DNA of 64,000 nucleotides, taken from assembly GCF_010994095.1 (NCBI RefSeq), contig NZ_WJYO01000002.1:434001-498000 (forward strand). Reading direction: 5' to 3'. Shown piece after piece: positions 1-64,000 of the stretch. Position 1 is the first letter of the stretch; each line of letters begins with the position of its first letter. The stretch comes from Mumia xiangluensis. Lineage in GTDB: Bacteria; Actinomycetota; Actinomycetes; Propionibacteriales; Nocardioidaceae. The translations under genes were made by a program, and so were the position numbers. The notes under the pieces are model-generated. The model saw nothing but the letters and a program-made list of their open reading frames with translations. It ran no database searches and was not told the DNA's origin.

Positions 1-74
1 GCGTCGACGATCAGCTGCCGGCGGTTTCGCGGTCGCGTGGGTGGATTCGACGCAGGCGTAGGGTCAGTCAGCAC
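1..74 (-). CDS. TetR-like regulator, N-terminus only (runs off left edge)
   Basis: Reading leftward from a GTG at 74, the frame stays open to the window edge and encodes about 24 residues, MLTDPTPASNPPTRPRNRR then QLIVDA. A short Pro/Thr-rich lead followed by an R-x-R-R-Q-L-I-V-D-A segment is the usual entry into helix 1 of a TetR-type HTH domain, so I infer a TetR-family repressor whose remainder lies outside the window. An AGGAGG-like site lies about 13 nt upstream, a little far for a ribosome binding site. It would be transcribed in the same direction as the membrane hydrolase to its right. With so few residues the call is tentative. Confidence 0.4.
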   Translation of the reverse strand, partial: MLTDPTPASNPPTRPRNRRQLIVD

Positions 75-194
75 CGGCGTCGCACCGCCTCCTGTGCCCC
101 GACAGCAGATCCATGGCGTCAGTCAATCACCTGCCGGACGGCGCCCACCAGACGACGACGCCTTTGTACGGCCCGAGTGCTCGCCGCGGGTGGG

Positions 195-2759
195 CTACTC
201 GGTCAGCGGGTCGTCCGGACGTGTCCGTGCACCGGCCGACCGGGCGAGCTCCCACGCCTCCTCCTCGGCCTGCGAGAGCTTCGCCCCACGATCGGGTGGC
301 GGGACCGCTCGCACGGTCGCCATGCACTCGTGCCAGTCGGGGTTGCGCGCGAACCACGAGTGGCCGTAGATCTCGGCGACCGCACCGTCCTGGAGCTTCG
401 GGTCGTACGCGACGGGGTCGGCGAATCGCCAGTCGGCCCCGCAGCGGCGGGTGCGGTACGGGTCGGCGTACTCGTCGGCACGAGCACCGTCGCGCGGCTT
501 CGGGAAGTGCTCCGACCGCGCCCCGTCGGTGTCGATCTGGTGGTTCCACGAGAGGACCGGCCCCGCCAGCTGGTCGGTGGTCCGGTAGAGGTTGATCCAG
601 GCACCGTCGAGGTCGTCGTACAAGCGGGTGATCGCCGCGAAGTTGACGTACGCAGGGAAGGCCTTCGGGAAGATCACCCGCAGCTGGGACCCGAACGTCA
701 CCAGCGCGACCCGGTCACGCTCCGACTCGTCGAGCAGCATCATCGTCGCGAAGCTGATCAGGCTGCCCTGGCTGTGCCCGCACAGGACGAGGTCACGACG
801 TGTGCCGCCCTCGGGCAGGCGGTCGAGGTGCCAGCGGATGCGTTCACGAAGGTCCTCGACACAGCGCTTGGAGTACGCACGGGGCGAGAACGGGTGGACC
901 GCGTGCGGCCAGAAGGCGAGGACGTCCCAGACGACGTTGAGTCCGCGGCGCTTGCCCTCCTCGGCGACGGCCTTGCGGCTCTGCAGCAGCAGCCAGCCGG
1001 CCGCGGCGATCAGCAGCCAGGCGCCGAACAGCGCGACGAGGTTGGACTTCGCGACGCCGTCCACCCCGACCACGTACTTCGGCTGGCTGAGAAGGTCGAG
1101 ACGGCCAGGGAGGTGGCCGCACGTGCTGGGGTCGCGTGAGTTCATGCACGGGACGAGCTCGACGGCGAGCGCGACGGCCAGGATCATGCCCGCACTGGCG
1201 AAGGCCAGGCAGATCGGGCCGATCGCGTTCTTGACGCGAGCCTTCTGCACCGCGAAGCGCACCCGCGAGACCCAGCGGGGCGGGACCAGGAGCGACCCGT
1301 CCGCGGTGTACATCGCGGTGACCCGCTCGTCGGTACGGCGCCGCCGCCGCATCCGCCACGCCACCACGACGAGCATGATGACCACGAGGATGACGACGTT
1401 CAGCCCCCATGCGTACGCCACGCGGTCGAGCATCGGCGTCGTCCCGACGGTGACCTGCGCGCCGTTCGAGCTGCCGGTGACGGGCGTCGACAGATCCAGC
1501 GCCGACGACACCCCGGTGGCGACGGCGGCCGAGAACCCCACGCCGATGAAGGCGCCGATCGCCGTGAACAGCGCGGCCGCCATCCCCCACGCGTACGGCG
1601 CGAAGTAGCGCTCGGGACTGCCCTTCTGGGGGCGGTCCGTCCGACGGACCACGACGAGCGCGAGGTTGACCACGAAGAGCGCGAGGAGTGCCGCGACGCC
1701 GAGGACGAGGAGCCAGTTGGCGATCACGTCGAACCGCTCGGGTCGTTCGCGCAGCGCCGTCCACTCGACCCGGTTGACGCCTCCCATGTCGGCGACGGCG
1801 GCCACGAGCACCGCGACGCTGCCGACGAGACCGACGATGCCGAGGACCGAGGTCGCCGCCTTCCAGAGCCCCTGCCATGCCGGCCCCTCGGTCATCCGGT
1901 CGCGTGTGCCGCGCTCGGGGTCACCGAGGAGCGTGACGACCACGACCACCAGGACCCACCCGGCGATCGCCAGCTGCAGGGACGTCATCTCGCGCTCCCA
2001 CGCGAACGGGTGGGCGACCCACACGCCCATCGCCGCGACGACGAAGAGGCCCGCGGCGATGTGCAGGTCACGCAGCGTCGGGGTGCGCGAGTCGCCCGAG
2101 TAGAACGACTCCTGCGCGAGGGGCGTGACAGCGCGTTCCTTCGGTGGCTCGACCGACGGTGTGGGGGGCAGCGGCGTGTGCGTGCGCCAGGCACGGATCC
2201 GCTGGCGCAGCTGGATGATGCGACCCTCACGGTAGCCGCGGCCGAGGAACGCGAGCACGACGACGACCGCGGCGCTGAGGAGGACGGCGGCGCCCAGGAC
2301 GACGCTCGGCTCGAGCGACCCGATGAATCGTGCCTGGGGTGCCCAGCGCCACGCGATGAGGTCGATGAGCACCAGCCCGGCGGCGAAGGCGAACATCGAG
2401 GTCAGCAGCACGCCGACGAGTCGCAGCAGCGCGTCGCAGGTCGCGTGCAGGGCCCGCGCCGTACGACCTGGTCCGCTCGCGGGCAGCATGAAGTGGGCGC
2501 CGTTGACCATCCCGAACGGCAGCAGGATCAGCCAGAGCGCCTTGAGCTTGCTCCCGGAGGTGAGCCTCCCCCAGTGGTACGCCTCGAGCACCTGGCCGTG
2601 GTGGCCCGCGAGCTCGTTGCCGGCGGTGTCGACCGAACGGAAGTAGCGCGACTCGTCGTCGCCACCGACCTGCGAGACGTACGGCCGGTCGAGCATCGAA
2701 CCGGCGGGCGTACCGCTGACTCCGTGGACCCGCAGCTCCACCCACTCGTCGTCGGGCAT
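195..2759 (-). CDS. Polytopic membrane protein with C-terminal lipase-like hydrolase domain
   Basis: An 854-residue protein. It opens with WVELRVHGVSGTP, a His-Gly lead typical of the oxyanion side of alpha/beta hydrolases, followed by about ten hydrophobic segments in pairs between residues 70 and 610. The C-terminal 220 residues are soluble and hold the nucleophile elbow GHSQGS (Ser about 663) with later Asp and His candidates such as the YGHSWF region. I read it as a membrane-anchored serine hydrolase of unknown substrate, possibly lipid. The ATG at 2759 is preferred over an upstream in-frame start at 2831 because GAGGGGG lies just upstream and the extra 24 residues are low-complexity Arg-rich. 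It is divergent from the LigD-like gene. Confidence 0.8.
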   Translation of the reverse strand: MPDDEWVELRVHGVSGTPAGSMLDRPYVSQVGGDDESRYFRSVDTAGNELAGHHGQVLEAYHWGRLTSGSKLKALWLILLPFGMVNGAHFMLPASGPGRTARALHATCDALLRLVGVLLTSMFAFAAGLVLIDLIAWRWAPQARFIGSLEPSVVLGAAVLLSAAVVVVLAFLGRGYREGRIIQLRQRIRAWRTHTPLPPTPSVEPPKERAVTPLAQESFYSGDSRTPTLRDLHIAAGLFVVAAMGVWVAHPFAWEREMTSLQLAIAGWVLVVVVVTLLGDPERGTRDRMTEGPAWQGLWKAATSVLGIVGLVGSVAVLVAAVADMGGVNRVEWTALRERPERFDVIANWLLVLGVAALLALFVVNLALVVVRRTDRPQKGSPERYFAPYAWGMAAALFTAIGAFIGVGFSAAVATGVSSALDLSTPVTGSSNGAQVTVGTTPMLDRVAYAWGLNVVILVVIMLVVVAWRMRRRRRTDERVTAMYTADGSLLVPPRWVSRVRFAVQKARVKNAIGPICLAFASAGMILAVALAVELVPCMNSRDPSTCGHLPGRLDLLSQPKYVVGVDGVAKSNLVALFGAWLLIAAAGWLLLQSRKAVAEEGKRRGLNVVWDVLAFWPHAVHPFSPRAYSKRCVEDLRERIRWHLDRLPEGGTRRDLVLCGHSQGSLISFATMMLLDESERDRVALVTFGSQLRVIFPKAFPAYVNFAAITRLYDDLDGAWINLYRTTDQLAGPVLSWNHQIDTDGARSEHFPKPRDGARADEYADPYRTRRCGADWRFADPVAYDPKLQDGAVAEIYGHSWFARNPDWHECMATVRAVPPPDRGAKLSQAEEEAWELARSAGARTRPDDPLTE

Positions 2760-2847
2760 CGCGTCCACCCCCTCGCGCCCGAGACTAGACCTCCGCGGGG
2801 TCCGCTGGCGCCGTGCTTGTCGCACGTCCACGTGTCATGGTGTGGGC

Positions 2848-3735
2848 ATGGCGTCGAGCACTCTGGACGTGGACGGGCGGTCCCTCAAGGTCACCAACCT
2901 CGACAAGGTGCTCTACCCCGAGGACGGGACCACGAAGTTCGACGTGATCCACTACGTCCTCTCGGTGGCGGAGCCCCTTCTGAAACAGCTGGCGGACCGG
3001 CCGTGCACGCGCAAGCGGTGGCCCGACGGTGTCGAGAAGGACCCGTTCTTCGAGAAGAACGTCCCCCGCGGCACGCCCGACTGGGTACGCACGGTCGAGG
3101 TCGCGACGCCGGGCTCCTCGACCGGTCGCGACTCGCTGGTGTTCCCCATCGTCGAGCACCGCTCGGACCTGGTGTGGCTCGCGAACCTCGCGGCGCTCGA
3201 GCTGCACACGCCGCAGTGGACGGTCGGGCCCCGCGGCGGCGTGCGTGACGCCGACCGGCTCGTGATCGACCTCGACCCCGGTGAGCCCGCCGGCCTCGAG
3301 GAGGCGGTGGCCGTCGGCCACCTCGTACGCGATCGTCTCGACGCGGACGGGTGGCGGACCGTTCCGGTGACCAGCGGCAGCAAAGGGCTCCACCTGTACG
3401 CGTCGCACGGCCGCGACTCCTCACCCGATGCCCTGCGCGACTACGCCCGGGGCATCGCCGACGAGCTGTCTGGGAAGCACCCCGACCGTGTGCTGTCGGC
3501 CATGCGCCGCGCCGACCGGCGGGGCAAGGTCTTCCTGGACTGGAGCCAGAACGTCCGCGCGAAGACCACGGTCACGCCGTACTCGCTGCGTGGCCGGTCC
3601 CGTCCCTGGGTCGCGGCGCCGCGCACCTGGGACGAGCTCGACGACCCGGCGAGCGTCCGCCAGGTGCTGCTCGGGGACATGGCGGACCGCCTGGAGCGGT
3701 ACGGCGACCCGATGACGGGGCTCGAGGCAGACTGA
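2848..3735 (+). CDS. LigD-type polymerase/primase domain protein (stand-alone)
   Basis: A 295-residue protein matching the polymerase domain of bacterial NHEJ ligase D (archaeo-eukaryotic primase superfamily). Visible motifs are the metal-binding DLD in VIDLDPGEP (about residues 141-143), the TSGSKGLHLY segment about 35 residues later, which holds the conserved Ser/His nucleotide-binding residues, and a late FLDWSQN. Family members add ribo- or deoxynucleotides at DNA ends. No ligase or nuclease domain is fused and no ku or ligase gene is adjacent, so an end-joining role is inferred from the family alone. The ATG at 2848 is chosen; a CATGGT hexamer 6 nt upstream could be a weak leaderless -10. 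A GTG at 2842 is possible. Confidence 0.88.
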   Translation: MASSTLDVDGRSLKVTNLDKVLYPEDGTTKFDVIHYVLSVAEPLLKQLADRPCTRKRWPDGVEKDPFFEKNVPRGTPDWVRTVEVATPGSSTGRDSLVFPIVEHRSDLVWLANLAALELHTPQWTVGPRGGVRDADRLVIDLDPGEPAGLEEAVAVGHLVRDRLDADGWRTVPVTSGSKGLHLYASHGRDSSPDALRDYARGIADELSGKHPDRVLSAMRRADRRGKVFLDWSQNVRAKTTVTPYSLRGRSRPWVAAPRTWDELDDPASVRQVLLGDMADRLERYGDPMTGLEAD

Positions 3736-3825
3736 CCGCCGCTCAGCCTGCGGCCGCGGCGCGGGCCTCGGCCCGCAGGCGAGCGCGGGTCGGCGCCGTT
3801 GTGGATCGCCGTCGCGCCGCCGGTC

Positions 3826-4770
3826 TCACCGACGCGCGACCGGAGTCTCCTGCATGAGGCCGAGCAGCCGGTCGGCCACCGCGAGCAGGTCGGGTGCCGC
3901 GACGAGCTCGACCTGCAGCAGGCCCGTGTCGAGCCCGACCCAGCCGGGGCCGCCGACGAGGACGGGCGTGTCCCCGGCCGACGCATCCACGGCGTCGACG
4001 AGCGCCGCGGTCGGCACGTGGCTCGCCCACAGGTAGACCGCGGCCGGCGTCACACGGTCGAGGAGCCCGAGCAGCGCGCTCGCGGGCACCTCGAAGCCGA
4101 GCGACAGGACCGCCACTCCCCTGCCGGCCAGCGCCGCCTCCAGCGCCAGCACGGCCAGCGACTCGGCCTCGGCGTCCACCGACGCGAGCACGAGGGGACG
4201 CCCGCCGAGGTACCGCGGCGCGTACGACCTCGCGACCGACCGCAGCTCGACCTCGAGCCGCTCGCGGATGACGCGTTCGGCCTCCTCGCCGAGCTTGTGG
4301 TCGGCGACGGCGAACGCCGCGTCCTGCAACGCCGGCGCCAGGACGTTGACCCAGGCGCCGAGGACCCCCCAGTCGCGGATCGTCTCGGCGAGCAGCGTGG
4401 TGAGCCCGACGACGTCGAGCGTCGCACCGGTGTCGATGATCCGGCCGACCGTCTCCGCAGGCGTCGCGATCACCTGCCCAGGCGCGCCGTACAACGGCTC
4501 GTCGGAGGCGAGCGCCGCGACCAGCCCGCCGGAGTCGAGCGACAGCGCGACCCGCGCCGCGGACTGCGCCGGGACACCGCTGCTCACGATGCGGTTCATC
4601 AGCTGGACGCGACGGATGTCGGTCTCGTTGTACCTCCGATGACCGCCGTCGGTGCGCCGGCTCGGCCCGATGCCGTAGCGGCGCTCCCACGTCCGCAGGG
4701 TGGGGGTCGCGACACCGACACGCTCGGCCACCGCCCCCACGCCCCAGAGGAGCTCGGATTCCTCGTCCAT
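3826..4770 (-). CDS. MerR-family regulator with degenerate B12-binding-like domain
   Basis: A 314-residue regulator: MerR HTH at residues 8-75 (VGAVAERVGVATPTLRTWE, then RRTDGGHRRY), a helical bundle at about 95-185, and a Rossmann-like cobalamin-binding fold from about 190. The bundle keeps a DH pair at 157-158. The loop that normally carries the lower-ligand His (P-G-E-x-H) reads SVDAEAESLAVL, with no His, so classical base-off/His-on B12 binding looks impossible. The relatives CarH/LitR are light or B12 sensors controlling carotenoid or stress genes. The start at 4770 is chosen because GGAG lies 8 nt upstream and the HTH begins at once; an in-frame GTG at 4857 would add 29 unconserved residues. 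Confidence 0.85.
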   Translation of the reverse strand: MDEESELLWGVGAVAERVGVATPTLRTWERRYGIGPSRRTDGGHRRYNETDIRRVQLMNRIVSSGVPAQSAARVALSLDSGGLVAALASDEPLYGAPGQVIATPAETVGRIIDTGATLDVVGLTTLLAETIRDWGVLGAWVNVLAPALQDAAFAVADHKLGEEAERVIRERLEVELRSVARSYAPRYLGGRPLVLASVDAEAESLAVLALEAALAGRGVAVLSLGFEVPASALLGLLDRVTPAAVYLWASHVPTAALVDAVDASAGDTPVLVGGPGWVGLDTGLLQVELVAAPDLLAVADRLLGLMQETPVARR

Positions 4771-4986
4771 GCTCGTCTCCAGACCCCGCCCGGACAGGGA
4801 TCCCAGTCCTGTCGGCTCGACGTGCATCACCGATGCCGACTCTCTTCCTTCGCCCACCGAAGGAGTATCTCGCTCCGAGTGTGACCCCCAGAAATGTAAT
4901 CCGCCACATGGATCTTGTGCGATGAATCAGATTTGGATAAGTTCTGAACCAGTTGCATGCCGCGTTGTTCACTAGGGGGTACCAAC

Positions 4987-5274
4987 ATGGCAAGCATTGC
5001 CCGCCTTCCAATGCCTCTGATGGAGGCTTACGAATGGCAGTACGAGGGAGCGTGCCGTGAGGCCGACCCCGAGACGTTCTTCTCTCCTGAGTCCGAGCGC
5101 GGCCCTCGCAGGCACGCTCGCGAGCACCTGGCGAAGACGTACTGTGCACGGTGCACGGTGCGCGACCAGTGCTTGCAGCACGCGCTCAAGGTGAAGGAGC
5201 CGTACGGCGTCTGGGGTGGTCTGACGACAGGCGAACGGGCCGCACTCATCACTGGGGAGCGGTCCGCAGGGTAA
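4987..5274 (+). CDS. whiB: WhiB-family Fe-S transcription factor (WhiB3/WhiD-like)
   Basis: A 95-residue Wbl protein. The four cluster-ligand cysteines are at 23, 53, 56 and 62 (C-x29-C-x2-C-x5-C), followed by the GVWGG turn at 74-78 and a basic-poor tail. ESERG before the second Cys and HALKVKEPYGVWGG after the fourth resemble WhiB3/WhiD rather than WhiB1 or WhiB2. These proteins bind a 4Fe-4S cluster and act with the primary sigma factor; the WhiB3 class responds to redox state and NO. GGGGG lies 8-12 nt before the ATG. The gene is divergent from the MerR regulator across about 215 bp and convergent with glnE, separated by a strong hairpin. Confidence 0.95.
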   Translation: MASIARLPMPLMEAYEWQYEGACREADPETFFSPESERGPRRHAREHLAKTYCARCTVRDQCLQHALKVKEPYGVWGGLTTGERAALITGERSAG

Positions 5275-5287
5275 TGGATCGACCGAG

Positions 5288-5318
5288 ATGGTCGGCCGGC
5301 CCCGCACCGGCCGACCAT
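5288..5318. terminator. Bidirectional hairpin terminator between whiB and glnE
   Basis: A perfect 12-bp inverted repeat (arms 5288-5299 and 5307-5318, 7-nt loop) lies between the convergent ends of whiB and glnE. There is no T-run on either side, as is common for actinobacterial stem-only terminators. Confidence 0.8.
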
Positions 5319-5371
5319 GACCCGGTCACCTGGACCTCGTAGGGCAACGCAGGGGGCTCAGCCCCGGCTGA

Positions 5372-8326
5372 TCAGCCCCAGAACACGCGCTCGACGACCT
5401 GACGCGCACGTCGCGTCGTACGCAGGTAGTCGTCGACCATCTGCTCGCCGCCGTCGATGCCGCCGCCGAGCAGCCACGCGACGCCCGCACGGTCGTTGGC
5501 GTTCTCCGGCAGCGACGCGCCGGCGCGGTTGCGCAGCAGGACGTATGCGTTGCGGATCCGGCTCACGAGCCGCCACGCGTCTCCGAGCACGGCCGCGTCC
5601 TCGGAGCCGATCAGGTCAGCCTCCGCCGCAGCATGCAGCGCCGGGAGCGTCTCGGTCGTCCGGAGGCCTTCCACCGCGTGGGCGTGCTGCATCTGCAGCA
5701 GCTGCACGGTCCACTCGACGTCGGCGATGCCGCCTCGACCGAGCTTCAGGTGCGTCGCCGGATCCGCGCCGCGAGGCAGCCGCTCCGCGTCGACGCGTGC
5801 CTTGATCCGGCGGACCTCCTGCACGTCTGCCTGGGAGATGCCCTCCCCCGGCCAGCGCAACGGGTCGATCAGCGCGCGGAACGCGGCGCACAGCTCGGGG
5901 TCTCCGACGACCGGGGCGGCACGCAGCAACGCCTGCGCCTCCCACACCATCGACCAGCGGGCGTAGTAGGCGCGGTACGAGGCGAGCGTGCGGACGAGCG
6001 GACCGGACCGCCCCTCCGGCCGCAGGTCCGCGTCGACCTCGAGCGCCGGGTCCGGGCCCGCGGTGCCGAGGAGGCGACGCAGCTCGGTCGCCACGGCCGT
6101 CGCCGCCTGGCTCGCCGCCGACTCGTCCGCACCAGGCAACGGGTCGTGGACGAACATCACGTCGGCGTCGGAGCCGTACCCCATCTCCCGGCCCCCGAGG
6201 CGCCCCATCAGCACGACCGCGACGCGCGTGGGCAGCGACGTGCCGCGCTGCTGCTCGACCGCGCGCGTCGCGATGTCCAGCGCGGCCTCGAGGGTCGCCG
6301 TGGTCAGGTCGCTGAGCGCGTGCCCGACCTCGACCACGTCGACCCGGCCGAGCACGTCGGACATCGCGATCCGCGACAGCTCACGCCGACGCACGCGGCG
6401 CACGGTGCGGGTCGCCTCGGCAGGGTCGTCGTGGCGGCGCGCGGCCGAGCGGGTCTCGGTCACGATCCGGTCGTACGTCCGTGGCTCGAGCTCGTTGTCG
6501 TCACCCAGCATCGCCACCGACTCCGGCGCACGCTGGATCAGGTCGGTGACGTACGCGCTGCCGGCGAGCATCTTCGCGAGCTGCTCGGCGCCGCTGCCCT
6601 CGTCACGCAGCTTGCGGAGGTACCAGTGGGTCCCGCCGAGGCTCTCCGAGACCTTGCGGAACGCGAGCAGACCACCGTCGGGGTTCGGCGACTCGGCGAA
6701 CCACGCGAGCATCGCGGGCATCAGCTGGCGCTGGATCGCGGCCGACCGGCGCATCCCCGACGTCAGCGCCCGCAGGTGCGTCAGCGCGGCACGCGGGTCG
6801 GCGTACCCGAGGGCTTCGAGCCTGGCCTGCGCCGCCTCCGGCGTGAGGTGCAGCGCGTCCGACGGCATGGCGGCGACCGCATCGAGCAGCGGGCGGAAGA
6901 ACAGCTTCTGGTGGAGCCGCAGCACCTCGCGCCGCTGCGCCTGCCAGTCCTTGAGGAGGTTGCGTGCGGGATCGGTGCGGTACGCGAGGGTGCGGCCGAT
7001 CATGCGCAGCGTCTCGTCGTCGCTCGGCACCAGGTGCGTGCGGCGGAGTCCGTCGAGCTGGATGCGGTGCTCGAACATGCGCAGGAAGGTGTAGGCCTCG
7101 GTCATCGAGGCGCCGTCGGTACGCGCGACGTACCCGCCGTCGACGAGCGCACGCAGCGCCTCCGTCGTCGACCGCACGCGGAGACGCTCGTCCGTCCGGC
7201 CGTGCACCAGCTGGAGGAGCTGCACGGCGAACTCGACGTCGCGCAGCCCGCCGGGGCCGAGCTTGAGCTCCCGGTCGAGCTGTGGCGCGGGGATGTTGTC
7301 GATGACCCGGCGACGCATCGCGCGCGTGTCGGCGACGAAGTTCGGGCGGGTCGCGGCGTCCCACACCATCGGCGCGAGCGCCTCGACGTACTCCCGGCCG
7401 AGCTCGGCGTCACCGGCGACGGGGCGCGCCTTGAGGAGGGCCTGGAACTCCCACGTGCTCGCCCAGCGCTCGTAGTACGCGACGTGGCTGGGCAGCGTAC
7501 GGACCAGCGGGCCGTCCTTGCCCTCCGGCCGCAGGTTCGCGTCGACCTCCCAGATCGTGCCCTCGCGGGTGTGCTCCCCGCAGATCCGGATCAGCGTCGA
7601 TGCCAGCCGCGTCGCGACCCGCGTCGCCTTCTGCTCGTCGGCGCCGTCGGCGGCCGCATGCACGAAGACGACGTCGACGTCGCTGACGTAGTTGAGCTCC
7701 CGGCCACCGCACTTGCCCATCGCGATCACGGCGAGACGGGCGGTCTCGGAGTCGTCGACCTCCTCGCGCGCGAGGCGCAACGCGGTCGCGAGCGTCGCCC
7801 CAGCGAGGTCGGACAGCTCGGCCGCCGTCGTCTCGTAGCTGCTCCGACGCGTCAGGTCACGGGCAGCGATCTGGAGGAGCTGGCGGCGATAGGCGACGCG
7901 CAGCGAGTCGCGGTCGGTCACGTCGCCGAGGACACGCTCGAAGGCCGCCTGGTCGCGCGGCTCCACCGGCATCGTCGACGCACGCAGGTCGAGCACCGCC
8001 TCAGGATGCAGCACCAGGAACTCCCCCAGCGCGTGGCTGCCGCCCAGCACAGCCACGAGCCGGGTCAGCAGCTCAGGGTCGGCCTCGAGGTGGGTGACGA
8101 GGTGCTCCCCCGTCCCGGCCCGCGACGCGAACGCGCCGGCGATCTCGCACAGGCGCCGCAGGGCCAGATCGGGATCAGCGCCCTGCGCGACGCGCTCGAC
8201 GACAGCCGTCGACCGCAGCTCGCACTCCTCGAGCAGCGTCGCCGCCTCGTCGGGATCGGCGAACCCGAGGCGGGCGAGCCACCCCGACGTCGTGCGTACG
8301 CGCTGGGGCCTCTGGTCGTCCGGCAC
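5372..8326 (-). CDS. glnE: Bifunctional glutamine synthetase adenylyltransferase/deadenylase
   Basis: A 984-residue protein of normal GlnE length. It carries two nucleotidyltransferase cores: GGRELNYVSDVDVVF (about 208-221) and GGREMGYGSDADVMF (about 712-727), each followed by a DANLRPEG or DADLRPEG strand and a GIxDVEF/W-type helix. GlnE attaches and removes AMP on glutamine synthetase according to nitrogen status. The GTG at 8326 begins 2 nt after the glnA2 stop, so the pair is one operon. No in-frame ATG lies near the conserved N-terminus. The same glnA2-glnE order is known in mycobacteria. Confidence 0.96.
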   Translation of the reverse strand: MPDDQRPQRVRTTSGWLARLGFADPDEAATLLEECELRSTAVVERVAQGADPDLALRRLCEIAGAFASRAGTGEHLVTHLEADPELLTRLVAVLGGSHALGEFLVLHPEAVLDLRASTMPVEPRDQAAFERVLGDVTDRDSLRVAYRRQLLQIAARDLTRRSSYETTAAELSDLAGATLATALRLAREEVDDSETARLAVIAMGKCGGRELNYVSDVDVVFVHAAADGADEQKATRVATRLASTLIRICGEHTREGTIWEVDANLRPEGKDGPLVRTLPSHVAYYERWASTWEFQALLKARPVAGDAELGREYVEALAPMVWDAATRPNFVADTRAMRRRVIDNIPAPQLDRELKLGPGGLRDVEFAVQLLQLVHGRTDERLRVRSTTEALRALVDGGYVARTDGASMTEAYTFLRMFEHRIQLDGLRRTHLVPSDDETLRMIGRTLAYRTDPARNLLKDWQAQRREVLRLHQKLFFRPLLDAVAAMPSDALHLTPEAAQARLEALGYADPRAALTHLRALTSGMRRSAAIQRQLMPAMLAWFAESPNPDGGLLAFRKVSESLGGTHWYLRKLRDEGSGAEQLAKMLAGSAYVTDLIQRAPESVAMLGDDNELEPRTYDRIVTETRSAARRHDDPAEATRTVRRVRRRELSRIAMSDVLGRVDVVEVGHALSDLTTATLEAALDIATRAVEQQRGTSLPTRVAVVLMGRLGGREMGYGSDADVMFVHDPLPGADESAASQAATAVATELRRLLGTAGPDPALEVDADLRPEGRSGPLVRTLASYRAYYARWSMVWEAQALLRAAPVVGDPELCAAFRALIDPLRWPGEGISQADVQEVRRIKARVDAERLPRGADPATHLKLGRGGIADVEWTVQLLQMQHAHAVEGLRTTETLPALHAAAEADLIGSEDAAVLGDAWRLVSRIRNAYVLLRNRAGASLPENANDRAGVAWLLGGGIDGGEQMVDDYLRTTRRARQVVERVFWG

Positions 8327-8328
8327 GC

Positions 8329-9666
8329 TCAGACCCGCGTGACCAGCCGGTCGAGCTCGAACTGGGTGACCTGCGTGCGGTAGTCGTGCCACTCCGTGCG
8401 CTTGTTGCGGAGGAAGAAGTCGTAGACGTGCTCGCCGAGCGTCTCCGCGACCAGCTCGCTGCTCTCCATCTCGCGGATCGCCTCGTCCAGGTTGCGCGGC
8501 AACGGCGCGATGCCGAGCGCACGACGCTCCGCCTCGGTGAGCGCCCACACGTCGTCCTCGGCCTCCGGCGGCAGCTCGTAGCCGTCCTCGATGCCCTTGA
8601 GGCCGGCGGCGAGCACCATGGCGAACGCGAGGTACGGGTTGCACCCCGAGTCGATCGCCCGGTGCTCGATGCGGGCGGAGCCGCCCTTGTGCGGCTTGTA
8701 CATCGGCACCCGGACCAGCGCGGAGCGGTTGTTGTGGCCCCAGCAGACGTACGAGGGAGCCTCGCCGCCGAAGATCAGGCGCTTGTACGAGTTGACCCAC
8801 TGGTTCGTGATCGCGGTGATCTCCGGCGTGTGCTGCAGGATCCCGGCGATGAACGAGCGGCCGGTGCGCGACAGCTGGTACTCGGAGCCGGCCTCGTAGA
8901 AGGCGTTCTCGTCGCCCTCGAACAGGCTCATGTGCGTGTGCATGCCCGAGCCCGGGTGCTCGGTGAACGGCTTCGGCATGAAGCTCGCCCACAGCCCCTG
9001 CGACAGCGCGACCTCACGGACGACCGTACGGAACGTCATGATGTTGTCGGCGGTGGTGAGCGCGTCGGCGTAGCGGAGGTCGATCTCCTGCTGGCCGGGC
9101 CCGCCCTCGTGGTGGCTGTACTCGACGGAGATGCCCATCGCCTCGAGCATCGTGATGACCTCGCGGCGGAAGTCCTGGCCGCCGCCCTGCGCCGTGTGGT
9201 CGAAGTAGCCGGAGTCGTCGACCGGGATCGGCCGCTCACCCGGGGCGGGCTTGCCCTTGAAGAGGAAGAACTCGACCTCGGGGTGCGTGTAGAACGTGAA
9301 GCCCATCTCGGCGGCCTTCGCGAGCGTCCGCTTGAGGACGAACCGTGGGTCGGCGTACGAGGGGCTGCCGTCGGGGAGCTGGATGTCGCAGAACATGCGC
9401 GCGGTGGCCGGCGTCTCGCCGCGCCACGGCAGGATCTGGAACGTCGACGGATCCGGCTTCGCCAGCATGTCGGCCTCGTGGACGCGCGCGAAGCCCTCGA
9501 TCGCCGAGCCGTCGAACCCGATGCCCTCGTCGAAGGCGCCTTCGAGCTCGGCCGGCGCGACGGCGACCGACTTCAGGTGCCCGAGAACGTCGGTGAACCA
9601 GAGGCGTACGAAGCGGACGTCACGCTCCTCGAGCGCGCGCAGCACGAAGTCTTCCTGCTTACCCAT
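8329..9666 (-). CDS. glnA2: Type I glutamine synthetase (GlnA2-like)
   Basis: A 445-residue GS-I family ligase making glutamine from glutamate, ammonia and ATP. Visible signatures are the N-terminal FVRLWFTDVLGHLKS, the metal-binding EVEFFLF, the GSGMHTHMSLF ATP-site segment, and NRSALVRVP, which carries the glutamate-binding Arg. Length and the position next to glnE match GlnA2 of actinobacteria, which in some species acts on polyamine-like substrates. The loop matching the adenylylation site reads GYELPPEAED and keeps a Tyr, but whether it is modified cannot be told. Start: ATG at 9666, an isolated Met after low-complexity sequence. The upstream region shared with nadE holds a long palindrome (9735-9792). 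Confidence 0.96.
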   Translation of the reverse strand: MGKQEDFVLRALEERDVRFVRLWFTDVLGHLKSVAVAPAELEGAFDEGIGFDGSAIEGFARVHEADMLAKPDPSTFQILPWRGETPATARMFCDIQLPDGSPSYADPRFVLKRTLAKAAEMGFTFYTHPEVEFFLFKGKPAPGERPIPVDDSGYFDHTAQGGGQDFRREVITMLEAMGISVEYSHHEGGPGQQEIDLRYADALTTADNIMTFRTVVREVALSQGLWASFMPKPFTEHPGSGMHTHMSLFEGDENAFYEAGSEYQLSRTGRSFIAGILQHTPEITAITNQWVNSYKRLIFGGEAPSYVCWGHNNRSALVRVPMYKPHKGGSARIEHRAIDSGCNPYLAFAMVLAAGLKGIEDGYELPPEAEDDVWALTEAERRALGIAPLPRNLDEAIREMESSELVAETLGEHVYDFFLRNKRTEWHDYRTQVTQFELDRLVTRV

Positions 9667-9734
9667 GGGCCTAGTGTGCCCGTGAATCGTGACGGGCGGG
9701 TGAACCGGGTCCGCCGCGTCCGCCGCCCCTCCCC

Positions 9735-9792
9735 GATTTGTGGAGTTGGTCAAGGAATCCGGTCCGCAATTCCTGGACGAACTCCACAAATC
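9735..9792. repeat. 58-bp near-perfect palindrome between glnA2 and nadE
   Basis: Two 24-nt arms (9735-9758 and 9769-9792) match at 22 of 24 positions around a 10-nt loop. The outer half is A/T-rich compared with the local sequence. It sits between divergent starts, so it is not a terminator. Its right arm covers the expected -35 region of nadE (-10 TAGGCT at 9801-9806). An operator or a small mobile repeat are the two readings. Confidence 0.8.
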
Positions 9793-9812
9793 GCGGACGC
9801 TAGGCTCGGGGC

Positions 9813-11573
9813 GTGCCTCAGCTGCGTGTCGCTCTCGCCCAGGTCAATGCCCGCGTCGGAGACCTCGACTTCAACGCCGAGCTCGTGCTCAGCCGCTGTC
9901 GCGAGGCCCACGCCGCGGGCGCGCACCTCGTCGTCTTCCCGGAGATGGTCCTCACCGGCTACCCGGTCGAGGACCTCGCGATGCGTGCCTCGATGATCGC
10001 CGCGTCGCGCGCGAAGGCCGAGGAGGTCGCCGCGCAGCTGGCCGAGGAGGGCCTCGGCGAGCTTGTCGCGATCGTCGGCTTCCTCGACCAGGCCGAGGGG
10101 GTTCCCGACGGTCCCGGCATCCCGAAGAACGCGCCGCTCAACGCGATCGCGGTCATGCACGGCGGCGCGATCGTCGCGCGCCAGTCCAAGATCCACCTCT
10201 GGAACTACGGCGTCGGCGACGAGATCCGCAACTTCGTCCCCGGCGACGTCCTGCACGTCGTGGAGATCCACGGCGTCGACGTCGCGGCCGTGATCTGCGA
10301 GGACCTGTGGCGTGACGGCATCGCCTCGGCGGTCCGCGCCGCCGGCGCCGGGCTTCTCGTCGTCCCCAACGGCTCGCCGTACGAGGCCAACAAGGACGAC
10401 GTCCGCCTCGACCTGTGCACCCGCCGCGCGGTGGAGGGCGGCGTCGCCCTCGCGTACGTGAACCTCGTCGGCGGTCAGGACGAGCTGGTCTTCGACGGCG
10501 ACTCGCTGGTCGTCGACGCCTCCGGCACGCTCGTCGCTCGCACGGCGCAGTTCGTCGAGGAGCTGATCGTCGTCGACCTCGACCTCCCGGCCGCACGGCG
10601 CCTGATGCCGCCGCCGGACACGCGGTTCGTCGGCCTGCGGGTCGTCCGCACCGTGATCTCGAGCGAGCCGGTCGCTCCGTACGCCCCGGTGACGCCGCCG
10701 ATCCTGCCGCGGCTGGGCGACCTCGAGGAGATCTACCGCGCTCTCGTCGTCGGACTGCGCGACTACGTCGACAAGAACGGGTTCCGTTCGGTGCTGCTCG
10801 GCCTGTCCGGCGGCATCGACTCGACACTGTGCGGCGCGATCGCGGTCGACGCGCTGGGTCCGGAGCGGGTCTTCGGCGTCTCCAACCCCAGCGAGTACTC
10901 CACGGAGCACTCCCGCTCCGACGCCGCCGAGCTCGCGCGGCGCACCGGGCTCGACCTGCGCACGGTCCCGATCGCACCGATGGTCGACGCCTTCCAGGGT
11001 GCGCTCGGTCTGACCGGCCTCGCCGAGGAGAACCTGCAGGCGCGGGTGCGCGCCGTCGTCTGGATGGGCCTGTCCAACCAGGAGGGCCACCTGGTGCTCG
11101 CCTGCGGCAACAAGTCCGAGGTCGCGACCGGCTACTCCACGATCTACGGAGACGCCGTCGGCGGCTACGCCCCGATCAAGGACGTGCGCAAGACGCTCGT
11201 CTGGGAGCTCTCCCGCTGGCGCAACGCGTACGCCGAGGCGCGCGGCGAGCAGCCGCCGATCCCGGAGAACGCGATCAGCAAGCCGCCCTCGGCGGAGCTG
11301 CGCCCCGGCCAGCTCGACACCGACTCCCTTCCGCCGTACGAGATCCTCGACGGGATCCTCGACGCGTACGTCGAGCGTGACCTCTCCGCCGAGGCGGTCG
11401 TCGCCGAGGGGTACGACGCCGCGCTGGTCGAGCGTGTCGTGACCCTCGTCGATCGCGCCGAGTACAAGCGCCGCCAGTACCCGCCGGGCCCGAAGGTGAC
11501 CCGCCGCAACTTCGGTCGCGACCGCCGGGTGCCCATCACGCACCGCTGGCGCGAGCACCTCGCCGACGACTGA
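9813..11573 (+). CDS. nadE: NAD+ synthase, glutamine-hydrolysing
   Basis: A 586-residue two-domain enzyme. The N-terminal nitrilase-type glutaminase has the triad Glu44 (VFPEMVLTGYP), Lys126 (RQSKIHLWNYG) and Cys162 (AAVICEDLWRDG). The C-terminal synthetase has the ATP-pyrophosphatase loop LSGGIDST (331-338) and a further ACGNKSE. It converts deamido-NAD to NAD using glutamine, the last step of NAD synthesis. The start is a GTG with TAGGCT 6 nt upstream, fitting leaderless translation. It is divergent from glnA2 across the palindrome, so a glutamine-consuming enzyme shares a control region with a glutamine-forming one. Confidence 0.96.
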   Translation: MPQLRVALAQVNARVGDLDFNAELVLSRCREAHAAGAHLVVFPEMVLTGYPVEDLAMRASMIAASRAKAEEVAAQLAEEGLGELVAIVGFLDQAEGVPDGPGIPKNAPLNAIAVMHGGAIVARQSKIHLWNYGVGDEIRNFVPGDVLHVVEIHGVDVAAVICEDLWRDGIASAVRAAGAGLLVVPNGSPYEANKDDVRLDLCTRRAVEGGVALAYVNLVGGQDELVFDGDSLVVDASGTLVARTAQFVEELIVVDLDLPAARRLMPPPDTRFVGLRVVRTVISSEPVAPYAPVTPPILPRLGDLEEIYRALVVGLRDYVDKNGFRSVLLGLSGGIDSTLCGAIAVDALGPERVFGVSNPSEYSTEHSRSDAAELARRTGLDLRTVPIAPMVDAFQGALGLTGLAEENLQARVRAVVWMGLSNQEGHLVLACGNKSEVATGYSTIYGDAVGGYAPIKDVRKTLVWELSRWRNAYAEARGEQPPIPENAISKPPSAELRPGQLDTDSLPPYEILDGILDAYVERDLSAEAVVAEGYDAALVERVVTLVDRAEYKRRQYPPGPKVTRRNFGRDRRVPITHRWREHLADD

Positions 11574-11703
11574 GGCGTTTACCTCCGTGTAACGCATCAC
11601 ACACTGCGGGCCGAGCCTGAGGGGTTCGTCCGCCCGGTTGCTCCGTGGCACCCTGAAGAGGTCCGTGGACTCCATCGGGGAGCTGCGAGAACGAAGGATG
11701 ATC

Positions 11704-12609
11704 ATGTCCGAGAACCCCTCCGCCACCACAGGTGGCAGCCCGGCCGAGGAGCCAGCCCCGTACGGCACCGGCTCCCGCCCGTCCGCACCGGACGCAGCGA
11801 CCGCTCCGGCGGCGCGCAAGCGCGTCCGGACCCACACGCTCGCGCAGATGAAGGCGCGCGGCGAGAAGTGGACGATGCTCACCGCGTACGACCAGTACGC
11901 CGCGCAGATCTTCGACGAGGCGGGCGTGCACGTCCTGCTCGTCGGGGACTCGGCAGCGAACAACGTCTACGGGTACGAGTCGTCGCTCCCCGTCAGCGTC
12001 GACGAGCTGATCCCGCTGGTACGTGCCGTCTCCCGTTCGGCCCCACACGCGTTCGTGCTCGCCGACCTGCCGTTCGGCTCCTACCAGGGCTCGCCGGAGC
12101 AGGCGTACGAGACAGCGGTGCGCTTCATGAAGGAAGGCCACGCCCACGGCGTCAAGCTCGAGGGCGGTGCAGAGATGGCTCCGCAGATCCGCCGCCTCGT
12201 CGAGGGTGGCGTCCCGGTGTGCGCGCACATCGGGTTCACGCCACAGTCCGAGCACGCGCTCGGCGGCTATCGCGTCCAGGGCCGCGGCGACGCCTCGCAG
12301 AAGACGATCGACGACGCTCTTGCGGTCGAGGAGGCAGGCGCGTTCGCGGTGGTGATGGAGATGGTGCCGGGCGACGTCGCGGCCGAGATCACCAAGCGGC
12401 TGCACATCTCGACGGTCGGCATCGGCGCCGGTGTCGAGACCGACGCCCAGGTCCTCGTCTGGCAGGACATGATGGGCCTCAACGCGGGGCGGCTCCCGCG
12501 CTTCGTGAAGAAGTACGCCGACCTGCGGACGACGATGCTCGACGCAGCTCGGGCGTACGTCTCCGACGTCGAGAGCGGTGCGTTCCCCGGCGAGGAGCAC
12601 ACCTTCTAG
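11704..12609 (+). CDS. panB: 3-methyl-2-oxobutanoate hydroxymethyltransferase
   Basis: A 301-residue ketopantoate hydroxymethylase, first step of pantothenate synthesis: it adds a hydroxymethyl group from methylene-THF to 2-oxoisovalerate. Conserved pieces are [15 protein letters not shown], the metal-binding Asp82 ([12 protein letters not shown]) and Asp121 (LADLPFGSY), Lys151-Glu153 (VKLEGG), and [14 protein letters not shown]. The first about 40 residues are a disordered Pro/Ala/Ser-rich extension, longer than in E. coli PanB. The ATG at 11704 follows GAAGGA with good spacing; an in-frame ATG two codons upstream is also possible. It is transcribed alone and followed by a hairpin terminator. 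Confidence 0.96.
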
Positions 12610-12649
12610 TCCCACAGCGGTGAGCCTGTTCCCGCCCGCTCGCCGCAGC

Positions 12650-12697
12650 GGTGAGCCTGGTCCCACCCGGCACGCTCGTGGTGGGACCAGGGTCACC
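12650..12697. terminator. Bidirectional terminator between panB and thioesterase
   Basis: Two 18-nt arms (12650-12667 and 12680-12697) pair with a single mismatch around a 12-nt loop, between convergent genes. A partial second copy of the left arm (CAGCGGTGAGCCTG followed by TCCC) occurs about 30 bp upstream, just after the panB stop, so the arm sequence is present three times in 90 bp. Confidence 0.75.
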
Positions 12698-12708
12698 GCC
12701 GATCGGGG

Positions 12709-13521
12709 TCAGCCCAGCCGGATGCCTGCGAGCTGCGTCGCCTGCGCGACCAGCCGGCCGGCGCTGTCCCAGACCGTGGTGGTCTCGTCGACGCGCTCGG
12801 CCTCGACGAGACCGGCGCGGTGCAGGATCGTCAGCGGTCCAGGCACGGGAAGCGCGCGCACGTACGCCGTCATCTCCAGGGTCGGCACCCAGCCCGTCGG
12901 CCGGACCTCCATGGTCGCGGGTGGAAGTGCGTCGACCGCGAACAGCAGCGCCGTCGTGTCGAACGGCGCACCGTCGAGCAGCTCGAGCCAGCCGCGCAGC
13001 TCGCCGGAGCCGCTGGGACTGCCGACCGCGAACCCGAGGCACGACGGGTCGAGCCGCAGGTCGATCTGGTCCATCAGCGGCACGCGCATCCCGGTGGGGC
13101 TGGTGCTCGGCACGCGCACCGCGGCATCGCGGTCGCCACTCGGGCGGCCCGCTGCGCCGGCGTCCCAGTACGGCGACGTCGCCTCGTCGAGATGACCGAT
13201 CATGAACACCGCCTCGACGCACGCCTGGCCGTCCTGGCGCAGGGTGGCGCGCACGTGGTCGGCGCTGCGCCCCTTGCGGAGCACGGTCGTCTCGATCGTC
13301 ACGGCGCCCGCGTCGGGCGAGTGCAGGTAGTGCGCCGACGCGGTGACGACGTGCTCGTGGCCCGCGCCAGCGACGGCGGCGCGGCCCAGCATCGCCAGCA
13401 GGTAGCCACCGTTGGGCTTGTTGGAGACACCCCACTGTGCATCGACGGTCGCGGCGTACTCACCCTCGCCGCACGGGTGGACGGCGCTCACGTCGTCGAA
13501 CGGGCGGGGTGCAGCGGGCAT
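12709..13521 (-). CDS. Acyl-CoA thioesterase-like double-hotdog protein
   Basis: A 270-residue protein resembling the TesB-like/4HBT_3 thioesterase family. It has an N-terminal hotdog (WGVSNKPNGGYLLAMLGRA, then HYLHSPDAG) and a C-terminal hotdog ending WDSAGRLVAQATQLAGIR, the usual closing strand of the family. Such enzymes hydrolyse acyl-CoA; the chain length cannot be read here. The ATG at 13521 has GAGGAG 6 nt upstream. The gene lies downstream of the SPOR-like small protein on the same strand with a 37-bp gap, so they are probably co-transcribed. Confidence 0.85.
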   Translation of the reverse strand: MPAAPRPFDDVSAVHPCGEGEYAATVDAQWGVSNKPNGGYLLAMLGRAAVAGAGHEHVVTASAHYLHSPDAGAVTIETTVLRKGRSADHVRATLRQDGQACVEAVFMIGHLDEATSPYWDAGAAGRPSGDRDAAVRVPSTSPTGMRVPLMDQIDLRLDPSCLGFAVGSPSGSGELRGWLELLDGAPFDTTALLFAVDALPPATMEVRPTGWVPTLEMTAYVRALPVPGPLTILHRAGLVEAERVDETTTVWDSAGRLVAQATQLAGIRLG

Positions 13522-13558
13522 CACGGGCTCCTCGGGGCGCGGCGGGATCGACGCCCCA

Positions 13559-13750
13559 TCATCCACCCGGCGCGTCGTCGTTCCAGTCGGGGTCCTCGTC
13601 CCACTTCTCGTTGCGCTCCTGGGCGATCTCGAGCGCGCGCCCGGCCTCCTCGCGCGAGGCGTACGGGCCGAGGCGATCGATCGCCCGGCAGCCTTCCTCA
13701 CCCTCGACCGCATGGTGCTTGATGCAGTAGTAGAACGTGCCGTCCGCCAT
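13559..13750 (-). CDS. Small SPOR-like conserved actinobacterial protein
   Basis: A 63-residue protein, [20 protein letters not shown] and onward, with two Cys (FYYC and EGCRA), a [16 protein letters not shown] helix and an acidic tail. Short proteins of this pattern are widespread in actinobacteria and are often annotated as SPOR-domain proteins because of the DRLGPYxSREEA segment; their function is unknown. The start is certain: AAGGAGG lies 6 nt before the ATG. It is divergent from map. Confidence 0.85.
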
Positions 13751-13829
13751 CTCGACCTCCTTCCCCCATCCTGCCCGAGAGCGCCGACACGTGCCGACCG
13801 TGACGCGCGCCCCCACCTACACTCGATCC

Positions 13830-14678
13830 GTGACCGTGCTGACCGCCCACTCCCAGTCCCCTCGCCGCAGCGTCCCCCCGTCCGTGGAGGCCCCCGAGTA
13901 CGTCGGCAAGACCGCGCCGACGCCGTACGACGGGCCGGAGGTCCGCAGCGCCGAGACGATCGCCGCGATGCGCGTCGCCGGACGGATCGCAGCGCAGGCG
14001 CTGGACGCCGTCGAGGCAGCGATCGCCCCCGGAGTGACGACCGACGAGCTCGACGCGATCGGGCACGCGTTCGTCGTCGACCACGGCGCGTACCCGTCGA
14101 CGCTCGGCTACCGCGGCTACCCGAAGTCGTTGTGCTCGAGCGTCAACGAGGTGATCTGCCACGGGATCCCCGACGCTCGGCCGCTCGAGGACGGCGACAT
14201 CGTCAACATCGACATCACCGCCTACATCGGCGGCGTGCACGGCGACACCAACAAGACGTACCTCGTCGGCGACGTCGACGAGGAGTCGCGTCTGCTCGTC
14301 GAGCGCACCGAGGAGGCGCTCGCCCGCGCGATCCGTGCGGTCAAGCCCGGGCGCGAGATCAACGTCGTCGGGCGCGTCATCGAGTCGTACGCGAAGCGGT
14401 TTGGGTACGGCGTCGTCCGCGACTTCACCGGCCACGGGGTGGGGCCGGCGTTCCACGACGGGCTGATCGTCCCCCACTACGACGACCCGCGCTACGACAC
14501 GGTCATCAAGCCCGGCATGACGTTCACGATCGAGCCGATGCTGACCCTCGGGACGATCGAGTGGGACATGTGGGACGACGGCTGGACGGCGACGACGAAG
14601 GACAAGGCCCGTACGGCGCAGTTCGAGCACACGCTCCTCGTCACCGGCACGGGTGCGGAGATCCTCACCCTGCCGTGA
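13830..14678 (+). CDS. map: Methionine aminopeptidase, type I
   Basis: A 282-residue enzyme that removes N-terminal Met from nascent proteins. The five metal ligands are visible as Asp128, Asp139, His202, Glu235 and Glu266, with substrate-side His111 in VICHGIP. A roughly 40-residue Pro-rich N-terminal extension ([18 protein letters not shown]) is typical of the MetAP1c form of actinobacteria and may contact the ribosome. The GTG at 13830 is chosen because TACACT lies 6 nt upstream, suggesting leaderless translation; longer starts would run into the promoter. Confidence 0.96.
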
Positions 14679-14679
14679 T

Positions 14680-14698
14680 CTACGACGCAATGTCGTAG
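14680..14698. repeat. Short palindrome between map and DUF3817 gene
   Basis: A perfect 7-bp inverted repeat (14680-14686 and 14692-14698, 5-nt spacer) starts directly after the map stop codon and ends about 40 bp before the DUF3817 start. It could be an operator or a weak terminator. Confidence 0.4.
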
Positions 14699-14740
14699 CC
14701 GGTGACGGACTCCGCCTCGCCGCCCGGTACGGTCGATGCC

Positions 14741-15082
14741 GTGACCACGATCGCCACGCCCCCGCAGACCAGCCACTCACGCACCCGTACGGCGTTCCGC
14801 GTCGTCGCTTTCGCCGAGGCGGTGTCGTGGGCCGGACTCCTGATCGGGATGTTCTTCAAGTGGGTCCTCGAGACCACCGAGGTCGGCGTGAAGGTCTTCG
14901 GGCCCATCCACGGCGGCATCTTCGTCCTGTACGTCGTGATGTGCCTCGTGGCGTGGCGGTCGTTCGGCTGGTCATTCAAGGTCGCCGTCGCTGCGCTGGC
15001 GTCGAGCATCCCGCCGTTCTTCACGCTCCTCTTCGAGGTCTGGGCCGACCGCCGCGGTCTGCTCGGCCGCGCCGCTCGCTGA
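14741..15082 (+). CDS. DUF3817 membrane protein
   Basis: A 113-residue membrane protein with three predicted helices. The hallmark is RVVAFAEAVSWAGLLIGMFFKW at the first helix, then GPIHGGIFVLYVVMC and a C-terminal SSIPPFFTLLFEVW. DUF3817 proteins are common in actinobacteria, sometimes fused to or near transporters; their function is unknown. The GTG at 14741 is chosen because TACGGT lies 7 nt upstream; a GTG at 14702 would add 13 residues. Its 3' end overlaps the convergent MFS gene by 62 bp. Confidence 0.85.
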   Translation: MTTIATPPQTSHSRTRTAFRVVAFAEAVSWAGLLIGMFFKWVLETTEVGVKVFGPIHGGIFVLYVVMCLVAWRSFGWSFKVAVAALASSIPPFFTLLFEVWADRRGLLGRAAR

Positions 15083-16451
15083 GCCTGACCTCCCGGCCGA
15101 GCGAGCGGTCGGCGACCGCCAGCGCGAGGGATGCCCCGGCCACGCCGGTCATGAACACCGCGAGCTCGCGGACGCCGGTGGTGCTGGCGCCGTCGCCGAA
15201 CAGCTGTCCCGTCACGACCGCCGTGATGATCGCGCCGAGGTAGCCGAAGGTGCGGAACAGTCCCGCGGACGCACCCATCCGCCGCGGGTCCGCCTGGTCG
15301 TACAGGGCGTTCTGGTTCGCCAGGCTCACGAGCCCCTGCGAGACACCGGCCACGACGGCGATCCCCACGAGGACGGCCACCGGGGTCCGGTCGTCGGCCA
15401 GCAGCAGGATCGCGACGCTGACCGTGATCTGAGCGACGGCGCCGACGACGAGCTTGACCCTGATCCCCCGTCGCCGGCCGGTCAGCACCGTCACCACGAT
15501 CCCTGTCGCGAACGTCGGGAGCAGCAGCAACCCCGCCTGCGACGGCGTCAGGCCGCGCCCCGCCTGGAGCCACTGCACGAACCCGTAGATGTAGGCGTAC
15601 GACACGGTGTAGCCGGCGAGCGTCCGCACGTACGTCGCCAGCAGCGGCCGGTTGCCCGCGAGCACCCGTAGGTCGATGAAGGGCTCGGCACAGCGCATCT
15701 CACGGACGGCGAACGCGACCGCAGCGAGCGCACCCACCACCGGCAGCCACACGAGCGAGAGCCGTGGCACGGTCAGGAAGATCATGACGCCGAGCAGGGC
15801 GACGGTGAACCACGTCATCCCGAGGACGTCGAGCGAGCGGCGCCCGGTCGAGCGCGCGCGGTCACGGCGGGGAAGGTAGACGGCGCCGAGCACGATGCAG
15901 GCCAGCGCGAGCGGGACGTTGACCGCGTACGTCGCGCGCCACCCGCCGACGTCGACGAGCACGCCACCGAGGGTCGGACCGACGACGGCGACGATCTGCG
16001 ACGTCACGACGAGCATCGTCAGGACGCCGGTGGGCGCCCGGTGCCCCGTCCGGTCGCCCTCGCTGCGCACGAGCGACATCGCTGCCGGGTACGCGGCACA
16101 GGTGCCGAGCCCGAGGACCGCCCGTGCCCCGACCAGCACCGCCAGGCTCGGGGCGAACGTCCCGACGAGCCCGGCAGCTGCGGTCAGGGCGGCACCGACG
16201 AGGTAGACCGGGCGTGCGCCGTACGCGTCCACGAGCCGGCCGGCGAGCGGCTGACCGACCGCGGTCGCGAGGTACAGGGCCGACACGAGCCAGATCGCCT
16301 GCGACGTCGGCGCGTCGAACGCGACGGCGATCGGGACCAGCGCGACGGCGATGATCGAGGTGTTGACGGGGTTGAGGACGGCGCCGATCATGATCGGCGC
16401 CAGGAGCCGCCGGTCGAAGGTTGCCGACGGGGTCGCAGCGATGACGGTCAC
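15021..16451 (-). CDS. MFS drug-efflux-like transporter
   Basis: A 476-residue protein with about 14 hydrophobic segments, as in the DHA2 branch of the major facilitator superfamily. The MFS motif A-like loop is GQPLAGRLVDAYGARPVY, and motif C-like VGPTLGGVLVDVGGWRATYAV marks drug/proton antiporters. It lies 10 nt downstream of a marR gene in the same direction and so is most likely under that repressor and its palindromic operator. The substrate is unknown. The C-terminus is Arg-rich and overlaps the DUF3817 gene on the other strand. Confidence 0.9.
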   Translation of the reverse strand: MTVIAATPSATFDRRLLAPIMIGAVLNPVNTSIIAVALVPIAVAFDAPTSQAIWLVSALYLATAVGQPLAGRLVDAYGARPVYLVGAALTAAAGLVGTFAPSLAVLVGARAVLGLGTCAAYPAAMSLVRSEGDRTGHRAPTGVLTMLVVTSQIVAVVGPTLGGVLVDVGGWRATYAVNVPLALACIVLGAVYLPRRDRARSTGRRSLDVLGMTWFTVALLGVMIFLTVPRLSLVWLPVVGALAAVAFAVREMRCAEPFIDLRVLAGNRPLLATYVRTLAGYTVSYAYIYGFVQWLQAGRGLTPSQAGLLLLPTFATGIVVTVLTGRRRGIRVKLVVGAVAQITVSVAILLLADDRTPVAVLVGIAVVAGVSQGLVSLANQNALYDQADPRRMGASAGLFRTFGYLGAIITAVVTGQLFGDGASTTGVRELAVFMTGVAGASLALAVADRSLGREVRLSERRGRADRGGRPRPRRGA

Positions 16452-16461
16452 GGCCGTGATG

Positions 16462-16911
16462 TCACTCGGTCAGCCGGTCGAGCAGGGCCACAGCCTCGAG
16501 CAGGGTCTGTCGCTCCGCCTCGGTGAAGCGTTCCTGCATCAGGTGCGGCAGCCAGGCCTCCTGGGCAGCTCTGCCACCGTCGACCCGCCGGCGACCGTCC
16601 TCGGTGAGTCCGACGATCTGGCGGCGGCCGTCCGTCGGGTCGGCGGTACGGACGACGAGCCCGCGCTGCTCGAGCGAGGCAAGGAGCGTCGCCATCGACT
16701 GCGGACGCACGCGCTCCACGGCTGCCAGGCCGCTCGCAGTGACCGCCTCACCCTTGCCGACACGCGCGAGCACCGAGGCCTGCGAGGGCGTCAGGTCGTC
16801 GGAGTCGGTGACCTCGAGGAGCCTGCGTCGAAGGCGACCGAAGATCACGCGGAGGTCGACGGACAGACGCTGGGCCGATGCAGAGACGGGAGCGAACTGA
16901 TCGCGCGGCAT
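16462..16911 (-). CDS. MarR-family repressor
   Basis: A 149-residue winged-helix regulator: LTPSQASVLARV, AVERVRPQSMATLLASLEQRGLVVRTADPTDGRR gives the recognition helix and the DGRR wing typical of MarR. It is the first gene of a two-gene unit with the MFS transporter. A perfect inverted repeat begins one base upstream of its ATG (16912-16947), so it almost certainly represses its own operon until a ligand, probably a transported compound, binds. Confidence 0.93.
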   Translation of the reverse strand: MPRDQFAPVSASAQRLSVDLRVIFGRLRRRLLEVTDSDDLTPSQASVLARVGKGEAVTASGLAAVERVRPQSMATLLASLEQRGLVVRTADPTDGRRQIVGLTEDGRRRVDGGRAAQEAWLPHLMQERFTEAERQTLLEAVALLDRLTE

Positions 16912-16947
16912 ATCGACAGTCTAAACTGCGCAGATCAGACTGTCGAT
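16912..16947. promoter_or_regulatory. Putative MarR operator
   Basis: Perfect 11-bp arms (16912-16922 and 16937-16947) reading ATCGACAGTCT and its complement, separated by 14 bp, directly abut the marR start codon. The centre-to-centre spacing of about 25 bp would place two dimer half-contacts on one face of DNA. Confidence 0.75.
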
Positions 16948-16958
16948 CTGCCCGGGAC

Positions 16959-17147
16959 TCACTCGCGCCAGACCACGTTCTGGTCCGGGCCGTCGACGAC
17001 CACCAACGACCGCCAGCCGGACGGGGAGTAGATGACTGACCGGCCGGCGTCGGGCCTGACGGCAAGCACACCGGCGTCGTTGATGAAGTAGTCCCCGGTG
17101 TACTCGGTGACCGACCCGATGGCGTCTGCAACCTTGAAAGTCGTCAT
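16959..17147 (-). CDS. Small hypothetical protein
   Basis: A 62-residue reading frame, MTTFKVADAIGSVTEYTG and onward, with alternating beta-like hydrophobic stretches (GVLAVRPDAGRSVIYSPSGW, SLVVVDG). The composition is protein-like (few Arg, no low complexity), unlike shadow frames. No clear ribosome binding site is visible. It sits between rnpB and the marR operator, upstream of and co-directional with marR. Its function is unknown; it may be a lineage-specific small protein. Confidence 0.5.
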   Translation of the reverse strand: MTTFKVADAIGSVTEYTGDYFINDAGVLAVRPDAGRSVIYSPSGWRSLVVVDGPDQNVVWRE

Positions 17148-17182
17148 GCCCGTAGCCTGCCAGCAGCTGGAATCCCCAGGGG

Positions 17183-17588
17183 GCGGATGAGCCGGCCTGT
17201 AGGCCGGATTCTGTCAGGGTGTCTCCCCACCCCGGCGACCATCTATCTCGGCGCCGCGTCGCCGCGACGCTCCAGCAACCTACCCGCAGGCTCGGCGAGC
17301 AGCTTCGACGCCTGCGCGGGCCCGGAGGCCCTTCTTGGTCTTGCTCCCGGTGGGGTTTACCTAGCCGCCCCGGTCACCCGAGGCGCTGGTGGGCTCTTAC
17401 CCCACCCTTTCACCCTTACCCGCACCTCACTCGCGTGAGGCCGCTGGCGGTTTGCTCTCTGTGGCACTGTCCCGCACGTCACCGTGGGTGGGTGTTACCC
17501 ACCACCGTTGCTCTGTGGAGTCCGGACCTTCCTCGGCATCGTCGGTGCGCACCGACGACGACGCGGCCGCCCGGCCGACTCATCCGCG
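17183..17588 (-). ncRNA. rnpB: RNase P RNA (type A)
   Basis: The minus strand shows the RNase P RNA landmarks: a 5' GCGGATGAG that pairs with the 3' CTCATCCGC (P1), the P4 strand GAGGAAGGTCCGGACTCC about 60 nt in, the ACAGAGCAACGGTGG core, and a 3' end reading CCGGCCTACAGGCCGGCTC. Length is about 405 nt, normal for actinobacterial RNase P RNA, which cleaves the 5' leader of tRNA precursors. Boundaries come from the P1 pairing and are good to a few bases. Confidence 0.93.
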
Positions 17589-17662
17589 TTCGACAGGGTA
17601 GCCGACCGCCGGGAGTCCAGCCTCATTTGGTGGACCGCCGTCCCACCGCGTAGACTCGAGCA

Positions 17663-17838
17663 CGCGAAAGGGAGTAGTCCCCAACATCCGTGTCGACACA
17701 CTGACCTTCGGGTCCGGTACGGAAGGCGTCACCTCAGGTGGCGCGGACGAGACTTTCGGCCAGTGACACGACCCTACGGACGTGCCTGGTCGAAGGCGCT
17801 CCCAGGCTCTTCGTCCAGGTGACGAGGAGCTTTTTTTC
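17663..17838 (+). promoter_or_regulatory. yybP-ykoY manganese riboswitch and expression platform
   Basis: The leader of the TMEM165/GDT1 gene carries the yybP-ykoY hallmarks: GGGAGTAG at about 17670-17677 on the 5' side and GAGACTTTCGGCC at about 17750-17762 on the 3' side, with hairpin arms between. This RNA class binds Mn2+ and turns on Mn exporters. Downstream, 17806-17830 forms a 10-bp hairpin followed by seven T (17831-17837) ending just before the ATG. The 3' arm contains the GAGGAGC ribosome binding site, so the same hairpin can terminate transcription and hide the start. A TAGACT -10 candidate lies at about 17651. Confidence 0.88.
17806..17837 (+). terminator. Riboswitch-controlled intrinsic terminator
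   Basis: Arms 17806-17815 and 17821-17830 pair (one G-U) over a 5-nt loop, followed by T7. It lies immediately before the ATG at 17839 and overlaps the ribosome binding site. Confidence 0.8.
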
Positions 17839-18420
17839 ATGCTGTACGCGTTCTTGCTGAGCACGGTGGTCATCTTCGTGGCCGAGCTCGGCGACAAGAG
17901 CCAGCTGATGGCGATGACGTTCGCGTCTCGCTACCGTCCTCGCGACGTCCTGATCGGCATCACGGTCGCCACCGCCGTCGTGCACCTCGCATCCGTCGGC
18001 ATCGGCTTCTGGGTCGGTGAGGCGTTCGCGGACGCGCAGCACTGGATCACCCTCGTCGCGGGCATCGCCTTCCTCGGCTTTGCCGCGTGGACGCTTCGCG
18101 GCGACGAGCTCTCCGTCGAGGAGCGCTCGAAGGCTCAGCGGAGCTCCGGCGCCGCCGTGTGGGCGGTCGGCGGCGCGTTCTTCCTCGCGGAGCTCGGCGA
18201 CAAGACGATGCTCGCCACGATCACGCTGGCGACGCAGGAGAACTGGCTCGGCACGTGGATCGGCAGCACGCTCGGCATGGTCGCTGCCGACGCCCTGGCC
18301 ATCCTGCTCGGCGCGTGGCTCGGTCGTCAGCTGCCGGAGAAGGTCATCCGGTACGGCGCCGCTCTCCTGTTCGCCGGATTCGGCCTGCTGCTGATCGCCG
18401 ACGGGGTCGGCTGGCTCTGA
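17839..18420 (+). CDS. TMEM165/GDT1-family cation (Mn2+) exporter
   Basis: A 193-residue membrane protein with six to seven helices and the duplicated family signature: FVAELGDKSQLMAMTFASRY near the N-terminus and FLAELGDKTMLATITLATQE in the second half. These E-x-G-D-K-(S/T) motifs form the cation path in GDT1/TMEM165 and MneA-type exporters. The manganese riboswitch in the leader supports Mn2+ export as the physiological role. The ATG at 17839 is fixed by GAGGAGC 8 nt upstream. It is monocistronic: the next gene is convergent. Confidence 0.93.
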   Translation: MLYAFLLSTVVIFVAELGDKSQLMAMTFASRYRPRDVLIGITVATAVVHLASVGIGFWVGEAFADAQHWITLVAGIAFLGFAAWTLRGDELSVEERSKAQRSSGAAVWAVGGAFFLAELGDKTMLATITLATQENWLGTWIGSTLGMVAADALAILLGAWLGRQLPEKVIRYGAALLFAGFGLLLIADGVGWL

Positions 18421-18492
18421 GCCACCGCTCCATCGGTGCCTGCGTAGTCACCGGCGCGCGTACGGTGACCACGCACTGACCAACGCGACGGT

Positions 18493-19935
18493 CTACGCGA
18501 GGCGGAATCGGACGCTCCGGGCGTCGACGTCGGCCTCCTCGAGCGTCACGCGCACGAGCTCGCCGAGCGGCAGCGGCGCCGTCCCGACGACGGGTGCCTC
18601 GACGGCCGGATCGTCCAGCAGGATCGAGCCCTTCGCGGGGTCCTTGTCGTCAGCGTCGATCACCACGCCGCCGAACGACCGGCCGACCGCGTCGGACAGC
18701 ACGACGGCCTCGACGAGATCGAGGACGGCTCGATCGAAGCGCGAGGCGACCCGACCCGTCGCTCCCATCACGTCCGGGAGGGCCACGAGTCCCTCCCGCG
18801 CCCAGGCCGGGACCTCGCTCCCGCCGCTGACGGCCAGGCACACCTCGCTGACGTAACGGTCGGCGAGCCGCCTCAGCGGCGCTGTCGCGTGAGCGTACGG
18901 CGCGGCGATCGCGCTGTGCTCGGCCTCGGCGTCGGCCGGCGCGTCGCCATCGAACGCGACGTAGCCGGCACCGCGCAGCAGCCCTGTGCACGCGTCGAGC
19001 ATCGCGAGGTGGTGCGGCAACGTGGGATCGAGGGTGCGGACGAGCTCCGGGTACGCCATGTCGGCCGGCCACTCGATCCCGAGTCCGCGCGCCGCTCGCC
19101 GCAGCCGGCGCAGCCCGTGCTCGTCGGCGGGCGGCAGGGTGCGTACGAGCCCGACCTCCGCCTCGAGCATCAACCCCGCCGCCGCCATCCCCGTCATCAG
19201 CGAGATCTGCTCGTTCCAGCCTTCCGACAGCAAAAGCTGCCGGTAGGTCAGCGACCACGAGCCATCGGCAGCCCGCTCGATCTCCTGGCTGGGCAACGGC
19301 AGGCTCACGCCGCCGCGCTCGGCCTCGAGAGCCTCGCGTCGTTCGCCCACCTCACGCAGGAGCGCCAGCGTCTCCGGTCCGCGCCCGGCCTCGACCTGGG
19401 CCTGCACGCCTTCGTAGTCGAGCTGCGCCGTGCTCCTGACCCGGGCCCGCTCCACCCGCACGTCACGCTGGCGACCGTCGGCATCGAGGTCGATCGACCA
19501 CAGCACGGCAGGACGTACGACCTCGGGGAGCAGGCTCGCCGCGTCCTCGGACAGCGCCGGCGGGTGCAGCGGGATCCGCCGCGACGGCGCGTACAGCGTC
19601 TGTCCCCGGCGGTGCGCCTCGGCGTCGACGGCCCCGCCCGGCCGGACGTACGACACCACGTCGGCGATCGCGTAGTGCACCGTCCACCCGTCGCCGCTGC
19701 GCTCGATGAACATCGCCTGGTCGAGATCCTTCGCTCCAGGCGGGTCGATGGTGAGCAGCGGCAGGTCCGTACGGTCGAGGGCCGGCAGGTCGACCTGCCC
19801 GGCGGCCGCCTCGGCCTCGGCGAGGACCTCCGGCGAGAAGCCCTGGCGCACCTCGAGCTCGTCCGCGATGGCGTCGATGCGGCCTTCGAGCTCGGGAACG
19901 GCCTCCGGGGCGATCGAGAAGTACGCGCGCGTCAT
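18493..19935 (-). CDS. RNB-domain (RNase II/R family) ribonuclease
   Basis: A 480-residue protein, shorter than RNase R or RNase II, consisting of an N-terminal helical part, an RNB domain and a short C-terminal beta region. The RNB metal site reads TIDPPGAKDLDQAMF; three of the four acidic positions of RNase II (D-x5-D-x-D-D) are present and the fourth is Gln. The later HATAPLRRLADRYV is the conserved RNB exit helix. It is probably a processive 3'-5' exonuclease. The ATG at 19935 has TAGGGT 7 nt upstream (leaderless). It is divergent from yaaA with only 77 bp between. Confidence 0.9.
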   Translation of the reverse strand: MTRAYFSIAPEAVPELEGRIDAIADELEVRQGFSPEVLAEAEAAAGQVDLPALDRTDLPLLTIDPPGAKDLDQAMFIERSGDGWTVHYAIADVVSYVRPGGAVDAEAHRRGQTLYAPSRRIPLHPPALSEDAASLLPEVVRPAVLWSIDLDADGRQRDVRVERARVRSTAQLDYEGVQAQVEAGRGPETLALLREVGERREALEAERGGVSLPLPSQEIERAADGSWSLTYRQLLLSEGWNEQISLMTGMAAAGLMLEAEVGLVRTLPPADEHGLRRLRRAARGLGIEWPADMAYPELVRTLDPTLPHHLAMLDACTGLLRGAGYVAFDGDAPADAEAEHSAIAAPYAHATAPLRRLADRYVSEVCLAVSGGSEVPAWAREGLVALPDVMGATGRVASRFDRAVLDLVEAVVLSDAVGRSFGGVVIDADDKDPAKGSILLDDPAVEAPVVGTAPLPLGELVRVTLEEADVDARSVRFRLA

Positions 19936-20012
19936 GCCGTCCACCCTAGAGAAGCGCAGCGCTCGTGCAGGTCGACGCGGACGGGCCGACGTACGCTCCG
20001 TAGGATCGCTGC

Positions 20013-20774
20013 GTGCTGGTCCTCCTCCCTCCGTCCGAAGGCAAGTCCGTCCCGCGGCGGGGTCGCCCGCTCGATCTCGACACGCTCGCGTTCCCGGCGC
20101 TGACCGACACGCGGCGCCGCATCGCGGAGGCGCTCGTGGCGCTCTGCGTCGACGATCGTGAGAAGGCTGCGGACGTGCTCGGTCTCGGGCCGACCCAGAC
20201 CGATGCGCTCGATCGCGACGCCGGACTGTGGACGCAGCCGACAGCACGCGCGGACGCGGTGTACGACGGCGTCCTGTACGCCGCGCTCGACCTCGACACC
20301 CTCGATCCCGCCGCCCGGCGCCGGGCGAGCAGGTCGCTGGCGTTCGCGAGCGCGCTCTTCGGGCTGCTGCGACCGGCGGATCGGATCCCGGCGTACCGGC
20401 TTTCGGGCAACGTCACCCTGCCGGGGCTCGGCACGATCGCAAGCCAGTGGCGCGGCGAGCTCGGCCCGGCGGTCGAGGAAGCGAGAGGGTCGGGTCTGCT
20501 CGTCGACCTGCGTTCCTCGACCTACGCCGCGCTCTGGAAGCCGACCGGACCGGCGGACCGGCTCGCGACGGTGCGCGTCCTGCACGAGGCCGGCGGACGT
20601 CGTACGGTCGTCAGCCACTTCAACAAGGCGACCAAGGGCCGGATCGTGCGGGCGCTCCTCGCCGAGGGCGCATCGCCGCGGACGGTCGGCGGGCTCGCGG
20701 CCACGTTGCGCGACCTCGGCTGGACCGTCGAGGAGCACGGCAGCCGCCTCGACGTCATCGTGACCGAGGTCTGA
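20013..20774 (+). CDS. yaaA: YaaA-family peroxide stress protein (DUF328)
   Basis: A 253-residue DUF328 protein. Signatures: N-terminal LVLLPPSEGKS, central LRPADRIPAYRLSGNVTLPG, and VVSHFNKATKGRIVRALL. E. coli YaaA limits intracellular iron and DNA damage during peroxide stress and binds DNA; the actinobacterial copies are assigned by similarity. The start is a GTG with TAGGAT 6 nt upstream, again leaderless. It is divergent from the RNB ribonuclease. Confidence 0.93.
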   Translation: MLVLLPPSEGKSVPRRGRPLDLDTLAFPALTDTRRRIAEALVALCVDDREKAADVLGLGPTQTDALDRDAGLWTQPTARADAVYDGVLYAALDLDTLDPAARRRASRSLAFASALFGLLRPADRIPAYRLSGNVTLPGLGTIASQWRGELGPAVEEARGSGLLVDLRSSTYAALWKPTGPADRLATVRVLHEAGGRRTVVSHFNKATKGRIVRALLAEGASPRTVGGLAATLRDLGWTVEEHGSRLDVIVTEV

Positions 20775-20803
20775 GCGTCCCCTCCGGGCGGGCGGGGGCG
20801 GCG

Positions 20804-21958
20804 TCAGGCGGGTGGCACGACGTCGTACGCGCGGAGCGTCGCGATGCCGTCCGGCCAGATCCGCACCGTGCTCACCGACGCGGGCTGCAGCTCGAGGCGG
20901 TGGATGACCGGCATCGGCGCGTCGAGCGCGAGCCGGACGAACATCTTGATCGGCGTCACGTGACTCACGAGCACGACACGACGCCCCCCGTACGCCGCCA
21001 CGAGGCGCCGCTGCAGACGCTGGACCCGTGCGAAGACCTCGTCGTACGACTCCCCGCCCGGCGGTGCGATCGCGGTGGACGCGAGCCACCGGTCGAGGGT
21101 CACCGGGTCGCGGTCCTTCACCTGCGCGAAGGTGAGGCCGTCCCACTCGCCGAACTCCGTCTCCTGCAGGCCGCCGTCGACGACGACGTCGAGTCCCAAC
21201 GCGTCGGCGACCACCTGCGCGGTCTCGCGGCACCGACGCAGCGGCGACGACACGACGACGTCGGCCCCCTCGGCAGCGACGTACGCGGCCGCTCGCGCCG
21301 CCTGCGCCCGACCCTCGTCGTTCAGCCCGGGATCCGAGCCGCCGGTCCCGCAGAACACCTTGGCGATCGTGTTGTCGGTCGCGCCGTGGCGGACGAGGGT
21401 CAGCGTCGTCGGCGGGTCCGCGAGCGGGTCGCGCCACCCGACCATCGGGTTGCGGGTCCCCGTGTCTGCCCCCGTGTCCGCGGGCACGGCGGAGGGCTCG
21501 ACGGCTCGTCCCGCAGCGGCAGCAGGCGCAGTGGCAGGCCCGCCACGCTTCGCCGCATCGAGCGCCTCGTTGAGGATCGCGTCGGCAGCGGTGTTGCGCT
21601 CGCGCGGGATCCACGTCCAGACGACACCGGCGGGCGCGAGCTCCTTGGCCCTCGCCGCCAGCGGCTTCATCGACGCATGCTTGATCTTCCAGCGGCCGGC
21701 CATCTGCTCGATGACGAGCTTGGAGTCCATCCGCACCTCGACCTCAGCACCCGGGGCGTGTTCCGCGACGAGCTCGAGGCCCGCGATGAGCCCGGAGTAC
21801 TCGGCGACGTTGTTCGTCGCGACCCCGATCGTCTCCGCTCGCTGGGCGAGGACCGTGCCGCTGTCGGCGTCGCGCAGCACGGCACCGTACGCCGCGGGTC
21901 CCGGGTTGCCCCGAGAGCCGCCGTCCGCCTCGACGATCACTCGCCGTGGCGTGCTCAC
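20804..21958 (-). CDS. Bifunctional RNase HI / histidine phosphatase
   Basis: A 384-residue fusion. Residues 1-140 are RNase HI with catalytic Asp12, Glu54, Asp78 and Asp126 (VEADGGSRGNPG, NNVAEYSGL, DSKLVIEQM, RNTAADAI). An Ala/Pro-rich linker leads to a histidine-phosphatase domain from about 184 (LTLVRHGATDN, His191; PLRRCRETA; VLVSHVTPIK). The mycobacterial orthologue has RNase H and acid phosphatase/CobC activity. The first domain removes RNA from RNA-DNA hybrids; the second probably dephosphorylates a small molecule such as alpha-ribazole phosphate. Its GTG overlaps the upstream stop as GTGA, so translation is coupled to the zinc-ribbon gene. Confidence 0.95.
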   Translation of the reverse strand: MSTPRRVIVEADGGSRGNPGPAAYGAVLRDADSGTVLAQRAETIGVATNNVAEYSGLIAGLELVAEHAPGAEVEVRMDSKLVIEQMAGRWKIKHASMKPLAARAKELAPAGVVWTWIPRERNTAADAILNEALDAAKRGGPATAPAAAAGRAVEPSAVPADTGADTGTRNPMVGWRDPLADPPTTLTLVRHGATDNTIAKVFCGTGGSDPGLNDEGRAQAARAAAYVAAEGADVVVSSPLRRCRETAQVVADALGLDVVVDGGLQETEFGEWDGLTFAQVKDRDPVTLDRWLASTAIAPPGGESYDEVFARVQRLQRRLVAAYGGRRVVLVSHVTPIKMFVRLALDAPMPVIHRLELQPASVSTVRIWPDGIATLRAYDVVPPA

Positions 21959-22698
21959 AGACCTGACTCGCCGGTCCGGACGAGGATGCGGTTGCACTCG
22001 GGGCACCGGAGCACCTGGTCCGACGGCGTGGCACCGATCTCGCGCAGGTCGGCTCCGTTGATCTCGAGCCGGCAGCCCTCGCAGCGCTTGTGTCGCAGCG
22101 CGGCGGCTCCGACGCCGCCGTGGCTCTCGCGGACCTTCGCGTAGAGCTGGAGCAGCGGCTCCGAGACCCGCTCGACCGTCGGCCCGCGCTCGGCGCGCAG
22201 GGCTTCGGCGGATGCATCGAGCTCAGCGGTCGACACCTCGAGACCGCCGAGCTCCTCGGCGATGCGCGCGTCCAGCGACGCGAGCGCGTCGGTGGCGGCG
22301 GCCAGCTCGCTCTGGGCGGCTTCGAGCTCCTCCATCACCTCGAGCTCGTCGTCCTCGAGCGAGGCGATGCGCCGGTCGAGCGCGACGATCTCGTGCTGGA
22401 TGCTCTGGAGGTCCTTCGGGTTCGTCACCTGGCCCGAGTCGAGCCGGGTCTGGTCCCGGTCGCGGCGCGCGCGGACGGCGGCGACCTCGCGGTCGGCCCT
22501 CGTCTGGTCGGCGGTCAGGTCGGCGACCTTCGTCTGCGCCTGGACGCTGCGCGCGTGCACCGTCTCGCGCTCCGCTCGCAGCTCGGCGAGCACGGCGACC
22601 TGCGGGAGGTTCTTACGACGGTGCGCGAGTTGGGCGAGCTGCGAGTCGATGGCCTGCACCTCGAGCAGGGCGAGCTGGTCGAACGGGTCGGCTTTCAG
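21955..22698 (-). CDS. Coiled-coil C4 zinc-ribbon protein, probable CTG start
   Basis: A 247-residue protein: a long antiparallel coiled coil (about residues 10-170) followed by a zinc ribbon with CEGCRLEI and CPECNRIL. It is the partner always found beside the RNase H/CobC fusion in actinobacteria, with nucleic-acid binding suspected. Relatives begin with K-A-D-P-x-x-Q-L-x-L-L, which here follows CTG at 22698, with AGAGGAG 7 nt upstream. No ATG, GTG or TTG precedes this block. The first conventional start (GTG, 22659) would cut off 13 conserved-looking residues (LKADPFDQLALLE). The stop overlaps the next gene by 4 bp. Confidence 0.85.
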   Translation of the reverse strand: MKADPFDQLALLEVQAIDSQLAQLAHRRKNLPQVAVLAELRAERETVHARSVQAQTKVADLTADQTRADREVAAVRARRDRDQTRLDSGQVTNPKDLQSIQHEIVALDRRIASLEDDELEVMEELEAAQSELAAATDALASLDARIAEELGGLEVSTAELDASAEALRAERGPTVERVSEPLLQLYAKVRESHGGVGAAALRHKRCEGCRLEINGADLREIGATPSDQVLRCPECNRILVRTGESGL

Positions 22699-22764
22699 CG
22701 TGGGCTCCTCTGACGGGTACGGACGCGTGCGTGCGTACCGCTGGACATGACCGGCTCCACCGTA

Positions 22765-23916
22765 TTACTTCGGCGACCCGAGGTGCGACGTCCACGGGTC
22801 GGTGACGAGGCCGGACACCTGGACCTGAACCGTACTCCCCTGCTCGGCGAGCCAGCCGCGCAGCCGGTCGGCGAGCACTGGGAGCCAGGTCCACTCCGCC
22901 GCCCAGTGCGGGACGTCGACCACCGCAGGGGCGTCAGGCTGCTCACGCAGCTCCGAGACGGGGTGGTGCCGCAGGTCGGACGTGACGTAGGCGTCCACGC
23001 CCGCGGACCGCGCGCGGTCGAGCAGGAAGTCGCCCGATCCCCCGCACACCGCGACCCGGCTGATCACGGAGTCGGGGTCGCCGGCGACCCGCGTCGCGCT
23101 GTGGTGTCGCGGCAGCGCGCGTACGACGTGCGCGGCGAAGTCCGCGAGCGTCATCGGCTCCGGGAGCAGCCCCAGCCGTCCGCTGCCGCGGTCGCCCTCC
23201 GGCACACCGGCCATCTCGGCGACGGTGTACGCCACCTCCTCGTACGGGTGGGCCGAGCGCACGGCCGCCAGCACCGCCGTACGCAGGTGGCGTGCGGCGA
23301 CCATCTCGATCCGGGTCTCGTCGACCCGCTCCACCTCCCCGACGCTGCCGATGGCCGGCGACGCGCCGCCGCCAGGGCGGAACGAGCCGGTCCCGTCGCT
23401 CACGAACTGACAGCGGTCGTAGTCACCGACGGCCCCGGCACCGACGTCGTGCATCGCGGCGGCGACGGCGTCCGCGGCCTCGCGCGGGGCGTACACGACC
23501 CAGGCGTCCAGCGGATCGACCACGTCCGGGTCGAGCGGTGCGAGGTCGGTGAGTCCCAGGGCGCGAGCCATCGAGTCGGAGACGCCGAGCGCCGGCGAGT
23601 CGGCGTTGGTGTGGCAGGTGTGGAGCGTGATGCCGTGGCGGACGAGGTCGGTGACCACGCGCCCCTTGGGGGTCGTCGTGGCGACCGAGTGGACGCCCTT
23701 CAGCATCAGCGGGTGGTGCGTGACGACGAGGTCGGCGTCGGACGCGACCGCCTCGTCCACGACCGCCTGCACCGGGTCGACCGCGAGCAGGATCCGCCGC
23801 AGCGGCGCGCTGGGGTCGCCGACCGACGTGCCGACGGCGTCCCACGAGTCGGCGTGGTGCGGCGGGTACCAGGAGTCCAGGAGTTCGATGACGTCACGCA
23901 CGCGCAGGTCGCTCAC
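22765..23916 (-). CDS. Nif3-like dinuclear metal-centre protein
   Basis: A 383-residue Nif3/GTP cyclohydrolase I type 2-like protein (YqfO group). Metal ligands are visible in VVTHHPLMLKG, CHTNADSPALG and YVTSDLRHHPVSE. An inserted PII-like domain spans about 135-245, including SAHPYEEVAYTV. The biochemical role of the family is unsettled. The GTG at 23916 is chosen because TAGGGT lies 7 nt upstream (leaderless); a GTG at 23925 would sit 1 nt after the stop of the preceding gene. It is upstream of and co-directional with the zinc-ribbon/RNase H pair, as in mycobacteria. Confidence 0.92.
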   Translation of the reverse strand: MSDLRVRDVIELLDSWYPPHHADSWDAVGTSVGDPSAPLRRILLAVDPVQAVVDEAVASDADLVVTHHPLMLKGVHSVATTTPKGRVVTDLVRHGITLHTCHTNADSPALGVSDSMARALGLTDLAPLDPDVVDPLDAWVVYAPREAADAVAAAMHDVGAGAVGDYDRCQFVSDGTGSFRPGGGASPAIGSVGEVERVDETRIEMVAARHLRTAVLAAVRSAHPYEEVAYTVAEMAGVPEGDRGSGRLGLLPEPMTLADFAAHVVRALPRHHSATRVAGDPDSVISRVAVCGGSGDFLLDRARSAGVDAYVTSDLRHHPVSELREQPDAPAVVDVPHWAAEWTWLPVLADRLRGWLAEQGSTVQVQVSGLVTDPWTSHLGSPK

Positions 23917-23926
23917 GAGCGACACC

Positions 23927-25474
23927 CTACGACGAGCCCGTCGTGCGCCCGAAGAGATCCGGGCACCACCGCGTCGGTCCCGCGATGTCGCGCCGGACGT
24001 CGATGCGGAGGTAGATGCGGTGGCCGCACACGTCGGCGACCTCGCGGTAGCGGCTGGCGACGACGGAGCGGAAGGCGTCGGTGTCGATGCCCCACCAGGT
24101 GAACGACCCCATCTCGACGAGCCACTCGGGGGCGTCCGCCCCGGACAGCACGGCCGTCATCTCGACGAGGTCAGGGTCGCGGACACGGGTCGGCAGGCTC
24201 CACGAGTACTCGTACGGCGCGGCGAGTCCGCCGACCCGCAGTACCTGGGGCGACCCGTACGCGACGAGTCCCGAGTCCCCGGGAGAGGCGTGGTCGTGGA
24301 TCCACTCACCGGCCGCGGTTCCGCTCGACGGCCACCCCCGCACCAGTGCCGGCGTGAGCCACGCGACCGCGACGAGGGTCGACACCAGCGAGAGCGCGAT
24401 GGCGACCCGCACCGTACGGAGCAGACCCGACCGTACGGCGAGCGCGGCGCCGAGCGCGAGAGGCACGGCCAGCTGCAGCGCGTAGTGGCGCCACCATGAC
24501 CCGCCGCCGACGATGCCGAACACCGCCCAGCCCAGCAGGGCGAGCGTCGCGATCGCGACCGCGTGCCGTCGCTCGCGGACGATCGTCCACACGGTGACGC
24601 CTGCCAGCAGCGCGGCGCCGCTCGCGACAACCGCGAGGGCGAAGGTCAGCGCCCGCTCCGCAGGGGCCACCGTGCTCGAGCTGAGGATGACGGAGAGGGC
24701 CTGCTCGCGGAAGCCGTACAACGCCTCCCACACCGCGCCGACGCCAGGCCCGGTCGCTGCCCACCACAGCGTGGCCAGGAGCGGGACGGCCGCACCCGCG
24801 GCCCCCGGGAGGATCAGCCTGCGGCCGCGAGCCCCGGCGACGGTCCACAGCACGAGGGCGAAGACCAGCCCGTCGGCGTAGTTCTGCTTCATCAAGAGCG
24901 CCGACGCCCCGGCCGCGCCGGCCGCAGCCGCCAGGAGTGCACGACCGCGGCGGCCGCGCGCGTCGTACGTCGCGGAGAGCGCGCACGCGACTCCGACGGC
25001 CACGAGCGCGACCCCCGGCAGCCCCGTCGTCAGGCGAGGACCGCTGAAGACGGGCGTGGAGGTCAGCGCGGTCAGCGTCAGGGCCGCCGCCACCGCACCT
25101 CGGGACCCTGCCACCACACCGCCCGCGAACCACGCCGCGACGACCGCGACCACCACGAGCGCGAGCGCGACCAGGCGCAGCGCGAGCCGGTCGCCGAGCG
25201 CCTCCGACAGGACGTCGGCGGCACGGAAGACGATCAGGAGACCTGGCGGCCGGTCGACCCACTGGTTGCCGTACAGCGACCCCTCGGTCGTCACCCACTG
25301 GTGCGCGACCAGCAGGAACCCTCCCTCGTCGGAGGACAGCGGCGCCCACGCGTACGGCAGCCGGAACAGCGTGGCCAGCGCGAGCACCGCGGCGAGCACC
25401 GACCATCGCCCGGACTCGAGCCAGCGCAGGACGACCCGCGGCGCGACGGCACCGCGCCGTCGCGTCGCCTGCAC
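23927..25474 (-). CDS. GT-C family membrane glycosyltransferase (PMT/ArnT-like)
   Basis: A 515-residue protein with about 11 hydrophobic helices and a soluble C-terminal part of about 120 residues. The first extracytoplasmic loop carries SSDEGGFLLVAHQW, with an acidic DE pair, then QWVDRPPGLLIVFR, a D-x-P-P element typical of GT39/ArnT-type transferases that use polyprenyl-phosphate sugars. Donor and acceptor are unknown; cell-envelope glycan or lipid decoration is the likely area. A small peptide ORF with GPGQH repeats lies just upstream on the same strand. Confidence 0.85.
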   Translation of the reverse strand: MQATRRRGAVAPRVVLRWLESGRWSVLAAVLALATLFRLPYAWAPLSSDEGGFLLVAHQWVTTEGSLYGNQWVDRPPGLLIVFRAADVLSEALGDRLALRLVALALVVVAVVAAWFAGGVVAGSRGAVAAALTLTALTSTPVFSGPRLTTGLPGVALVAVGVACALSATYDARGRRGRALLAAAAGAAGASALLMKQNYADGLVFALVLWTVAGARGRRLILPGAAGAAVPLLATLWWAATGPGVGAVWEALYGFREQALSVILSSSTVAPAERALTFALAVVASGAALLAGVTVWTIVRERRHAVAIATLALLGWAVFGIVGGGSWWRHYALQLAVPLALGAALAVRSGLLRTVRVAIALSLVSTLVAVAWLTPALVRGWPSSGTAAGEWIHDHASPGDSGLVAYGSPQVLRVGGLAAPYEYSWSLPTRVRDPDLVEMTAVLSGADAPEWLVEMGSFTWWGIDTDAFRSVVASRYREVADVCGHRIYLRIDVRRDIAGPTRWCPDLFGRTTGSS

Positions 25475-25503
25475 GAGACCGCTGCTCAGCTCCTGATCAG
25501 CAC

Positions 25504-25614
25504 TCAGGGCTCGATCACGACGTGTTCGTCGACCCTTCCGTGCTGGCCTGGTCCGTGCTGGCCCGGTCCGTGCTGGACGTCATCGAGGCACGTGACCCGC
25601 ATCGCGTCGGACAT
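25504..25614 (-). CDS. Possible small peptide with GPGQH repeats
   Basis: A 36-codon frame, MSDAMRVTCLDDVQHGPGQH then GPGQHGRVDEHVVIEP, preceded by GGGGAG 3-8 nt before the ATG. The repeat is encoded by three 15-bp DNA units (25537-25581). It lies 30 bp upstream of the glycosyltransferase on the same strand. It could be a leader peptide, a small secreted or metal-binding peptide (His-rich), or a chance frame. No homologue is recognised. Confidence 0.35.
   Translation of the reverse strand: MSDAMRVTCLDDVQHGPGQHGPGQHGRVDEHVVIEP
25537..25581. repeat. Three 15-bp tandem units
   Basis: Units at 25537-25551, 25552-25566 and 25567-25581 share TCCGTGCTGG and then vary (CCTGG, CCCGG, ACGTC). Because the unit length is a multiple of three, the minus-strand frame reads GPGQH repeatedly. 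Confidence 0.8.
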
Positions 25615-25718
25615 CGACTCCCCCGGTTGTCGCGGCACATCTCGAGCCTAGTCGCGGAGCGGGGCCGACGCAGTGACCGTCGGGCGAACCGTCCGTGACG
25701 AGCGAGAGGATTCGAGCG

Positions 25719-25790
25719 TGGGCGCAGAGGGGATCGAACCCCCGACCGCCTCGTTGTAAGCGAGGAGCTCTACCGCTGAGCTATGCGCCC
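25719..25790 (-). tRNA. tRNA-Val (anticodon TAC)
   Basis: The minus strand folds as a complete cloverleaf: acceptor GGGCGCA pairing with TGCGCCC, a D arm, anticodon stem CCTCG/CGAGG with loop CTTACAA (anticodon TAC), T arm GGGGGTTCGATCCCC and discriminator A. CCA is not encoded. Confidence 0.95.
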
Positions 25791-25893
25791 GGAAACGTCC
25801 CGGAGGACGGCATTCGGCGCCTCACCCTACCGGATGGCGCCTGCGCGATCAGCCGCCAGGGGCTGGATCGAGCGGGACGGCTGGAGACAAAGA

Positions 25894-25929
25894 CGTGGCC
25901 GCTGGCGTCTCGGGTCACCAGCGGCCACG
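25894..25929 (-). terminator. Intrinsic terminator after ahpE
   Basis: A perfect 12-bp stem (25894-25905 and 25918-25929, 12-nt loop). Read on the minus strand it is followed by TCTTTGTCT, a short T-rich tail, 40 bp beyond the ahpE stop. Confidence 0.8.
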
Positions 25930-25969
25930 CGTGTTCAGTCTTGCACAGATCCCCGTCTGCGCGGGAGTC

Positions 25970-26443
25970 TCATGCAGAGATTTCCTCGAGCGCACCGAGG
26001 TACGACTTGAGGTCGCGCGCGTCCGGCAGACCGTTCTCGACCTTCCAGCGGACGACGCCCTCCTCGTCCACCAGGAAGCTCCCGCGAAGGGCGCAGCCGC
26101 GGGCCTCGTCGAAGACTCCGTACGCCGACGCGACCGCGCCGTGCGGCCAGAAGTCCGCGAGCAGCGAGAAGGTCAGTCCGTCCTGCTCCGCGAAGGCGCG
26201 CAGCGAGAACATCGGGTCGCAGGAGATCGCCAGGACCTCGGCTCCGAGGTCGTTGAACGCGGCGAGGTTGTCGCGGATCTCGCACAGCTCGCCGGTGCAG
26301 ATGCCGCTGAAGGCGAACGGGTAGAAGACGAGCAGCGCCTTCTTGCCGCGGAGCCCGGACAGCGTGACGTCCTCGCCGTGCTGGTTCTTGAGCGTGAAGT
26401 CGGGTGCTGCGGTGCCGATCTCGATCGTCATGGAGGGAGTCAC
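25970..26443 (-). CDS. ahpE: AhpE-type peroxiredoxin
   Basis: A 157-residue peroxiredoxin that reduces peroxides. The peroxidatic Cys49 lies in PFAFSGICTGELC, and LADFWPHGAVASAYGVFDE matches AhpE. Unlike the mycobacterial 1-Cys AhpE there is a second Cys five residues later (Cys54), the spacing used by the resolving Cys of bacterioferritin comigratory protein. The GTG at 26443 overlaps the acyl-CoA ligase stop as GTGA, indicating coupling; an internal ATG at 26431 is the start used by most homologues, but only pyrimidines precede it. Confidence 0.93.
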   Translation of the reverse strand: MTPSMTIEIGTAAPDFTLKNQHGEDVTLSGLRGKKALLVFYPFAFSGICTGELCEIRDNLAAFNDLGAEVLAISCDPMFSLRAFAEQDGLTFSLLADFWPHGAVASAYGVFDEARGCALRGSFLVDEEGVVRWKVENGLPDARDLKSYLGALEEISA

Positions 26444-28065
26444 TCGCTCTCGTCGGTGGGGTTCAGCCGGCGCTTCAGGACCTTGCCGGTCGCATTGCGC
26501 GGCAGCTCGTGAACGAAGCGTACTTCGCGCGGCACCTTGTACCGAGCGAGGTGAGCCTTGACGTGCTCCTTCAGCTCGTCCTCCGACGCTGTCGCGTGCT
26601 CACGCAGCGCGACCCACGCGACGAGCCGCTGCCCGTAGGCCGCGTCGTCGACGCCCACGACGGCGACCTCGAGGACGGCCGGGTGCCGGGCGAGGCAGTC
26701 CTCGACCTCCTGCGGATAGACGTTCTCGCCGCCGGAGACGATCATGTCGTCGTCGCGCCCGTCGACGAACAGGAGCCCGTCACGGATCGAGCCCACGTCG
26801 CCGGTCGACATCAGGCCGTCGAGGACCTCCTTGCCGGTGCCGTTCGTGTAGCCCTCGAACGGGAGCCCGTTGCGGACGAAGACCCTGCCCTGCCCCGTCG
26901 TGGACGGGCGGCCCTCGGCGTCGTACAGCGCGACGACGGTGCCGATCGGCGGCGCGCCCGCGGTCCCCGGGTGGGCCCGCATGTCGGCCGGCCGCGCGAT
27001 CGTCACCCAGGCGCACTCGGTCGACCCGTAGGTGTTGTAGAGGTTGTCGCCGAACTGGTCCATCCACGCCGTCGCCAGGTCGCCCGGCAGGGCCGAGCCG
27101 CTCGCCGCCACGATCGTCAGGGCACTCAGGTCGTACGCGTCGAGCTCGGACTGCGGGAGCTGGAGCGCGCGCTGCAGCATGACCGGGATGACGACAGCCG
27201 CGTGGCAGCGCTGACGCGCGAGCGTGCCGAGGAAGTCGCGTGGCTCGAATCGGCGACGCAGGACGAGCGTGGAGCCGAGCAGCATCGCGAGGTTGAGGTG
27301 TCCCCAGCCCCACGTGTGGAACAGCGGCGCGGCGATGTGCACCCGCATCCCTGCGCGCAGCGGGATCCGGGACAGGAGCGCGGCCCCCGCCGCCAGCGAA
27401 CCGGAACCGCGGCTCGCACCCTTCGGGGTGCCGGTCGTGCCCGAGGTCAGGATCACCGAGTGGCCCTCCCGGGACGGGGGCCGGAGCTCCTCGCCGGACT
27501 GCGTCGCGGCGAGGGAGGCGACCGTACGTCCGCTGGGTGCGTCCTCCCACGCGACGACCCGCGTGATGTCGTCGGGTGCACCAGCGACGACGTCGGCGAA
27601 CTCGTCGTCGTGCACGAGGACGCGCGGCTTCTCGCGCTCGAGCAGCTCGCGGGTCTGGGGCCCGGAGAACGCCGTGTTGAGGTAGAGCACGTCCGCGCCG
27701 AGCCGGCCGACGGCGATCGCCGTGAGGATGAACCAGCGGTGGTTGCGCGCCATCAGCGCGACCGCGTCCCCCTCACCGACGCCGAGGTCGGCGAGCGCCC
27801 GCGCGAAGGCGTTGGCCTGGGAGCCGAGCTCGGCGAACGTGATCGACCCGAGCTCGTCGTCGATCGCGATGCCGCTCGGGCTCCGCGCCGCGAGGGACGC
27901 GTAACCGCCGGCGAGACCTGTGCCCCAGCGGAGCAGGGCTCGGCCGACGCCGCCGAGGGCGCGCGGGCCGTACGGGCGTACGACACCCGACGTGGCCAGC
28001 GTCGCGAGGGACAGCACGGCGACGCCGGCGCGGTGGTGGCCAGGGCCGCGGAGTGCGTGATTCAT
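26440..28065 (-). CDS. Fatty-acyl-CoA ligase (AMP-binding)
   Basis: A 541-residue adenylate-forming enzyme. The P-loop-like core is SVILTSGTTGTPKGA (about 200-214), followed by APLFHTWGWGH, YGSTECAWV, the STGDVG hinge, VDGRDDDMIVSGGENVYPQE and catalytic Lys in PRNATGKVLKRRL near the C-terminus. It activates a fatty acid to acyl-CoA; the chain length is unknown. The ATG at 28065 has GAGG 7 nt upstream. A 17-bp TetR-type palindrome lies 37 bp upstream, overlapping a -10 candidate. ahpE is translationally coupled downstream, so fatty acid activation and peroxide reduction share an mRNA. Confidence 0.93.
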   Translation of the reverse strand: MNHALRGPGHHRAGVAVLSLATLATSGVVRPYGPRALGGVGRALLRWGTGLAGGYASLAARSPSGIAIDDELGSITFAELGSQANAFARALADLGVGEGDAVALMARNHRWFILTAIAVGRLGADVLYLNTAFSGPQTRELLEREKPRVLVHDDEFADVVAGAPDDITRVVAWEDAPSGRTVASLAATQSGEELRPPSREGHSVILTSGTTGTPKGASRGSGSLAAGAALLSRIPLRAGMRVHIAAPLFHTWGWGHLNLAMLLGSTLVLRRRFEPRDFLGTLARQRCHAAVVIPVMLQRALQLPQSELDAYDLSALTIVAASGSALPGDLATAWMDQFGDNLYNTYGSTECAWVTIARPADMRAHPGTAGAPPIGTVVALYDAEGRPSTTGQGRVFVRNGLPFEGYTNGTGKEVLDGLMSTGDVGSIRDGLLFVDGRDDDMIVSGGENVYPQEVEDCLARHPAVLEVAVVGVDDAAYGQRLVAWVALREHATASEDELKEHVKAHLARYKVPREVRFVHELPRNATGKVLKRRLNPTDESE

Positions 28066-28101
28066 GGCAGACCTCAGAGGTGGGCGACACGTGCCCAGCA
28101 T

Positions 28102-28118
28102 TGTAACCATGAGTTACA
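28102..28118. promoter_or_regulatory. TetR-type operator upstream of acyl-CoA ligase
   Basis: A perfect palindrome, TGTAAC-N5-GTTACA, in otherwise GC-rich DNA. Reading toward the ligase gene it runs into TACAAT, a good -10 candidate at about 28099-28104. The size and symmetry fit TetR-family repressors of lipid-metabolism genes; no tetR gene is adjacent. Confidence 0.65.
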
Positions 28119-28144
28119 TCGGGCTGCGCGGCCCTGCCTGCGGG

Positions 28145-28564
28145 TCAGCGCTTGTGGGTGGACAACCTCGTCGCCGCCCAGTCCGACCCCGCCGACGCCG
28201 TCGTCGTGGTCGACAGGCCAGCGATGAGCGCTGCCTCGGCGATGTCTGCGTTGTCCACGTATCCCGGCCGACCCACCTTCGGGGTCATCAACCAGACCGT
28301 GCCGCCCTCGACGAGATCCTGGAGCGAGTCCATCAGGCCGTCGGCGAGATCGCCGTCGTCCTCCCGCCACCAGAGGACGACGCCGTCCACGACCTCGCCG
28401 TAGTCGCCGTCGACCATCTCGCTGCCGATGCGATCCTCGATCGCCTCGCGGAGCACGTCATCGACGTCCTCGTCCCATCCGAGCTCCTGGACCACCATGT
28501 CGGGCTTGAAACCCAGACGGTCGCCCTGCCCCGGACGGTCCGCGTCGTGCGCGGTGGCGCTCAC
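28145..28564 (-). CDS. DUF3052 protein
   Basis: A 139-residue protein with GFKPDMVVQELGWDEDVDDVLREA, a WWREDDGDLADGLMDSLQDLVEGG core and VGRPGYVDNADIAEAALIAGL. DUF3052 is an actinobacterial family located next to aceE and ahpE; its function is unknown. The GTG at 28564 is certain: GAGGAGG lies 7 nt upstream. It is divergent from aceE across 256 bp. That gap holds two AGGCGCC copies (28591-28597 and 28607-28613), and I see no RNA or small gene in it. Confidence 0.9.
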   Translation of the reverse strand: MSATAHDADRPGQGDRLGFKPDMVVQELGWDEDVDDVLREAIEDRIGSEMVDGDYGEVVDGVVLWWREDDGDLADGLMDSLQDLVEGGTVWLMTPKVGRPGYVDNADIAEAALIAGLSTTTTASAGSDWAATRLSTHKR

Positions 28565-28820
28565 CGATGCCTCCTCGATTGTGCGTGCCCAGGCGCCTTT
28601 GTGCCTAGGCGCCACACACTAGCGGCTCCCGGCGCGTGGGGGGCAGCAAGCGCTCGTGCCGGACACCTGCGGCCGTGGCTGAGGTTTGGCTACTCGCAAG
28701 TACCAAGTCGCAGTGGGAGACTGGCAACGGACGGACGGCAACGTAACCCCGACGCCGTCGAACGCCGCTGCCGCGCACACCCGTCGCGGTGGCGATCTGT
28801 GCGAGAGAAGGATTCGAGAA

Positions 28821-31583
28821 GTGGCCCAGTCACCCGAGCGGCCCCCCGTCATCCACGAGGGCCTCCCGTCTCAGCTCCCCGACATCGACCCCGACGAGAC
28901 CACCGAGTGGTTGGACTCGTTCGACGAGATGGTCGACGAACGCGGGCGCGGCCGCGCACGCTACGTGATGCTCCGTCTGCTCGAGCGCGCCCGGGAGAAG
29001 CAGGTCGGAGTCCCCGCGCTCACCAGCACCGACTACATCAACTCGATCCCGCCCGAGCGCGAGCCCTGGTTCCCCGGCGACGAGGACGTCGAGCGCCGGA
29101 TCCGCGCCTACATCCGCTGGAACGCTGCCGTGATGGTCTCGCGGGCGAACCGCCCCGGGCTCGGCGTCGGCGGTCACATCGCGACGTACCAGTCCGCAGC
29201 GAGCCTGTACGAGGTCGGTTTCAACCACTTCTTCCGCGGCAAGGACCACCCCGGCGGCGGCGACCAGATCTTCATCCAGGGCCACGCCTCCCCCGGCATC
29301 TACGCCCGCGCGTACCTCGAGGGCCGACTCACCGAGGAGCAGCTCGACCGCTTCCGCCAGGAGGTCAGCCACGGCCCGGGCCAGGGCCTCTCCTCGTACC
29401 CGCACCCGCGCCTGATGCCGGACTTCTGGGAGTTCCCGACGGTCTCGATGGGACTCGCGGCGCTCCACTCGATCTACCAGGCGCGGTTCAACCGCTACCT
29501 GCAGAACCGCGGCATCAAGGACACGAGCGAGCAGCGCGTGTGGGCGTTCCTCGGCGACGGCGAGATGGGCGAGCCCGAGTCTCTCGGCGCGATCGGCCTC
29601 GCCGCACGCGAGGAGCTCGACAACCTCACGTTCGTCATCAACTGCAACCTGCAGCAGCTCGACGGGCCGGTCCGCGGCAACGGCAAGATCATCCAGGAGC
29701 TGGAGTCGACCTTCCGCGGCGCCGGCTGGAACGTCGTCAAGGTGATCTGGGGGCGCGAGTGGGACGACCTCCTCGCCCGTGACGTCGACGGCGTCCTCGT
29801 CAACCAGATGAATCGCACGCCCGACGGTCAGTTCCAGACGTACTCGATCGAGGACGGCGCCTACACGCGCGACCACTTCTTCGGCGCCGACCCGCGCCTG
29901 CTCAAGATGGTCGAGCACCTGACCGACGACCAGATCTCCAAGCTCCCCCGCGGTGGCCACGACTACCGCAAGGTCTACTCGGCGTTCGAGGCCGCGATGA
30001 ACCACACCGGTCAGCCGACCGTGATCCTCGCGCAGACCATCAAGGGCTGGACGATCGACGCGCTGGAGGGCCGCAACGCGACCCACCAGATGAAGAAGCT
30101 CACCAAGGCCGACCTCAAGAAGTTCCGCGACCGGCTGCACCTGCCGATCAGCGACGCCGAGATCGACGACAACGAGCTCGCGCCGTTCTACCACCCCGGC
30201 GAGGACTCGGACGAGATGCACTACATGCGCGAGCGCCGGCGCCTGCTGGGCGGCTCGCTGCCCAAGCGCGTCGTCCGCGCGAAGCCGCTCGACCTGCCCG
30301 CGGACGAGACGTACGCCGAGCTGCGCGGAGGCTCCGGCAGCCAGGCGATCGCCACGACGATGGCGTTCGTGCGGCTGCTGCGCAACCTCATGCGTGACAA
30401 GGGCGTCGGCTCGCGCATCGTGCCGATCGCGCCGGACGAGTTCCGGACCTTCGGCATGGACTCGATGTTCCCGACGGCCAAGGTCTACAACCCGCACGGC
30501 CAGTCGTACGAGTCGGTCGACCGCAAGATCCTGCTCGCCTACAAGGAGTCGACCGCTGGTCAGCTCCTGCACGAGGGCATCAGCGAGGCCGGGGCGGTCG
30601 CGTCGATGACGGCGGCGGGCTCGGCGTACTCGACGCACGGCGAGCCGATGATCCCGGTCTACATCTTCTACTCGATGTTCGGGTTCCAGCGGACGGGCGA
30701 CTCGCTGTGGGCGATGGCCGACCAGCTGTCCAAGGGCTTCCTCGTCGGCGCCACCGCCGGCCGGACGACGCTCACCGGAGAGGGGCTCCAGCACGCCGAC
30801 GGCCACTCCCCGCTGCTCGCCCGTACCAATCCCGCAGCGATCCACTACGACCCTGCGTACGGGTTCGAGATCAGCCACATCGTCCAGGACGGCATGCGGC
30901 GGATGTACGGCTCGACGGAGGAGCACCCGCACGGCGAGCCGGTGTTCTACTACCTGACGGTCTACAACGAGCCGGTCGTCCAGCCGGTCGAGCCCGAGGG
31001 CCTGGACGTCGACGCCCTCCTCAAGGGCATGTACCGCTACAGCGAGGCACCCGAAGGAAGCGGTGACTCGCCGCAGGCTCAGATCCTCGCCTCCGGTGTC
31101 GCCGTGCCGTGGGCCGTCGAGGCACAGCGGATCCTCGCCGAGGAGTACGACGTACGCGCCCACGTGTGGTCGGTCACGTCGTGGAACGAGCTCGCCCGCG
31201 ACGCCGAGGCCGCCGAGCGTGCCACGTTCAACGCCCCCGGCAGCGAGGTCGTCCAGCCGTACGTCACCCGTGCCCTGGCCGATGCCCGCGGCCCGGTCGT
31301 GGCTGTCAGCGACTACATGCGCGCCGTGCCCGACCAGATTGCTCGCTGGGTTCCGCAGGCCTGGACGTCGCTGGGCGCGGACGGGTTCGGGTTCGCCGAC
31401 ACCCGCGCCGCAGCCAGGCGCTTCTTCCAGATCGACACGGCGTCGATCGTCGTCGGAGTGCTCGAGTCGCTCGCCGCAGCGGGCGAGGTGAAGCCGGAGA
31501 CCGCAGCCGAGGCGTACGCCCGGTTCCAGGTCGACGACCCGACGGCGGTCGCCGGTGTCCCGCAGGAGGGCGGGGACGCCTGA
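28821..31583 (+). CDS. aceE: Pyruvate dehydrogenase E1 component (homodimeric)
   Basis: A 920-residue E1 of the single-chain type. It decarboxylates pyruvate with thiamine diphosphate and passes the acetyl group to the E2 lipoyl domain. Visible: [41 protein letters not shown], the ThDP motif [10 protein letters not shown] closing in [20 protein letters not shown], and the C-terminal transketolase part with [18 protein letters not shown]. The GTG at 28821 is chosen; AAGGA lies 10 nt upstream and upstream frame sequence is not conserved. No E2 or E3 gene is adjacent. It ends in a long hairpin that overlaps the next promoter. Confidence 0.97.
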
Positions 31584-31591
31584 CGCCTTGA

Positions 31592-31646
31592 GACGAGGGG
31601 TGAGCGCCCACGGGAAGAAACGTTTCCCAGGCGTTCACCCCTCGTC
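31592..31646. terminator. Long hairpin after aceE, overlapping next promoter
   Basis: Arms of about 17 bp (31592-31608 with 31630-31646, one mismatch) extend by a further GGGAA/TTCCC pairing around a GAAACG-type loop. There is no T-tract. The right arm ends 4 bp before the TAGAAT -10 of the PAP2 gene. Confidence 0.75.
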
Positions 31647-31662
31647 CTCTAGAATGTGCGTT

Positions 31663-32838
31663 ATGGATCCCCGTGACGACGTGACACTGAACGCTGCCTC
31701 GAGCGGATCCGGGACAACCTCTGCGACAACCGTCCTCGAGGAGCAGGAGAGCGCGCCGGTCGCCCAGCGGCCGGCGTGGCTGCGCGTACTGCGCTGGCCC
31801 TACACGTTCCTCGTCACGTTCTCCGTCGCCGTCGGCGGGTTCACGATCTGGGCGTCCTACTACCTCGATCTCCCGCTGCGCGACCCCGAGGGCTTCCTCG
31901 GCCCCGCGTACGTCCGCCTCCCCGCGCTCGGCCTGCTCTTCATCGCCGGCGGGCTCGCCGCGCAGTCGTTCCTGCAGACCAAGAGCGTCCGTGGCCTCTG
32001 GTCGCGAGGAGTGACGATCGTCAGGACCGAGTGGAGCTGGGGTCGCCTCGCGCACGCCGCGATCGGGCTGATCTGCTTCTACGTCACCTACGTCAGCTAC
32101 CGCAACCTCAAGAGCTTCCTGCCGGTCGTCCGCGAGGACGTCCTCCACGACGCCGACCTGATGCAGCTCGACCGTTGGATGTTCTTCGGCCACTACCCGG
32201 CGCTGGTGCTCCACGACGTCCTCGGCACGGGATTCATCGCGCTCATCCTGTCGACGATCTACGTCTCGTACCTCATGCTGGTGCCGGTCTCGCTGGCCGC
32301 GCTCCTGGTGCTCAACCGCGACCTCTCGCTGGGCGCCTGGTACGCCACCGCGCTGAGCCTCAACTGGATCCTCGGTGTCGCGAGCTACTACCTGATCCCG
32401 ACGCTCGGGCCGGTCTTCGCCAACCAGTCGTTGTTCGCGGACCTCCCGTCGGACAGCGGTGTCGCGGCACTGCAGCGCTCGCTCGCGCACAACGGCTACG
32501 ACGTGCGCTTCGACCCCTGGAGCAGCGACAGCATCTACGGCATCGCGGGCTTCGCCTCACTGCACGTGTCGGTGGTCCTGACCGCGTGCCTCTTCTTCGC
32601 GATCGTCGGCCTCAACAAGTGGCTGATGCGGACCCTGTGGGTCTACTTCCTCGGCACCGTGCTCGCGACGGTCTACTTCGGCTGGCACTACGTCGCCGAC
32701 GACCTCGGCGGGGCGCTCATCGCCGTGCTGTCGATCCTGATCGGCGCTGCCGTCACGGGCAACCTCGGCTACCGCAAGAAGCGCAAGGCCGCGCTCGCCG
32801 AGGCCGCCGAGGCCGCAGAGGCCGCTCGCGCGAGCTGA
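31663..32838 (+). CDS. PAP2/AUR1-like membrane phosphotransferase
   Basis: A 391-residue protein with six to seven helices. The PAP2 catalytic pieces are GFASLHVSVV (His301) and FGWHYVADDLGG (His342, Asp346), spaced as in the PAP2_3/AUR1 branch, which transfers inositol-phosphate or similar head groups between lipids. An actinobacterial role in phosphoinositide or glycolipid synthesis is plausible but unproven. The N-terminus is disordered and the C-terminus is an Ala/Glu-rich tail. TAGAAT lies exactly 7 nt before the ATG, so the mRNA is probably leaderless. It follows aceE closely but has its own promoter. Confidence 0.88.
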   Translation: MDPRDDVTLNAASSGSGTTSATTVLEEQESAPVAQRPAWLRVLRWPYTFLVTFSVAVGGFTIWASYYLDLPLRDPEGFLGPAYVRLPALGLLFIAGGLAAQSFLQTKSVRGLWSRGVTIVRTEWSWGRLAHAAIGLICFYVTYVSYRNLKSFLPVVREDVLHDADLMQLDRWMFFGHYPALVLHDVLGTGFIALILSTIYVSYLMLVPVSLAALLVLNRDLSLGAWYATALSLNWILGVASYYLIPTLGPVFANQSLFADLPSDSGVAALQRSLAHNGYDVRFDPWSSDSIYGIAGFASLHVSVVLTACLFFAIVGLNKWLMRTLWVYFLGTVLATVYFGWHYVADDLGGALIAVLSILIGAAVTGNLGYRKKRKAALAEAAEAAEAARAS

Positions 32839-32884
32839 CGACAGGCCCGGCGTTCACCGCGCCGCCGCGGTCACCTGCCGTCTG

Positions 32885-33880
32885 TCACCCGGCCGCTGCG
32901 CCGAGGTCACCGCTCGTGAGGTCCACGACGGCAGCCGCCGCCTCGATGGAGTCCTGGGCGCCGTCGACGCGCGCTCCGTTCCTGAGCACCGAGCGCCAGC
33001 GCCGCGGCCGGAAGGTCGCCGGCGGCGCCGAGTCCACGAACCGCGTGAACACCTCGACGAACAGGTCGGGAGCGTCCTTGTGGGGGAAGTGGCCGCAGTC
33101 CGGGAAGAGCTCGACCACGGTGTGCGGGGACCGGCGCTGTGCCGCGAGCGCGTGGCGGGCGGGGATCACGCTGTCGGCCACGCCCCACACGAGGCACAAC
33201 GGGATGACCTCGGCGAGATAGGCGCGGTCCTTCATGGTGATCCGCTGACCGCGCCAGTCGACCGCGTGGCTGGTGACCGCGAGGACGGCGGACCGCGCCT
33301 CACGGTCGCACAGCAGCGCGTACACGTCGGCGGCCTCGCCGAGGTCGCGGGTGTGCGGGAGACCCGACCGAGCGAGGGCACGCAGCGCCGTGCGGACAGG
33401 CAGCCGCAGCGGCGGGGCCGTGGCCGCGGCGAGACCGAGCCCGGCTCCCGGCACGGTGAGCAGGCGGACCAGCGGGGACACGTCGCCACCGAGGCCGCCG
33501 GGGGCCACGAGGCAGATCCGCTCGGTGCGCTCGGGGTACTGGTAGGCGAACTGCATCGCCACTCCCCCGCCGAGACTGTGCCCGACGACCGTGACGCGCT
33601 CGATCTCGAGGTAGGTCAGGAGGTCGCGCATCGCATTGGCGTACGCGCCCAGCGAGTAGTCCGCGCGCGGCTTGTCCGACTCGCCGTGCCCGAGGAAGTC
33701 AGGCGCGACGACGGTGAACCGCTCGGCGAGCTGACGGGCGACGCCGAGCCAGGTCGTCGAGTCGCACCCCAGTCCGTGCAGGAGGAGGACCGCCGGGCCG
33801 CTCCCGAGCATGCGGTACGCGCGACGATGGCCGTGGAGCGTCACGAACCGCGTCTCGAGCCCGTCGACGGTCTGGGTCAC
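32885..33880 (-). CDS. Alpha/beta hydrolase
   Basis: A 331-residue hydrolase: HGLGCDSTTW supplies the oxyanion hole, VVGHSLGGGVAMQFAYQYPER the nucleophile Ser, WGVADSVIP a likely acid Asp, and PDCGHFPHKDAP the His. The alpha/beta hydrolase core ends about 50 residues before the C-terminus, which continues with a basic, Arg-rich stretch. The substrate is unknown; epoxide hydrolase, esterase or C-C hydrolase activity are all possible. The GTG at 33880 is fixed by GAGGAGG 6 nt upstream. It is divergent from the PucR-type regulator with 67 bp between starts. Confidence 0.9.
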   Translation of the reverse strand: MTQTVDGLETRFVTLHGHRRAYRMLGSGPAVLLLHGLGCDSTTWLGVARQLAERFTVVAPDFLGHGESDKPRADYSLGAYANAMRDLLTYLEIERVTVVGHSLGGGVAMQFAYQYPERTERICLVAPGGLGGDVSPLVRLLTVPGAGLGLAAATAPPLRLPVRTALRALARSGLPHTRDLGEAADVYALLCDREARSAVLAVTSHAVDWRGQRITMKDRAYLAEVIPLCLVWGVADSVIPARHALAAQRRSPHTVVELFPDCGHFPHKDAPDLFVEVFTRFVDSAPPATFRPRRWRSVLRNGARVDGAQDSIEAAAAVVDLTSGDLGAAAG

Positions 33881-33947
33881 GCGGGCCTCCTCGAAATCCG
33901 GAACAGGATACCGGCCACCGGACCGCGCTGCACCTACCCTGGTCGAT

Positions 33948-35150
33948 GTGACCCTCACCACGCACGATCGGTACGCGCAGGTGCTGGACAAGGCGTCCGG
34001 CGACCTCACGACCGCGGCGATCGCGACGATGGAGCGCGAGCTCGCCTGGTTCAGCCAGATGGACGCGGAGCACCGGTCCTGGATCTCGCTGATCGCTCAC
34101 GCCGGCATCGGGCAGTGCGCACAGTGGCTGCGGACGGGCACCACGCCCGTCGATGTGACGTCGTCGGTCTTCGGTGCCGCCCCGCGCGATCTGGCTCGCC
34201 ACGTCACCTTGCAGCAGACGGTCGCGATGGTGAAGACGACGATCGAGGTGATCGAGCGCCACATCGACGTGCTCTTCGACCCGGACGAGGCGGTCGAGGT
34301 CCGGCGACAGGTCTCCGCATACGCGCGAGAGGTCGCCTTCGCGACCGCCGACGTCTACGCGCGGGCCGCCGAGTCCCGGGGCCAGTGGGACGCGCGGATG
34401 GAGGCGCTGGTCGTCGACGCCGTCGTCCGCGGCGAGCCCGAGGAGGTCATCCGGTCACGCGCGGCCGCACTCGGCTGGGAGGGTGACGGGAGGGTCGTGG
34501 TCCTGGTCGGTGCGGCGCCGCCCGTCGAGGCGCCGGGAGGCGACGGTGTCGTCGAAGGCGTACGCCGCCGGGCGCGGGCCGCAGGCCTCCCCGCGTTGAC
34601 GTCGGTCCAGATCGAGCGGCTGGTGGTCGTGCTCGGCGAGGTCACCGACGCAGCAGGGGCTGGTACGGCGGTGGTGGGCGCGTTCGGCGACGGCGCCGTG
34701 GTGGTCGGACCGGCGGTCCCGAACATCGCGCAAGCACACGGCTCGGCTCGCGCGGCGCTCGCCGGCCTGCGAGCGGCCCGCGGCTGGCCTGCCGCGCCAC
34801 GTCCGGTCATGGCCGACGACCTCCTCGTCGAGCGCGCGCTCTCCGGGGACGGCAACGCTCGCCGTACGCTCGTGGAGACCGTCCACACGCGCGTCGTCGC
34901 GGCCGACCCGACGCTCCGGACGACCCTCACGACGTTCTTCGAGCTCGGCGCGTCGGTCGAGGCCACGGCGCGAAGGCTCTTCGTGCATCCGAACACCGTG
35001 CGATACCGGTTGCGGAAGGTGCGAGAAGCGACCGGACTCGACGCCCTGCAGCCCCGGGGCGCCTACACGCTGCACGTCGGCCTGACGCTCGGCGAGCTGC
35101 TCGCCACGACGACGGACGTGACGGAGGCCCGTCACGCCGCCTCTCAGTAA
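33948..35150 (+). CDS. PucR-type helix-turn-helix regulator (FasR-like)
   Basis: A 400-residue regulator. The N-terminal about 170 residues are helical (RsbT co-antagonist-like), the middle a GGDEF-like alpha/beta region, and the C-terminus the PucR HTH: FFELGASVEATARRLFVHPNTVRYRLRKV. In Streptomyces the orthologue (FasR) activates the fabD-fabH-acpP-fabF operon that directly follows it, and mycobacteria keep the same position after aceE. Here no fab gene follows. The GTG at 33948 has TACCCT 7 nt upstream (leaderless). Confidence 0.92.
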   Translation: MTLTTHDRYAQVLDKASGDLTTAAIATMERELAWFSQMDAEHRSWISLIAHAGIGQCAQWLRTGTTPVDVTSSVFGAAPRDLARHVTLQQTVAMVKTTIEVIERHIDVLFDPDEAVEVRRQVSAYAREVAFATADVYARAAESRGQWDARMEALVVDAVVRGEPEEVIRSRAAALGWEGDGRVVVLVGAAPPVEAPGGDGVVEGVRRRARAAGLPALTSVQIERLVVVLGEVTDAAGAGTAVVGAFGDGAVVVGPAVPNIAQAHGSARAALAGLRAARGWPAAPRPVMADDLLVERALSGDGNARRTLVETVHTRVVAADPTLRTTLTTFFELGASVEATARRLFVHPNTVRYRLRKVREATGLDALQPRGAYTLHVGLTLGELLATTTDVTEARHAASQ

Positions 35151-35530
35151 GTACCCCCCTTTGTAGGAACCCCACAATCCCGGCTCGCGATTTTGGGTCG
35201 AGTCCGCTTCGTGGTTCGGCCCCTGCGACAGGCACCCTTGGTTCGTGCTCGCGATGTGCCATCGCGATCGTCACCGACGGACCACCTCCCGCCGCACCGG
35301 CCGGGCATCCGACCTACGCGGATCGGAGCAGTACCGTCGGAGACGATCGGGACGGCCCGGGCACAGCCCTCGCAGGGGCGTTCGGGGGTCGCCCTTGCGA
35401 ACTGCGTCGGCCGCTCCCACGGGAGCGGCCGACGCACCCCGGCCTGGTGTGCTCTGACCGCCGGCTCCCACCACATCTGTCCCGTCAGGGACTGTTTGTC
35501 ATGATGGAGGCCGACGACCGAGGAGGGGAC
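35151..35530. other. 380-bp non-coding gap
   Basis: No convincing gene on either strand: the open frames here are Arg/Pro-rich, lack ribosome binding sites, or continue from neighbours. It holds an 8-bp inverted repeat at 35249-35267 (TCGCGATG and its complement), a C-rich start at 35152-35157, and a strong hairpin at 35403-35436. It could contain a small RNA ending at that hairpin; nothing matches an RNA family I can name. Confidence 0.5.
35403..35436. terminator. Perfect 16-bp hairpin in the gap
   Basis: Arms 35403-35418 and 35421-35436 are perfectly complementary with only two bases between, so the real loop is four bases. It lies 250 bp after the PucR gene and about 95 bp before the next start, and there is no T-tract. 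It is too far from the PucR stop to be an ordinary terminator for it unless the 3' UTR is long. Confidence 0.6.
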
Positions 35531-36067
35531 TTGCTGGACCTGAGCAAAGAGACGGCCGAGGGCTCACGCAACCGCCTCGCCGCCAAGATCGTGCTCGGTC
35601 TCGTGGCCGCAGGCGCCGCTATCGGCCTCCTGATGGGGTTTGCCGGGGCCTCCGCGATGCGCTCGCTCGGGTTCGACTCGGACGCGATGCCGGTCCCGGC
35701 GACCAGCGCGCCGACGACGGAGCCGACCGAGGAGCCGGCGACCGACGAGCCGACGACTGCGCCGACACCGACGACGCCGTCGGCGACCCCGAAGAAGTCC
35801 GCGACCTTCAAGGCCGCCCAGGCCAGCGTGTCCGCCGGTGAGCGCATCGAGTTCACCGGCAGGGCACCGGAGCTCGGCTCCGGGGCGACGCTCCAGATCC
35901 AGCGCAAGGACGAGGGCGGAGGCTGGAGCGACTTCCCGGTCACCGCTCAGACGCGCAAGGGCGGCAAGTTCTCCACCTGGATCGTCACGGGACGGACGGG
36001 CCGCTGGGACTTCCGGGCGGTCGGCGAAGGCTTCTCCTCGCCGGTCGCCACCGTCGAGATCAGCTGA
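35531..36067 (+). CDS. Membrane-anchored protein with Thr/Pro-rich linker
   Basis: A 178-residue protein. A cytoplasmic N-terminus leads to one helix (AAKIVLGLVAAGAAIGLLMGFAG), a Thr/Pro/Glu-rich linker of about 45 residues (TSAPTTEPTEEPATDEP and on), and an exported beta-type domain of about 80 residues (SVSAGERIEFTGRAP, LQIQRKDEGGGWSDF, GKFSTWIVTGRTGRWDFR). The exported part resembles the Ig-like beta modules that read through as surface-protein repeats. The TTG at 35531 is preferred because GAGGAGGGG lies just upstream; ATG codons at 35501/35504 in the same frame have only AGGGA 10 nt away. Function unknown. Confidence 0.75.
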   Translation: MLDLSKETAEGSRNRLAAKIVLGLVAAGAAIGLLMGFAGASAMRSLGFDSDAMPVPATSAPTTEPTEEPATDEPTTAPTPTTPSATPKKSATFKAAQASVSAGERIEFTGRAPELGSGATLQIQRKDEGGGWSDFPVTAQTRKGGKFSTWIVTGRTGRWDFRAVGEGFSSPVATVEIS

Positions 36068-36073
36068 CCGCGA

Positions 36074-36574
36074 TCAGCCCACCTGGTTGAGCCAGCGCAC
36101 CGGAGCGCCGTCGCCGGCGTAGCGGAACGCCTCCAGCTCGTCGTCCCACGGGCGTCCGAGCAGCAGCGCGATCTCGTCCTCGAGCTTCGCGCCGCCGAGC
36201 GCCGCCTTCGCCATCGCCGCCTTGAGGCGCTCCTCGCTGACCATGATGTCGCCGTTGGTGCCGATGCTCGCGTGGAAGACACCGAGCGAGGGGGTCGACG
36301 AGTAGCGTGCGCCCTCCGAGCGCGCGGTCGGCTCCTCGGTCACCTCGAACCGCAGCCGGTCCCACCCGCGTACGGCCGAGGCCAGCGTGGCCCCCAGGCC
36401 GACCGAGCCCTGCCACGCGACCTCGGCCCGGTACGTGCCGGGCTCGGCGGGTTGCGGAGACCACGGCAGGGACGCAGGCATGCCGAGAACGCCGGTGACC
36501 GCCCACTCGACGTGCGGGCAGAGCGCCGACGGTGCGGAGTGGACGTACAGGACGCCCCGGGTGGCGATGCTCAT
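36074..36574 (-). CDS. DUF3145 family protein
   Basis: A 166-residue protein: TRGVLYVHSAPSALCPHVEWAV at the start, then GTYRAEVAWQGSVGLGATLASA and EIALLLGRPWDDELEAFRYAGDGAPVRWLNQVG at the end. These match the DUF3145 family found throughout actinobacteria, function unknown. CAGGAGG lies 6 nt before the ATG. It is convergent with the preceding gene (6-bp gap) and divergent from the NAD(P)-binding protein. Confidence 0.9.
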   Translation of the reverse strand: MSIATRGVLYVHSAPSALCPHVEWAVTGVLGMPASLPWSPQPAEPGTYRAEVAWQGSVGLGATLASAVRGWDRLRFEVTEEPTARSEGARYSSTPSLGVFHASIGTNGDIMVSEERLKAAMAKAALGGAKLEDEIALLLGRPWDDELEAFRYAGDGAPVRWLNQVG

Positions 36575-36735
36575 CAGTGCCTCCTGGATCGAGATCCGCC
36601 TTCCCCAACGTCCTCGAACGCAGGCACTGAGTCCATTGTGCAACACCGACGGCTCTTCGCACCATGGGTCGGGTGGCCCGACGTGGCTCGCGTGGAAGGA
36701 TCGACACCAGACGTCAACCAAGGAGGTCCGATCTC

Positions 36736-37401
36736 GTGAAGGTCGCCATCGCCGGGGGGCACGGCAAGATCGCCCTGCTCCTCTCGTCCCTGCTCACCTC
36801 CGAGGGTCATGAGGTGGTGAGCCTGATCCGACGACCCGAGCATGCAGACGACATCCGGGCGACCGGGGCCGTACCCGTCCTGCTCGACCTCGAGTCCGCG
36901 ACCGCGACCCAGGTGGCCGAGGCCCTGTCCGGGTGCGACGCCGCCGTGTTCGCCGCCGGCGCCGGTCCTGGCTCGGGTGCCGCCCGCAAGCTCACGGTCG
37001 ATCGCGACGGCGCGATCCTGCTGGCCGCCGGGGCCCAGCTCGCCGGGGCGTTCCGTTACGTCATGATCTCGTCGATGGGTGCCGGACGTGGCGACGTCGA
37101 CAGCGACGACGTCTTCCAGGTCTACCTGGCGGCGAAGGGCGAGGCCGACGACGCGGTCCGCGAGAGCGGGCTCGACTGGACGATCGTCCGACCCGGGGCG
37201 CTCACCGACGAGCCTGGGACCGGCAAGGTGGAGCTGGGCGAGGACGTCGGCCGCGGGTCCGTCCCGCGCGCGGACGTCGCAGCCGTGGTCGCGGCCGTGC
37301 TGTCCGAGCCGCTCACCGTGCGCACCACGGTCGAGCTGATCAGCGGCGACGTGCCGGTGGCCGCCGCCGTACGCTCGGTGGAGCCGGGGCCCCTGGCCTG
37401 A
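36736..37401 (+). CDS. NAD(P)-binding atypical SDR (NmrA/YwnB-like)
   Basis: A 221-residue Rossmann protein. KVAIAGGHGKIALLLSSLL gives the nucleotide-binding glycine loop, followed by SLIRRPEH, the cofactor-specificity Arg region, FRYVMISSMGAG and YLAAKGEADDAVRESGLDWTIVRPGAL, the usual end of atypical SDRs. It probably reduces or senses a small molecule; such proteins are often annotated as NAD(P)H-binding. The GTG at 36736 has AAGGAGG 9 nt upstream. Confidence 0.92.
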   Translation: MKVAIAGGHGKIALLLSSLLTSEGHEVVSLIRRPEHADDIRATGAVPVLLDLESATATQVAEALSGCDAAVFAAGAGPGSGAARKLTVDRDGAILLAAGAQLAGAFRYVMISSMGAGRGDVDSDDVFQVYLAAKGEADDAVRESGLDWTIVRPGALTDEPGTGKVELGEDVGRGSVPRADVAAVVAAVLSEPLTVRTTVELISGDVPVAAAVRSVEPGPLA

Positions 37402-37414
37402 CGGCCCGTGGCGG

Positions 37415-37687
37415 TCACACGCTGATCGTCGCCATCGCCGAAACCACGTACTCGCGTGTGCGGGACTTGCCCGTGAACGCCACCTTCATGCTCGCGTCGT
37501 CGTCGCCGGCGCTGACGACCGTCACCTGGTGACTGACGGCCAGGATCGACGCCCCGCCCTCGTTCGCCGCGATCTCCTGCAGGCGGTGGGCGACCTCGGA
37601 CATCGCCGCCGCGATGCTCGCGTTGGCGACGGAGACCGCGTAGACCACCGCGGTCCCCGGCGCCGCCTCGAACGGATCCTGGGGCAT
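37415..37687 (-). CDS. Hypothetical protein, 90 residues
   Basis: MPQDPFEAAPGTAVVYAVSV is followed by an Ala-rich helix (NASIAAAMSEVAHRLQEIAANEGG) and beta-like segments ending REYVVSAMATISV. There are no Cys, membrane helices or signal peptide. No family is recognised. AGGAGGAG precedes it; spacing suits a GTG at 37693 or the ATG at 37687. It is convergent with the SDR gene. Confidence 0.7.
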   Translation of the reverse strand: MPQDPFEAAPGTAVVYAVSVANASIAAAMSEVAHRLQEIAANEGGASILAVSHQVTVVSAGDDDASMKVAFTGKSRTREYVVSAMATISV

Positions 37688-37775
37688 CGTCACGCGACTC
37701 CTCCTGGCTTCGTGGTGCGGCTGCAGTTCCGAGGTCAGCATCCCACGTCCCCGCGCGCACCCCACGCCACCGCAC

Positions 37776-38918
37776 TCAGGTGAGCTGGTCTGCCCTCCAG
37801 CCCGCCGCTGCCGCGTGCGTCCGGTAGGTGACGAGGTCCTTCTTCAGCTCCTCCGTCATGAACGCAGGGGTCAGGTTGCCGGACGCGAACTGCGCGTGGT
37901 CGGCCCAGAACGTGGTGTTGAGGACGGCGGTCTGGCCGTTGAGCCCGACGACGTCGTACTCGTAGTGGGTCTCCCCCGGGCCAGCGAACCCGCCTTCGAG
38001 GAGGAGCTGGAAGAACTCCCGCCACTGCACCATCCCGGTGCCGGCGGGCTTCCACACCGATCGCACGGTGCCCGACGGGGTCCGCTCGACGAGCGTGTCC
38101 TTGAGGCCGACGCTCCTGATGTGCGACATCGCGTAGCGGACGTTGGTGCGCCAGGCGGTGAGAGTGCCCTCGTTGGTCATGTGGCCGATGTCGAGGTTGA
38201 TCCCGAGCTCGTCGGGGTCGGCGTCGCGGAGGATGTACATCAGGTCCCACACCGATCGAGCGTTGGTGCCGTTCGTCGTGTGGGTGTGGTACGCGGCGGT
38301 GGTGCCGTACCGGCGGTTGAGTCGAGCGAGCCCCTTCACCCGCCGGCGGAAGGCGTCGAGCTGGGCGAGGACCTCGTCCCCGAAGGGCTGCGGATCGGTC
38401 GCGTCGGGCCCCGACTGCACCTGGTAGGCGAAGCCGCCCCAGCGGTAGAGGTCGATGCCCTCGTCGCGCGCGACGCGGAGCACGTCGGCGACGTAGACGG
38501 GCTGTCCGCCACGTTCCGCGACAGGGGTCACGTCGTCGACGATGTCGGTGGTGATGAACGAGCACGACGTGCCGGTGCTCCGCACACCCGCGAGCATCGC
38601 TGGGAGGTTGGTCCGGACGTCGACGAGGCTCGGATCGACGTGACCGGTCCGCCGGACCGTGAGGTTGACCGCCTTGTAGCCGAGCTCAGCAGCCTTCTCG
38701 CCGATGAGGACCCCGGTCTCGTACGGGTGCTCCTGGGCGTAGGCCTGCGACGTCAGCCATTGGAGGTGGCGGGAGAAGATCGTCCACGTGATGTGCGGGT
38801 TCCGCGGGCGCGGACGGTGTGCCGGAGTCGCATGGACGGGGCCACCGGGTGCGGCGGCGGTGCCCGCAGCGACGGCGGCGGTCGCAGCGGCGGTCTGGAG
38901 GAAACGGCGTCGTTCCAC
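37776..38918 (-). CDS. Tat-exported sugar isomerase/epimerase-like TIM barrel
   Basis: A 380-residue protein. The N-terminus is a twin-arginine signal, VERRRFLQTAAATAAVAAGT, with AHA-type cleavage expected near residue 30. The rest resembles xylose isomerase-like TIM barrels: TAAYHTHTTNG and INLDIGHMTNEG carry the His/Asp metal ligands, then VGLKDT and ETHYEYDVVG. Export across the membrane suggests action on an extracellular sugar derivative. The GTG at 38918 has AAGGAG 6 nt upstream. Two LacI-type boxes lie 43-68 bp upstream, so carbohydrate-controlled expression is likely. Confidence 0.88.
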   Translation of the reverse strand: MERRRFLQTAAATAAVAAGTAAAPGGPVHATPAHRPRPRNPHITWTIFSRHLQWLTSQAYAQEHPYETGVLIGEKAAELGYKAVNLTVRRTGHVDPSLVDVRTNLPAMLAGVRSTGTSCSFITTDIVDDVTPVAERGGQPVYVADVLRVARDEGIDLYRWGGFAYQVQSGPDATDPQPFGDEVLAQLDAFRRRVKGLARLNRRYGTTAAYHTHTTNGTNARSVWDLMYILRDADPDELGINLDIGHMTNEGTLTAWRTNVRYAMSHIRSVGLKDTLVERTPSGTVRSVWKPAGTGMVQWREFFQLLLEGGFAGPGETHYEYDVVGLNGQTAVLNTTFWADHAQFASGNLTPAFMTEELKKDLVTYRTHAAAAGWRADQLT

Positions 38919-38960
38919 AGAGGGCTCCTTGGGTCGGAGGATCCGCTCAACGTACGCCCA

Positions 38961-38986
38961 TGAAAGCGCTTCCGCAACCGCTTGCG
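38961..38986. promoter_or_regulatory. Two overlapping LacI-type operator boxes
   Basis: Box 1 (38961-38974, TGAAAGCGCTTCCG) and box 2 (38973-38986, CGCAACCGCTTGCG) both match the LacI/GalR pattern with a central CG and AA/TT at fixed positions. They lie upstream of the Tat TIM-barrel gene. No lacI-family gene is in the window. Confidence 0.65.
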
Positions 38987-39022
38987 TTGACGCTCGCACA
39001 CCGTCGGTCCGGCGCGCTCCCG

Positions 39023-39097
39023 TGGGGCGGGTGGGGCTCGAACCCACGACCTGACGGATTATGAGTCCGCTGCTCTGACCGGCTGAGCTACCGCCCC
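39023..39097 (-). tRNA. tRNA with CAT anticodon (elongator Met, possibly Ile2)
   Basis: A full cloverleaf on the minus strand: acceptor GGGGCGG/CCGCCCC, anticodon loop CTCATAA, T arm GTGGGTTCGAGCCCCAC, discriminator A. A CAT anticodon with this loop is shared by elongator Met and lysidine-modified Ile2 tRNAs; the sequence alone does not settle which. CCA is not encoded. Confidence 0.92.
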
Positions 39098-39162
39098 TGG
39101 CGAGCACAGCCTAGTGGCGCGCCGCGGGCGACAACCAGCCAGGATGCTCCTACGATCGCGAG

Positions 39163-39906
39163 ATGAGCGATTCGACGCCGCAGGCCCTGATCCCGCTGGA
39201 CGAGGACTGGGAGACCGCGCTTGCGGTGGTCGCCCATCCCGACGACATGGAGTTCGGCGCCGCAGCCGCCGTCGCCCGCTGGACCGGTCAGGGCAAGCGG
39301 GTGGTCTACTGCATGGTCACCAGCGGCGAGGCCGGCATCGACGGCATGGACCCGGAGACGACCCGCACCGTACGGACCGCCGAGGAGGTCGAGTCCGCGC
39401 GCATCGTGGGAGTCGACACGGTCGAGTTCCTCGGCTTCCCCGACGGCATCCTCGAGTACGGCCTGCCGCTGAGGCAGGCGATCGCACGATCGGTGCGGGT
39501 GCACCGACCCGACATCGTGATCACCGGCAACTTCCACCAGTACTTCCCCAACGGGATCCTCAACCAGGCCGACCACATCGCCGTCGGGCGGGCGACGCTC
39601 GACGCCGTCCGTGACGCCGGCAACCGCTGGGTGTTCCCCGAGCCCGACCTCGAGCCGTGGGGCGGCGTGCGCGCGGTGTGGGTGAGCGGGTCGCCGGACG
39701 CACGGCACGCCGTCGACATCAGCGAGACGTTCGACGCCGGCGTCGACTCGCTGCGCGCCCACGAGGCGTACCTCGACGGTCTCGGCTGGGTGGACTTCGA
39801 CCCGGCCGCCTTCCTCGGGAGCATGGCCGAGCCGACCGGCGCGAGCATGGGAGTGCGCTACGCGACCAGCTTCGAGGTGTTCTCTCTCGGCTTCTCCGAC
39901 GACTGA
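39163..39906 (+). CDS. PIG-L/LmbE-family deacetylase
   Basis: A 247-residue zinc deacetylase. AVVAHPDDMEFGAAA (about 22-36) carries the AHPDD zinc/catalytic motif, and NQADHIAVGRATLDAV the third zinc ligand region. Family members remove acetyl from N-acetylglucosaminyl substrates, such as MshB in mycothiol synthesis or Mca. The particular substrate is not evident. TACGAT lies 6 nt before the ATG (leaderless). A tandem repeat and a terminator hairpin follow the stop. Confidence 0.93.
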   Translation: MSDSTPQALIPLDEDWETALAVVAHPDDMEFGAAAAVARWTGQGKRVVYCMVTSGEAGIDGMDPETTRTVRTAEEVESARIVGVDTVEFLGFPDGILEYGLPLRQAIARSVRVHRPDIVITGNFHQYFPNGILNQADHIAVGRATLDAVRDAGNRWVFPEPDLEPWGGVRAVWVSGSPDARHAVDISETFDAGVDSLRAHEAYLDGLGWVDFDPAAFLGSMAEPTGASMGVRYATSFEVFSLGFSDD

Positions 39907-39932
39907 CCAGAACGAGGCTGACCAGAACGAGG
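39903..39932. repeat. Tandem 15-bp duplication at the stop codon
   Basis: CTGACCAGAACGAGG occurs twice back to back; the first copy includes the stop codon of the PIG-L gene. It looks like a recent slippage duplication. Confidence 0.85.
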
Positions 39933-39948
39933 CTGCCGACCACGAGAA

Positions 39949-39989
39949 AGCGGCCTGACTCGCGGAGTGTTTCCGCAGGTCAGGCCGCT
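39949..39989 (+). terminator. Terminator after PIG-L gene
   Basis: A perfect 11-bp stem (39949-39959 and 39979-39989) encloses a second small GCGGA/TCCGC stem. It lies 43 bp after the stop and just before tRNA-Asn on the other strand, so it may act in both directions. Confidence 0.75.
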
Positions 39990-39996
39990 CGTTGCG

Positions 39997-40069
39997 CTCC
40001 CCCGACTGGACTCGAACCAGTAACCTGCCGGTTAACAGCCGGCTGCTCTGCCAATTGAGCTACAGGGGA
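39997..40069 (-). tRNA. tRNA-Asn (anticodon GTT)
   Basis: A complete cloverleaf on the minus strand: acceptor TCCCCTG with CGGGGGA, anticodon stem GCCGG/CCGGC with loop TGTTAAC-type carrying GTT, T arm with GGTTCGAGTCC, discriminator G. CCA is not encoded. Confidence 0.94.
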
Positions 40070-40130
40070 TCGGCCTCGAAGGCGCGGTCGCTAGCCTAGC
40101 AAGTCAGGCCCAGGCTCCCCAAACCGGGGG

Positions 40131-40649
40131 TCAGCCCGCGTCGCCGTCGAGGCCGAGGTCTGCTCGCACCACCGCGAGCGCCCTCGCCGTGGCGTCGCGG
40201 ACCTCCGGATCGTCCGACGACAGACCGCGGTCGAGGACGTACGAGAACGTCACAGGGCCGCTGCGGGTGGGTGACCGCCGGGCGACCACGGTGACTGTGC
40301 CTCGCGCACCGTCGAGCTTCTCGTGGGCTCGCGCGACGAAGCTCGCATCGACCCGCTCACGCGCCAGCTCGACGAGGCGCCCCGGCCCGTCGAACGCGAC
40401 GACGGTGCGCCGGACCTCGACGCCGTCGGCGACCATCACCGTGATCGTGGAGGCGTCGGCGTCCCAGGACAGGGTCTCGACGGTCTCCCAGCGCACGTGC
40501 TGCACCTGCGGGTCGCCCGTGTCGAGGTGCAGCGCGGCGTCGGTGCCGACCTGCCAGCGGCCCTGCGTGTCCCGCTGCGCGGCGAGCACCCGCTCCCCGT
40601 GCTCGCGGGAGATGTCGCGTCGGACCTGGCGTGGCAAGGAAGGACCCAT
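40131..40649 (-). CDS. Hypothetical protein, 172 residues
   Basis: Starts MGPSLPRQVRRDISREHGER and contains RDTQGRWQVGTDAALHL, a beta-rich middle (WETVETLSWDADASTITVMV) and a closing segment RDATARALAVVRADLGLDGDAG. The order of strands suggests a PH-like or sensor fold but no family is recognised. It lies 7 bp downstream of the sigma factor gene in the same direction and may be co-transcribed with it; a link to that sigma factor is only a guess. Confidence 0.75.
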   Translation of the reverse strand: MGPSLPRQVRRDISREHGERVLAAQRDTQGRWQVGTDAALHLDTGDPQVQHVRWETVETLSWDADASTITVMVADGVEVRRTVVAFDGPGRLVELARERVDASFVARAHEKLDGARGTVTVVARRSPTRSGPVTFSYVLDRGLSSDDPEVRDATARALAVVRADLGLDGDAG

Positions 40650-40656
40650 GCCCCCA

Positions 40657-41565
40657 TCATCGACCATCGGGCTGCAGCTCCAGCACGGCCGGATGGCGAC
40701 GGAGGTAGAGCAACGCGTGCCGCTCCGTCCGTCGCACCCACGCGGTTGTCGTGCCGAGCTCGCGTGCGACCGCCGGCACAGGTCGGACGCCACCGCCGTC
40801 CAGCCCGAACCGGCGCTCGATGACGTCGCGCTGGTCCGCCGGCATCGTCGTGACAGCGTCGCGGAGGACAGCGACCACGTCCGCGGGCGCCGTGGCGCCA
40901 GGAGCGAGCGCAGCTCCGGCCACGACGAGCGCGGCTGCCGTGTCGAGCGAGACCGTCGGGGCGTCTGCGGCGAGCAGACGCGCGACGAGGCTCGGAGCGA
41001 GCCCGACGCGCCGCGCGACCGCTGTTGCCGAGGGCTGCCGACCCGATCCACGGTGGAGCGCGTCGTACGCCTGCCGGCAGGCGACGACGTCACGCTCGGC
41101 CTTGGGCGGGATCCGCACCGTACGCCGCGTGCTGACGGCATCGCTCACGTGGCGGCGGACGAAGGCGATCGCGTAGCTCGCGAACCGTGCACCGTGGCTC
41201 GGGTCGAACCCGTCCACGGCGGTGACCAGCCCGACGATCCCCTCCTGCACAAGATCGGCTTCGTCGACACCTCTGCCGACATGTCGCCTGGCGATCGCCG
41301 CCACCAGCGGGACGTGCGCGAGGATCAGCCGCTCGCGAGCGACCTCGCCGGACTCGACTGCGCGGAGCAGCGCAGCCTCGCTGGTCGTGCCGACGGCGTG
41401 GACGTCGCCGAGGAGCGCCGCCGCACGTCGCCCTTCGACGCACGCCGCAGCGAGTGCGCGCTCCTCGGCGGCGGAGAGGATCGCGCCGCGCCCGCCGGCG
41501 TCGTGCTGCGGGGTCGGCGTTGCATCGGCGGTCCGGGACGAGGAAGGAGCAGTCGGAGCGAGCAT
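40657..41565 (-). CDS. Sigma-70 family RNA polymerase sigma factor
   Basis: A 302-residue sigma factor. Region 2 runs about 79-155: RLILAHVPLVAAIARRHVGRG, DEADLVQEGIVGLVTAVDGF and FASYAIAFVRRHVSDAV. Region 3 is at about 160-215 (QPSATAVARRVGLAPSLVARLL) and region 4 at about 245-300 (MPADQRDVIERRFGLDGG, VARELGTTTAWVRRTERHALLYL). Having region 3 makes it a group 2/3 sigma, not ECF. The -10 melting Trp pair of primary sigmas is replaced by FV. The N-terminus is disordered. It sits 104 bp downstream of dnaG, echoing the dnaG-rpoD order of other bacteria. The start ATG at 41565 has no strong ribosome site. Confidence 0.88.
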   Translation of the reverse strand: MLAPTAPSSSRTADATPTPQHDAGGRGAILSAAEERALAAACVEGRRAAALLGDVHAVGTTSEAALLRAVESGEVARERLILAHVPLVAAIARRHVGRGVDEADLVQEGIVGLVTAVDGFDPSHGARFASYAIAFVRRHVSDAVSTRRTVRIPPKAERDVVACRQAYDALHRGSGRQPSATAVARRVGLAPSLVARLLAADAPTVSLDTAAALVVAGAALAPGATAPADVVAVLRDAVTTMPADQRDVIERRFGLDGGGVRPVPAVARELGTTTAWVRRTERHALLYLRRHPAVLELQPDGR

Positions 41566-41669
41566 GCCGCCAGTCTCGGGAGAGTCCCCTGCCCCATGCG
41601 GACCCGTCGGCCCCGGGCTGTGGAGAAGGAACGACCTGCCGGCGGCGTGGACGAGATCGCGCGCCGCCC

Positions 41670-43580
41670 TCAGGCCAGCGAGCCGCCGATGGCCTTCTCG
41701 CGAAGCTGACGTCGCTGCTGCTCGAGGGCGACGAGGTCGCCGAACATCTCGTTGTACTCGGTGGCGGACTCGGCCGGGTCCGTGCGCTGGAGCTTGGACT
41801 TCACCGCAGCGATGCGCCGCAGGATCGTCAGCTCCTCGACCCGTGCCGCGAGCGCACCGACCAGCGTGCCGTCGGGCACGCCGGAGACGCGCAGCGGGTC
41901 GACCGACAGCTGTGCGAGGGTGCGCTGGACCTGCGGGTCGCCGAGGCGGTCGCGGACGCTGGTGGCCCACGTCTCGTCGGGCTTCGACGGCAGCCCGACC
42001 TCCGTCGCTGCCTCCCACACGGCCGCGGCGTAGGGGTGGGTGAAGTCGTCGGCGTCGAGGACGTCGGCGTACGGCGCCACCAGGTGCGGGTGCTGGACGA
42101 GCACCTTCAGCAGCTCCCGCTCGTCGGTGAACCGCTGCTCACCGAGACTCGGCACCGGCTCGGCAGGGGGCGCGTCCACGGGCGGCCCCGCCGCCGCGGG
42201 AGTCCGCTCCGTGCGGGTCTGCCGCGCCCCGTTGCCGCGGGGGGCAGGTCGCCGACGCGCAGCGGTGAGCTCGCGACGGACCTCGTCGAGCTCCATCCCC
42301 ACGGTCGACGCGATCTCGCGGACGAACTGCTCGACCTTGCCCTGGTCGCGCACGGACGACACGAGCGCCACCGCAGCACGCAGTGCGTCGACCCGTTGGT
42401 CGGCGTGGTCGAGGTCGTACCGGGCGACGACGTTCTTGAGGACGAAGCGGTACAGCGGGATGCGCGAGCCCACGAGCTCCCGCACGGCGGCATCGCCCTT
42501 CTGGAGCCGCAGGTCGCACGGGTCGAGTCCGTCGGGCTGGACGGCGACGTACGTCTGAGCGACGAACTGGGCGTCGCCCTCGAAGGCGCGCATCGCGGCC
42601 TTCTGGCCAGCCTCGTCGCCGTCGAACGTGAAGATCACCTCGCCCCGCATGGCCTCGTGGTCGAGCAGCAGCCGACGCAGGATGCGGCCGTGATCCTCGC
42701 CGAACGCCGTGCCGCAGGTGGCGACGGCGGTGCTGATGCCGGCCTCGTGGCACGCCATGACGTCGGTGTAGCCCTCGACGATGACCGCCTGGCTCGCCTG
42801 CGAGATCGCCTTGCGTGCGAGGTCGACCCCGTAGAGGACCTGGCTCTTCTTGTAGAGCGGGGTCTCGGGCGTGTTGAGGTACTTGGCTTCGATCCGGTCG
42901 TCGTCGAACAACCGCCGCGCACCGAAGCCGACGACGTCTCCCGAGGCGTCGCGGATCGGCCACAGGAGGCGTCCGCGGAACCGGTCGTACGCGCCTCGGC
43001 TGTTGCGGGCCACCAGGCCGGCGGCGACCAGGTCGTCCTCGGCGAAGCCGCGGCCGGACAGGTGCCGGAAGAGTGCCTCACCGTCACGCGGCGCGAAGCC
43101 GACGCCGAACTTCTCGGCGGAGTCCCGGTCGAAGCCGCGCTCGGCGAGGAACTGGCGCCCCGCCACCGCGACCCGGTCCGTGGCGAGCTGCTCGAGGTAG
43201 AACTCGGCAGCCGCGGCGTTGGCCGACACGAGCCGCCCGCGCTGGGCGAAGTCGCGCTGAGGGCCGGCCGGTCCGTCGACGTAGTTGAGCGTGATCGAGT
43301 ACTTCGCGGCGAGCCGCTCGACCGCTTCGGAGAAGCTGATCTGGTCGATCTTCTGGAGGAAGGTGAAGACGTCGCCGCCCTCGCCGCAGCCGAAGCAGTA
43401 GTACATGCCGCGCGCCGGGGTGACGTTGAACGACGGCGACTTCTCGTCGTGGAACGGGCACAGGCCCTTGCGTGAACCGCCGCCGGCGTTGCGGAGGGTC
43501 ACGTACTGCTCGATGACCTCGTCGATCCGCGCGCGTTCACGCACTGCTGCGATGTCGTCCTCGCGGATCCGGCCTGCCAC
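41670..43580 (-). CDS. dnaG: DNA primase
   Basis: A 636-residue primase making RNA primers at the replication fork. The N-terminal CHC2 zinc finger is CPFHDEKSPSFNV with YYCFGCGEGGDV. The TOPRIM core has VIVEGYTDVMACHEAG and FTFDGDEAGQKAAM. The C-terminal helicase-binding part follows an Arg/Pro-rich linker (about 440-490). The GTG at 43580 has TAGACT 7 nt upstream (-10 at 43588-43593), so it is probably leaderless. It is downstream of dgt, separated by 54 bp with its own promoter. Confidence 0.97.
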   Translation of the reverse strand: MAGRIREDDIAAVRERARIDEVIEQYVTLRNAGGGSRKGLCPFHDEKSPSFNVTPARGMYYCFGCGEGGDVFTFLQKIDQISFSEAVERLAAKYSITLNYVDGPAGPQRDFAQRGRLVSANAAAAEFYLEQLATDRVAVAGRQFLAERGFDRDSAEKFGVGFAPRDGEALFRHLSGRGFAEDDLVAAGLVARNSRGAYDRFRGRLLWPIRDASGDVVGFGARRLFDDDRIEAKYLNTPETPLYKKSQVLYGVDLARKAISQASQAVIVEGYTDVMACHEAGISTAVATCGTAFGEDHGRILRRLLLDHEAMRGEVIFTFDGDEAGQKAAMRAFEGDAQFVAQTYVAVQPDGLDPCDLRLQKGDAAVRELVGSRIPLYRFVLKNVVARYDLDHADQRVDALRAAVALVSSVRDQGKVEQFVREIASTVGMELDEVRRELTAARRRPAPRGNGARQTRTERTPAAAGPPVDAPPAEPVPSLGEQRFTDERELLKVLVQHPHLVAPYADVLDADDFTHPYAAAVWEAATEVGLPSKPDETWATSVRDRLGDPQVQRTLAQLSVDPLRVSGVPDGTLVGALAARVEELTILRRIAAVKSKLQRTDPAESATEYNEMFGDLVALEQQRRQLREKAIGGSLA

Positions 43581-43634
43581 GCTGGGAAGTCTACGGTGCC
43601 CGGCGCAGGACGCAGCCGTCGTGCACACCTGCCC

Positions 43635-44921
43635 TCAGAGCAGCCGCCGCCCCCACGCCCGAGCGGACTCGTCGGTCAGCGACGCGACCTGGTCGACCAC
43701 GACCCGCAGGCGCGCCGCATCGGTCTCAGCCGCACGGGCGTCCGTCGCGAACGGCGGCTCGAGACGATCGGGTCCAGCGGCGACCAGAGCGTCGACGAGG
43801 CCGCGCAGCAGGGCACGCTGCTCGGCGAGGAGCGCGACCCGGTCGTCGGCACGCATCACGTAGTGCGCGGCGACCGCCTTGAGCACCGCGATCTCGTCCC
43901 GCGTGGCGTCGGGCACGACGAGGTCGGCCTCGTAGCGGACGAACGGACGCGGGCCGAACGCAGCGAGCGTGGCGTCGTGGGCGGCTGCGACGAACCGCCC
44001 GACGAGCGCGCTCGTCAGACTCTTGAGGGAGGCCTGCGCGCGCCGGCTTCCGTCGTACGGCGCGGTCGGCCACCCGGGCACGTCCACCAGGCGCCCGTAC
44101 GCGGCGTCGAGGTCGTCGTCGCGGGCGTCGCGGACGTACCACTCGCGGACGGTCGCGCAGATCGCGGGGAAGTCGTCGCGGACGCTCCGCAGGTCGATGA
44201 CGTCCGACACGACGCCGTCCTCGACGTCGTGCACGCAGTACGCGATGTCGTCGGACAGGTCCATGACCTGGGCCTCGATGCATCGTCGTGCCCCGGGTGC
44301 CCCGTCGCGGACCCAGGAGAAGACCGGGAGGTCGTCGTCGTAGACCCCGAACTTGCGGATCAGCCGCGGCGAGCCGTCGCCGTGCGCGCCCTCCGGGACC
44401 GGCGCTGCGTCGCGTGTCCACGGGTACTTGGTACAGGCGTCGAGCGTCGCCCGCGTCAGGTTGAGGCCGACGGAGCGTCCCTCGGCGTCGAACGTCTTGG
44501 CCTCGAGCCTGCTCAGGAGCCGCAGCGTCTGGGCATTGCCCTCGAAGCCTCCGCAGGATGCCGCCGCCTCGTCCAGTGCACGCTCTCCGTTGTGCCCGAA
44601 CGGCGGATGGCCGAGGTCGTGCGCCAGCGCGGCGGAGTCGACGACGTCGGGGTCGCACCCGAGCGACTTGCCGAGCTCGCGCGCGACCTGCGCGACCTCG
44701 AGCGAGTGGGTGAGCCGATTGCGGACGAAGTCGTCGGTGCCCGGGCCGACGACCTGCGTCTTCGCCGCCAGCCGTCGCAGCGCCGAGGAGTGCAGGATGC
44801 GGGCGCGGTCACGCTCGAACGGGGTCCGGGCGGCGCGCTTGGGCGGCTCGGCGACGATCCTGGCCCGCGCCGCAGGCGGATACGCGGAGGAGGACGGGGC
44901 AGGTTCGTCGGGGGCGGTCAC
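43635..44921 (-). CDS. dgt: dGTP triphosphohydrolase-like protein
   Basis: A 428-residue HD-domain enzyme that removes triphosphate from dNTPs. HD motifs: VRNRLTHSLEVAQVAREL, then AHDLGHPPFGHNGERAL, and MDLSDDIAYCVHDVEDGVV. Position next to dnaG is shared with mycobacteria and hints at dNTP pool control during replication. The GTG at 44921 has TAGGCT 7 nt upstream (-10 at 44929-44934), so the longer frame start at 45011 is rejected. Confidence 0.95.
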   Translation of the reverse strand: MTAPDEPAPSSSAYPPAARARIVAEPPKRAARTPFERDRARILHSSALRRLAAKTQVVGPGTDDFVRNRLTHSLEVAQVARELGKSLGCDPDVVDSAALAHDLGHPPFGHNGERALDEAAASCGGFEGNAQTLRLLSRLEAKTFDAEGRSVGLNLTRATLDACTKYPWTRDAAPVPEGAHGDGSPRLIRKFGVYDDDLPVFSWVRDGAPGARRCIEAQVMDLSDDIAYCVHDVEDGVVSDVIDLRSVRDDFPAICATVREWYVRDARDDDLDAAYGRLVDVPGWPTAPYDGSRRAQASLKSLTSALVGRFVAAAHDATLAAFGPRPFVRYEADLVVPDATRDEIAVLKAVAAHYVMRADDRVALLAEQRALLRGLVDALVAAGPDRLEPPFATDARAAETDAARLRVVVDQVASLTDESARAWGRRLL

Positions 44922-45078
44922 GATCCAGAGCCTAGCGATCGCGCTCGACCTGTTGCGCTTCGTCTGTAGCACCCCTAGGCTGCGGAACGCCGTTCCAGAT
45001 TGCGTTAGCAATGATTAATCTCGGGGACGCCGCCTGGTCGGAGTACGTGCCATCTGTCACACGACTCAGGAGAACCAC

Positions 45079-46056
45079 GTGACTCACTCCCCCTCGCGGC
45101 GCATGCCGCGACTTCTCGCCTCGATCGCCGGCACCGTCGCCGTCATCGCCACCGCCCTCGTCGCAGGCCCGCCGCCGGCGACCGCAGCGACCAGCTGCTC
45201 GGGCTACTCCTCCTCGTCCACCGTCTGCGTCAGCTCGCCGATCACCGTCGGCGGCACGTCGTACGCCGCCGACTGGTACCTGCCCAACGGCACCGCCAGC
45301 GGGCTGATGCTCGTCGAGCACGGCTTCAGCCGCAGCTGCAAGCACCTGCGCGGCACCAGCAAGGCCCTCGCCGAGCAGGGCGTCATGGTCTTCTGCGTCG
45401 ACGAGGACATGACGGCCGGCAACCCCGGGCTCGCCACCACGATCGGCAACGCGCTCGCCGACCGCACCGTCGTCCCGCCGAACGGCAAGGCTCTGCCCGC
45501 GAAGTACATCGTCGGCGGACACTCCGCCGGCGGGCAGTTCGCCGCCCTCGTCGGACAGCAGCTCGCTGCCCGTGGGTACGCGAACCTGAAGGGCGCCATC
45601 CTGTTCGACCCGGTCGCGGCCGAGGGCTTCTCCTCCGCGGTCTCGGCGATCTCCGCAGGCGGCACCCGTCCTGTCCTGACCGTCGCCGCACGCCCGAGCG
45701 TCATCAACCTCTTCAACAACTCGTTCGGCGCGCTCAACGACCTGAACACCGGCTTCGCGGGCATCCAGCTCGTGTGGACCAAGTTCGTCCTCGGATCGCC
45801 GACCGGCGGCAGCTGTCACATCGACAGCGAGGGTGAGAACACCGACTTCATCGGCATCGCCGGTGCACTGTGCAGCCCGAACGCGACGCAGACCGCGCGC
45901 CTGCGGGACTTCGCCAAGACCTGGGCGAAGGATCTCGCCACGGGGTCGCACACGGCGTCGCACTACTGCACGGACGACACGAACGTCGCCACCTGCGGCT
46001 CCGCCGTCAAGGACCTGGTCGATCGTTCGCTGCCGCTGGCCGCACCGATCCGATGA
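45079..46056 (+). CDS. Secreted alpha/beta hydrolase
   Basis: A 325-residue protein with a Sec signal peptide (Arg-rich start, hydrophobic LLASIAGTVAVIATALVAG, cleavage near PATAA at about 37). The mature part has paired cysteines, HGFSRSC near the oxyanion region, the nucleophile elbow GGHSAGG (Ser149) and KYIVGGHSAGGQFAALV. Catalytic Asp and His are not certain. It resembles secreted chlorophyllase- or dienelactone-like esterases. CAGGAG lies 8 nt before the GTG. It sits where smc often follows mutM in other genomes, so it may be an insertion there. Confidence 0.88.
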   Translation: MTHSPSRRMPRLLASIAGTVAVIATALVAGPPPATAATSCSGYSSSSTVCVSSPITVGGTSYAADWYLPNGTASGLMLVEHGFSRSCKHLRGTSKALAEQGVMVFCVDEDMTAGNPGLATTIGNALADRTVVPPNGKALPAKYIVGGHSAGGQFAALVGQQLAARGYANLKGAILFDPVAAEGFSSAVSAISAGGTRPVLTVAARPSVINLFNNSFGALNDLNTGFAGIQLVWTKFVLGSPTGGSCHIDSEGENTDFIGIAGALCSPNATQTARLRDFAKTWAKDLATGSHTASHYCTDDTNVATCGSAVKDLVDRSLPLAAPIR

Positions 46057-46067
46057 GGTGACGTGAT

Positions 46068-46120
46068 CCCCGCTGCCGGCCTCACCACCGCGCGTTGCGC
46101 GGACGGGGTTGGCAGCGGGG
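46068..46120. terminator. Possible terminator at mutM/hydrolase junction
   Basis: Arms 46068-46077 and 46111-46120 (10 bp, perfect) enclose a smaller CCGCGC/GCGCGG stem. Most of it lies inside the last codons of mutM. It separates convergent genes. Confidence 0.5.
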
Positions 46121-46936
46121 ACACGTGTACGAGGAGCGGTTCATGAACGGGTCGCGCCGGATCGGGGTGCCGCACCGTGAGCACGGCTCCCCAGCCTGTC
46201 CGTAGACCTCGAGGGACCGCGAGAAGTATCCGCTCTCACCGTTGACCGCCACGTACAGCGCATCGAACGAGGTGCCGCCCTGAGCGAGCGCGGCCGACAT
46301 CACCTCGCGCGCCGCGTCGAGGACACGCTGGGCCTCGGCCCGCCGCATCGTGTCCGTCGGCCGGGCGTAGTGGAGGCGGGCGCGCCACAGTGCCTCGTCC
46401 GCGTAGATGTTGCCGATCCCCGAGACCAGCGTCTGGTCGAGGAGCGCCCGCTTGACCCCCGTACGCCGTCGGCGGAGGCGATCGACGAAGTCGCCGTCGT
46501 CGAAGGCGGGGTCGAGCGGATCGCGAGCGATGTGGGCGATCTCGGGCGGGAGGACCGCCCCGTCGTCACTGATCGACAGACCACCGAACATGCGCTGGTC
46601 GACGAAGCGCAGCTGGACGGCGCCGTCGTCCAGACCGAGGACGACCCGCAGGTGCCGCTCGGGTGGGGCGTCCGGCGGCTGGACGAGGAACTGTCCGCTC
46701 ATCCCGAGGTGCGCGAGGACCGCGTCGCCGGACTCCAGCGGGAGCCAGAGGTACTTGCCGCGGCGTGCGGGGGCGAGCAGCCGGTCGCCGGTCAGGCGCA
46801 GCGCGAAGTCAGCAGGCCCTGCGAGGTGGCGACGCACGGGCCGTGGGTGCAGGACCTCGACCGTCTCGATCCGCCGGCCTGCGACGTGCTCCTGCAGGCC
46901 ACGCCGCACCACCTCGACCTCGGGCAGCTCGGGCAT
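46082..46936 (-). CDS. mutM: Formamidopyrimidine-DNA glycosylase
   Basis: A 284-residue base-excision repair enzyme that removes 8-oxoguanine. It begins [14 protein letters not shown], giving the catalytic N-terminal Pro and Glu after Met removal, with Lys in [10 protein letters not shown], the H2TH helix ([16 protein letters not shown]) and a C-terminal C4 zinc finger (CSRCGTP and CPRCQ). It is the last gene of the rpmF-rnc-mutM run; its ATG is 15 bp from the rnc stop. Confidence 0.97.
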
Positions 46937-46951
46937 CGTGCGGTCGGGCCG

Positions 46952-47755
46952 TCAGGACTCGGTGGTCGACTGGCTGGCCTGCTCGACGGCCGCGATCACC
47001 TCGGCTGCGGGAGCAACCGTGCCGTCCTCGGCGTCGAGCGCGTCGGCAGAGGCCTTGATGGCGCGCCAGGCCGTCTCGGCGACCTGCTGCTCGGCCTCCT
47101 TCTTGGAGTGGCCGACGCCCTGGCCGTACACCTCGCCGCCGACACGGACGTGCGCGGTGAAGGTCTTGTCGTGGTCCGGGCCCTCTTCGGAGAGGCGGTA
47201 CTCGGGGACGCCGAGACCGCGGTCGGACGAGAGCTCCTGGAGGCTGGTCTTCCAGTCGAGACCGGCGCCGAGCTCGGCGGCCCGCGCCATCACCGGGTCG
47301 AACAGCCGGTGCACGACCTCGGCCGCACCGGGGAACCCGTCCTGGAGGTAGATCGCGCCGATCAGCGCCTCGACGGTGTCGGAGAGGATCGACGACTTGT
47401 TGCGTCCACCGGTGGCTTCCTCGCCGCGGCCGAGACGCAGATAGGCACCCAGGCCGAGCTCACGCGCCACGTCCGCCAGGGCGCGCGCGTTGACGACCGC
47501 GGCCCGCAGCTTGGCGAGGCGGCCTTCGGGGAGGTCGGGGTGCGCGTTGTAGAGCGTGTCGGTGACGACCAGACCGAGAACGGCGTCCCCGAGGAACTCG
47601 AGTCGCTCGTTGTTGGGGAGGCCGCCGTTCTCGTACGCGAACGACCGGTGGGTCAGCGCCTGGGTCAGCAACCCCGGCTCGAGGCCGGGGACGCCGAGCT
47701 GCTCGAGAAGCTCGGCGTTCGAGGCCGCGTCAGCGCCGTCTTCGACGTCGGACAC
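46952..47755 (-). CDS. rnc: Ribonuclease III
   Basis: A 267-residue dsRNA endonuclease used in rRNA maturation. The catalytic signature is [19 protein letters not shown], with a later [16 protein letters not shown], and a dsRNA-binding domain ([28 protein letters not shown]). The C-terminal tail is Ala/Glu-rich. The GTG at 47755 is 11 nt after the rpmF stop; upstream frame sequence belongs to rpmF. Confidence 0.96.
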
Positions 47756-47766
47756 GGGCCGGCAGC

Positions 47767-47952
47767 TCAGATGACCTGGCGCTGCTCGCCGCGGGGGCCG
47801 TACTGGCCACAGTCCGGGCAGGCACGGTGCGGCAGGTGCTTGGCACGGCACGCCGGGTTGGCGCACGTGACGAGCTGCGGCGCGGTGGCCTTCCACTGCG
47901 AACGACGGTGGCGGGTGTTGCTGCGCGACATCTTGCGCTTCGGGACTGCCAC
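47767..47952 (-). CDS. rpmF: 50S ribosomal protein L32
   Basis: A 61-residue protein: [20 protein letters not shown], then a zinc site [20 protein letters not shown]. This four-cysteine form is the zinc-binding L32. GAGGAG lies 6 nt before the GTG. It follows the DUF177 gene by 2 bp, the usual DUF177-rpmF pair. Confidence 0.97.
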
Positions 47953-47954
47953 TT

Positions 47955-48539
47955 CTACTCCTCGTCTGGGCCGGGCTCGCGCCCGGTCTCTTCCGAACCG
48001 CCCGCAGGACGGTCGTTGCCTTCGAACATCTGGCTGAGCGCCGACCAACGGGGGTCGACGGCGTCGCCGTGTGTGTGCTCTGGGTCGTCCGCGAGCCGCG
48101 CTCCGCACTCGGGGCACAGTCCCGGGCAATCCGGAACACACAACGGGTTGTGCGGGAGTGCGAGCACCACCGCGTCCCGCAGGACAGGCTCGAGATCGAA
48201 CAGGTCTCCTTCGAGCCGGGCCGTGTCGTCGTCCTCGTCCCCGTCGTAGACGTACAGCTCTTGCAGGTCGACGGTCATCTCACCGTCGATGTCCTTCAAG
48301 CAGCGTACGCACTCGCCGGAGGTGTGCACCGAAGCGGTCCCCGTGACGAGGACTCCTTCCATGACCGACTCGAGCCGGAGCTCGAGGTCGACGTCACTTC
48401 CTTCGGGCACGCCGAGCATGTCGACACGCATCCCCGCCGGTGCCTTCTCGGTGAACTCGAGCTCACGCTGGGTTCCGGGTCGACGTGCGATCTCATGGGT
48501 GTCGAGAACGAACGGCGCCCGGGAGTCGAGCGTGCTCAC
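47955..48539 (-). CDS. DUF177 (YceD-like) protein
   Basis: A 194-residue protein: [45 protein letters not shown] in the middle and [16 protein letters not shown] near the end, with an acidic C-terminus. YceD proteins are linked to 23S rRNA and L32 assembly. The GTG at 48539 is preferred over the ATG at 48557 because GAAGGAG lies 5 nt upstream of it. Confidence 0.93.
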
Positions 48540-48629
48540 GCGTACTCCTTCAGGCATAGCGGGGTGTGGCCCGTCTGCAGGCCAAGGACCAGGATACCGA
48601 ACGACCCCACGCGGACGCTAACCGAGGCG

Positions 48630-49109
48630 TCACTCCGCGGCGAGCTTGGCCTTCAACGCGTCGAGCACGACCGCCGGGACGTGTCCGGAGACGTCGCCGC
48701 CGTGCCGTGCGACCTCCTTGACCAGGCTCGACGCCAGGAAGGAGAACTCCGGGCTGGTCGGCATGAACAGCGTGTCCACGTGTGCCAGCGTCGAGTTCAT
48801 CTGCGCCATCTGGAGCTCGTAGTCGAAGTCGGAGACAGCCCGCAGGCCCTTCACGACGGCCGACACGTCGTGCTCGGTGCAGAAGTCGACGAGCAGGCCG
48901 GAGAACGTCAGCACCCGGACGTTCGGGAGGTCACCGAGGACCTCCTCGAGCAGCGCGACCCGCTCGGCGGTGTTGAACATCACACGCTTCGAGTCGTTCA
49001 CGCCGACCGCGACCACGACCTCGTCGAAGAGGTGCGAGGTGCGGGAGATGATGTCGACGTGTCCGAGGGTCACGGGATCGAACGATCCCGGGCAAGCGGC
49101 CCTAGTCAT
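48630..49109 (-). CDS. coaD: Phosphopantetheine adenylyltransferase
   Basis: A 159-residue enzyme, the penultimate step of CoA synthesis. ACPGSFDPVTLGHVDII gives the nucleotidyltransferase T/HxGH motif, with VVKGLRAVSDFDYELQMAQMN and the FSFLASSLVKEVARHGGDV closing motif. It overlaps rsmD by 8 bp, a conserved coupling. panB in the same window supplies the start of this pathway. Confidence 0.97.
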   Translation of the reverse strand: MTRAACPGSFDPVTLGHVDIISRTSHLFDEVVVAVGVNDSKRVMFNTAERVALLEEVLGDLPNVRVLTFSGLLVDFCTEHDVSAVVKGLRAVSDFDYELQMAQMNSTLAHVDTLFMPTSPEFSFLASSLVKEVARHGGDVSGHVPAVVLDALKAKLAAE

Positions 49110-49668
49110 GCGGCCGACCGTACCAAAGGGCCGTCTCGCCGTAGGCCCGGTGGGACTCGCCGTCGATGGTCGCGGGCCACGAGAGAGCGGGTCCGCGCGT
49201 CGACCGCTCGACGACGAGGATGCCGTCGGGGTCCAACCAGACCGGCGTGGCGACCGCCTGGAGCACGACGGCGAGGTCGGCGTCCGAGAGGTCGTACGGG
49301 GGGTCCGCGATGATCACGTCGTACGGCGTGGCCGGGGGTCGAGCGGTGAACGTCCGGACCTTCACGGCGGCGACCGTCACGGCGTCGGCGACGCCCAGCT
49401 CGTGGGCGTTGCGGCGGATCAGCACCGCCGTACGGCGGTCGGCCTCGACCAGCGTGGCGTGCGCGGCGCCCCGGGAGATCGCCTCGAGCCCCAGCGCGCC
49501 CGACCCCGCGTACAGGTCGAGGACCCGCGCGTCGGCCAGCCCGCCCATCCTCGACTCCAGCGCCGAGAACAGCGCCTCGCGGACCCGGTCGGAGGTCGGC
49601 CGGGTGCCTGATCCGGGCGGCGTCGCGAGCCGGCGCCCGCCGAGGCGCCCTGCGATGATGCGCGTCAC
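49102..49668 (-). CDS. rsmD: 16S rRNA (guanine966-N2)-methyltransferase
   Basis: A 188-residue SAM-dependent methyltransferase: RIIAGRLGGRRLATPPG start, motif I VLDLYAGSGALGLEAISRG, motif IV IIADPPYDL. It methylates G966 of 16S rRNA. It overlaps the DinB gene by 4 bp upstream and coaD by 8 bp downstream. Confidence 0.96.
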   Translation of the reverse strand: MTRIIAGRLGGRRLATPPGSGTRPTSDRVREALFSALESRMGGLADARVLDLYAGSGALGLEAISRGAAHATLVEADRRTAVLIRRNAHELGVADAVTVAAVKVRTFTARPPATPYDVIIADPPYDLSDADLAVVLQAVATPVWLDPDGILVVERSTRGPALSWPATIDGESHRAYGETALWYGRPHD

Positions 49669-50378
49669 GACTCGGTCCGCCCGTCCGCCGCGAGGTCACG
49701 CAGCGCGAACCGGAGGTGCTCCCACTCCTCGTTGAGGATGACGTGCAGGCAGTGCAGCACGGTCACGCGCACGTGCGGCGCCCACGGGTTGGCGCGCTCC
49801 TCCTGCAGGATCTCGGGGGTCACGCCGGAGAGATAGTCGCGCACCATCCCCTGGTGCTCGGCGCGCACCGCCAGGACCTCGTCGTACGACGTCGGCTCGC
49901 GGAAGAGCGTCACGTCGCCGCCGTCCGCGGCGTACTCGGTGAACGGCTGACCGATCGGGTGGAGTGGCTGCTCCTCGCCGCGGATCGCGCCGCTCAGCCA
50001 GATGTCGGTGGCCATGACCAGGTGGTGCACGGTCTCGGCGAAGGTCCACTCTCCGTCGACCGAGACGTCCTCCCTCCCCCGCGCTGCGACCAGCGCGTCG
50101 GACCACGCGGCCTCGACGGCCGACCACGCTGCCTGCAGGCCGGCGGGGTCGTCGGACCACTTGAGGTCGCGGCCCGGGAACCGACCGTTGAGCCTGTCCT
50201 CGACAAAGGGCGCGACGTCGACGCCGTTGACCAGCAGCGGGCCGTCGGTGAGGTCCGGGGTGTCGATGTCCAGCCCCGAGACGTACACCCCGCGCATGAC
50301 CGCGCCGGCGAGGTCCGAACGGACGAACCGCGCGCCGGCGAGGTCCTCCTCGATGAACTCCCTGCCGGTGCCCGTCAT
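49665..50378 (-). CDS. DinB-like protein with pentapeptide-type N-terminus
   Basis: A 237-residue protein. Residues 9-50 have the A(D/N)Lxx rhythm of pentapeptide repeats (DLAGARFVRSDLAGAVMRGV). From about 95 there is a DinB-type four-helix bundle: FAETVHHLVMATDIWL supplies the first metal His and VLHCLHVILNEEWEHLRFALRDL the others. DinB_2 proteins include mycothiol-dependent enzymes; this fusion type occurs in actinobacteria with unknown substrate. The ATG overlaps the recG stop as ATGA, and the stop overlaps rsmD. Confidence 0.88.
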   Translation of the reverse strand: MTGTGREFIEEDLAGARFVRSDLAGAVMRGVYVSGLDIDTPDLTDGPLLVNGVDVAPFVEDRLNGRFPGRDLKWSDDPAGLQAAWSAVEAAWSDALVAARGREDVSVDGEWTFAETVHHLVMATDIWLSGAIRGEEQPLHPIGQPFTEYAADGGDVTLFREPTSYDEVLAVRAEHQGMVRDYLSGVTPEILQEERANPWAPHVRVTVLHCLHVILNEEWEHLRFALRDLAADGRTES

Positions 50379-52582
50379 GTCTTCTCCAGGTAGTCGGCCT
50401 GCGTGCTGTCCTCGAGAGCGCGTACGGCGGCGGCGAGCGCCGGCACGCCGTCGAGCACCGGGTCGTCGGCGACGGTCTCGCCGGCGTCCCCGCGCGCGTC
50501 GGCGATGACCTGCTCGTCGCGCACGACCGAGAGCAGCCGCAGGCTGGAGCGCACGCCGGACTGGCGAGCACCGAGGACGTCACCCTCCCGCCGGAGCTCG
50601 ATGTCGAGCCGTGACAGTGCGAACCCATCGGCCGTCGCCGCGACCGCGTCGAGCCGCTCCCTCGCAAGGGTGTCCGCCGCGGCCCCGGTGACCAGCAGGC
50701 ACAGCCCCGCATGAGCCCCACGCCCGACCCGACCGCGCAGCTGGTGCAGCTGCGAGACGCCGAAGCGGTCCGCGTCCATGATCACCATGGCGGTGGCGTT
50801 CGGGACGTCGACACCGACCTCGATCACCGTGGTGGCGACGAGCACGTCCACGTCGCCCGCCGTGAAGGCGCGCATGACCGCGTCCTTCTCCTCCGGTGGC
50901 ATCCGCCCGTGGAGGACCGCCGTACGAAGGCCGTCCAGCGGACCGTCGCGCAGCAGCTCGTGCAGGGCGAGGACGGACGTCAACGGGCGGCTCGACCCGT
51001 CCTCGTCCGGCTCGAGCTGCACCCCGTCCTCGCCGCGGTCGCCGTCGTCGTCGCCGATCCGGGGGCACACGACGTACGCCTGCCGTCCCTTCCCGACCTC
51101 TTCACGCAGGCGCTCCCAGGTCCGGTCGACCCACGCGGGCTTCTCTGCTGCCGGCACGACGGTGGACTGGATCGGCTGGCGTCCCCGGGGCAGCTCGGTC
51201 AGCGTCGACGTGTCGAGGTCGCCGAACACGGTCATGGCCACCGTCCGCGGGATCGGCGTCGCGGTCATCACGAGCAGGTGCGGGGCGTCGGCGCCCTTGG
51301 CCGTCAGTGCGGCACGCTGCTCGACCCCGAAGCGGTGCTGCTCGTCGACGACCACCAGACCGAGCTCGGCGAGCTGGACGCGGTCCTCGAGCAGCGCGTG
51401 GGTCCCGACGAGGATTCCTGCCTCGCCCGAGGCGGCGTCGAGCAACGCCTCGCGACGGGCCTTCTGCCCCATCGACCCCGTGAGGAGGCGCACCCGCGTC
51501 GCCGTCTCCGCACTGCCGAGCATCCCTGCCTGGGCGAGCGGGCCGAGCATCGCAACCATCGAGCGGTAGTGCTGTTGAGCGAGCACCTCGGTCGGCGCGA
51601 GGAGGACCGCCTGTCCCCCGGTGTCGACGACCTGGAGCATCGCCAGCAGGGCGACGACGGTCTTGCCGGAGCCGACCTCACCTTGCAGGAGCCGCTGCAT
51701 CGGCTGGTTGCGCGCGAGATCGGCCTCGATCTGGGTGATGACGCCGTGCTGCCCCGCGGTCAGCGAGAACGGCAGCTGCGCCTCGAAGCGGTCGCGCAGC
51801 CCGTCGTCGACGTGCGGCCGCGGAGTCGCGCCCGCGGACACGACGGCGTGGCGGCGTACGGCGAGCGTCGTCTGGAGGACGAACGCCTCCTCGTACTTCA
51901 GCCGGTGCCTCGCCCGCCAGTGGTCCTCGGCCTCGCGAGGGCGGTGGATCTGCTCGTACGCGGTGCGCAGGTCGACCAGCCCGCGCCGACGGCGTACGGG
52001 CTCGGGCAGGGGGTCGGCGATCTCGTCGAGGGAGTCGAGAGCGAACGCGACCGTCTTCTCGACGGTCCACGACGAGACCGCCTGGGTCGCCGGGTAGATC
52101 GGCACGATCGAGCCGGCGTACTCCTCCGCCTGGCCGCGCGCCTCCTCCTCGTCCGCGGCCGGCCTGACCTCCGGGTGCAGCAGCTGCTTGCGGCCACGGA
52201 AGGAGTTCACCTTGCCGGCGAACATGCCGAGCGTGCCCGGCTTCAGCCGTTGGGCGATCCACGGCTGACGGAAGAACGTGAGCACGAGCTCGCCGGTGCC
52301 GTCGGTGACGACGACCTCCGTGCGTACGTTCTTGCCTCCGGGCCTCCCGCCGCCCTTGGGCCGGAAGGGGTAGTCCTTCGCGTGCACCACCCGCGCGAGC
52401 ACCGTCACGTGCTCGTCGAGACGCAGCGCGGACAGGTCGGTGAGCGAGCCGCGCTCGGCGTAGCGGCGCGGGTAGTGGCGCAGCAGGTCCTCGACCGTCA
52501 CGATGCCGAAGCTGCGGTCGAACGCGTTCGCCGTCTTCGCACCGACGACCGACGAGAGCTTGGTCTGCGGCGAGACGCCCAC
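50375..52582 (-). CDS. recG: ATP-dependent DNA helicase RecG
   Basis: A 735-residue branch-migration helicase that remodels stalled forks. An N-terminal wedge/OB domain is followed by motor motifs: GEVGSGKTVVALLA (Walker A), VVVDEQHRFGV (Walker B, DEQH), VMTATPIPRT, VATTVIEVGVDVPNA and QLRGRVGRG. The GTG at 52582 is preferred because GGGAGGG lies 9 nt upstream; an in-frame GTG at 52591 touches that site. Confidence 0.96.
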   Translation of the reverse strand: MGVSPQTKLSSVVGAKTANAFDRSFGIVTVEDLLRHYPRRYAERGSLTDLSALRLDEHVTVLARVVHAKDYPFRPKGGGRPGGKNVRTEVVVTDGTGELVLTFFRQPWIAQRLKPGTLGMFAGKVNSFRGRKQLLHPEVRPAADEEEARGQAEEYAGSIVPIYPATQAVSSWTVEKTVAFALDSLDEIADPLPEPVRRRRGLVDLRTAYEQIHRPREAEDHWRARHRLKYEEAFVLQTTLAVRRHAVVSAGATPRPHVDDGLRDRFEAQLPFSLTAGQHGVITQIEADLARNQPMQRLLQGEVGSGKTVVALLAMLQVVDTGGQAVLLAPTEVLAQQHYRSMVAMLGPLAQAGMLGSAETATRVRLLTGSMGQKARREALLDAASGEAGILVGTHALLEDRVQLAELGLVVVDEQHRFGVEQRAALTAKGADAPHLLVMTATPIPRTVAMTVFGDLDTSTLTELPRGRQPIQSTVVPAAEKPAWVDRTWERLREEVGKGRQAYVVCPRIGDDDGDRGEDGVQLEPDEDGSSRPLTSVLALHELLRDGPLDGLRTAVLHGRMPPEEKDAVMRAFTAGDVDVLVATTVIEVGVDVPNATAMVIMDADRFGVSQLHQLRGRVGRGAHAGLCLLVTGAAADTLARERLDAVAATADGFALSRLDIELRREGDVLGARQSGVRSSLRLLSVVRDEQVIADARGDAGETVADDPVLDGVPALAAAVRALEDSTQADYLEKT

Positions 52583-52598
52583 GCTTGTCACCCTCCCA

Positions 52599-54203
52599 CT
52601 ACTCGACCGCCACCAGGAGGGGGTATCGCTCCTGACCCCCGTCGTACACGACCAGCTCGACATCGGGTCGGCGCGCACGCAACCAGCGCTCCAGCCGCGG
52701 GACGACGTCGGGGTCGAGGCCAGCTCCCGTGACGAGGGTGACGAGCTCGGCGCTCCCCGACATCAGCCGGTCGAGGACCAGCCGGGCGACCTCGGCCTGC
52801 TCGTCGCCGATCATCGAGAACTCGGCGTCGACCACACCGAGCACGTCACCGACGAGGCACGGACCTGCCATCGTCATGCCCGTCTCGGTGGCGACGGTGA
52901 TGGCGCCGTGCTGCGTGCCGCGCGCGGCACTCGTCATCGCGACGACGTCGTCGTCGAACGCCTGCCCCGGGTCGTGGACCGCGATGGCGGAGAGCCCCTG
53001 GACCTGCGTCCACGACGGGATGACCGTCGCGTGCACGCCCGCCTCACGTGCCTGGGCGGCGGCCGCGTCGCAGACCGTGCGGAAGTCACGGCTGTTCGGG
53101 AGCACGACGACGTCGTCGGCGCCGCAGTCGAGGATCGTGTCCAGCACGGTGCTCACGCCGACGTGAGCGCCGACCGTCGTCGTGACCACGACCGCGCCGG
53201 CGTCGCTGAACAGCGACGCGAGGCCCGGCCCGGCGGCGATCGCCACGACGGCTCGCGAGCCGGTCGCGCTCGTCCGCCCGCGCTGCTCGGCGAAGTGCGT
53301 GACGGCGATCCGGTACGGGCGACCCGCCTCGATGCCGGCCTCGATCGCCGCACCCACGTCGTCGACGTGCACGTGGACGTTCCACAGCCGGTCGCCGCCG
53401 ACCACGACGAGGCAGTCGCCGAGCCCGTCCAGCCGTGTCCGGAGGCGACCGATCGCGTCGTCGGGCGCGTCCAGGAGATACATCACCTCGTACGCCGGGC
53501 CGTCGGGGTCGAGGTCGTGATCGGCATCGTCGTCGAGCAGGCGCGGGGCGGCCACGAACGGCGCAGGGTCCGGGACGAACCGCCCGGTCAGCAGGTGGTC
53601 CGTGGTGTCGAGGACCACCACCAGCGCGCGGCCTCCCGCGTCCACCACGCCGGAGCGGGCCAGCCGTTCGAGCTGCTCGGGGGTGCGCCGGAGCGCCTCA
53701 CGGGCTGCCGCTGCCGCCGCGCCGAACATCTCGTCGATCCCGGCACCTGCCGCGACAGCCTCGTGCGCCGCCTCCGCCGCACGGCAGGCGACAGTCAGGA
53801 TCGTGCCCTCGACCGGGTGGCCGACGGCGGCGTACGCGGCAGCGGCGGCGGTGCTCATGGCCTCGGCGACCGCGGCGGGACCCGCCGTACCGCCTTCGTA
53901 CTCGGCGATCGCCGGGAGCGACGCCCGCAGGAGCTGGGCCATGATCACGCCCGAGTTGCCGCGCGCTCCCAGCAGCGCGCCGTCGACGTACGCACGGACC
54001 AGCGCGGACAACGACGCGCCCGGCTCGACCGCTGCCATCGCCTCGCTCGCCGCCTCGAACGTCACGTACACGTTGGTGCCGGTGTCGCCGTCGGGGACCG
54101 GGAAGACGTTGAGCGCGTCGATCTCGACACGAGCCTGCCCCAGCGCCTCGGTGCACGCCTGTGCCCAGGCGGCGAAGGAGTCCGGGGACAGGCGTGTTGT
54201 CAT
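52599..54203 (-). CDS. DAK2-domain fatty acid kinase-like protein (FakA/YloV)
   Basis: A 534-residue protein. The N-terminal DAK2 kinase domain has NVFPVPDGDTGTNVYVTF (ATP/Mg site) and GARGNSGVIMAQLL; the C-terminal domains match the FakA/YloV architecture and end with DVELVVYDGGQERYPLLV. In Firmicutes FakA phosphorylates FakB-bound fatty acids. No fakB (DegV) gene is adjacent here. TAGTCT lies 8 nt before the ATG at 54203 (leaderless). It is upstream of recG in the same direction, a conserved actinobacterial pairing. Confidence 0.92.
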   Translation of the reverse strand: MTTRLSPDSFAAWAQACTEALGQARVEIDALNVFPVPDGDTGTNVYVTFEAASEAMAAVEPGASLSALVRAYVDGALLGARGNSGVIMAQLLRASLPAIAEYEGGTAGPAAVAEAMSTAAAAAYAAVGHPVEGTILTVACRAAEAAHEAVAAGAGIDEMFGAAAAAAREALRRTPEQLERLARSGVVDAGGRALVVVLDTTDHLLTGRFVPDPAPFVAAPRLLDDDADHDLDPDGPAYEVMYLLDAPDDAIGRLRTRLDGLGDCLVVVGGDRLWNVHVHVDDVGAAIEAGIEAGRPYRIAVTHFAEQRGRTSATGSRAVVAIAAGPGLASLFSDAGAVVVTTTVGAHVGVSTVLDTILDCGADDVVVLPNSRDFRTVCDAAAAQAREAGVHATVIPSWTQVQGLSAIAVHDPGQAFDDDVVAMTSAARGTQHGAITVATETGMTMAGPCLVGDVLGVVDAEFSMIGDEQAEVARLVLDRLMSGSAELVTLVTGAGLDPDVVPRLERWLRARRPDVELVVYDGGQERYPLLVAVE

Positions 54204-54254
54204 GATCTGAGAGACTATCCCCGGGCGCGCTCCGACCGTGAGCGACGAGGCCGA

Positions 54255-54283
54255 TTGGATTCCGCCTTGCCCCATCAGATAAT
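54255..54283 (+). promoter_or_regulatory. Probable rpmB promoter
   Basis: TTGGAT (54255-54260), a 17-bp spacer and GATAAT (54278-54283) form the best conventional sigma-70 promoter in this stretch; the start of transcription would be near 54290, about 40 nt before the rpmB GTG. Confidence 0.6.
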
Positions 54284-54330
54284 CTTGACTTTTGGTAATC
54301 CCCCTTCGATTTCAATCGGGAGTGTTCGCT

Positions 54331-54516
54331 GTGGCTGCAGTCTGCGACGTGTGCGGCAAGAAGCCGGGTTTCGGCAACAACAAGCCGTGGTCGCGTAAGC
54401 GCACGCGCCGTCGGTTCGACCCCAACATCCAGCGGGTCCGTGCGGTCGTCGGCGCGACGCCGAAGCGCATGAACGTGTGCACGTCGTGCCTCAAGGCCGG
54501 CAAGGTCAGCCGCTGA
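54331..54516 (+). CDS. rpmB: 50S ribosomal protein L28
   Basis: A 61-residue protein: VAAVCDVCGKKPGFGNNKPW, a basic RKRTRRRFDPNIQRVR and a terminal CTSCLKAGKVSR. The two CxxC pairs make it the zinc-binding (C+) form; many actinobacteria also carry a zinc-free paralogue used in zinc starvation. GGGAG lies 9 nt before the GTG. It is divergent from the DAK2 gene. Confidence 0.96.
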   Translation: MAAVCDVCGKKPGFGNNKPWSRKRTRRRFDPNIQRVRAVVGATPKRMNVCTSCLKAGKVSR

Positions 54517-54895
54517 CCGGATCCCCGGTCCGTCGCTGCTGACGCGGCGACACCGCGGCGGTCCCACGCACGTCGAGGCGGGCAGCACCCCAGGGTGCGG
54601 CCCGCCTCTCTTGCGTCCCGTGACGCCCCGACCTGGTCTCGTACCGCAGGTACCAGACGAGCATCAGCAGCGCCACACCCACGTAGAACCCGTGGAGCAC
54701 CCAGAGCGGACCCGCCGGCAGGCTGAGCACGTAGACCGAGTGCACCGCGTTGCCGACGTTGCTCAGGCCGAGGTTTCCCAGGCTGTACGAGCTGAGGTCC
54801 TTCGTCCGGCCCGCCTTCACGAGCATCGGCAGCGTGCTGATCGCGAAGATGACCGTCGACACGGCTCCCGCGACCACGGGCGTGCTCACCGGCAT
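54506..54895 (-). CDS. SemiSWEET / PQ-loop transporter
   Basis: A 129-residue protein whose first about 85 residues form a three-helix SemiSWEET unit: VIFAISTLPMLVKAGRTKDLSSYS with the proline kink of the PQ-loop, SNVGNAVHSVYVL and PLWVLHGFYVGVALLMLVWYLRY. SemiSWEETs dimerise to move sugars or other small polar molecules. The C-terminal about 40 residues are basic and probably cytosolic. It lies 25 bp downstream of the oxidase in the same direction, so likely the same mRNA. It overlaps the rpmB 3' end by 11 bp. Confidence 0.82.
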   Translation of the reverse strand: MPVSTPVVAGAVSTVIFAISTLPMLVKAGRTKDLSSYSLGNLGLSNVGNAVHSVYVLSLPAGPLWVLHGFYVGVALLMLVWYLRYETRSGRHGTQERRAAPWGAARLDVRGTAAVSPRQQRRTGDPVSG

Positions 54896-54920
54896 CTGCT
54901 CGTCCCTGGGACGGTCGCCG

Positions 54921-56324
54921 TCAGACCGGCGAGATGTTCTGGTTGAACCGGAACAGGTTGTACGGGTCGTAGGCCCGCTTCACCTCGACGAGACGGTCGT
55001 AGTTGCCCCGGTAGGCGGCCCGGACCCGGTCCTCGCCCTCGTCCATCATCATGTTGACGTAGCCCCCACCGACCGACGTCGGATGCAGGTCAGCCCAGTA
55101 GTCGGTCGCCCACGCGGTGACCGCCGCCAGGTTGGCCGGGTCGGGATCGATGCCGGCGATCACACCGTTCCACCCGCCGCCCCGGAAGGCGAAAGCCGTC
55201 GCGTCTTCCCGCACCCGGGCCGCGGCACCGCTGATCGGATACAGGTGCATGGTCGACAGCGGCGACGGGATGGTCTCGCCGTACCGCCTGTGCAGCGCGA
55301 TCGCCTCGTCGGGGATCTCCTCGTAGACGTCGGCCTTCCAGTACCACTGCATGCCCGCGGGCAGCAGTCCGTCGAACGCGGACTGGAGCATGGCGTACGG
55401 CATCGGCTGGACGCCGGTCAGCAGCGGATCCCCGAACTCGAGGACGGGTGCGAGCACCTCGTCACCGCGGTCACGCGGCCCCGAGTAGCACCAGACGATC
55501 GCGCACGCCTTCCGTGCCCACAGCTCCTCGGGGAACGGTGCTGACGACGGGATCTCCATGACGCCGATCCATCCGTTGAGCTCGTCCGGGAGCGCGGGCA
55601 GCAGGTCGCGGTACCAGCGGAACACCTCCTCGGTGTCTCCGAGGTCGTAGAGCACCGGTCCGCCGACGATCTCGCCGGCCTCACCGACGGGGTGGCACCG
55701 GAAGCTGAACGACGTGACGACCCCGAAGTTGCCGCCGCCGCCCCGCAGCGCCCAGAACAGGTCCGGGTGGCTGTCCGCGTTCGCGGTGACGAACGTGCCG
55801 TCGGCGAGGACCACGTCCGCCGCGAGGAGGTTGTCGACCGTCATCCCGAAGTGCCGGGTCAGGTAGCCGGTGCCGCCCCCGAGCGTCAGCCCGGCCACGC
55901 CGGTCGTCGAGACGAAGCCGGACGGGGTGGCCATCCCGAACGCGCCCGTGGCGTGGTCCACGTCGCCCCAGGTGCAGCCGGCGTCGGCGCGGACCGTGCC
56001 GGCAGCGGGGTCGACGGTGGTCGAGCGCCGGTCGCGGAAGTCGATGACGAGGGCGCCGTCCTGGACGCCGAAGCCGGCCCCGTGATGGCCTCCTCCTCGT
56101 ACGGCGAGAGGGATGCTGTGACGTCGGGCGAAGTCGACGCAGGCGATCACGTCGGCGACGTCGGCGACGCGGACGACGGCCGCGGGGCGGCGGTCCACGG
56201 CAGCGTTGTAGACCTTCCTCGCCTCGTCGTACCCCGGATCGCCCGGACCGACCAGCGGCCCGCGGACGAGCTGGCGCAGGTCCTCGAGGACGGCGTCCGG
56301 TGTGGTGGTGGTGGCTGCAGACAT
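54921..56324 (-). CDS. FAD-linked oxidase (berberine-bridge-like)
   Basis: A 467-residue PCMH-type flavoenzyme. LAVRGGGHHGAGFGV (His80) is the expected histidyl-FAD attachment site, and FVSTTGVAGLTLGGGTGYLTR covers the second attachment site of bicovalent relatives but lacks its Cys, so one covalent bond is expected. WALRGGGGNFGVVTSFSF and the C-terminal YDPYNLFRFNQNI are the BBE-type ends. It oxidises a sugar or other alcohol or amine with O2. No signal peptide is visible. AGAGGAG lies 8 nt before the ATG at 56324. It is divergent from the AraC regulator. Confidence 0.92.
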   Translation of the reverse strand: MSAATTTTPDAVLEDLRQLVRGPLVGPGDPGYDEARKVYNAAVDRRPAAVVRVADVADVIACVDFARRHSIPLAVRGGGHHGAGFGVQDGALVIDFRDRRSTTVDPAAGTVRADAGCTWGDVDHATGAFGMATPSGFVSTTGVAGLTLGGGTGYLTRHFGMTVDNLLAADVVLADGTFVTANADSHPDLFWALRGGGGNFGVVTSFSFRCHPVGEAGEIVGGPVLYDLGDTEEVFRWYRDLLPALPDELNGWIGVMEIPSSAPFPEELWARKACAIVWCYSGPRDRGDEVLAPVLEFGDPLLTGVQPMPYAMLQSAFDGLLPAGMQWYWKADVYEEIPDEAIALHRRYGETIPSPLSTMHLYPISGAAARVREDATAFAFRGGGWNGVIAGIDPDPANLAAVTAWATDYWADLHPTSVGGGYVNMMMDEGEDRVRAAYRGNYDRLVEVKRAYDPYNLFRFNQNISPV

Positions 56325-56493
56325 GATGATCTCCTCTGACGCTTCCCTGGTGGGAGAATGTGTCTTCGACGCTAGGGAGCCGCGCAGCCGCGCTGAAGGC
56401 CCGAGACCCCGGAGGTCTTGTCCGTCCGTCCGACGGGAGGCTCGAACGACGCCGGGGGTCCAGGCCCGCTGCCCGAGCGTCCAGGAGGTGCCC

Positions 56494-57468
56494 ATGGACG
56501 TTCTGTCCGACGTCCTGCTCGCCGTGCGCCTGACGGGGGCGGTCTACTTCGACATCGAGGCACGCTCGCCCTTCGTCGCCGAGAGCCCGCCGACCCAGGT
56601 GATCGCCGACCGGGTCGCCGCCGACGCCGAGCACCTGATCGGGTTCCACGTCCTCACGTCCGGTTCCTGCTGGGTCGAGGCGGTCGACGAACCCGAGCCC
56701 GCCGAGCTGCTCCGCGCCGGGGAGATGGTCATCTTCTCCTCAGGCGAGGCGAACATCCTGTCGTCGGCGCCTGGGATGCGCGGGCAGCCGGACCTGACGC
56801 GCTACTACCGTCCGGTCAGCGAGGCGCTGCCGTTCGTCATCGACTTCAACGGCGACAGCTCGGGTGACCGGTGCCGGATCGTGTGCGGCTACCTCGCGTG
56901 CGACAAGGGCCCGTTCAACCCGCTGCTGGAGTCGTTGCCCCGGATGGTGCACGCCCCCGTGTCCGATCGCAGCTGGGGATGGATGACGAGCCTGCTCGAC
57001 GCCGCGGTCGCCGCGAGCGACGAGCGTGACGCGGGGCAGGAGGCGATGCTCGCGAAGCTGTCCGAGCTGATGTTCCTCGAGGCGCTGCGGTCCCACCTCG
57101 ACGACCTGCCGCCCGGCACGCGGAACTGGGTCGCCGGCCTGCGCGATCGCGAGGTCGGCGCGGCGCTGCGGCTCATGCACGGCCGGTTCGCGGAGCCGTG
57201 GACGCTCGAGCACCTGGCCCGCGAGGTCGGGATCTCACGCTCGTCCCTCGCCGAGCGGTTCAGCGCCTACATCGGCATCCCGCCCATGACGTACCTCGCT
57301 CGTTGGCGCCTGCAGCTCGCTTCGCGTCTCCTGCAGGGCGGGACGTGCACGGTGGCCCAGGCTGCGTCCGCCGTCGGCTACCAGTCGGAGTCCGCGTTCA
57401 ACCGGGCGTTCAAGCGGCAGGTCGGCGTGGCGCCGGGCGCGTGGCGGCGCAAGGACTCGGCGACGTGA
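56494..57468 (+). CDS. AraC-family regulator
   Basis: A 324-residue regulator. The N-terminal cupin-type effector domain (about 1-180) contains VYFDIEARSPFV, FHVLTSGSCWVEAV and LRAGEMVIFSSGEAN. The C-terminal double HTH has WTLEHLAREVGISRSSLAERF, GIPPMTYLARWRLQLA and AASAVGYQSESAFNRAFKRQVG. It is divergent from the oxidase-SemiSWEET pair with 169 bp between starts, so it probably controls them. CCAGGAGG lies 4 nt before the ATG. Confidence 0.94.
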   Translation: MDVLSDVLLAVRLTGAVYFDIEARSPFVAESPPTQVIADRVAADAEHLIGFHVLTSGSCWVEAVDEPEPAELLRAGEMVIFSSGEANILSSAPGMRGQPDLTRYYRPVSEALPFVIDFNGDSSGDRCRIVCGYLACDKGPFNPLLESLPRMVHAPVSDRSWGWMTSLLDAAVAASDERDAGQEAMLAKLSELMFLEALRSHLDDLPPGTRNWVAGLRDREVGAALRLMHGRFAEPWTLEHLAREVGISRSSLAERFSAYIGIPPMTYLARWRLQLASRLLQGGTCTVAQAASAVGYQSESAFNRAFKRQVGVAPGAWRRKDSAT

Positions 57469-57520
57469 GCGTCGACGGTCGCTGCACGACCCGCTCCCAC
57501 GGACGTGCAGCGCGTCGACC

Positions 57521-58486
57521 TCAGCGGTAGTGCTCGTGACCTCCGGCGCCCTCCCACGGCGCCCCGTCGACGGTCACTCCCTCGCCCTCGACCACCGTGC
57601 CGACGACCGTCCAGCCGTCGGGCACGCCGGTCGACGCCGGGAACGTCGCCGCGAGCGTGTGGTCGTCCCCTCCGGTGAGGAGGAAGCTCAGCGCGTCGAC
57701 GTTCGTCGCCGCGGCCACGTCGGCGATCGGTGGCGCCACCTCGAACGCCGCTGCGTCGAGCGCGATGGCGACGCCGCTCGCCTCGGCCACGTGCCCGAGG
57801 TCGGCCAGCAGCCCGTCGCTGACGTCGATCATCGCGGTGGCACCGTGCGCCGCTGCCACGGGGCCCGCCTCGTACGGCGGCTCGGGGCGTCGGAACGCGT
57901 CGACGAGGACCCGCGGAGACCGGAATCCCCGCGCGAGCACGTGCAGGCCAGCACCGGCCCACCCGATGCGGCCGGTGAACGCGACGACGTCGCCCGGGCG
58001 TGCACCCGAGCGAAGGACCGGCGACTGGGCGGACTCCCCCAGCACCGTGATCGCGATCGTCACCGCGTCGGCGGCCGTCACGTCGCCACCGACGACCTCG
58101 GCACCGACGAGCGCGGCCTCGTCGACGATGCCGCGCGTCAGGTCCTCCGCCCACTGGACCTCCAGGTCGGCCGGCGCAGCGAAGCCGACCGTCAGCGCCG
58201 TCGCGACGCCGCCCATCGCCATCACGTCCGAGAGGTTCGCGGCGGCGGCGCGGCGGCCGACGTCGTACGCCTCGGCCCAGTCCCGCCGGAAGTGGCGCCC
58301 CTCGACCAGGAGATCGGTCGAGACGAGCACCGACCCGGTGGGGACGCGCACGTACGCGCAGTCGTCCCCGGGTCCGACCTGGACCCGGTCCGAGCGAGGC
58401 TCACGGGCGACCTGGGCGATGAGGCCGAACTCGCCGAGATCGCCGATCGTCGGGCGGCCCTCGGCCCCGCGGGAAGTGGTGTCCAT
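57521..58486 (-). CDS. thiL: Thiamine-monophosphate kinase
   Basis: A 321-residue kinase that makes thiamine diphosphate. IGDLGEFGLIAQVA start, VGPGDDCAYV (metal Asp), VSTDLLVEGRHFRRDW, AAANLSDVMAMGG, GGDVTAADAVTIAITVLGE and DVSDGLLADLGH match ThiL. CAGGAT lies 6 nt before the ATG. It lies between the AraC gene (convergent) and the Lrp-type gene (divergent). aceE in this window uses its product. Confidence 0.96.
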   Translation of the reverse strand: MDTTSRGAEGRPTIGDLGEFGLIAQVAREPRSDRVQVGPGDDCAYVRVPTGSVLVSTDLLVEGRHFRRDWAEAYDVGRRAAAANLSDVMAMGGVATALTVGFAAPADLEVQWAEDLTRGIVDEAALVGAEVVGGDVTAADAVTIAITVLGESAQSPVLRSGARPGDVVAFTGRIGWAGAGLHVLARGFRSPRVLVDAFRRPEPPYEAGPVAAAHGATAMIDVSDGLLADLGHVAEASGVAIALDAAAFEVAPPIADVAAATNVDALSFLLTGGDDHTLAATFPASTGVPDGWTVVGTVVEGEGVTVDGAPWEGAGGHEHYR

Positions 58487-58610
58487 GCAGCCATCCTGAC
58501 ACCGGCCAGCCCCGGATCCCGACCGCGCCGCTCCGCTGCGGTGTCACACAAGCGACATCATCCTGTAGCGTGTCGGAGGCGATGACCGACGAGCACGGAG
58601 GAAGCGCAAG

Positions 58611-58847
58611 ATGGTGGTGCAGGCCTACATCCTGGTCCAGACCGAGGTCGGCAAGGCTGCTGACGTCGCCGCCGCCATCGCCGAGGTGAGCGGTGTGACG
58701 CTCGCCGAGGACGTCACCGGCCCCTATGACGTCATCGTGCGGGCGGAGGCCAAGCACGTCGACGAGCTCGGCGAGATGGTCGTCGCCAGGATCCAGCGCA
58801 TCGACGGCATCACCCGGACGCTGACGTGCCCGGTCGTGCACCTCTGA
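58611..58847 (+). CDS. Stand-alone Lrp/AsnC effector-binding domain
   Basis: A 78-residue RAM domain: VVQAYILVQTEVGKAADVAAA, then EDVTGPYDVIVRAEA and VARIQRIDGITRTLTCPVV. It lacks any HTH and so is not a DNA binder by itself; it may bind an amino acid and oligomerise or pair with full Lrp proteins. GGAGGAAG lies 7-12 nt before the ATG. The next gene starts inside its last codons. Confidence 0.94.
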   Translation: MVVQAYILVQTEVGKAADVAAAIAEVSGVTLAEDVTGPYDVIVRAEAKHVDELGEMVVARIQRIDGITRTLTCPVVHL

Positions 58848-59299
58848 CACGCACGATCCGCACGGCCTGCGCGATCGGGCTCCTCGTCGCGCTCGCGGGC
58901 TGCGCCGACACCGTGGCCGTCGACCCGCCCGAGCCGGCAGCCGACGTCGCCACGCTGTGCTCCGACCTGCTCGACGACGCTCCCGGCGCAGTCGCCGGCC
59001 AGGACGCCGTCCGCGTGGCGCCCGAGGGTGCCGGTCGCGCGTGGGGCAGCCCGGCGATCGTGATGCGCTGCGGCGTGGAGCGCCCGGCCGACCTCGGCGC
59101 GGCCTCGCGCTGCGACATGGTCGACGGGATCGGGTGGTTCACGCAGGAGGACGACGACTACTACGTCTTCACGACGATCGGACGCACCGCGTACGTCGAG
59201 GTGAGCGTGCCGCGCCGGTACGACCCTCCGGCCGACGCCCTCACCGATCTCGCGGCGACGATCGACGAGCACGACCCGGTCGAGAAACCCTGCGTCTAG
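58826..59299 (+). CDS. DUF3515 lipoprotein
   Basis: A 157-residue exported lipoprotein: a short basic start, hydrophobic AIGLLVALAGC with lipobox LAGC (Cys at about 26), then a mature domain with several Cys (ATLCSDLL, VMRCGVERP, SRCDMVDG, and the terminal PCV). This matches DUF3515, an actinobacterial family next to ddl, function unknown. The start at GTG 58826 overlaps the Lrp-type gene by 22 bp. Confidence 0.9.
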   Translation: MPGRAPLTRTIRTACAIGLLVALAGCADTVAVDPPEPAADVATLCSDLLDDAPGAVAGQDAVRVAPEGAGRAWGSPAIVMRCGVERPADLGAASRCDMVDGIGWFTQEDDDYYVFTTIGRTAYVEVSVPRRYDPPADALTDLAATIDEHDPVEKPCV

Positions 59300-59333
59300 G
59301 GCGCGCCGTGGCGTCGTACGGCGGTGGCGAGGG

Positions 59334-60458
59334 TCAGCGCAGGCCGGTCGGGCGTGCCAGCGCGTGCGCGATGAGGCACTCGACCAGCTCGGCATAGCCG
59401 AGACCGGTCGCCTCCCAGACCTGCGGATACATCGAGTACGGGGTGAACCCCGGCATCGTGTTGACCTCGTTGATGAAGAAGGTGCCGTCGACGAGGAAGA
59501 AGTCAACCCGGGCGATGCCTTCGCACCCCAGAGCCGTGAACGCGCGCGCCGCCTTGTCACGGACCCTGTCGACGAGCACCTCCTCGATCGGTGCGGGGAT
59601 GAGGTTCTTGGAGGTGCCGTCGACGTACTTGGCGCTGAAGTCGTAGAAGTCGTGGCCCGCACCATGGTCGACGGCGATCTCGCCGGGGGTGCTGACGCGC
59701 AGCGAGCCGTCGGGGTTCTGCAGGACCCCGCACTCGACCTCGCGGGCCTCGACAGCGGCCTCGACGATCACCTTCGGGTCGTGCTCCTGCGCGACCTCGA
59801 TCGCGGCGGCGAGCGCGTGCTCGTCGGCGACGAGCGTCCCGCCCATGCTCGAGCCGGCGCGCGCCGGCTTCACGAACACCGGGTAGTGCAGCGAGGCGAC
59901 GGTCTCGCGGACCGCGGCAGCGTCGCGGGACCACTCGTCAGCGGCGACGACGGCGTACGGGAGCTGAGGAAGCCCCGCGGCCGCGAACAGCTGCTTGGCG
60001 ACCGCCTTGTCCATCGCCACCGCGCTCGCGAGGACACCGGAGCCGACGTAGCGGAGGTCCGCCATCTCGAACAGTCCTTGGAGGGTCCCGTCCTCGCCCC
60101 AAGGACCGTGCAGCAGCGGGAACGCGACGTCGACCGCAGCGAGTTGCCTGCTGCCACCCTCGACGTCGAGGGCCAGCAGCCGGTCTCCGGCCAGCGCCAC
60201 CGGCGTACCGTCCGGATCGACCTCCGGCAGCCCTTCGGCGTCGATCGCCAGGTCTCCCTCGTGGAGGACCCAGCGTCCGTCGCGGGTGATCCCGACGGCG
60301 ACCACGTCGTAGCGGTCACGGTCGATCACTGCGAGGACCTCGCGCGCCGTCATGCACGACACGGCGTGCTCGCTCGAGCGTCCACCGAAGACCAGCAGGA
60401 CGCACAGCCTGCCTCGTGTGGCCGGGCTCACGGTCGGGTCAGTAGGCATGGCACTCAT
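59334..60458 (-). CDS. ddl: D-alanine--D-alanine ligase
   Basis: A 374-residue ATP-grasp enzyme that makes the D-Ala-D-Ala dipeptide of peptidoglycan. VFGGRSSEHAVSCMTAREVL start, LLHGPWGEDGTLQGLFEMADLRYVGSG, FVKPARAGSSMGG, ARVDFFLVDG and INEVNTMPGFTPYSMYP are the family blocks. The ATG at 60458 has TAAGGT 7 nt upstream (leaderless); it is divergent from the Cys/Met PLP enzyme with 37 bp between starts, so their promoters overlap. Confidence 0.97.
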   Translation of the reverse strand: MSAMPTDPTVSPATRGRLCVLLVFGGRSSEHAVSCMTAREVLAVIDRDRYDVVAVGITRDGRWVLHEGDLAIDAEGLPEVDPDGTPVALAGDRLLALDVEGGSRQLAAVDVAFPLLHGPWGEDGTLQGLFEMADLRYVGSGVLASAVAMDKAVAKQLFAAAGLPQLPYAVVAADEWSRDAAAVRETVASLHYPVFVKPARAGSSMGGTLVADEHALAAAIEVAQEHDPKVIVEAAVEAREVECGVLQNPDGSLRVSTPGEIAVDHGAGHDFYDFSAKYVDGTSKNLIPAPIEEVLVDRVRDKAARAFTALGCEGIARVDFFLVDGTFFINEVNTMPGFTPYSMYPQVWEATGLGYAELVECLIAHALARPTGLR

Positions 60459-60495
60459 CGGGGCGACCTTACCGTGAGCCGCGACAATGGTCGGC

Positions 60496-61563
60496 ATGGC
60501 TCGTTCACGTGCACTCTCCCCCGAGACCCTCGTCGTCGCCGCCGGGCGGCCCGAACGCAAACCGGACGCCCCGCTGAGCGTGCCGATCACCCCCGCGAGC
60601 ACCTTCGTCGCGGGAGGCGAGCTGGAGTACGGCAGGTTCGGCAACCCGACCTGGGCGGCGTTCGAGGACGCCGTCGGGGCGCTGGAGGGCGGCCGGGCCG
60701 TCATGTACTCCTCGGGGATGGCGGCGGCCAGCGCAGCGCTCTCGCTCGTCGCTGACGGCGGCGCCGTGGTCGTCCCCCGGCACTCCTACAACGGCACGCT
60801 GGGGCTGCTGGCCGAGGCCGAGCGGCGTGGCCGGATCAGCGTGCGCGCGGTCGACGTCACGCAGCCGGACGCCCTCGCCGCCGCTGCGGAGGGTGCGGCG
60901 ATGGTGTGGATCGAGTCTCCGACGAACCCGGCGCTCGAGGTCGTCGACATCGCGCAGGTCGCCGCCGCGGCTCGCACGCGCGGCGCGCTCGTGGTTGTCG
61001 ACAACACGTTCGCGACCCCCTTGGTGCAGCAGCCGCTCGCGCTCGGCGCCGACGTCGTCGTCCACTCCGCGACCAAGCTGCTCGCCGGGCACAGCGACGC
61101 GCTCGCGGGTGTGGTGGTCGTCGCCGACGACGCCACGTACGGCCTCCTCGAGTCGTACCGGCGGATGCACGGCGCCGTACCCGGTTCCCTCGAGGCGTAC
61201 CTGGCCACCCGCGGTCTGCGCACCCTCGCGGTGAGGTTCGAGAAGGCGCAGGACAACGCCCGCCGCCTCGTCGACGCGCTCAACGCGCACCCCGCTGTCG
61301 GCGCCGTCGGCTACCCCGGCTTCGGGACGATCGTCACCTTCGAGCCGACCGGTGGGGCCGCCGCAGCCCATCGCGTCGCCACCTCCAGCCGGCTCGTCGT
61401 GCCCACGACCAGCCTCGGCGGGGTCGAGTCGACCTGGGAGCGGCGGCGCCGCTGGGCCGGCGAGCCCGAGACCATCCCCGAGGCCCTCATCCGGATGTCG
61501 GTCGGCATCGAGGGGTACGACGACCTCTGGGCCGACGTCGAAGCCGCGCTCGGCAGCGCTTGA
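60496..61563 (+). CDS. Cys/Met metabolism PLP-dependent enzyme
   Basis: A 355-residue trans-sulfuration family enzyme (cystathionine gamma-lyase/synthase type). YGRFGNPTWAAFE is the cofactor/subunit motif, VVDNTFATPLVQQPL has Asp169, and HSATKLLAGHSD carries the PLP Lys194. The exact reaction cannot be told from sequence. It is slightly short for the family (usually about 380). The ATG at 60496 is chosen because GACAAT lies 7 nt upstream; an ATG at 60487 falls inside that hexamer. Confidence 0.93.
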   Translation: MARSRALSPETLVVAAGRPERKPDAPLSVPITPASTFVAGGELEYGRFGNPTWAAFEDAVGALEGGRAVMYSSGMAAASAALSLVADGGAVVVPRHSYNGTLGLLAEAERRGRISVRAVDVTQPDALAAAAEGAAMVWIESPTNPALEVVDIAQVAAAARTRGALVVVDNTFATPLVQQPLALGADVVVHSATKLLAGHSDALAGVVVVADDATYGLLESYRRMHGAVPGSLEAYLATRGLRTLAVRFEKAQDNARRLVDALNAHPAVGAVGYPGFGTIVTFEPTGGAAAAHRVATSSRLVVPTTSLGGVESTWERRRRWAGEPETIPEALIRMSVGIEGYDDLWADVEAALGSA

Positions 61564-61566
61564 GGG

Positions 61567-62568
61567 CTAGCGGATCTCCGGCTTCGGGGACCGCGAGACC
61601 AGCATGCTCACGAGCTCCTTCGGCGTCGCCTCGCCGCGGATGAGCGCCGCGACCTGCTCGACGATCGGCATGTCCACGCCGTGCAGGCGCGCGAGCTCGG
61701 AGACCGAGTCGCTGGACTTGACGCCCTCGGCGACCTGACGCGTCGAGGCCACGATCTCGTCGACCGTCATGCCACGTCCGAGCTTCTCGCCGAAGGTGCG
61801 GTTGCGCGACAGGGGCGAGCTGCACGTGGCGACCAGGTCACCCATGCCGGCCAGGCCCATCATCGTCATCGGGTCGGCGCCCATGGCGAGCCCGAGCCGC
61901 GCCGTCTCCGCGAGACCGCGCGTGATGACCGACGCCTTGGCGTTGTCGCCGTACCCGAGGCCGTCGGCTACACCGACCGCGAGCGCGATGACGTTCTTGG
62001 TCGTGCCCGCGAGCTCGCAGCCGACGACGTCGGTGTTCGTGTACGGACGGAACGCGGGCGTGTGGCACCACGCCTGCAGGCGCTGCGCCACGCCCTCGTC
62101 GACGCACGCGACGACCGCGGCGGCAGGCTCGCGCTGGGCGATCTCACGGGCGAGGTTCGGGCCGGTGACGACCGCCACCCGCTCGGGACCCGCGCCGGTC
62201 AGCTCGGCGATGACCTCGCTCATCCGCAGGTGGGTGCCGAGCTCGACACCCTTCATGAGGCTGACCACGACCGCGTCGTGCGGGATGTGGCGCGCCCAGT
62301 CGCGAAGGTTCGCGCGAAGCTGCTGCGACGGCACGGCGAGGACCACGAACTCCGCGTCCGCGAGCACGACGGCGGGGTCGTGGCTCGCCTTGATCGTCTC
62401 CGGGAGCAGGATGCCCGGGAGGTACTCGGGGTTCTCGCGGGTCTGGTTGATCGCGTCGCAGACCTCCTTGCGGCGGCCCCACAGGTGGACGTCGTTGCCG
62501 GCGTCGGCCAGGACCAACGAGAAGGCGGTCCCCCAGGAACCTGCACCGAGGACAGCGGTCTTCGCCAT
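61567..62568 (-). CDS. gpsA: Glycerol-3-phosphate dehydrogenase [NAD(P)+]
   Basis: A 333-residue enzyme making sn-glycerol-3-phosphate for phospholipids. KTAVLGAGSWGTAFSLVLAD is the nucleotide loop, VVSLMKGVE, VVTGPNLAREIAQ, ELAGTTKNVIALAVGVADGL and GLAGMGDLVATCSSPLSRNRTFG follow. AAGGAG lies 7 nt before the ATG. It is 5 bp downstream of plsC, so the two first steps of phosphatidic acid synthesis are co-transcribed. Confidence 0.97.
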   Translation of the reverse strand: MAKTAVLGAGSWGTAFSLVLADAGNDVHLWGRRKEVCDAINQTRENPEYLPGILLPETIKASHDPAVVLADAEFVVLAVPSQQLRANLRDWARHIPHDAVVVSLMKGVELGTHLRMSEVIAELTGAGPERVAVVTGPNLAREIAQREPAAAVVACVDEGVAQRLQAWCHTPAFRPYTNTDVVGCELAGTTKNVIALAVGVADGLGYGDNAKASVITRGLAETARLGLAMGADPMTMMGLAGMGDLVATCSSPLSRNRTFGEKLGRGMTVDEIVASTRQVAEGVKSSDSVSELARLHGVDMPIVEQVAALIRGEATPKELVSMLVSRSPKPEIR

Positions 62569-62573
62569 GCGTA

Positions 62574-63347
62574 CTACTCCTTCGTGGCCGACTGGCGTCG
62601 TGGGTGGGGGCGCTCCTTGACCCGCGGGTCGTCGCGGGACATCCGGTGCGACGGCGCGGGCACGCCGCGCACCAGGGCGAGCTGCTGGGTCACGGCATCC
62701 ATGATCCGGTCCGTGGCCTCGGCGAGGATACCGGCAGTGATCTCCCGACCACGAAGGTCGTCCAGATCGACGGGCGGGCCTGCCGAGATGTGCATCGTCT
62801 GCCGCGGACGGAACCGCGGGCGATGGCCGTACGGCTCGAGGAACAGGTTGGGGCCCCACTGCGCGACCGGGATGACCGGACACCCGGTCTCCAGCGACAC
62901 GCGCGCCACGCCGGTCTTGCCCGACATCGGCCACTCGTCGGGATCTCGTGTGATCGTGCCCTCGGGGTAGAAGATGACACCCTCGCCGTCGAGGACGGCC
63001 TGCTTCGCGGCGGCGTACGCGTCGGCAGCGTTGGCGGTGCCGCGGTAGACGGGGATCTGCCCGGTCGCGCGCAGGATCCTGCCGGCGACCGGGAGGTCGA
63101 GGATGGCGGCCTTCGCGAGGTATCGCGGCGGCACACCGTTGTCGTAGAGGAAGTGCGCGAGCATCACCGGGTCGGAGTGCGACACGTGGTTGGCTGCGAC
63201 GACGAAGCCCTCGTGGCGGGGCAGGTGCTCCGCCCCCGACCAGTCACGACGGACCATCGCGGTCACCGGGCCTCGCAGCACGGCGACGATGGACCGGAGC
63301 ACCGTCCCCGGATCGCGGTCCGGAGCGGCGTCGGCAGGGGTCCTCAT
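62574..63347 (-). CDS. plsC: 1-acylglycerol-3-phosphate O-acyltransferase-like
   Basis: A 257-residue acyltransferase. The catalytic H-x4-D is ANHVSHSDP (His54, Asp59), followed by QIPVYRG, FYPEGT and GCPVIPVAQWG, the four blocks of the PlsC family. It makes phosphatidic acid, though substrate specificity is inferred. The ATG at 63347 is chosen over a GTG at 63353 because TAGGCT lies 7 nt upstream (leaderless). The C-terminus is a basic, probably disordered tail. Confidence 0.93.
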   Translation of the reverse strand: MRTPADAAPDRDPGTVLRSIVAVLRGPVTAMVRRDWSGAEHLPRHEGFVVAANHVSHSDPVMLAHFLYDNGVPPRYLAKAAILDLPVAGRILRATGQIPVYRGTANAADAYAAAKQAVLDGEGVIFYPEGTITRDPDEWPMSGKTGVARVSLETGCPVIPVAQWGPNLFLEPYGHRPRFRPRQTMHISAGPPVDLDDLRGREITAGILAEATDRIMDAVTQQLALVRGVPAPSHRMSRDDPRVKERPHPRRQSATKE

Positions 63348-63417
63348 CCGCACGAGCCTAGTTCATGAGGGGTGGGGTCCGGCCTGGGTCCTGGGTTTCG
63401 TGAGGCAAGATCGACCC

Positions 63418-64000
63418 GTGGCAGCGCGTTGGACGATCGTGGTTCCGGTGAAGGAGACGGCGGTGGGCAAGTCCCGCCTCTCCGCGTTCGGTGCCGACCG
63501 TCCGTCGCTCGCGCTGGCGATGGCGCTCGACACGATCGACGCGGTGGTCGGATCGGCGCGGGTCAGCGACGTCATCGTGGTGTCGTCCGACCGGTCGCTC
63601 GTGGCGGCGCTCGGCGCTCTCGCGCGAGAAGGTTCCGGTGTGGCGCGCGTGCAGGTCCTCCCGGACGGAGGCACCGGGCTCGACGGCGCGCTCCGTTCCG
63701 GGATCGCGCTGGCGAGCCGGACGACGTCGTACGTCGCAGCCCTGACCGCCGACCTCCCGGGCCTGCGCGCGGACGACGTCGACGACGTCCTCGGCGTCGC
63801 CGAGCAGCACCGTCTGGGCGTGGTCGCTGACGCGGACGGCACCGGCACGACCCTGCTGACGGCGACCGAGCCCGCCGCGCTCGACCCGCAGTTCGGCGAA
63901 CGCTCGCTGGCCGCGCACCGCGCCCAGGGTGCCGTGCTGCTCGACGCGGCCCCGACGCTGCGGCGCGACGTCGACGTGCCCGCTCACCTCGTGGAGCTGG
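63418..64000 (+). CDS. cofC: 2-phospho-L-lactate (phosphoenolpyruvate) guanylyltransferase, 3' end outside window
   Basis: The frame opens with a GTG at 63418 and runs to the window edge (194 residues seen). WTIVVPVKETAVGKSRLSAF is the nucleotidyltransferase start, SYVAALTADLPGLRADDVDDVL the metal-binding Asp region, and ADGTGTTLLTATEP with FGERSLAAHRAQGA the CofC/FbiD signature. It makes the activated intermediate for coenzyme F420. CAAGAT lies 6 nt before the GTG. Divergent from plsC. Confidence 0.93.
   Translation, partial: MAARWTIVVPVKETAVGKSRLSAFGADRPSLALAMALDTIDAVVGSARVSDVIVVSSDRSLVAALGALAREGSGVARVQVLPDGGTGLDGALRSGIALASRTTSYVAALTADLPGLRADDVDDVLGVAEQHRLGVVADADGTGTTLLTATEPAALDPQFGERSLAAHRAQGAVLLDAAPTLRRDVDVPAHLVEL

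Follow-up and report, generated by a model that had tools for sequence, protein, structure and literature searches.

The leader RNA of the GDT1/MneA-type exporter gene of Mumia xiangluensis is probably a yybP-ykoY-family riboswitch that is turned ON by Mn2+; it is compact, lacking P2, and has a hairpin that would serve both as a transcription terminator and as a sequestor of the Shine-Dalgarno (SD) sequence. The leader occupies positions 17663-17838 of the 64,000-nucleotide stretch of DNA that was analysed (the window) and ends directly upstream of the ATG at 17839. The RNA elements, their covariation, the mutual exclusion of the switch helices, a conserved -10 box and the linkage to GDT1 were observed here; the ligand, the direction of control and termination are what we infer.

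Genomic context and promoter

The gene downstream of the leader (17839-18420, + strand) encodes a GDT1 (UPF0016, MneA-type) transporter of 193 amino acids with two ELGDK motifs (PF01169, E 6.7e-43), which is the single PF01169 match in the Mumia genome. An alternative GTG start further upstream, at 17782, was rejected because the protein homology begins at or beside the ATG. Passages of a review tie the bacterial GDT1/UPF0016 members so far characterised to Mn2+ transport and report that the yybP-ykoY riboswitch controls the UPF0016 gene in 328 of 333 bacterial strains screened (PMC7380456). On the - strand, the divergent neighbour is the RNase P RNA gene (17184-17582; RF00010, 263.6 bits), which lies outside the switch. 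The same divergent arrangement upstream of GDT1 is found in the tested Mumia and Aeromicrobium loci (L005, L066, L075, L080), and in two Janibacter loci (L060, L067) RNase P RNA lies downstream of GDT1 on the same strand.

A predicted -10 box, TAGACT, lies at 17651-17656 (+ strand), and its TANNNT pattern is conserved in relatives. The pattern begins 16-30 nt upstream of the L1 motif of the aptamer in 98 of 100 relatives, compared with a mean of 5.0 and a maximum of 11 of 100 in mononucleotide shuffles. The spacing from the box would place the Mumia transcript start at about 17662-17664. As the conserved box stands at a near-fixed distance, transcription probably starts at P1 itself.

Aptamer architecture and covariation

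The regions upstream of 110 homologous loci were compared. The L1 motif is present in 107 of these and missing from three, and the set yielded 100 distinct leaders, with some genomes represented twice; the 13 of 103 protein matches that were not fetched include none better than E 5e-45. The 100 distinct aptamers align and fold into P1, P1.2, P3.1/P3.2 and P4, for which the Mumia coordinates (all + strand) are given below. The 5' strand of P1, CGAAAG (17665-17670), belongs to helix 1, which is paired in 100% of cells and has two pairs with double changes. It leads into the 5' side of L1, GGAGUA (17671-17676). The motif GGGAGUAG is found in 100 of 100 aligned sequences, an invariance that is partly built in because the loci were selected on GG[AG]AGUAG. 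P1.2 is formed by GUCC (17677-17680) and GGAC (17745-17748), is likewise paired in 100% of cells and covaries through UA/CG and CG/UA double changes. The junction that follows (17681-17686) lacks the P2 hairpin of canonical members and lies in the gap between AGUAG and UCGACA. The P3 arm (17687-17723) comprises P3.1 (17687-17691/17719-17723) and P3.2 (17703-17706/17711-17714), with L3 GUCGACACACUG and CCGG; double changes occur here in five of the eight pairs of helix 3 and in four of the five pairs of helix 4. UCGACA of L3 is invariant (100 of 100 sequences) and played no part in selection. The P4 hairpin, GCGUCACC-UCA-GGUGGCGC (17726-17744), corresponds to helix 5, with 92.7% of cells paired and four pairs with double changes. 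On its 3' side, L1 is closed by GAGA (17749-17752), which reads GAGAC in 100 of 100 sequences, a GAGAC-like motif having also served to cut the aligned sequences. The 3' strand of P1 with its extension, CUUUCGGCCAG (17753-17763), has two alternative partners, namely the P1 5' strand in the presumed ON state or 17786-17796 in the presumed OFF state (helix B).

Over the whole aptamer, 28 pairs are paired in 97.2% of cells compared with 83.5% in shuffled alignments, 17 pairs show double changes, and 0 of 500 shuffles were as good on all five measures. When the pairing is shifted by 1-3 columns, no more than 47.1% of cells remain paired, instead of 97.2%. The complete 189-nt leader folds with a z-score of -3.51. 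The lowest-energy fold of the Mumia leader also pairs GGGAGU of L1 with GCUCCC (17798-17803), a pairing that lies outside the mechanism proposed below. Several GDT1 homologues have no exact L1 motif upstream (L030, L072, L081, L163, L167, L189, L193, L202); of these, L202 retains GAUGAGACUUUC, which resembles a remnant or variant of the motif.

Within L3, A17698 is likely the Mn-sensing adenosine. The alignment with E. coli mntP and alx, together with the published site bases, would make it the equivalent of A41 in Lactococcus lactis.

The distance between AGUAG and UCGACA leaves little space for a further arm. Of 107 loci, 103 have 15 nt here, three 16 nt and one 19 nt, whereas the corresponding gap in E. 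coli mntP is 29 nt and that of the RF00080 loci of Actinomycetota is 23-27 nt in the six of 11 in which it is measurable. Among 30 loci found with model R1, which was built from the relatives' leaders, the gap was measured in the best 16 (L112-L127), at 15-16 nt; of the other 14 (L128-L141), 12 have a different L3, L129 has no L1 motif and the match in L136 landed elsewhere. A four-way junction with P2 was thus not found in these leaders, a gap of 15 nt being too short for P2, and judged by spacing the aptamer appears to be a three-way junction. According to a secondary source, the Mn-sensing mgtA riboswitch of Streptococcus pneumoniae is a yybP-ykoY member with a three-way junction (PMC9495176). 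Since such a junction is reported inside the family, the loss of P2 marks a variant rather than an outsider, and the idea that the three-way junction is wholly new was set aside. As described there, the S. pneumoniae case shares the junction with Mumia but comes from a firmicute and precedes a P-type ATPase gene (PMC9495176).

Family membership and the Rfam model

The original prediction had named a search with the Rfam yybP-ykoY covariance model (RF00080) as its check and the lack of a hit as grounds for refutation, and this check failed: the window gave no match at E<=10, and none appeared in 17550-17950 even at that threshold. We count such a match as a matter of database labelling, not as a property of the RNA. 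On the Mumia genome, RF00080 gave one 13-bit match elsewhere (E 0.39), which was taken as chance. The model was run on 14 control genomes, where it exceeded its cut-off in two and gave matches at E<=1 in nine; at E<=0.001 it matched only E. coli, B. subtilis and Caulobacter, and it found nothing at this threshold in Lactococcus lactis, a species with a solved member. Among 296 Actinomycetota genomes, RF00080 matched 10 at E<=0.001, one of them over the cut-off. At the same E-value, R1 matched 56 of the 296, a count that includes some lineages on which it was trained; 36 of the 56 genomes are outside the class of the window. Of 19 relatives chosen from the 110 loci, six had RF00080 matches at E<=1, all under threshold (L067 at 0.58). 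The best relative, locus L040, reached 31.2 bits (E 4e-7) in a separate search, and three Micromonosporaceae relatives had no RF00080 match at E<=10. The printed consensus of the model (177 positions) has no P1 pairing and contains a long, odd stem after P3. RF00080 probably undercounts Mn riboswitches, because it passed its cut-off in only two of the 14 controls and one of the 296 Actinomycetota genomes; hence, the model is likelier to be at fault than the leader.

Homology to experimentally proven members is provided by R1, which finds the leaders of E. coli mntP (30.0 bits, E 3e-7) and alx (26.5 bits, E 4e-6), both E-values being rough. R1 also recovers the RF00080 site in 10 of 11 RF00080 loci; in the remaining one (L150) its match lies elsewhere. 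The leader further has both sides of L1 (GGGAGUAG/GAGAC) and the metal-site bases of L3, including the putative sensing adenosine. Like known members, it precedes a gene of Mn homeostasis, GDT1, and the same holds for eight of 10 proteins, chosen from 14, encoded downstream of further leaders: three GDT1, two TerC, two P-type cation ATPases and one Na/Ca exchanger, besides one M48 peptidase and one protein without a family. Based on the covariation, the invariant L3 and the recovery of the E. coli leaders by R1, we regard the leader RNA as a compact-form member of the yybP-ykoY family. In this respect, the expectation of a yybP-ykoY-type aptamer was supported, with the L1 motif in 107 of 110 loci.

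The known members (RF00080; L. lactis yoaB, X. oryzae, E. coli mntP/alx, B. subtilis yybP/ykoY) and the Mumia leader have in common P1.1, L1 with GGGAGUAG and GAGAC, P1.2, a P3 with the L3 [U/A]CA triplet, P4, the 3' strand of P1 as switch, and Mn exporter genes downstream. The Mumia leader differs from the canonical form in the lack of P2, the lack of a match to the current Rfam model and an extra relay segment between P1 and the terminator. Related actinobacterial leaders have been listed for Corynebacterium glutamicum, where, in the relevant passages, an earlier Rfam version gave yybP-ykoY scores of 43.7-49.9 bits and one leader, upstream of terC, was observed in RNA-seq (PMC3890552); the comparison with Mumia concerns this listing.

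Expression platform

Downstream of the aptamer, the switch segment CCUGGUCGAAGG (17785-17796, + strand) can pair either with 17753-17763 (helix B) or with 17809-17819 (helix C). Helix B consists of the P1 3' strand and CUGGUCGAAGG, and helix C, the presumed antiterminator and antisequestor, of CCUGGUCGAAG and CUUCGUCCAGG with one internal U-U mismatch. Helix D is the SD hairpin, and positions 17809-17815 are common to C and D. B excludes P1 and C, and C excludes D.

The three helices are better matched to their own sequences than to those of relatives. In 93 sequences, the mean energies of B, C and D were better with the own partner than with a swapped one (0 of 200 swaps as good); seven of the 100 sequences, without a start or switch motif, were left out. 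Taken singly, 75, 68 and 67 of the 93 sequences do better with their own partner than with the median swapped one for B, C and D, respectively. The result for the means also holds for 139 distinct platforms sorted by similarity into 4, 8 or 12 groups, with swaps confined to each group, which reduces relatedness without fully removing it. Mismatches at four pairs of B occur in 0, 2, 7 and 25 of 139 platforms; for helix C, the counts out of 89 are 16 mismatches at one pair and 52 cases in which the site of the U-U mismatch stays unpaired.

Helix D (+ strand) is composed of a 5' arm, AGGCUCUUCGUC (17804-17815), a loop (17816-17820) and a 3' arm, GACGAGGAGCUU (17821-17832), which contains the SD sequence GAGGAG (17824-17829). 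A U7 tract (17831-17837) follows, then C17838 and the ATG at 17839. The 64-nt end of the leader folds to this hairpin with -28.1 kcal/mol (z -3.06), which none of 200 shuffles equalled. The claim that the 3' arm of the hairpin is the ribosome binding site and that the T7 tract ends one base before the ATG thus agrees with the sequence. With 8 nt from the stem core (to 17830) to the ATG and the SD in the 3' arm, the layout is that of the 'dual transcription and translation attenuation' platforms of Barrick and Breaker 2007, in which a terminator hairpin carries the ribosome binding site in its 3' side and lies <=10 nt from the start codon, as passages of that paper describe (PMC2258182). The class was described for metabolite riboswitches, and 'yybP' is absent from the text of that paper (PMC2258182), whereas an Mn-type aptamer is concerned here at 71% GC; in principle, the two are the same. 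Judged by its position, hairpin D is placed to block both transcription and translation.

In E. coli mntP, one Mn aptamer likewise couples translation and termination, but there, according to passages of the source, termination is Rho-dependent and not intrinsic (PMC11647493). In titles, abstract beginnings and passages of the literature, neither a P2-less actinobacterial Mn riboswitch nor a dual platform on one was named.

In some other Actinomycetota leaders (L134, L139), which precede TerC or a P-type ATPase, the platform is far simpler: the SD (CGGAGG, CCGAAGGA) itself complements the 3' strand of P1.

Proposed mechanism

Passages on other members describe P1.1 as the Mn-stabilised switch helix that competes with the terminator (PMC6754395, PMC11087558), and helices P1, B, C and D predict the same ON-by-Mn logic here. 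At low Mn2+, the P1 3' strand (17753-17763) would leave the aptamer and pair with the switch segment in helix B. This would leave 17804-17815 free, so that hairpin D could form and trap the SD, and together with U7 it would stop transcription immediately upstream of the ATG. Any RNA that escaped termination would still have a buried SD. When Mn2+ is present, docking of L1 and L3 would keep P1 closed, and the switch segment could then capture 17809-17819 in helix C and block hairpin D, such that the exporter gene would be transcribed with a free SD. The computed energies favour the OFF state, by 16 kcal/mol, and do so throughout the settings used; with P1 forced, D is favoured over C by 4.7 kcal/mol. 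The energies of the two states were therefore rejected as a full account of the switch, and the ON state would have to rest on Mn2+ and on folding order, helix C presumably being synthesised ahead of the 3' arm of D.

The U-tract in the genome and across relatives

The original prediction had called intrinsic terminators with a clean T7 uncommon at this GC content, and T7 is indeed rare: at a GC content of 71.3% (464-kb sample), T7 occurs at two sites on both strands of 4.62 Mb, and the other copy lies inside a 366-codon stop-free frame. Runs of T6 or longer number 13 in the genome, some of them also after strong hairpins. A candidate intrinsic terminator lies at one of these sites (L236, C1:288017), where T6 follows a long hairpin of -35.4 kcal/mol. 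The position next to the start codon proved unusual, as predicted: T>=5 in the 14 nt upstream of the start is seen in one of 672 ORFs, namely this gene; these ORFs were mechanically called in the 464-kb sample and have 200 or more codons and an SD-preceded start.

Across relatives, the SD hairpin recurs widely, and the U-tract is a lineage-specific add-on of Mumia, Aeromicrobium and Janibacter. The leader of another Mumia genome is identical. Of 84 aptamer-bearing Nocardioidaceae loci (90 of 103 protein matches examined, six of the 90 without L1 motif), 20 have T>=5 within the 14 nt ahead of the start codon: four of six in Mumia, 16 of 36 in Aeromicrobium and 0 of 42 in other Nocardioidaceae. 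Four Janibacter leaders also have T>=5. Since two of the six Mumia and 20 of the 36 Aeromicrobium leaders do without it, termination is not required for the device generally. In all 24 distinct leaders with T>=5, the T-run starts within -2 to +1 nt of the end of the stem.

In a tree of 97 GDT1 proteins, the U-tract needs at least five changes, three of which are forced by well-supported branches. It is clustered on this tree (0 of 500 shuffles as low), for which the bootstrap had not settled. The Janibacter proteins (L060, L065, L067, L076) group with Aeromicrobium (support 96/85) despite belonging to a different family, and both have the U-tract. A horizontal transfer of the gene plus leader between Janibacter and Aeromicrobium is possible.

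Alternative explanations

The hairpin might hide only the SD, with U7 as an unstructured spacer between SD and AUG, so that the Mn2+ riboswitch would act on translation only; we consider this unlikely but deserving of serious attention. It is favoured by relatives that have the relay and the SD hairpin without a U-tract, as in all 42 Nocardioidaceae loci outside the two genera, and by the 16 of 24 U-tracts that stop exactly 1 nt before the start. Nor is there an excess of terminator-like sites nearby, a simple scan of 19 kb having found four where shuffles gave 2.5; the pattern of hairpin plus T-run alone is thus indecisive, and what decides is how long the T-run is, together with the comparison among relatives. 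In the other eight of the 24 leaders, however, the T-run stays at the stem and the start codon is 2-7 nt away, which is why a terminator explains the placement of the T-run better than a spacer between SD and AUG does. The near absence of T7 from the genome also argues against a mere spacer.

The dual, Mn2+-responsive reading can also be set against explanations that concern the ligand or the leader as a whole. It is improbable that the leader is a variant for another ligand (e.g., Ca2+, Ni2+/Co2+ or an alkaline signal) whose specificity was shifted by the loss of P2 and by an A for L. lactis U39. P2 is missing, the L3 metal-site triplet starts with A instead of U in the alignment we adopt, and GDT1 proteins may transport Ca2+ too; alx also responds to alkali. 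However, C and A of the triplet are invariant, the linked genes are the usual Mn set, and the same A-C-A occurs in the leader of E. coli mntP, which responds to Mn (PMC9603457). We find it very improbable that the T7 is a homopolymer contingency locus, whose slippage would alter SD-AUG spacing and terminator strength: the tract varies from T5 to T7 among species and comes and goes, but this variation is seen between species only, and the relay is conserved without the tract. A chance resemblance of GC-rich upstream DNA that folds by composition can be practically dismissed. GC-rich sequence folds readily, and an Rfam match is lacking, but the folding z-scores, the covariation, the -10 box and the recovery of E. 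coli riboswitches by R1 all speak against it.

Implications for Mn2+ sensing in Actinomycetes

New here, as far as comparative sequence evidence carries, would be a P2-less subtype that is largely missed by the current model, its conserved relay and a U-tract that comes and goes. We give about even credence to a broader reading, in which Actinomycetes have a distinct, widespread P2-less subtype of the Mn2+ riboswitch that is nearly invisible to Rfam, and whose relay ends in a lock on the ribosome binding site that has repeatedly gained and lost a U-tract, moving between translational and dual control. The Mumia genome, almost cleared of such tracts, would then have this T7 as its sole copy away from an open frame. 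The findings point to an under-annotation of Mn2+ riboswitches in Actinomycetota by the current model. Sister species with and without a U-tract on the same aptamer and relay offer a natural experiment on an added terminator, and the P2-less leaders allow one to ask whether Mn2+ sensing needs P2.
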